Virus record (IMG/VR): IMGVR_UViG_3300017743_000137
Location: 1-23,084 of that record
Reading direction: 5' to 3' (one strand)
Origin: a virus
Length of the DNA stretch: 23,084 nt
Part shown: positions 1-23,084 of the stretch, in pieces
How the letters are laid out: every line of letters starts with the position of its first letter
Numbering within the stretch: position 1 is the stretch's first letter
Position numbers and translations under genes: made by a program
Notes under the pieces: model-generated
The model's database searches: none
What the model saw: only the letters and a program-made list of their open reading frames with translations
What the model was told of the DNA's origin: nothing

Positions 1-28
1 ATATACTGTATCCATGATGCTGGGCCAT
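1..28 (-). CDS. possible 5' end of a leftward gene, cut by window edge
   Basis: An ATG at 28-26 on the minus strand opens a frame reading MAQHHGYSI before the window ends, so only nine codons are visible. It follows the gp26-like gene in the same direction with a 50-base gap, where a further tail gene would be expected. No clear Shine-Dalgarno sequence precedes it; the upstream bases are almost all A and T. The product cannot be identified from nine residues, and the frame could be accidental. Confidence 0.3.
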
Positions 29-29
29 A

Positions 30-57
30 TTAAAAATTAGTTTGAAGTAATTTTTAA
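30..57. repeat. perfect 10-bp A/T inverted repeat in the gp26 downstream gap
   Basis: Bases 30-39 and 48-57 are exact reverse complements (TTAAAAATTA / TAATTTTTAA), separated by the 8-base loop GTTTGAAG. The repeat lies between the gp26-like stop (79-81) and the possible next start (28-26). The stem has no G or C and no clear U-tract follows, so it would be a weak rho-independent terminator. It could instead be an operator, an RNA-processing site or a chance feature of AT-rich DNA. Confidence 0.5.
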
Positions 58-78
58 GGTTGTTATGACCCAACAGTA

Positions 79-768
79 TTAAAAAAAATTGTTGATACCC
101 TTCAACGTTAATGATTTATCTTTATTTTCATCTTTCCATCTTGCTTCAACTTCAACTGAAGGCATAGAAGCAATAAAATCTTTACATTGCTCAATATTCG
201 ATACACTTAACGAATCAATAAATTCGATCTGTTCTTCATTTGAGTAGGAGTAAAATTCATATGATTGATCGTCATGGAAAACTGAATTGATAGAATACTT
301 CAACGTATCGAAAAATGCTTCAACATCATTCACCGCTGTAACTTTAGAAATCTCATCTAGTGTAGGATACTTCATAATCAATGCAGTATCTTCATTAAGA
401 ATTACTTTGTTACCAACATCAGAAGATACGACATTTACGTCGTTTAAATCTACAGTAGCTTTCTTTCTCTCGCCAGATTCTGGATCAGTAATTTCCAATT
501 CGATGAAATCGCCAATAGAGTTAATTCTTAGCTGGATGAAGAGATATTCAATATCGTAGTATGGGAGCTTGCTTATGTCTAAAGCTTCATCAACAACACA
601 ATTCTGAATAACTTGTTCGATAGCAATAAAAATCTGATCCTTTTCGCCTGACTGTTTGGCCATAAGAAGAATTTTTTCTTCTTTAACTAAAAAGGGTCTT
701 AATAAAATTTCTCTGTTTAAAGACGGAATCGTTGTCTTAAAAACAGCAGTCTGAATTTTTGGTAACAT
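79..768 (-). CDS. 26: T4 gp26/gp51-like baseplate hub assembly protein
   Basis: This 229-residue protein resembles the T4 baseplate family that includes gp26 (about 208 aa) and gp51, which are needed to assemble the central hub. Visible features are an N-terminal stretch with basic and hydrophobic positions (IPSLNREILLRPFLVKEEK), a helical region rich in Ile, Glu and Gln, and a middle segment (IEYLFIQLRINSIGDFIEL) typical of the family. There is no signal peptide, membrane segment or catalytic motif. Its start is supported by AAAGGATG just upstream, which overlaps the stop codon of the gp54-like gene 10 bases before it, so the two are probably translationally coupled. gp26 and gp51 share a fold; I prefer gp26 by size, but gp51 is possible. 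Confidence 0.7.
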   Translation of the reverse strand: MLPKIQTAVFKTTIPSLNREILLRPFLVKEEKILLMAKQSGEKDQIFIAIEQVIQNCVVDEALDISKLPYYDIEYLFIQLRINSIGDFIELEITDPESGERKKATVDLNDVNVVSSDVGNKVILNEDTALIMKYPTLDEISKVTAVNDVEAFFDTLKYSINSVFHDDQSYEFYSYSNEEQIEFIDSLSVSNIEQCKDFIASMPSVEVEARWKDENKDKSLTLKGINNFF

Positions 769-778
769 TTTTCATCCT

Positions 779-1450
779 TTAATCAATCTGTGGTCCAGAA
801 CTAATACTTCCAATTGGTGGTCTTCCCGACTGCGAACCAGAGCTAGTGCCTCCGATTTTTGGTCTTTCAGTAATAATGGGTGCTCTATCAGGCATTTCGA
901 CTTTATTAACATAACCTCTTTCACCGAAAGATGATATGGTGCTAGATCCTCCACCAAAAGCACTCATAGAATAGGATCTAAATTTTATAATACAAGATAC
1001 CGTTGCAATAGCGTCTCCACTACTCCAATCAAGAGTTACGTCAGACAAAGACGATACAAATGAATCGTTAAGTGTGTAACTAGTTACGACACCACCTGAC
1101 TGATTGAAATGTTTTATATTAACTGCAGATTCGTATTGTGAAGAATATCCAACAAACCCGTCAGGATCTACAACGCTATCCATCATCTGGTTCAGCGCTG
1201 AAAGACAGCGCCCTTCGTTGTCTAATATGAAGGTCACGCCAACGCCTGAGTAAGATCTTGATACTGCCTTTTCTAATGGCCTGTACGGACCATTAGAAAA
1301 CGTATCGGTTACGATACTCGATCCGGGTAGAGAAGCACTAGTGGCTTGAAATCTAAGATCGGCAAAGCTTGCGAAAAAGACTTCAAACAAAGCGGCTTTA
1401 GCAAAGTCGTTTTTAAATCTTCCTTTAAATTGTTCTATACTAAAGCCCAT
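779..1450 (-). CDS. 54: gp54-like baseplate-tail tube initiator
   Basis: The product has 223 residues from ATG 1450-1448. This start is preceded by AGGATATAAG and lies one base after the upstream stop; a longer in-frame start at 1579 would overlap the upstream gene by 128 bases and is unlikely. The N-terminus (FSIEQFKGRF...LFEVFF) resembles the start of T4 gp54 (YSLEEFNN...MFSCVF), and FILDNEG followed by DSVVDP matches its later core. The pattern ending in LDWSSGDAIATVSCIIKF is the tail-tube fold shared by gp19, gp48 and gp54. The tube core spans about residues 1-165, followed by a tail of about 60 residues rich in Gly, Ser, Pro and Ile that is probably disordered. T4 gp54 is about 320 aa, so this is a compact version. 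A gp19 tube paralogue is possible, but the baseplate neighbours favour gp54. Confidence 0.65.
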   Translation of the reverse strand: MGFSIEQFKGRFKNDFAKAALFEVFFASFADLRFQATSASLPGSSIVTDTFSNGPYRPLEKAVSRSYSGVGVTFILDNEGRCLSALNQMMDSVVDPDGFVGYSSQYESAVNIKHFNQSGGVVTSYTLNDSFVSSLSDVTLDWSSGDAIATVSCIIKFRSYSMSAFGGGSSTISSFGERGYVNKVEMPDRAPIITERPKIGGTSSGSQSGRPPIGSISSGPQID

Positions 1451-1451
1451 C

Positions 1452-2114
1452 TTATATCCTATCGAGCGATTCTTTTTGTGCGATTCCAGTGATACCCGGA
1501 TTCGGTGATGCATTTCCAACAGCAAACATTTCAACTGGTAAGAATAGGGCAATATCCCATTCGTATGATTTAACTTCATACAATGGTGATTGAAGGTGGT
1601 TAAACAGATACTTTTTTATACACGGCCTAAACATGCTAAACCTTGATGCAACCTTCAAAATCTCATAGCTTATTCTTAACCTTGTTTTATCATCGTATGA
1701 ATTGTCACTAGACAAAGTGTAAAGTGCATCCATCAAAGCTGCTCTGGGTTCGAGCGGTAAGTAATGTAGGTTGATGCCCATTATCCCATTATTTATAGTG
1801 TTTATTGGAAAGATCATTGGCAACCTATCGTGATATGGTAGCTCTTTAATCATTTTTGGGATGTATTGAAAAAAATACATTTTTCCAATAGTTGGAAGCT
1901 TTGCGATTCTATCTTTGTTTTTAAATATTGTATCTTTAGAACTTTGTGCGGACATGCTTCCGAAACCACGATAGTATTGTCGTGCCTTCTTGGTTCGAGC
2001 AGGGATAATCTCTTGTTCTAAGCCTTCGACAAGAATTGAGTGGAATACGTCTTTTGGCTTTTTTCCTACTACCTTTTCGACAGTCTCTTTAAATGATCTT
2101 AAGGTTATTGCCAT
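1452..2114 (-). CDS. 2: probable gp2-like DNA end protector / head completion protein
   Basis: The product has 220 residues. In T4, gp2 binds the ends of packaged DNA and protects them from host RecBCD when the genome is injected. Assignment rests on recalled similarity to marine T4-like gp2 proteins: IGKMYFFQYIPK (76-87), LPYHDRLPMIFPI (92-104), GINLHYLPLEPRAALMDALY (113-132), then FRPCIKKYL (162-170) and EWDIALFLPVE (185-195). Its start codon directly follows the gp4 stop (TAAATG) with AGGA in the end of gp4, consistent with a head-completion pair; T4 also has genes 2 and 4 close together. No membrane segment is visible. I cannot run a profile search, so the name is provisional; the alternative is an unnamed conserved structural protein. 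Confidence 0.5.
   Translation of the reverse strand: MAITLRSFKETVEKVVGKKPKDVFHSILVEGLEQEIIPARTKKARQYYRGFGSMSAQSSKDTIFKNKDRIAKLPTIGKMYFFQYIPKMIKELPYHDRLPMIFPINTINNGIMGINLHYLPLEPRAALMDALYTLSSDNSYDDKTRLRISYEILKVASRFSMFRPCIKKYLFNHLQSPLYEVKSYEWDIALFLPVEMFAVGNASPNPGITGIAQKESLDRI
1790..1797 (-). promoter_or_regulatory. T4-type late promoter octamer match (minus strand)
   Basis: The minus strand reads TATAAATA exactly, the T4 late promoter -10 element recognised by gp55-loaded RNA polymerase. It lies inside the probable gene 2, about 340 bases before the gp54-like start, so it could fire an internal transcript for gp54 and gp26. In DNA this AT-rich a few exact octamers are expected by chance, so confidence is limited. 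Confidence 0.3.
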
Positions 2115-2552
2115 TTAGAGTCCTAGCTCGTTCTCTGTTAAAATCTGAAACTTCCACTTTCGATCTTTGCAAAAGCTTTCTGCAGCTTTCCACTTAGACT
2201 CGTTAATAGCGTATGTCTTAACCTTATTTACATATTGCTTAGTTATTTTTTTAACTTTATCTGGTTTTTCTGTTTGATATTTTGGTTTGATTTCTACAAC
2301 AAGAACATCAATACCGCCCTGTTTGTTTTTCTTCTTAACATAGAAGTCAGGAAAGTATCTTCTCACACGTCCATCTACAGGACTTTTGTAAGGTATAAAA
2401 AACTCTTCAGAAGACCATTCAACGACACTTGGGTTGTTATCCAAGTATCCCATGAACATCTTTTCCCAACTACTCCTATAAATAATCTTAGTTGGGTCTC
2501 CTTTATATTTACTGTAATTTTTTGGTTTAAAGTAACCCTTTTTAGCTGGCAT
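2115..2552 (-). CDS. 4: gp4 head completion protein (PD-(D/E)XK nuclease fold)
   Basis: The product has 145 residues against about 150 in T4 gp4, and matches it along nearly all its length: YFKPKN near the start, YRSSWE (25-30), WSSEEFFIPYKSP (46-58), RRYFPDF (64-70), VVEIKP (85-90), INESKWKAA, and WKFQILTE...LGL at the end. Glu30, Pro68-Asp69 and Glu87-x-Lys89 form a PD-(D/E)XK-type active-site pattern, related to the TnsA endonuclease N-terminal fold. T4 gp4 (with gp2) acts late in head completion so that tails can join filled heads. The gene opens the leftward block, diverging from gp48 across 23 bases. I see no good Shine-Dalgarno sequence before its ATG. Confidence 0.92.
   Translation of the reverse strand: MPAKKGYFKPKNYSKYKGDPTKIIYRSSWEKMFMGYLDNNPSVVEWSSEEFFIPYKSPVDGRVRRYFPDFYVKKKNKQGGIDVLVVEIKPKYQTEKPDKVKKITKQYVNKVKTYAINESKWKAAESFCKDRKWKFQILTENELGL
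2477..2484 (+). promoter_or_regulatory. T4-type late promoter octamer match before gp48
   Basis: An exact TATAAATA lies on the plus strand inside gene 4, about 92 bases upstream of the gp48 start. Transcription would begin near 2491 and give a leader of about 85 bases antisense to the 5' end of gene 4. Position at the head of the rightward block makes it the best promoter candidate for that block. The octamer is all A/T, so a chance match cannot be excluded. Confidence 0.45.
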
Positions 2553-2575
2553 GTAATTATTTAGTAGGAAGACAA

Positions 2576-3853
2576 ATGGTTAGAAGACCTGATACTTTTG
2601 GCGATACTATACGTCCGGGCGTCGGCAGATCTGTTAATGCTAAGCCGAGTGGGACTAATCTAGTAACTACTTCTAGCGGAGGATTTGTAAAAACCGGATC
2701 TGGAAGTTATGTCACTTCAAATCCTAATAAAAAATCTGGAAATAAAAGTGCTGCACAAGGTTACAGTAATAAGAGAAAAAATAAGTCTAAAAAATCTGGT
2801 AGACGTAAAGTACCTCAAATTATTGACGCCAGAAATTGTACCAATAGATCATCCTCTATAGGAATAAAGGGTGATAATATTATTACGTTAAAAGAGATGT
2901 TCTCTGTGGATTATGATAGTAAGGAAAATACCACAGAAGCATACTTACAAAGACTTAGAGAAAGAGACTCTAATAGTGGTTTTTCAACTAATCGAGTAAG
3001 TTCACCAGCGTCTTTTGAGAGAGGTGGTACTAGAAGTGACTCTTCGGGTGTACAGAGATTAGATAGTCCAATTCTTAGAGGAACTGGCTTTGGATCCTCT
3101 GGCGCAGGAGTAGGGGGAGCAGGAGGTAGCGGTGGAGGTGGTGGTTCTGTATCTTCTTCGTCTGGAACAATCGGTCTACCCACACCTGATAACCTTCAGG
3201 AAAATATGAATATTGGTTACGAGAGTAAGCATAAAGGCGCTGGTGGTGCAATTCAAGATGCCATAATGAATGCTACTGCAACAACTCTAAGAGCTTTAGG
3301 TGAAAAACAAGCTCCCGATATAGAGGGCGGTATGTCACAGATGAAGGCATTGTTTAACCAAGCTAAAGGCTTTTATGAACAGCCGGGAAATTTAAATAAC
3401 TTGATAGGCGCTGTTGGTAATATGGCGGGTGTGCAAGGATTTAATACTGCGTTCAACAATAGCATGGTTCAGCAGTTTTCTGGTGTCATGCCGAGAACAT
3501 TTAATTTTAGATGGAAGCTATATGCAGATTCAGAATCAGGGACACAATCTATATTTCAAGTTATACAACTTCTAAAAGAACACAGTCATCCAGAGCTTAT
3601 TGATCCATTTTTAAATATTATTAGATACCCATCAATATTGACACGTTTTGATATTAGATCGCCAAACGGTCTCATTATTTTTCCAATATTTGAGAGTGTT
3701 ATAACTGATATAACTGTAGACTATTCTGCTTCTGGTTCACCATTCTTTTTTAAGTCTGGTGCTCCTACTTCTGTGGCGTTGTCATTAACAATTATGGAAA
3801 TAACCAGTAGAGTCAGAGGTGATTATCAGGCTAGTAGAAGTGGATTTGCTTAA
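2576..3853 (+). CDS. 48: gp48 baseplate tail tube cap
   Basis: The product has 425 residues against 364 in T4 gp48. gp48 sits on the gp27 hub and, with gp54, nucleates the tail tube. The C-terminal half carries the family features: a helical stretch at about 220-300, PRTFNFRWKLYA (306-317), a helix ending in a YPSIL segment, and a tube-like beta region with IFPIFESVITDITVDY and the closing LTIMEITSR. Residues 1-215 are low complexity and probably disordered, with a basic patch (64-78) and a Gly/Ser-rich run (171-197) containing five consecutive Gly. T4 gp48 also has a flexible Ser-rich N-terminal half, so this is an extended form rather than a fusion. TAGGAA precedes the ATG, and the stop overlaps the gp53 start (TAATG). 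Confidence 0.82.
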   Translation: MVRRPDTFGDTIRPGVGRSVNAKPSGTNLVTTSSGGFVKTGSGSYVTSNPNKKSGNKSAAQGYSNKRKNKSKKSGRRKVPQIIDARNCTNRSSSIGIKGDNIITLKEMFSVDYDSKENTTEAYLQRLRERDSNSGFSTNRVSSPASFERGGTRSDSSGVQRLDSPILRGTGFGSSGAGVGGAGGSGGGGGSVSSSSGTIGLPTPDNLQENMNIGYESKHKGAGGAIQDAIMNATATTLRALGEKQAPDIEGGMSQMKALFNQAKGFYEQPGNLNNLIGAVGNMAGVQGFNTAFNNSMVQQFSGVMPRTFNFRWKLYADSESGTQSIFQVIQLLKEHSHPELIDPFLNIIRYPSILTRFDIRSPNGLIIFPIFESVITDITVDYSASGSPFFFKSGAPTSVALSLTIMEITSRVRGDYQASRSGFA

Positions 3854-4401
3854 TGTCAAAAGGTCTATTTAAGAATTTACCAATAATAGAATACAATGGT
3901 AAGCTTGCAAGAAATCTTATGGTATCTTCAAAAGTGGTTGATGACGCTTTTAATAATCCAAACGCTTTTTTAAAATATACTGTTGAGGATGATGAATCGC
4001 CTGAAGAAGTTGCATTTAACTTCTATGGAAGTGTATTTTTCTCTTGGCTTGTTTTGATGTCTAATAAAATTTTAGATGTATATAATGAGTGGCCTAAGTC
4101 TTATAAGCAGTTGACAAACTTTTACATTCAGAAATATGGGTCTGTACCTGCAGCTAAAGAAACGATATTACATTATAGTAATCCAAAATACGGTTTTACA
4201 ATTAATCAAGATACCTTTAGTAGATATTCTAATTCTGATTTTGTTGATGCAACGATTTCTATTGATCGAACTGGATGGGATCCTGTTACGGCATTTGAAT
4301 ATCACGAAGAAAGAAATGACAATTTGAGAAACATCGACTTGATTGATCCATCTTTCATAGATCAAGTGCAAGAAGAGGTGGAGAGATTATTTAATGGTTA
4401 A
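3853..4401 (+). CDS. 53: gp53 baseplate wedge subunit
   Basis: The product has 182 residues against 196 in T4 gp53. gp53 (LysM-like core) clamps adjacent wedges together around the hub during baseplate assembly. The family signature is clear: SPEEVAFNFYGSVFFSWLVL followed by MSNKI and NEWPKS, matching T4's PEELANAIYG...YWVLLMCN...GW. A partly charged helical C-terminus ends in QVQEEVERLF. The start overlaps the gp48 stop (TAATG), and the end overlaps the gp27 start by eight bases (ATGGTTAA), so expression is probably coupled in both directions. Order 48-53-27 differs from T4, where gene 53 lies next to gene 5 and gene 48 lies with 27-29 and 54. Confidence 0.85.
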   Translation: MSKGLFKNLPIIEYNGKLARNLMVSSKVVDDAFNNPNAFLKYTVEDDESPEEVAFNFYGSVFFSWLVLMSNKILDVYNEWPKSYKQLTNFYIQKYGSVPAAKETILHYSNPKYGFTINQDTFSRYSNSDFVDATISIDRTGWDPVTAFEYHEERNDNLRNIDLIDPSFIDQVQEEVERLFNG

Positions 4402-5650
4402 CTTTTTAGAGCCAGCCAAAGGCCAAAAAGCATTTAAGGTGGAGATTGTTAATCTTTTTGGCGGTGGAGGTGGCTTGGATATAACACAGTACGTCTCTTC
4501 TCTAAAAGCCTATTCTTCTCTAGATCATCCCTTCATGTCACTAAGTTGTGTTATATCTGATGAAGATGCAATACTTCGAAATGGGCGTATCGATGGAGAC
4601 CGGGCTTTAGCTGTAAGTATAACCGATGGTGCTGGTGAAACAATTGATGGTTCGTTTCATATTAATAGCACAAAGACGGCTATGGTTAATGGCCGAAAGG
4701 CTCTGGGGGTAGAGCTTATTTGTATGAGCCAAGAGCACATATACAATAGCTCACAGAAAGTTCAAGAATGGAAATTTAAAAACAACCCGGAAACCTGTAC
4801 AAACATTATAAAATATGTATTTGACAAATACATCAAAGGTGATTTGCAGATAAATGCATCTTCATCACCAGCCGTAAACATTGATATTCCACGTCAAACA
4901 CCCATGCAAGCAATCTCTTTTTTGCTTGAGAGGGCAGGTGGGACAGGAAATAATATGTTTGTATTATACGAAAGGTTTAAATCAGGAAAACCTAAATTTT
5001 TTCTTGATGAGGTAAGTGAATTGGCAAAGGCAGGTCCAAAATATAGATATGTGATGACAGAATATAATATGACTGGTGCTGCTCATATAATTGATACACA
5101 GTACGTCAGTGGATCTAAAATTGCTAAAATATTAGTGTTTGGCCAAGAGTCAGGGTTTGATGCTCACTCTATGCTGCAGCAAGGCTATGCATCTAAAGAA
5201 TATGTTGACATAGGGTTTGTTAATAAAATTTGCACGTTTACGAAAGACAAGTCACAACCTGTTTCTATGGAATCACGGCAAATGCCATTACTTTCAGAAA
5301 TTGCAAAACTAATGGCATCTCCAAGAGAGACACGAACTATATATGAACCGAGAAATGATGATGAGACTTATTTTGAAAAACCCAAATTAGAAGACGCATA
5401 TTTAAAACCTAAGACATCTGCAGCAGGATTTTTAAATAAAAGGGTTTCTATTAGCACGTATGGATGTGTGGATATTGGTCCGGGCGATGTTGTTGAAATG
5501 GTGTATCCAATAAACACCAAAGATCCTGACAGACCTTTGGATCCTGAACTTACTGGAAAATACTTAGTTCTCGCAATACGTCATAGTGTGACAACTAACG
5601 GAGAGGTATACTCTCAGCTTGAGTTGGGTCTTGATGGTCAGAGAGGTTAA
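4394..5650 (+). CDS. 27: gp27 baseplate central hub protein
   Basis: The product has 418 residues against 391 in T4 gp27. gp27 forms a trimeric ring with two tube-like domains per chain that adapts the sixfold tail to the threefold spike. The N-terminus (LDITQYVSSLKAYSSLDHPF) and the segment LRNGRIDGDRALAVSITDG fit the first beta domain of the gp27 / late-control-D hub family. The region PRQTPMQAISFLLERAGG is the usual hub helix, and the C-terminal part VSISTYGCVDIGPGDVVEMV with GKYLVLAIRHSV is the second beta domain, which ends such proteins. GGAGAG lies before the ATG. It sits immediately upstream of the gp5 OB-fold gene, its expected binding partner. Confidence 0.82.
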   Translation: MVNFLEPAKGQKAFKVEIVNLFGGGGGLDITQYVSSLKAYSSLDHPFMSLSCVISDEDAILRNGRIDGDRALAVSITDGAGETIDGSFHINSTKTAMVNGRKALGVELICMSQEHIYNSSQKVQEWKFKNNPETCTNIIKYVFDKYIKGDLQINASSSPAVNIDIPRQTPMQAISFLLERAGGTGNNMFVLYERFKSGKPKFFLDEVSELAKAGPKYRYVMTEYNMTGAAHIIDTQYVSGSKIAKILVFGQESGFDAHSMLQQGYASKEYVDIGFVNKICTFTKDKSQPVSMESRQMPLLSEIAKLMASPRETRTIYEPRNDDETYFEKPKLEDAYLKPKTSAAGFLNKRVSISTYGCVDIGPGDVVEMVYPINTKDPDRPLDPELTGKYLVLAIRHSVTTNGEVYSQLELGLDGQRG

Positions 5651-5662
5651 ATGTAAACCTAT

Positions 5663-5670
5663 GAGGGAAG
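5663..5670 (+). promoter_or_regulatory. ribosome binding site embedded in a micro-ORF
   Basis: GAGGGAAG lies nine bases before the OB-fold gene start. It is inside ATGAGGGAAGTAAAATAA (5661-5678), a five-codon frame (MREVK) that stops one base before the real ATG at 5680. The same ATGAGGGAA block occurs before the gene at 7359. Confidence 0.6.
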
Positions 5671-5679
5671 TAAAATAAT

Positions 5680-6147
5680 ATGAGTAATAATACTGATCTT
5701 GCAGGTTATCAGTCAGATTTTTATGGCAATAATTTTACTTGGTTTTTTGCATACGTTGATGAAGTGTATACGGCAGAAGAATCTAGAGATGCTGATACAC
5801 TATTGCGTGTCGCAATTCGTATTTTAGGATTACACGACGAATTAGCACCTTTAGCAGACTTGCCTTTAGCTACCGTACTCATGCCAAATACAGGGGCTGA
5901 TGTTCATGATATCGGAGAAACGATGGGTCTTGAAGTAGGTTCATTTGTAGTAGGATTTTGGATGGATCGTCACAGACAACATCCCTGCATTTTAGGTTCT
6001 CTTCCGGGAATTACACCAAGTCCTGTTGATTCAGTTTCTGATATTCAAAGTATAATTAAGTTTAATCGTTCTGGTCCGGGTCAGGGCGAATCGACTTCTG
6101 TTGAAACAACAGAAAATCCTCTCACTACTGAAGGACAAGTAGTATGA
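5680..6147 (+). CDS. 5: gp5 N-terminal OB-fold spike/hub protein (no lysozyme domain)
   Basis: The product has 155 residues and corresponds to the first domain of T4 gp5, which binds the gp27 ring. Features: NFTWFFAYVDEV (about 18-29), then VAIRILGLHDELAPLADLPLATVLMP, GLEVGSFVVGFWMD, and HPCILGSLPG, which parallels the T4 pattern GRVRVRVHGLH...LPWMSV...GTRVYGHFLD...GIVLGTYGG. Residues 116-155 are a polar linker. T4 gp5 is 575 aa with lysozyme and beta-helix domains in the same chain; here the chain stops after the OB fold and the rest is replaced by two separate genes. Its TGA overlaps the next ATG (ATGA). GAGGGAAG upstream fixes the start. Confidence 0.78.
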   Translation: MSNNTDLAGYQSDFYGNNFTWFFAYVDEVYTAEESRDADTLLRVAIRILGLHDELAPLADLPLATVLMPNTGADVHDIGETMGLEVGSFVVGFWMDRHRQHPCILGSLPGITPSPVDSVSDIQSIIKFNRSGPGQGESTSVETTENPLTTEGQVV

Positions 6148-6689
6148 TTGCACCTTCCTTTAACTTTGATCTTGGAATAAAAAATTACCAAAAAAACAGA
6201 CTTATTGTTGATAGAGTACATATTAAGAATGAAATTATGTACAATATAGAAAAAACTAAAAAAACTGTTTTTTCCATTAGTGCATTTTCTTACGTAAACA
6301 AAGACAACAGAAGTTTTTTAGAATCATTAAGGGATCTTGATGCATCTAATTTATTAAACACCTTTCACTTTTATATTAATACTTCTGGTAATGTTTTTAC
6401 TAATTTAGAAATGAGTTCTGAATCATTTTTTTATCCTAATAGTACGAATGAATTTAACATTGTTATTTGCTTTTCTGGAAAGAGGTCAAATTTAGGTAAT
6501 TTTAAACAGCCTTTAACACTGTACAATAACAATCAAATAAAAACTTTTTCTGAATTTATAAAGGTATTTTACAATAATGCCTTTGATGTTAAGTTTAATA
6601 ATTTGGACGTAGATAATAATTTTGATAAGATAACAAATCTTGGATTTGATTTAGAAAATTATGCGAAAGAGGAATTAGCAAGTGTCTGA
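6144..6689 (+). CDS. degenerate amidase-fold (T7-lysozyme-like) protein of the split spike
   Basis: This 181-residue protein is not one I recognise by name. By eye it follows the N-acetylmuramoyl-L-alanine amidase (Amidase_2/PGRP) fold of T7 lysozyme: TVFSISAF (41-48) at the first-strand position of IFVHCSA; NTFHFYINTSGNVFTNLE (72-89) at VGYHFIIKRDGTVEAGR; NEFNIVICFSGK (102-113) at NSIGVCLVGG; a helix at 122-144 at FTPAQMQSLRSLL; and FDVKFNNLD (147-155) at KVVGHRDLD. In this alignment zinc ligands His17 and His122 become Ile45 and Phe151, no Cys matches Cys130, and catalytic Tyr46 becomes Phe74. An active amidase is therefore unlikely. Its position between OB and beta-helix genes matches the lysozyme position in T4 gp5, so a structural or wall-binding spike part is inferred. 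GAAGGA precedes the ATG. Confidence 0.5.
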   Translation: MIAPSFNFDLGIKNYQKNRLIVDRVHIKNEIMYNIEKTKKTVFSISAFSYVNKDNRSFLESLRDLDASNLLNTFHFYINTSGNVFTNLEMSSESFFYPNSTNEFNIVICFSGKRSNLGNFKQPLTLYNNNQIKTFSEFIKVFYNNAFDVKFNNLDVDNNFDKITNLGFDLENYAKEELASV

Positions 6690-7344
6690 TAAATTAGGAC
6701 CATTACCAGCGCCAAAAGGACCGGGAAAAGACGGGCCAAAAGAAGTTAATCATGACGATGATCAAATTGCTTTGGAAGCTATTCCACCAAGAATTTCACC
6801 CATTCCTAAGATTACCTATCCGTACAATAAAGTAACAAAGTATCTCAACGGTAGTAAGTTAGAGTTTAATACTACACCCGGCCATGAGTATATCAATATC
6901 CAACATGGTAACGATCTTACTAGAATAACGTTGTTTGCTGATGGAAATCTTGAGATTATTCAGGAAGATGGATCAAGAAGAGATGAAGTATCTGGAACGT
7001 TTAGGCAAGAGGTAGGAGGGTTTTATTTTACTTCATCTAGAGATAGATTCACAACTCAAGATACGTATACTAGTCTCACTAAACAAATGTCTACCTTTTC
7101 TGCAGATAAAAAAATTATTTTAAAATCAAGAGAAATAGAAATAAGAGGAAATGTTTCTCTTGATAAAGATGTAATTATTCGTGGAAATCTTTTTGTTGAT
7201 GGTAGTGTAAAAATAAATGGTTCTTTAGATGCAGCATACAGACTTGAAGTGGAAGAAAAATTCCCAGAAGCACCAAGTGCTAATGAAGAACCTGAAGATT
7301 TTGAAATTGAATTTCGTAATAAAGATGAATCTATTATTACTTAA
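6682..7344 (+). CDS. 5: gp5 C-terminal beta-helix spike protein
   Basis: This 220-residue protein corresponds to the part of T4 gp5/VgrG after the lysozyme. The segment YPYNKVTKYLNGSKLEFNTT followed by PGHEYINIQHGNDL (about 46-79) matches the family pattern YP-N-V...GH-IE-D-TPG-ER-I-H. Residues 80-187 alternate short beta strands (ITLFADGNLEII, IILKSREIEIRG, VIIRGNLFVDGSVKINGS), as expected of an intertwined trimeric beta-helix. Residues 1-45 are a Pro/Gly-rich linker, and the last 30 residues are acidic. It starts with GTG at 6682, overlapping the previous stop by eight bases, with GAGG nine bases upstream. No PAAR-type tip gene is visible beside it. Confidence 0.72.
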   Translation: MSDKLGPLPAPKGPGKDGPKEVNHDDDQIALEAIPPRISPIPKITYPYNKVTKYLNGSKLEFNTTPGHEYINIQHGNDLTRITLFADGNLEIIQEDGSRRDEVSGTFRQEVGGFYFTSSRDRFTTQDTYTSLTKQMSTFSADKKIILKSREIEIRGNVSLDKDVIIRGNLFVDGSVKINGSLDAAYRLEVEEKFPEAPSANEEPEDFEIEFRNKDESIIT

Positions 7345-7358
7345 ATGAGGGAACAAAC

Positions 7359-8003
7359 ATGATTTTTAGTTTAAATAACACAAAGTTTGGAATTATAGAT
7401 TACTTTGAAGGCTATGAGCTAGATATTGTAAAGAGAAATAGATTTGCTCAAATCCCCAAAAGGTTTTTACTAGAAAAGTACCCAGAGAGCGATATAGATC
7501 TTTTTGATGATGAAAGAGTTCAATTTTCTACGCACTTCTTTGATGAGGACTTCATAAAAACGACGATACAAAGAACTAAAGATTCAATTACTCCTTTTAA
7601 AGATAGTAATAATAATTTTGAAGATGAACCCCTTCATTGCTTTAGCATTAAATCGATATACAACAATCTTCAAAGGCTTTGTTATGAAGTGATGGAGCCA
7701 GCATATGAAATTACAGGAAGAATTCCTTTTATTGAAAGTGGTTTATTGTTTAGAGACAATATAAAAGGAGTAGATATGGATTCGTTTTTTGCGGATCAAA
7801 TACAAGGAAACGCTGTTGTTTTTAACTTTAAAAACGATAAAAATAACACTCTTATCAATAAATGTGCTAATTATATAAAAGAGTTTTCATTATTTGACAG
7901 AATATATATCGATAATACTTTTAAGAAATACGAAAGAACAACCCTTATGGTTTCTGTAAACGATAAGAAAAGAGGTGTTGTTGGATTAGTTAGGAGAAAA
8001 TAA
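7359..8003 (+). CDS. degenerate M15-type peptidase-fold protein in the hub operon
   Basis: This 214-residue protein is unnamed. Residues 58-214 follow the Peptidase_M15_3 layout (zinc D,D-carboxypeptidase / L,D-endopeptidase): THFFDEDFIKTT (58-69) at the opening FTL-EL-S-TA motif; NNLQRLCYEVMEPAYEITG (102-120) at NL-RL-E-VLEPLR-G; IESGLLFRDN (125-134) at VTSGYRSP; FFADQIQGNAVVF (143-155) at SQHL-GEAADI; FDRIYID (179-185) at FDQLI-E; TTLMVSV (194-200) at WVHVSY. The three metal ligands of the family (H, D, H) fall on Gln147, Val154 and Met197, so it is probably not an active peptidase. Residues 1-57 have no visible match. A role as structural or peptidoglycan-contacting baseplate part is inferred. 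GAGGGAA precedes the start, and its TAA overlaps the gp25 start (TAATG). Confidence 0.5.
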   Translation: MIFSLNNTKFGIIDYFEGYELDIVKRNRFAQIPKRFLLEKYPESDIDLFDDERVQFSTHFFDEDFIKTTIQRTKDSITPFKDSNNNFEDEPLHCFSIKSIYNNLQRLCYEVMEPAYEITGRIPFIESGLLFRDNIKGVDMDSFFADQIQGNAVVFNFKNDKNNTLINKCANYIKEFSLFDRIYIDNTFKKYERTTLMVSVNDKKRGVVGLVRRK

Positions 8004-8413
8004 TGCAAAGTCCTGTTGTAAAAGATATATATTTCTCAGACTTAGATACGCAATTTACACAGAATCCAATAACTGACGACGTTGTATCGATCAAAAATTT
8101 TGAATCTATTAAAAGATCTGTTCGTAATATTATAAGCACGAACAAAGGTGAAAGGCCGTTCAATCCAGATTTTGGTTCTAACGTAAGAGCACTTTTATTT
8201 GAGCCAGATAGTGATCTTTTGAGAATTGCGCTTGAAGATGAAATCGAAACACAGCTTTCAAACTTTGAGCCTAGAATTGATGTTCTCAGCATAACTGTTT
8301 CAAACACTTCGGAGCAAATCGATAGTTATGAACTTAACGTTATTATTGAGTTCAGTCCCATAAATAGTCAACAAGTAGTTACACTAAACGTAGTATTAGA
8401 AAGAGCAAGATAA
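8003..8413 (+). CDS. 25: gp25 baseplate wedge subunit
   Basis: The product has 136 residues against 132 in T4 gp25. gp25 (gp25/IraD, 'lysozyme-like' wedge family, no lytic activity) sits next to gp6 in the inner wedge and helps trigger sheath polymerisation. The signature is present: IKRSVRNIISTNKGERPFNP (about 36-55), DFGSNVRALLFEP, and the EPR motif in LSNFEPRIDVLSITV near residues 86-100. AGGAGA lies before the start, which overlaps the preceding stop (TAATG); its own stop overlaps the gp6 start in the same way. This tight 25-6 pairing fits their direct contact in the baseplate. Confidence 0.92.
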   Translation: MQSPVVKDIYFSDLDTQFTQNPITDDVVSIKNFESIKRSVRNIISTNKGERPFNPDFGSNVRALLFEPDSDLLRIALEDEIETQLSNFEPRIDVLSITVSNTSEQIDSYELNVIIEFSPINSQQVVTLNVVLERAR

Positions 8414-10182
8414 TGACAGATCAATATCTATCAACTTCTGAACTAGATTTCGATTCATTAAAAGATGATTTTAGAAAATTTTTATTGAATCAAAATCAGT
8501 ACAAGGACTACAATTTTGATGGTTCGAATATGTCTATTATTCTCGATCTTTTGACATATAACACACATATCAATGCTTATTACTTAAACCAGATTGGAAC
8601 TGAGTCTTTCTTAGACACGGCGAAATTAAAAGAATCTGTCGTTTCCCATGCAAAAGAATTAAATTATCTTCCTAGATCTAGAAACTCTTCTAGAGCAGTT
8701 GTAAATTTATCTACGACTGGACCTATAACTGATGGTACGAAGACAGTTAATAAATTTACAACGTTCACGACAACCCTTGGATCTAACACGGTAACATTTT
8801 CCACGGATAGAGATGTTACGGCAACAAATGATGGTACAGGAACATTTATTGCTAATAATGTTAATATTTTTGAGGGTACTGTAGTAACTGAATTCTTCGA
8901 TATCACTACTTCCAATACTAAAATTGTCGTTTCTTCCGCTAATGTTGATATTGATAGTGTTGATATTGTTGTTCAAAACAGCCCGTCTGATCTAGCAAAC
9001 ACAACATTCTTACGGGCAGAAAATCTTTTTAATTTAACACCTAAATCTGAGGTATTCTTTGTACAGGGATACGGTCAAGACAAATATGAAATTGAATTTG
9101 GTAATGACGTAACTGGTAAAAGACTTACGCCGGGAAATATCATTAGACTTAGGTATAGAGAGACACTAGGTGATGATGGTAACAACGCTAGATTATTCAC
9201 TTCTACTGATCCAACTATCACTACAAGCACTGTGTCTAGATCATCTTTAGGATCTGAGCGAGAGTCTATTAACTCTATACGTTTTAATGCTCCTAGAGTT
9301 TTTGCAACACAAGATAGGGCAGTGACATCAGAAGATTACAAATCTCTTCTTAAGAATAAATTTCCTACTATCGAAACCTTGAATGTTGTTGGTGGTGAAA
9401 GGCTTTCTCCACCAAGATATGGCAAGGTAGTTGTTATTCCGAAGCCATTTAATGCTACTGTTGCAAGTCAATCTCTAAAAGATTCTATTGTTGATTTTTT
9501 AAAGGACAAAGCATCTGTTAGTACAGAAGTTGTTACTGCTGACCCAAGATTTATTATCTTGGATATTAATAGTTCAGTTCGATTCAACTCGACTCAGACG
9601 ACTAGAAGTGAAGATGATTTAAAGGCATCTGTTATTAGCAGCATTATTAATTTCGGTACAGATAATTTGTCTGAATTTAATAAGGACTTTAGATACAGTA
9701 AACTCTTAACGAGCATTGATGGAACAGACGACAGTATATTATCGAATAATACTAAAATCAAAATAGTTAAAGAAATTAGTCCCTTTGTTGGATCTGAAAA
9801 TGATTTTATATTAAACTATGATAATGAGATCGAAAAAGGTTCTGTCACTTCATCCTTGTTTAGAAAAAATATTAATGGTGTAATTTTTGAAGCTTCAATT
9901 GAAGATCTAAATGGAAGTATCCGATTAGTATCCTCCACAAGAGGTGCCAAAGAAGTATTAGATTTTAATGCAGGTACGGTTGATTACACTAACGGTATTA
10001 TAAATCTAAACGATTTTAATTTGAGCGGGTATTTTTCTAGAGGAAGAAAGGCGTTTGGTGATAGGGTACAAATTTACTCTGACCCTGTTAATCCTGATAT
10101 ATTGGTTGACCAAGACCAAATTATTTTAATTCAGTCATTAAATATTTCTGTAACTATAGATGGGCAGACAACAGATGACTGA
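8413..10182 (+). CDS. 6: gp6 baseplate wedge subunit (baseplate J-like)
   Basis: The product has 589 residues against 660 in T4 gp6. gp6 dimers form the inner-baseplate ring that changes shape when the baseplate opens. The N-terminus (LDFDSLKDDFRKFLLNQNQY followed by DYNFDG-NMSIILDLLTYNTH) is the gp6/J family helix bundle. Residues about 303-344 carry the strongest signature: AVTSEDYKSLLKNKFPTIE, then VVGGERLSPPRYGKVVVI. A beta-rich region at 95-290 with repeated Thr and Val precedes it, and the C-terminal 150 residues are mixed. The start forms TAATG with the gp25 stop; the end overlaps gene 7 by eight bases. A one-mismatch late promoter octamer (CATAAATA) lies at 8359-8366. Confidence 0.88.
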   Translation: MTDQYLSTSELDFDSLKDDFRKFLLNQNQYKDYNFDGSNMSIILDLLTYNTHINAYYLNQIGTESFLDTAKLKESVVSHAKELNYLPRSRNSSRAVVNLSTTGPITDGTKTVNKFTTFTTTLGSNTVTFSTDRDVTATNDGTGTFIANNVNIFEGTVVTEFFDITTSNTKIVVSSANVDIDSVDIVVQNSPSDLANTTFLRAENLFNLTPKSEVFFVQGYGQDKYEIEFGNDVTGKRLTPGNIIRLRYRETLGDDGNNARLFTSTDPTITTSTVSRSSLGSERESINSIRFNAPRVFATQDRAVTSEDYKSLLKNKFPTIETLNVVGGERLSPPRYGKVVVIPKPFNATVASQSLKDSIVDFLKDKASVSTEVVTADPRFIILDINSSVRFNSTQTTRSEDDLKASVISSIINFGTDNLSEFNKDFRYSKLLTSIDGTDDSILSNNTKIKIVKEISPFVGSENDFILNYDNEIEKGSVTSSLFRKNINGVIFEASIEDLNGSIRLVSSTRGAKEVLDFNAGTVDYTNGIINLNDFNLSGYFSRGRKAFGDRVQIYSDPVNPDILVDQDQIILIQSLNISVTIDGQTTDD

Positions 10183-12577
10183 GCGTTTCACGAAAAGTGA
10201 GAAATCAACTGAGCACTTTGTAAAATCGCAGTTTCCAGATTTTTTTCTCGATGAAGGTGAAGGTGTAGTAAATTTTGTAGACACCTATTACAAACACTTC
10301 TCCGCTAATACTGGTAGTAAAATTCGTGATTTGCAAAGTCAAGGCGACATAGATGAAACTTCTAACACAAATTTAATAAGATTTAATAATAAGTATACTT
10401 TTGGTTCAGGTAGATTTATCAAGGAACTTCCGGCAGTAATTACTGGCGATTTAAGATTTATTATTAAACATATTAAAGATTTATACAGATCTAAGGGTAC
10501 TGAACGAGGAATTAAACTTTTCTTCAGACTGTCGTTTAATGATTCACCCGAAGTATTTGTACCCGGAAGATATCTATTCAGACCTTCTGACTCCGTTTTT
10601 ATTAGACCAGATATAATAGAAATTTTTTTTGGAGAAGGAAATAGCTTTGACACCATAAAGGCATTAGAGGGAACTGAAATTGTTGGGTCTGTAACTGGTG
10701 CTTCTGCAATTGCTAAAAATATATTTAAGAAAAATATTAACGGAAAGCAATCGACTTACGTTGAATTGGATAACGTTCAAGGATTATTTAAAACTGGCGA
10801 TAAAATAGTTAAAAGAAATGCTACACCTTTATCAGTGACGTTGGCTCCAAAAGTTATTGGTCCAATTGACAACTTAATTGTAGAAAGTGGATCAGAAAAT
10901 ATTCCTTTGGGTACTACGTTTGAAGCATTGCCTAACAAAAATGGTATTAGTCTTAAGGCTTCTGCGACTTCATTGGAAAAAATTCTAGGGACGTTTAGAC
11001 TAAGAGGTGTTGAAGGCTATGGTTATTCTAAAGAATCTAGAGTTTTAGTCACAAGAGCACCGGGCGAATCTAATCAGATCGACAGAGGAAAGTTCTCTGT
11101 AGTTATAGATGGTGGTTATTCTACCCACGGCTTGAATGGAGATTTGATTAAAGTTTTTGATGGGCAGACTATTGGCGTAGCAAACATTAACGGTTTTCAA
11201 TTTGATAGTGCCAATTCATTGAATTCTTATAACGTAGGATATATAGGAAACATATTATCTAATGTTGAAAGAACTTACGGAACTATTTCAAGAATAGACG
11301 TGAACGAAGAGCCAAAAAATTATAACGGCGTAACTAAACCATTCGTTGCTATTAAAGATATTGCTTTTTCGGCCAACCAAAGCGGCAATTCAACTATTAC
11401 AAATACACTTTTAGTTTCATCTAAACAGATTTTTAGTAATGGTTTAATATCAGTTGCTAATACCCTATCTGGAAATGTAAGTGTGAATTTGGCAAATAAT
11501 AAAGTTATTGGTACTGGAACTTCATTTAGTCAAGATTTTAACGCTCATGATGTTATTAAAATAATGAATGATGATGGTCTCCCAACATATCATAATATTG
11601 ATCGTGTTGATAACGATACATTGATGACGCTTGGGCAAGACTCGGCATATACATTATCTAACAATGATTATAGCTTAGGATTTATTAATTTTATTAAGTT
11701 TATTGATAGTAATGAAAATTCAACAGTCAGAGCCGTAAATAATTTTGTTAATAGTACGGCAGTTTATCTTGACGACAAGATATTATCTGGCGAACTAAAT
11801 CTTAGCAATCCATCATATACGATCCGTATTGGTTACGGAACCTCCAACGTAAACTTTAGTAACTCTAGCGAAAGACTTTTATCTAGAGTTAAGGATGGCG
11901 TTACGTTTAGTGACATAGAGACAGGCACTGATGCTGACTTTAACTATAAAATAACATCATCTACGGGTTCTGTAGAAACCTTAAATATTTTAAATTGTGG
12001 TTTTGGGTATAATCCCGGCGAAGAAATTACAATGAGATCTGAAAATCTTACTCCATCCATTAACATTATAGATCTTGATGGTAACGGCACTGGAGCAAAG
12101 GCGTTTGCGTCTTTAAATGACGGACAGATAACAGACATCATTGTAACAAGTGGTGGTCTCGGATATACATCACCGTCTGCGACTGTTTCGGGTGGAACTG
12201 GAACTGGCGCTAGACTTACTGTTACAAGTATATCTGGGGTAATATCAGACATAAAGATACTTGATTCTGGCTCAGACTATTTTGAAAGTAAGGACATAAA
12301 TATTAAAATAGAAAAGGGCGGTCAATCTATTCTTGAAGGTCGCCATCTCACTATAAACTCTGAGGCTAATCAGAAGGTTAAATTGCAAGACAGTTACTTT
12401 TGGCAAGAATATTCTTATGAAATTAATTCAACAATTAACAACGATAGATATGAAGATATTATTGATAGCCTAGTTCATATGTCGGGAAGAAAGTTTTTTA
12501 CTAAGAATGTTATTAAAGATGAATCTGAAAGCTCAATTAAAATTTTAGAGGAGACTGTCACATCTAGTGGCACGTAA
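10175..12577 (+). CDS. 7: gp7-like baseplate wedge subunit
   Basis: The product has 800 residues from ATG 10175, which overlaps the gp6 stop by eight bases (ATGACTGA); an in-frame ATG at 10160 would add five residues and a longer overlap. In T4 gp7 (1032 aa) starts wedge assembly and joins gp6, gp53, gp8 and gp10. The N-terminal 160 residues resemble marine T4-like gp7 proteins: FPDFFLDEGEGVVNFVDTYY, GSKIRDLQSQGDIDE, and YRSKGTERGIKLFFRLSF near 105-122. The rest is beta-rich with a GTGTSF module (residues 446-451) and three consecutive GxGY-type units between about 603 and 705. The conserved C-terminus (YFWQEYSYEI followed by VHMSGRKFF) is also typical. Sequence is far from T4, so the number follows order and size. 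Confidence 0.7.
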   Translation: MTERFTKSEKSTEHFVKSQFPDFFLDEGEGVVNFVDTYYKHFSANTGSKIRDLQSQGDIDETSNTNLIRFNNKYTFGSGRFIKELPAVITGDLRFIIKHIKDLYRSKGTERGIKLFFRLSFNDSPEVFVPGRYLFRPSDSVFIRPDIIEIFFGEGNSFDTIKALEGTEIVGSVTGASAIAKNIFKKNINGKQSTYVELDNVQGLFKTGDKIVKRNATPLSVTLAPKVIGPIDNLIVESGSENIPLGTTFEALPNKNGISLKASATSLEKILGTFRLRGVEGYGYSKESRVLVTRAPGESNQIDRGKFSVVIDGGYSTHGLNGDLIKVFDGQTIGVANINGFQFDSANSLNSYNVGYIGNILSNVERTYGTISRIDVNEEPKNYNGVTKPFVAIKDIAFSANQSGNSTITNTLLVSSKQIFSNGLISVANTLSGNVSVNLANNKVIGTGTSFSQDFNAHDVIKIMNDDGLPTYHNIDRVDNDTLMTLGQDSAYTLSNNDYSLGFINFIKFIDSNENSTVRAVNNFVNSTAVYLDDKILSGELNLSNPSYTIRIGYGTSNVNFSNSSERLLSRVKDGVTFSDIETGTDADFNYKITSSTGSVETLNILNCGFGYNPGEEITMRSENLTPSINIIDLDGNGTGAKAFASLNDGQITDIIVTSGGLGYTSPSATVSGGTGTGARLTVTSISGVISDIKILDSGSDYFESKDINIKIEKGGQSILEGRHLTINSEANQKVKLQDSYFWQEYSYEINSTINNDRYEDIIDSLVHMSGRKFFTKNVIKDESESSIKILEETVTSSGT

Positions 12578-12582
12578 GAAAC

Positions 12583-14469
12583 ATGGGAACAACTACAAGA
12601 TCATTATCACATAATTTAGGAATGATTACTGAGCTTTCAACATATACACAAAATGTTTATTTGTTTGTATCAAAAACTCACGACAATCTAAACGAAAACG
12701 TTAAAGAAATAGCTAATACTCAAAATTATTATACTTCAATACACAATCCAGTACGTGAGATGGTATTCGGTAAGAAAATTTTACCGACAGATATTTCTCC
12801 AGTCATTACAAGATATGATTGGTCTTCTAATTCAATTTACAGAGCCTTTTACAGTAGCTCTAATACTTTGTTCACGGTCTCAAACAATGATAGCGAAAAG
12901 TCATTTTTCGTATACACTTCATCTGGTAATGTTTACAAATGTATTGATAATAATTCTTCTTCTATTTCTACGGTTGAGCCTTCTCATGTTGATTTAACTC
13001 CAAGAGAAGAGTCTGATGGTTACATTTGGAAATATATGTATTCCGTACCTATAGCGTCTAAGTTTATTACAAATGATTTTATACCTGTAGTATCTAACAC
13101 GGAGGTTGGTTCTAGTACGTCTCAAGGCATAGAAAGAGTATTCTTAAAGACGGGCGGAAATAACTACGTCGAATTTACTAACGGAGACATTCAATCCGTT
13201 ATTTCATCGTCACAGTTTGTTATAGAAAATAAAACTTTATCATTTTCAAATGGTCTAGTCTTTACGCCAGAAAACAACTTTTTTAACAATACTTCTATTT
13301 TACTTTTTGAGCCGGGTGCAAAGGCAAACGGCAGCTTATTTACAGTTAACACATATAATAGCTCATCAAGACGAGTTGATATTAATGGCGTTCATTCATT
13401 TAGCGGCACAACCAAATATGAAATTACACCTCGTATTAGAATTGTTGGCGACGGAGCAAATGCAACTGCATTAGCAGTAATTAACGATTCGACAAAAACA
13501 ATAACAAGCATTAAAATAAAAAGTACGGGTGATTCCTATTCATTTGCAAATGTTATAATCGACGCAAATACAGGAACCGGAGCAGTTGCAGATGCAGTTA
13601 TTTCTCCTAGAAAGGGTCATGGTCATGACCCACATGAAGAACTTGGTTCTGATAAAGTTATGTACTCCCTTACTGTGGAAGGCAACGAATCAAATACGAT
13701 TACAGCAAATCTTCAAAATGGATTTAGAACTGTAGGTCTGATTTCAAATCCTTCTCCTGCAAATGTTGCATTCACTGGAACAGTATCAACAACTTCAGGG
13801 CAAAATATTATTACTGGAACAGGAACTGAATTTGAAAGTGTCTTTATTAATCCAAATTTAGGGCAAGCAACAGGTGCAACTCTAAGTGCTGTAAACACAG
13901 CAATTTTATCTAATACTAGTTCTTCTAATACTTCTCAAGCGTCTAAAATGGTTGAGCTTTTTAATGAGTTTAATAAACAGATTACTAATCAGCAAGTCTC
14001 TACCGATACTATTATTGTTGAAGGAAGAGATTTTGATGAGTCATATGAAGTTTTAAATGTTTCGTCTAATACTATAATGTATTCTAGAAATCCATTTGCT
14101 GGGACTCATAATAATGTTCCGTTTAGAAAAGCATATAAAGCCAATACCTTTAACAACATAATTAGACTAACTGTCGATCAAGCAAATTCATTTAGCAACG
14201 GCGAAGTTATTACGTCCTTAGATAAGCAATATTTTGGAACACTAGTGACACAATCAGCTAATACGTTATCTATTGTTGGGACTAAGTTTCCTTCAAATAT
14301 TACTGTTCGTGGAAATGTTTCGGAAAGTTCTGCTAATGTTTTAGTTTCTGAGGTTTCAAATTCTTATGTTGATGGATTGTACGGTCATTTATTGTATATA
14401 AATAACATATTGAAGGTGTCTAAAACAGATACAAGCAATGTAGAATTTAAAATCGTAGTCAAGGTTTAA
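12583..14469 (+). CDS. 8: gp8-like baseplate wedge subunit, enlarged
   Basis: The product has 628 residues, nearly twice T4 gp8 (334). T4 gp8 is a dimeric wedge protein contacting gp7 and gp10. The assignment rests on the N-terminal 165 residues: a start region with NVYLFVSKTH, RYDWSSNSIYRAF, YKCIDN, and SDGYIWKYMYSVP (144-156), matching T4 IPRRDW...VYRCLD...GDGYVWEYLFEIP. The central part has a GxGY-like beta module, then PRKGHGHDPHEELG with a histidine cluster at 346, 348 and 351, and a TGTGTEF module near 411-417. The extra length is Asn/Ser/Thr-rich beta sequence. The ATG is five bases after the gp7 stop with only a weak purine stretch upstream, suggesting coupled translation. Confidence 0.72.
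   Translation: MGTTTRSLSHNLGMITELSTYTQNVYLFVSKTHDNLNENVKEIANTQNYYTSIHNPVREMVFGKKILPTDISPVITRYDWSSNSIYRAFYSSSNTLFTVSNNDSEKSFFVYTSSGNVYKCIDNNSSSISTVEPSHVDLTPREESDGYIWKYMYSVPIASKFITNDFIPVVSNTEVGSSTSQGIERVFLKTGGNNYVEFTNGDIQSVISSSQFVIENKTLSFSNGLVFTPENNFFNNTSILLFEPGAKANGSLFTVNTYNSSSRRVDINGVHSFSGTTKYEITPRIRIVGDGANATALAVINDSTKTITSIKIKSTGDSYSFANVIIDANTGTGAVADAVISPRKGHGHDPHEELGSDKVMYSLTVEGNESNTITANLQNGFRTVGLISNPSPANVAFTGTVSTTSGQNIITGTGTEFESVFINPNLGQATGATLSAVNTAILSNTSSSNTSQASKMVELFNEFNKQITNQQVSTDTIIVEGRDFDESYEVLNVSSNTIMYSRNPFAGTHNNVPFRKAYKANTFNNIIRLTVDQANSFSNGEVITSLDKQYFGTLVTQSANTLSIVGTKFPSNITVRGNVSESSANVLVSEVSNSYVDGLYGHLLYINNILKVSKTDTSNVEFKIVVKV
14397..14404 (+). promoter_or_regulatory. T4-type late promoter octamer match before the giant gene
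   Basis: An exact TATAAATA lies 67 bases upstream of the 2190-residue gene, inside the 3' end of gene 8. It would allow separate late expression of the giant protein, coiled-coil protein and fibre. As with the other matches, base composition alone could produce it. Confidence 0.4.
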
Positions 14470-14470
14470 G

Positions 14471-17400
14471 ATGTCAGATATCAGAACAAATCTAAACAAT
14501 GCTCCTTATTTTGACGATTATTTGGAAAATAAGAAGTTTTATAAAATTCTCTTTAAGCCCAGCACTGCTGTGCAAGCGAGAGAGCTTTCTCAGCTTCAAA
14601 CAATGTTGCAAAAGCAAATCAATAGATTTGGATCTCATGTTTTTAAAAATGGATCAATTGTTGATGGCGTTAATCCAAATGTTATTGATGCAGCACATGT
14701 TGTAAGAGTTAAAAACTCTTACACGAATAATAACGTTGTTGATTTAGACGCAATTTTAAATTCGTCAAATAATCTTTACTTGGTGTCTCAGTCTAGTGAG
14801 GTCGAAGCTAAAGTTATTACAATACGAGATGGTTCTCAGGCAGAAGCACCAAATACTAAAAGACTATACGTAATATACACCAACGCTGATGACACAAACA
14901 GCAAAACTGCCGTTGGAAATCTTTCTATTATAGAAAACTCTAATACTGTCACAGGTTCAGGAACGTCCTTTAATAGTTATGCTGTTGGCGATTACTTTAG
15001 TATATTTGAAACGCCTAAAAAGAGAAGAGTATCTTTTCAAGCGAAGATTGATAATATTGCTAACAATACATCGTTGACATTGAATAGAAAGTTAAATTTT
15101 GCTAACAGTAATATTTCTTCTAACAACTTCACTATTCATAGAAACCTGACTGCGTTTGGAGTTTTAGGCACAGCAGATTCTCCAGAAGTTTTAGATGTAA
15201 TTGACAGGACTGTTAAAAATTCTCAAGCAAATTCTGTTAACACTTCTGTTTCTTCCAACACCTTCTTACTTGGATTTTCAGTCGCTAACACAGATACTCT
15301 CAACGTTTTTGTAAATGGTCAGCAGCAGACGCCTACAGTAGATTTTACACCTAACACTACTCACGTTTCTATGAAATTTGACTTGACTAACGGTGAAGAA
15401 ATAACGTTCATAGAGCAATTAAATACTGTAAAATTCTCTGGATTGCAGGCTTTTAAATCAGCATCTGTATCCACGTCACAAAGAGCTACTGTTGCGTCTA
15501 ATCAAGAGGGTGTTGTTTTCCATAAGGGCCAATTCCTAAACATAGACCCCGGATTTATTGTCGTATCTGACAACATTGAAGGAGCTAACAATTCGATAGT
15601 TGCAATCGACGCTAACGAATCGATAGTAAACTTTAAATCTGATACTTCCCTATTGGACAATGCGTCTGGCTTTTCTAATGAAGTTGCACCGGGCGCAGAT
15701 AGATTAAAAATTGATCCATTGATGGTGTCTGCTAACACCTCAAGTGTTGATAATCAAGAAGCAGTAGCAGTATTAATTAACTTTAATAAAGAAGGTGATG
15801 TTTTATCTGAAAACCGTGATCCTCAGTACAATATTCTTGGAGAACAGTTAGCAACGATAAACACTGATCATGCTGGAAGCTTTACTGTAAATAGATTTAT
15901 GGTCGATACTGAGGCTGTGTCATCCAACAATGAACTTGTTAATATTGTTGTTGATCCGGGTTTAGGTTACGTTAATGGATTTAAGGTAGAGTTATTATCT
16001 CCGCTATCTGATACAATTCAAAGAGGCACCAATACTCTACAAAGAGATGATTTTGAGTTAAATATCAATTATGGAAATTATGTAAGAGTTAAGGAATTTA
16101 ACGGAAGCTTTGCACCTTACGATAGAGTTTCATTTGTTCATAATGGATCTAATGAAGGGTACTCTCCAGCATCTAACGTTACTTTCTTGACAAGCCTTAC
16201 ATCCTTCATTCCATCATCAGCGAATAATGTAGGAAAGGCTTACGTTAAATCTGTAGAGCTTGAGTCTGGCACGCCGGGTTCTTCGGAAGCTGTCTATAGG
16301 GTGCATTTATTTGGTCTAGAGCAGTCTGCTAACGATTCTATTCAGAATGCTAGAACTATCGTCACTAATGATACTGTTAAGGGTGGAGCAGACATTATTG
16401 TTAACGATAGTAATAATGCTGTTATTTCTAATATAGATGTTCTTCCAATTGACGGATTTGGCGAGGCTGGTGTCCGTTCATACACGGATAGTACCAGCAC
16501 TTATGACAACAATTTTACAGTAAGAAAGTTTGCTTCAGTTACTGATACTCTTAACGCAAACGGATTCTTAGTTATTGATGTTGATGATGAGACGGATCTT
16601 TCAGGCAACAATTCAATTGGATCTTACGTAACATCTGAAGTCAATAACTTAGTTATTACAAACGTAGGGAGTGAGATATCTTGTAGCTCTACGGGAACAA
16701 CAACGGCTTCTGGTAATGTAGTTACTCATGCTGCTGGTCTTTCGGGCAAGATTCATGTTGGAGATATTGTTCAGATCGATAGTAGCAACAAAACTATTGT
16801 CACAAAGATTAACTCTACTACTGAATTTCAAACCAAAGATGTCCTTTCGGATGGTAGTGGTACACTTAAAAAGATCTTCCCCGTAGGTAAAACGTTTGCC
16901 GTAGATTCAGCTATGGTTAATACTAATCAAGTTGATAATACAATAAATATTCAAATTCCGTTATTAGATTCTGGCAACTTTACTGGAACTACAACGGTAA
17001 GAACATCGTATGATTTTAATGGCTTTGACTACAAGCCTTTCGGTAAAGATGTAAAAAAGAGCCTCTACAGAAGAATTAACACTGCTAATAATTCGGCAAA
17101 CTCAGTTGGTCCTTGGGATCTGGGTGTAGTGGACATACATAAGATTACTGGCGTTTGGGTTCTGGCTAACAAGAATAATGGTAACGCTAACGATACCTTT
17201 ACATCTTCTGATCTTTCTGATTCGACTAATAAAATTAATGGCGACTTTTTTGAGTACGATTCGGGTCAAAGAGATCACTTTTATGATTATGCTTCGTTAA
17301 ATCTTACTACAAGAGGGAGATTTAAAAATATAGTTACAGCCAATAATACTTTGGTGGTAAAGTTAGATGCATTTGTCTTGGATGCAAATGATGGTGAGGG

Positions 17401-20400
17401 ATACTTAACAGTAGATTCATATCCAACCACTACATCTGTGTCAGCCAATACAACAAATATTAAGTTTGAAGAAATACCTACGTATATTACTTCTAGTGGT
17501 GAAAAAATTCATCTTAGAGATGTAGTTGATTATAGACCAAGACTTAACAATAAAGAGCAAACCAATTTATTGACTGGTGTTGCCAATACATCTTTCATTG
17601 ATATATCTAATATCAAAGATAAGGATTCCGCTAAAGGATCCGGAAACAGTAAAAACTCATTTTTAATTTTCAAAAATGATTCTGAGTTTGTTTCTGATTA
17701 TAAAATTAATCTACCAAAACAAGCAGACGTTTATCTTGGTGAGAGTGGAACATTAACTGTTTCAGTTTCTAATAATAGCTCTTCTCCTGCTCCAGAAGTT
17801 CCTAAAGCTATGCGGATTGGTTCTGTAAACATTCCTCCGTACCCATCTTTGACTAGGGAAGAGGCTACTGCTGCAAGAAATATTTACAGTGGCGATAAAA
17901 TAAAAGATGTTAGGACTGAATTTAACGTCAGTGAATACAGAATCACTGTAGATCAACTTAATATTAGAAGATATACGATGAAAGATATTGGTACTCTCGA
18001 TCAGAGAATTACCAATCTTGAATATTATACGTCTTTAAACTCTTTAGAGTCTGAAGCTTTCAATAAGCAATTTAAAAATTCAAATGGTATTGAAAGATTT
18101 AAAAACGGTATCTTTGTAGAACCATTTAATTCACATCAATTTGGTGCTACTGATAACAGTGAATATCAAGTAGCTATTGACAGAGACCTTAAGCAATTTA
18201 GACCTAGTTTTTCTGAGGTTTTAGTTGATAAATTTACGCCAGAAGTGGTTTCTGGAAACATTGGTGTGTTTGGTCATAGGATTATGTACAACCACACTGA
18301 GGAAGAATATTTAAAACAGGGAAAGGCAACCAAGGTAAGACCAGCAGCACCTGTTTCTATAAGATTTAGTGGCACATTAAGCTTGTTCCCAGAATATGAT
18401 TCTGGCGCTGATACCGAAAATGTTGGTAGTGTAATAATAAATCCAGACGAAGAGCCACCTGTAAGAGCTGGGACAAGAACTAGTGGATTTGGCAATTGGA
18501 GAACAACTAGACGAAACCGAATATTCACTGGTCAAAGTGTCACAAGACAAACTAGAGTTAGCGTAACAACTAGAATTTCAGTAGAAGAAACTTATGAATC
18601 CGTAGGATCTAGAATTGTTGACGCTACTGCTGTCCCGTTCATTAGAGAAATGCCTATTAGATTTAGGGCTGAAGGATTAAGACCTAACGAGCAACATTCT
18701 GTTTTCTTTAATGATATAAATGTTAACGAGCATGTTATTCCAGCAAAATATATACTTTCTGCAGGTAGCACGATTGGTTTTGATAGTGCAAATATTGAAC
18801 ACATAATTAACGATAAAAAGTTGCCCGATGGTATCGTTAACGACAAAACAATATCAGAACAAATATCTTCTAACTCTGACACAGCACACCTTCATTTCCT
18901 CTCTACAGGCGAAAGAGGAACCCCACTTGTTTCTAGTAAAAACGGTTCTTTAGCCGGAACCTTTTTTGTCCCTAAAGAAAAGTTCTTACAGGGCGACAGA
19001 AACTTTCTTGTAGCTGATGTTGAAGATTTAAAAACTGAGTCTGATGCTATTCTTTCTTCTGCATCAAAGATGTTCTTTTCCAATAGAATTGGTGTAAAAA
19101 AGGAAGAGTTGCTTGAAAAGAACTTTGAAGTAACAACAGAAGTTACAAGAAGGTTACAACGAAGAACACTTGTTAGTGAAGCACCTCCAATATTTGGTCG
19201 GCCAAGAGATCCTATTGCTCAGACCTTCTACATTAGGGGTGATGAAAACTTTAGTGAAGATGGTGTGTTTGTATCATCTCTTGATGTATTCTTTAAAAGA
19301 AAGTCAACGAAGAACGGAATCAGAGTTTTTGTGTGTGAAATGGAAAATGGATATCCAAACACGTCAAAGGTGTACGGAGCTTCCGATATAGTCTTGCCAC
19401 CAGCAAGAGTAAACGTATCAGATAATGCTTCTGCTAAAACTAATTTTAAGTTTTCGTATCCTATTTTCTTAAAAAAGAATAGAGGTTATGCGTTTGTAAT
19501 CAAACCATTAATGGACGATCCTGACTATGACGTTTACTTCTCACAGTTAGGTGGCACTGATATAACGACAGGAACAGCCGTAAATTCTCAGCCATATGAA
19601 GGCGTAGCTTTCTTAGGTGCCAATCAAGATACTTGGTCCGCTCTTCAAGATGAGGATATTAAGTTCACGCTCAATAGAGCGATTTTTGAAACGGGTTCCG
19701 CTCAAGTTAGAATGATCCCTAGAAACTCAGACAATGGTGAATTCGAAGACGTAACGTTCTTTAACAATAAAACAAATGTCCAAGTTGGTGATGTTGTTTA
19801 TGGAATGACTAATGCTAATAACGATCCAAATCTGACAGTATCTAATGTTAATACTGCGATATCTGGTATTGTTACCAAAATGGATAATATTAATAATATC
19901 TTAACGGTAGCACCATCTACAGGGAACTTTACAACTTCATCTACTAAAACGTTTAACACTACAAGACTTGATGGATCAGTAAAGGCAACCACTAAGCATA
20001 AAATTGCTTTCTATAGACCTAGAGATTTCTTAACTGAGACTGAAACCCTTAATATAGATAGATTTGTTGGAACAACTTTCATGTCATTGGAAGATCATGA
20101 ATATAGTGTAATTGTTCCTCAGTTTACAACTCAATCATATAGTAAGTCATCTATCGATTTTGATTTTGTTTACAATATTTCTAACACTTCTTCTAAATCA
20201 TTTAGCATTCCTAATGAAGAAGAGTACGAACATACAGATAACCCACTAGTTCTTAGATCAAAGACTAATGAAAATCTTAAATTAGGATCAGCTACTGGTA
20301 GTTCTTCTTTCTTAGTTAACATTAATATGAATAATGCCACTGATAAGACTTCTCCTATGATAGATACTAGAAGAACGTTGCTTACAGCAGTTGGTAATTT

Positions 20401-21043
20401 GACTATATCGCCCGACCAAAGCGCTAACAGCTTCATTGATGGGTCATCAGTAAGTACAGAAACAACCGCAAGCATATACAGTGAGATGTTCCCCGGATTG
20501 GGCGAGACGAATGTTCGTTATATTTCCCAACCAATTACGTTGGCTGATGGTCAGGACGCTGAAGATCTTAGAGTTATAGTTTCTGGATTCAAGCCGCCAA
20601 GAGCTAAGATTTATGTATTTGGTAGATTTGTTAATCAGTATGATAGTTTAGATCAAACCTTGTTTACACCTCTTAAGGATTTAACACCTGAAATAAATTC
20701 GAATAGAAATGATAGAGAAGATATCAAAGAGTTTGAATTTAGAATGTTTACAAGAGATGAGATTAACAATACCGAGTGGGTTAAGATAATTAACGATTCT
20801 ACTGGTTCTGATTATGCGTTTAAGCATACTAACAAGTATACGGCAAACAGCTTGATGGCTACAGATTCTACTACGGGTGTAGCTAGTTACTTCAGAGATG
20901 GAACAACGTATGATACCTATAAGATTTTCCAGATTAAAGTAGTAACGTATGCGACCATAGATTCTCCAGTAGGGTATGGAACAAAAAATTCCTCTAATCC
21001 TGCTATCATTGAAAACATAAGAGCAATAGCGTTGCAGGTGTAG
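14471..21043 (+). CDS. 2190-residue virion structural protein, DUF4815-like N-terminus
   Basis: This is the largest gene in the window and a probable outer-baseplate or fibre-base component. The N-terminus (KFYKILFKPSTAVQARELSQ followed by LQ-Q-NRFGSHVFKNGSIVDG, about 20-65) is the conserved opening of DUF4815-type proteins common in marine T4-like phages. Further family-like blocks are a GSGTSF module (about 160-167), a second similar module near 735-800, a coiled-coil-like stretch RRYTMKDIGTLDQRITNLEY (about 1166-1185), an Arg/Thr-rich segment (about 1330-1365), MPIRFRAEGLRPNE with VFFND (about 1393-1415), and DPIAQTFYI (about 1580) leading to a C-terminal beta region. Some annotations call such genes gp10, but no T4 gp10 similarity is visible to me. 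AAGG precedes the ATG, one base after the gp8 stop. Confidence 0.72.
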   Translation: MSDIRTNLNNAPYFDDYLENKKFYKILFKPSTAVQARELSQLQTMLQKQINRFGSHVFKNGSIVDGVNPNVIDAAHVVRVKNSYTNNNVVDLDAILNSSNNLYLVSQSSEVEAKVITIRDGSQAEAPNTKRLYVIYTNADDTNSKTAVGNLSIIENSNTVTGSGTSFNSYAVGDYFSIFETPKKRRVSFQAKIDNIANNTSLTLNRKLNFANSNISSNNFTIHRNLTAFGVLGTADSPEVLDVIDRTVKNSQANSVNTSVSSNTFLLGFSVANTDTLNVFVNGQQQTPTVDFTPNTTHVSMKFDLTNGEEITFIEQLNTVKFSGLQAFKSASVSTSQRATVASNQEGVVFHKGQFLNIDPGFIVVSDNIEGANNSIVAIDANESIVNFKSDTSLLDNASGFSNEVAPGADRLKIDPLMVSANTSSVDNQEAVAVLINFNKEGDVLSENRDPQYNILGEQLATINTDHAGSFTVNRFMVDTEAVSSNNELVNIVVDPGLGYVNGFKVELLSPLSDTIQRGTNTLQRDDFELNINYGNYVRVKEFNGSFAPYDRVSFVHNGSNEGYSPASNVTFLTSLTSFIPSSANNVGKAYVKSVELESGTPGSSEAVYRVHLFGLEQSANDSIQNARTIVTNDTVKGGADIIVNDSNNAVISNIDVLPIDGFGEAGVRSYTDSTSTYDNNFTVRKFASVTDTLNANGFLVIDVDDETDLSGNNSIGSYVTSEVNNLVITNVGSEISCSSTGTTTASGNVVTHAAGLSGKIHVGDIVQIDSSNKTIVTKINSTTEFQTKDVLSDGSGTLKKIFPVGKTFAVDSAMVNTNQVDNTINIQIPLLDSGNFTGTTTVRTSYDFNGFDYKPFGKDVKKSLYRRINTANNSANSVGPWDLGVVDIHKITGVWVLANKNNGNANDTFTSSDLSDSTNKINGDFFEYDSGQRDHFYDYASLNLTTRGRFKNIVTANNTLVVKLDAFVLDANDGEGYLTVDSYPTTTSVSANTTNIKFEEIPTYITSSGEKIHLRDVVDYRPRLNNKEQTNLLTGVANTSFIDISNIKDKDSAKGSGNSKNSFLIFKNDSEFVSDYKINLPKQADVYLGESGTLTVSVSNNSSSPAPEVPKAMRIGSVNIPPYPSLTREEATAARNIYSGDKIKDVRTEFNVSEYRITVDQLNIRRYTMKDIGTLDQRITNLEYYTSLNSLESEAFNKQFKNSNGIERFKNGIFVEPFNSHQFGATDNSEYQVAIDRDLKQFRPSFSEVLVDKFTPEVVSGNIGVFGHRIMYNHTEEEYLKQGKATKVRPAAPVSIRFSGTLSLFPEYDSGADTENVGSVIINPDEEPPVRAGTRTSGFGNWRTTRRNRIFTGQSVTRQTRVSVTTRISVEETYESVGSRIVDATAVPFIREMPIRFRAEGLRPNEQHSVFFNDINVNEHVIPAKYILSAGSTIGFDSANIEHIINDKKLPDGIVNDKTISEQISSNSDTAHLHFLSTGERGTPLVSSKNGSLAGTFFVPKEKFLQGDRNFLVADVEDLKTESDAILSSASKMFFSNRIGVKKEELLEKNFEVTTEVTRRLQRRTLVSEAPPIFGRPRDPIAQTFYIRGDENFSEDGVFVSSLDVFFKRKSTKNGIRVFVCEMENGYPNTSKVYGASDIVLPPARVNVSDNASAKTNFKFSYPIFLKKNRGYAFVIKPLMDDPDYDVYFSQLGGTDITTGTAVNSQPYEGVAFLGANQDTWSALQDEDIKFTLNRAIFETGSAQVRMIPRNSDNGEFEDVTFFNNKTNVQVGDVVYGMTNANNDPNLTVSNVNTAISGIVTKMDNINNILTVAPSTGNFTTSSTKTFNTTRLDGSVKATTKHKIAFYRPRDFLTETETLNIDRFVGTTFMSLEDHEYSVIVPQFTTQSYSKSSIDFDFVYNISNTSSKSFSIPNEEEYEHTDNPLVLRSKTNENLKLGSATGSSSFLVNINMNNATDKTSPMIDTRRTLLTAVGNLTISPDQSANSFIDGSSVSTETTASIYSEMFPGLGETNVRYISQPITLADGQDAEDLRVIVSGFKPPRAKIYVFGRFVNQYDSLDQTLFTPLKDLTPEINSNRNDREDIKEFEFRMFTRDEINNTEWVKIINDSTGSDYAFKHTNKYTANSLMATDSTTGVASYFRDGTTYDTYKIFQIKVVTYATIDSPVGYGTKNSSNPAIIENIRAIALQV

Positions 21044-21044
21044 T

Positions 21045-21248
21045 ATGGAATTAAATAATTCTAAAAGAGATGTTAAAAGCAACGCTGTTATAAATGTAGA
21101 TAATACATCTCTTTCTGCATATAAAGTTGCAAGAAATAGAGACAATAAAATAAATAGTTATATCCAAAAGGTTGATGATCTTAACGAGGATGTAAAAGAA
21201 ATTAAACACTTGTTAAAGGCGCTTGTAGATGGCAGTAAACGTATCTAA
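21045..21248 (+). CDS. 67-residue coiled-coil protein between giant protein and fibre
   Basis: This is a small basic protein with no named family I can assign. Residues 24-36 (SAYKVARNRDNKI) are rich in Lys and Arg; residues 36-60 show a clean heptad pattern with Ile36, Ile40, Val43, Leu46, Val50, Ile53, Leu57 and Leu60, predicting a short coiled coil. Similar short genes with an AYK-R-RDKKI-like motif occur, as I recall, next to structural genes in marine T4-like phages. The start lies one base after the giant gene's stop (TAGTATG) with AGGTG upstream, and it overlaps the fibre gene by 20 bases. A structural linker or fibre-assembly helper is an inference from position. Confidence 0.7.
   Translation: MELNNSKRDVKSNAVINVDNTSLSAYKVARNRDNKINSYIQKVDDLNEDVKEIKHLLKALVDGSKRI
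21149..21156 (+). promoter_or_regulatory. near-match to T4 late promoter before the fibre gene
   Basis: AATAAATA differs from TATAAATA at the first base and lies 73 bases before the fibre start, inside the small coiled-coil gene. A second one-mismatch octamer, TATAAATG, lies at 21089-21096. Either could serve the fibre gene, but one-mismatch matches are frequent in this DNA. Confidence 0.2.
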
Positions 21249-23001
21249 TACAACCACGACAAATACATTTGAGTATTGGAGGCTTAGAACTAATCAGATG
21301 GCTAATCTGTTTAGGGAGAAGGCTGTCACTACTAACTCAAATACTGCACCGGGAAGTGCCTCTGTAACAGGAACTCTGTCAGGTAGCAATTTAAAGGCGA
21401 ATGGAACAACTCAGTCCACTAGCATTACAACTGGTTCACTTCAGTCAAAAGGTGGTCTAGGTGTCTCAAGAAATGCTCATATCGGTGGAAAACTAGTTGT
21501 TACTGGAATTAGTAACACGGCTAACTTAAATGTCGCTGGAACAGCCACTGCTACTCTTTTCTCGGGAAGTGGTGCATCTCTTACTTCTGTTGATGCTGAA
21601 ACACTTGACGGTAAAGATTCTACTGACTTTGTTTCTAACACGTTTGTTGTAGCTACGTTTACCACAAACAATTATATTCAATCAGACACTTTTAAAACTG
21701 ATTTGGGTGTGGTGTCTAACAACTACGTTCAAGGAAGATACACTTCTAACAACTTTGCTAAATCTACATTTACTTCGAACAATTACGTTAAAGAAAGATT
21801 TACTTCTAACAACTATGTACAAAGTAGGTTTGTTTCTAACAACTACGTATCGACAAAAGTTGGACTTAGAGCGACTAACACTTACGTAAAATCTACCTTT
21901 ACGTCTAACAATTACGTACAGAATAGATTTGGATCTAACAACTATATTAAAAATACCTTTGTTTCCAACAGCTTTGTTACAGACAGTTTTCTTAGATCAG
22001 ACACTACGGATACAGTAACAGGCGTATTAACCTTTTCTGCGGAGACTAAGTTTACATCTATTGCCAATGCTGCAACTGGTAATATCAGTCTTCCAAATAC
22101 AGCTAATATTTCTATAGCAGGTATGGATTCTAATTCTAACAGATATATTAGAGTTAATGGTGATGGAACATCTCTAGTCTTTAGTGACTCCTCTATTGCT
22201 AACACTGGTGATATTGGCGACATCCAGATCAACTACGGAAGCATTTCTAACGCTGACGTTTTGGTTTACGATGAAAATACTCAGAAGTTTGTTAACCGAC
22301 CTAGATCTCTCATTGATGTAACCTCTGTGGATGATATCGATGATGTTAATATAGTTAAGTCTAAAGGCGACCTTTTAGTAAGAGTTGTAAATACAACTGA
22401 CGGCACCACTTTTGCAGGAACATCTAACGGTTTTATTACTGGTAGACTCGATTCGATGAACGAGACTGAGCTTACTGGATTGACGGCAAATGCTGTATCC
22501 TTCACCTCAACATCTAACTCATTCGTTCAAGTATTCGTTAATGGCGTCAGACTTGGAAATGCAGATTTTGTCACTACGACATCTCAAGTCAAGTTAATTG
22601 ATGAATTAGTAGCAACAGATGTTATCTCCATTGTTGAATTTAATCCTCACGCATTTTCCGTGGGCGACGGCACCCCTTCGGATCTCAATCAACTAAACTA
22701 CTCTGACTTACGTTTGAAAACGAGTATAGAGCCTTACACAGCATCTTCTACAATTCTAGATGTAGAAACATACACGTACCAGTGGAAAGACACTGTTAGG
22801 TTTAATAATAGAACAGAGATTGGTTTTATAGCTCAAGACCTAGAGAAGTATGTTCCTGAACTTGTAGTCGAGAATGAAACGGGTGAAAAGATGGTAGACT
22901 ATGGAAAGATGACTACAGTTCTTCTCTCTACTATCAAACAGTTAAATAAGAGAGTGGAAGCTTTAGAGAGTAAAACATTCTGCACTTGTCCGGAGGAATA
23001 A
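21229..23001 (+). CDS. tail fibre with C-terminal S74 self-cleaving chaperone
   Basis: This 590-residue protein is a probable trimeric receptor-facing fibre. Residues 1-135 contain typical fibre blocks (SKGGLGVSRNAHIGGKLVVTG, here in two parts: GGLGVS and IGGKLVVTG; then GSGASLTSVDAETLDGKDS). Residues 143-253 form irregular decads centred on SNNYV. FLRSDTTDTVTGVLTF (254-269) is a common phage fibre motif. The C-terminal 100 residues are a Peptidase S74 intramolecular chaperone: NYSDLRLK gives the conserved Ser492 and Lys497 dyad, IGFIAQDLE follows, and a terminal coiled coil LLSTIKQLNKRVEALE ends the domain. Cleavage at the conserved Ser-Asp is expected after trimer folding. The start overlaps the upstream gene by 20 bases with AAAGG upstream. 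Confidence 0.85.
   Translation: MAVNVSNTTTTNTFEYWRLRTNQMANLFREKAVTTNSNTAPGSASVTGTLSGSNLKANGTTQSTSITTGSLQSKGGLGVSRNAHIGGKLVVTGISNTANLNVAGTATATLFSGSGASLTSVDAETLDGKDSTDFVSNTFVVATFTTNNYIQSDTFKTDLGVVSNNYVQGRYTSNNFAKSTFTSNNYVKERFTSNNYVQSRFVSNNYVSTKVGLRATNTYVKSTFTSNNYVQNRFGSNNYIKNTFVSNSFVTDSFLRSDTTDTVTGVLTFSAETKFTSIANAATGNISLPNTANISIAGMDSNSNRYIRVNGDGTSLVFSDSSIANTGDIGDIQINYGSISNADVLVYDENTQKFVNRPRSLIDVTSVDDIDDVNIVKSKGDLLVRVVNTTDGTTFAGTSNGFITGRLDSMNETELTGLTANAVSFTSTSNSFVQVFVNGVRLGNADFVTTTSQVKLIDELVATDVISIVEFNPHAFSVGDGTPSDLNQLNYSDLRLKTSIEPYTASSTILDVETYTYQWKDTVRFNNRTEIGFIAQDLEKYVPELVVENETGEKMVDYGKMTTVLLSTIKQLNKRVEALESKTFCTCPEE
21655..21987 (+). repeat. degenerate 30-bp tandem repeats encoding SNNYV decads
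   Basis: About nine copies of a 10-residue unit (consensus roughly F-T-S-N-N-Y-V-x-x-R) lie in the fibre, with one longer spacer (VSTKVGLRATN) and one expanded unit near 154-167. At DNA level TCTAACAACTAC or close variants recur, for example near 21715, 21806, 21834, 21904 and 21934. Copies differ at third positions, so the array is old or under protein-level selection. Such decads probably form a repetitive fibre shaft. Confidence 0.8.
22992..22996 (+). promoter_or_regulatory. strong ribosome binding site for the gene at 23002
   Basis: GGAGG sits five bases before the ATG, inside the last codons of the fibre gene. It is the strongest Shine-Dalgarno sequence in the window and fixes the start of the truncated last gene. 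Confidence 0.7.
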
Positions 23002-23084
23002 ATGGCTACTCCAACATCAAACACAGACTTTAAAGAATACTGTTTGAGAAAACTAGGTAAGGGAGTAATTGAAATCAACGTGAG
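23002..23084 (+). CDS. 5' end of a conserved virion structural gene, cut by window edge
   Basis: The ATG directly follows the fibre stop (TAAATG) after a strong GGAGG. The 27 complete codons encode MATPTSNTDFKEYCLRKLGK followed by GVIEINV. The pattern T-x-x-x-F-K-x-Y-C-L-R-x-L-G-x-x-V-I-E-I-N-V is, as I recall, the opening of a conserved structural protein of marine T4-like phages, sometimes annotated as a neck or tail protein. Only the N-terminus is visible, so I give no gene name. Confidence 0.75.
   Translation, partial: MATPTSNTDFKEYCLRKLGKGVIEINV

Follow-up and report, generated by a model that had tools for sequence, protein, structure and literature searches.

The gp5 lysozyme of T4 occupies the slot between the OB and beta-helix regions of the hub and is believed to assist the passage of the tail tube across the cell wall. 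Pseudomonas phage pf16 has the order OB-beta-helix-M15, while Caulobacter phage Cr30 has OB-Phage_lysozyme2-beta-helix-M15 and Methylophilales phage Melnitz has OB-VanY, followed by beta-helix-M15_3 and then gp25. In Pseudomonas phage Milchi and Vibrio phage 1.255.O a PAAR-M15 protein lies immediately upstream of gp25, in Sinorhizobium phage phiM12 a stand-alone M15 gene separates gp5 from the gp25 region, and Ochrobactrum phage OC carries OB-M15-lysozyme-spike within a single protein. The hub of cyanophage A-1(L) also contains several hydrolase-type domains, and activity has been reported for two of them, the endoglucanase and the peptidase (PMC10966104). M15 enzymes hold their zinc through H154, D161 and H197 (1LBU numbering), with R138 (PMC11266112). 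Sonic hedgehog is a protein with the M15 fold in which the pseudo-active site serves as a protein-binding surface (PMC11266112). Hub M15 modules, at the annotation level, and M15 pseudo-peptidases in animals are already known.

Scanning IMG/VR with the aligned intact hub M15s recovered at least 520 relatives, of which 80 were kept. The first two ligands were found by pattern in 77/80 and by eye in 2 more (HGTGQGGD, HGTGQGAD), and a gp25-like gene lies downstream in 49/80; as the scan favours query-like sequences, 77/80 and 49/80 are not unbiased counts. In the hub of Melnitz-1 (L084:6419-9462) a VanY match (E 1.1e-4) is accompanied by an M15_3-type domain with an intact triad, and the Melnitz paper states that the phage lacks lysin-like genes other than gp67 (PMC9004378).

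The locus described here lies in a 23-kb virus fragment (23,084 nucleotides), here called the window. Its genes follow the order of a T4-like baseplate operon: gp48-like (2576-3853), gp53-like (3853-4401), a protein in the gp27 position, gp5 OB, a 181-aa gene, gp5 spike, the M15-like gene, gp25 and further baseplate genes. Those from the gp27 position to gp25 are on the plus strand. The product of 4394..5650, a hub or tail protein, matches PHROG 350 'tail protein' (E 1.7e-32), and its gp27 role is presumed from gene order and established knowledge of T4. The N-terminal OB domain of gp5 is a gene of its own (5680..6147; Pfam PF06714, E 2e-7; PHROG 430, E 8.1e-18), as is the C-terminal beta-helix-type spike region (6682..7344), which gives weak PHROG gp5/tail-lysozyme matches (E 0.002-0.004) and resembles in sequence the start of the gp5 beta-helix of relatives. 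Between these two lies the 181-aa gene (6144..6689). The M15-like gene (P0001, 214 aa, 7359..8003) sits between the beta-helix gene and that of the gp25 baseplate wedge (8003..8413, identified from the ORF list, Pfam and PHROG), and its stop codon overlaps the gp25 ATG by one base. Among the hub genes tested in the window, no active hydrolase was recognised by Pfam or PHROGs.

This arrangement matches the hubs of Melnitz, pf16 and Cr30, in which an M15_3 module directly follows the gp5 beta-helix and closely precedes gp25/gp6. Furthermore, Melnitz and Cr30 have a second hydrolase between OB and beta-helix, as in the window order OB / amidase-fold / beta-helix / M15-fold. In all three phages, however, the module is part of a gp5 fusion and its triad (H..G.A.D / W.H) is intact, whereas the window gene is separate and apparently dead. 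The peptidase M15 of phiM12, gp110, likewise has a gene of its own, flanked by gp5 and the gp25 region, but it has 520 aa with a long N-terminal part and an intact triad (HMKGVALD, IHVD). The M15_3 module of Milchi and Vibrio phage 1.255.O is also directly upstream of gp25, but it is fused to a spike-tip PAAR domain and its triad is intact.

Homologues of the M15-like protein were collected in IMG/VR via gp25 synteny and direct scans. The 17 loci obtained represent 11 distinct sequences, and the slot is identical wherever that stretch was covered. In all of them the gene is a separate ORF, without fusion to gp5 or PAAR. A tblastn search of P0001 against 50,697 phage records returned no match.

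A reading of the DNA made from sequence alone (hereafter the sequence-only reading) had assigned the protein to an M15-like fold, and the blocks it quoted are all present in the ORF translation, namely NLQRLCYEVMEP, IESGLLFR, DQIQGNA and FDRI. P0001 has no match in Pfam, and none of the 11 family members reaches the PF08291 gathering cut-off; across the family the Pfam scan gave weak unrelated matches only. Against PHROG nothing better than E 0.38 was found and against PDB sequences nothing better than E 0.95, the sialidase matches in the latter search being chance. A match to 1xp4 (E 1.5), obtained with the profile of the 11-member family alignment (A2) against PDB sequences, was also dismissed as chance and falls outside the core.

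While single-sequence matching to PF08291 failed, the family profile did match intact M15_3 proteins: hhalign of A2 with an alignment of 10 intact phage M15_3 proteins (A4, 8/10 matching PF08291) gave a probability of 96.3% and E 1.7e-9 over residues 53-206. When rerun, A2 scored 57.6 versus 22.7 for the best of 200 column shuffles, which is less than half, and the controls against A4 scored 12.6 for reversed A2 and 11.3 for a neighbouring family (A3). The window protein shares with Peptidase_M15_3 (PF08291) and 1LBU the fold and the block order LS.nF...NL..L...vLEP..., SG.R, G.A, FD(Q/R), SvN, and differs from them by the lack of a Pfam match and by a 57-residue N-terminal extension.

An AlphaFold2 model was built without templates from A2, which holds only 11 related sequences. 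Its mean pLDDT is 67.5, the core 97-210 has block pLDDT values of about 71-92, and regions 1-51 and 69-91 are poor. Foldseek of the model against the PDB placed 1LBU first (E 0.03, probability 0.98), and VIA-align superposed it on this M15 zinc DD-peptidase with Z 12.3 and an rmsd of 3.6 over 125 residues. The VIA-align rows after 1LBU reach Z 6.4 at most and correspond to hedgehog domains and other M15 peptidases. In the Foldseek viral library, the named matches with E < 0.001 are nearly all M15 peptidases or gp5 OB proteins, and one of them, the OB protein of pf16, bears a C-terminal M15 domain. Judging from the profile alignment and the model, the 214-aa protein is of M15_3 ancestry and fold, with the M15_3-like domain at about residues 58-206 (7530..7976, plus strand). 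Sonic hedgehog's N-terminal domain, second structurally (Z 6.0-6.4), has likewise an M15-type fold without peptidase function (PMC11266112), but it keeps its zinc ligands and is an animal signalling protein, and no close relation is implied.

The same hhalign alignment opposes Q147, V154 and M197 to the zinc His, Asp and His, and R132 to R138. On the plus strand, Gln147 (7797..7799) stands at the position of 1LBU His154 and is Q or E in 11/11 homologues, Val154 (7818..7820) stands at Asp161 and is Val in 11/11, and Met197 (7947..7949) stands at His197 and is M, A or S. The Trp two residues ahead of the third ligand is replaced by T/S, and an intact triad is found in 0/11 distinct homologues, so the loss of the metal site at these three residues, as first read from the letters, agrees with the family as a whole. 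Retention of the His/Asp/His triad elsewhere in the protein was ruled out, there being a single conserved His column only: the 11 distinct homologues share no His pair, and the only widely kept His, H93 (10/11), is outside the core. From these replacements, the protein is apparently dead as an M15 enzyme and would not cleave peptidoglycan.

Eleven residues are invariant in the 11 homologues (D141, S142, F143, G150, N151, A152, V153, V154, D180, S199 and R205), and D146 and D185 are nearly so. The former active-site region is, by this conservation pattern, kept, though not as a metal site. A protein that is still an enzyme, using another metal site or chemistry through the acidic D141, D146, D180 and D185 together with H93, would account for the constancy of these residues; we regard this as very improbable, since H93 is outside the conserved core, no His pair is conserved, and none of the three M15 ligand positions retains its residue, two now being hydrophobic.

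The conserved region could also belong to a wall-recognition module, as in the sequence-only reading, that lost catalysis and still binds peptidoglycan stem peptides, steering the spike or holding it on the wall. Peptidoglycan binding may persist despite the loss of the metal site: the M15 groove appears kept overall in the model, and conservation within the family is among its highest in the residues surrounding the former active site. On the other hand, at the substrate-site Arg (1LBU R138, window R132) 9 homologues have R/K, 1 has L and 1 has V; the Glu/Asp site reads D/N, Trp has given way to T/S, and the site now holds Val and Met. Because this Arg varies within the family, the alignment does not point to retained wall binding, and we consider a wall-recognition role unlikely.

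Nei-Gojobori estimates of dN/dS are 0.09-0.25 for seven homologue pairs, from which it follows that the M15-like protein is maintained by selection; a decaying pseudogene is ruled out by the same values. The N-terminal extension, residues 1-57 (7359..7529, plus strand), is a candidate docking segment in which 7/57 positions are invariant among the 11 distinct homologues, including F10, F16, R26, N27 and F29. It had been taken as a possible anchor; as it shows, by inspection, no hydrophobic or TM-like stretch, it is not a membrane anchor. Two homologues (L014 and L020) have about 23 added residues in a variable stretch matching window residues 80-92, and these window residues form a poorly predicted loop preceding the M15 core.

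The 181-aa protein encoded at 6144-6689 is predicted to adopt an amidase_2 / T7-lysozyme / PGRP fold. Its AlphaFold2 model (m58dd67e83aa2) gives a VIA Z of 8.2 to T7 lysozyme 1ARO, and the leading 42 VIA rows are amidases or PGRPs without exception. No conserved metal-ligand set of His/Cys was found in this protein when its conserved columns were checked. The gene is placed between the OB and beta-helix genes, that is in the first hydrolase slot, which the Cr30 lysozyme and the Melnitz VanY also fill. The two dead folds then correspond to the hub's two regular hydrolase slots, each now a gene of its own and each apparently holding a dead enzyme.

This two-slot layout bears on what the sequence-only reading had made of the pair. 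Its view that two dead folds side by side are no coincidence holds, given that the gp5 hubs of relatives show two regular hydrolase slots, and the association with the hub stands as well, except that both genes lie inside the operon and not merely near it. Recurring reuse of wall-recognition folds, which it suggested as the cause, is not supported in that form: relatives normally reuse an intact, presumably active hydrolase, and the Arg of the substrate site is variable. The two-slot layout of relatives explains the paired dead folds better than repeated recruitment of wall-recognition folds.

Given the intact M15_3 modules in the same slot of related phages, the M15-like protein has most likely turned structural, and we think it probable that this pseudo-peptidase persists as a hub/spike component with a structural or docking function. 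On this reading, the gp5 hub/spike of the lineage was split into one gene each for OB, amidase-fold, beta-helix and M15-fold, and both hydrolase modules have lost their metal ligands yet stayed under purifying selection. The M15-like protein would then be a virion component docked on the hub/spike, possibly through the conserved N-terminal extension; docking is a guess, because residues 1-51 and 69-91 are of low confidence in the model. D141-S142-F143 and G150-N-A-V-V154 may now provide a surface for packing or protein-protein contact in place of cutting, a use for which Sonic hedgehog offers a precedent, and wall cutting, if any, would be done by another protein.

A candidate for such a protein occurs in a relative of the window phage. 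The 119-kb contig of L020 has no match to Phage_lysozyme, Amidase_2 or M15_4, and at about 81.5 kb of it (G001:C1), far from the hub genes, it encodes a 363-aa protein (L181) that has a hydrophobic stretch and an M15 site of intact appearance (HATGEAVD ... FHFD) and that, on these motifs, could supply wall cutting. Its presence also lends something to the idea that the 214-aa protein is a non-virion assembly factor or inhibitor, either a spike chaperone or a dead partner controlling an active M15 of the same phage. Indeed, the gene is small and separate, and pseudo-peptidases often partner active cousins (PMC11266112). But the intact homologues found at this position form fusions with structural parts of the spike, and L181 is a distant M15 type with its own membrane-like segment, making an assembly factor or inhibitor quite unlikely in our estimate; we retain the structural or docking role.

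A wider claim is that this T4-like lineage made its whole cell-puncturing device non-catalytic, both hub hydrolases being pseudo-enzymes kept as separate structural subunits. We hold this to be possible but somewhat doubtful. If true, passage of the tube through the wall would be mechanical or dependent on a hydrolase encoded elsewhere, and a conserved lineage in which both hub hydrolases are dead would let the need for hub catalysis, or the structural role, be tested. The comparison also gives a clear origin to an uncharacterised marine phage gene family and brings out, as a general rule, that the hub has two slots for hydrolases. A phage lineage that conserves a dead M15 as a separate hub gene next to a dead hub amidase was not found described in the literature searched, of which our coverage is partial and which was examined for hub M15 modules and for dead hydrolases of T4-like baseplates.

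The 80th of the relatives kept from the IMG/VR scan (L165:1493-4567) is a 1024-aa gp5-type fusion of OB, a lysozyme-like (muramidase-like) segment, spike and C-terminal M15. The M15 ligands of this protein read N/N/T, and there are three near-identical loci (also L178-L180). Going by these ligand positions, another lineage has lost the M15 metal site a second time and independently.

In Pelagibacter phage HTVC008M and cyanophages syn9 and S-CAM8, no M15 gene is annotated beside gp25, and 'possible lysozyme' names are present. The gene for the Synechococcus phage S-CAM8 'Lysozyme' (BFVD G8EY22, 212 aa) was not located in the genome stretch read. This protein resembles the M15-like model in structure, weakly but with high probability (E 4e-3, probability 1.00), and on that basis cyanophages may carry a protein related to the M15-like one.
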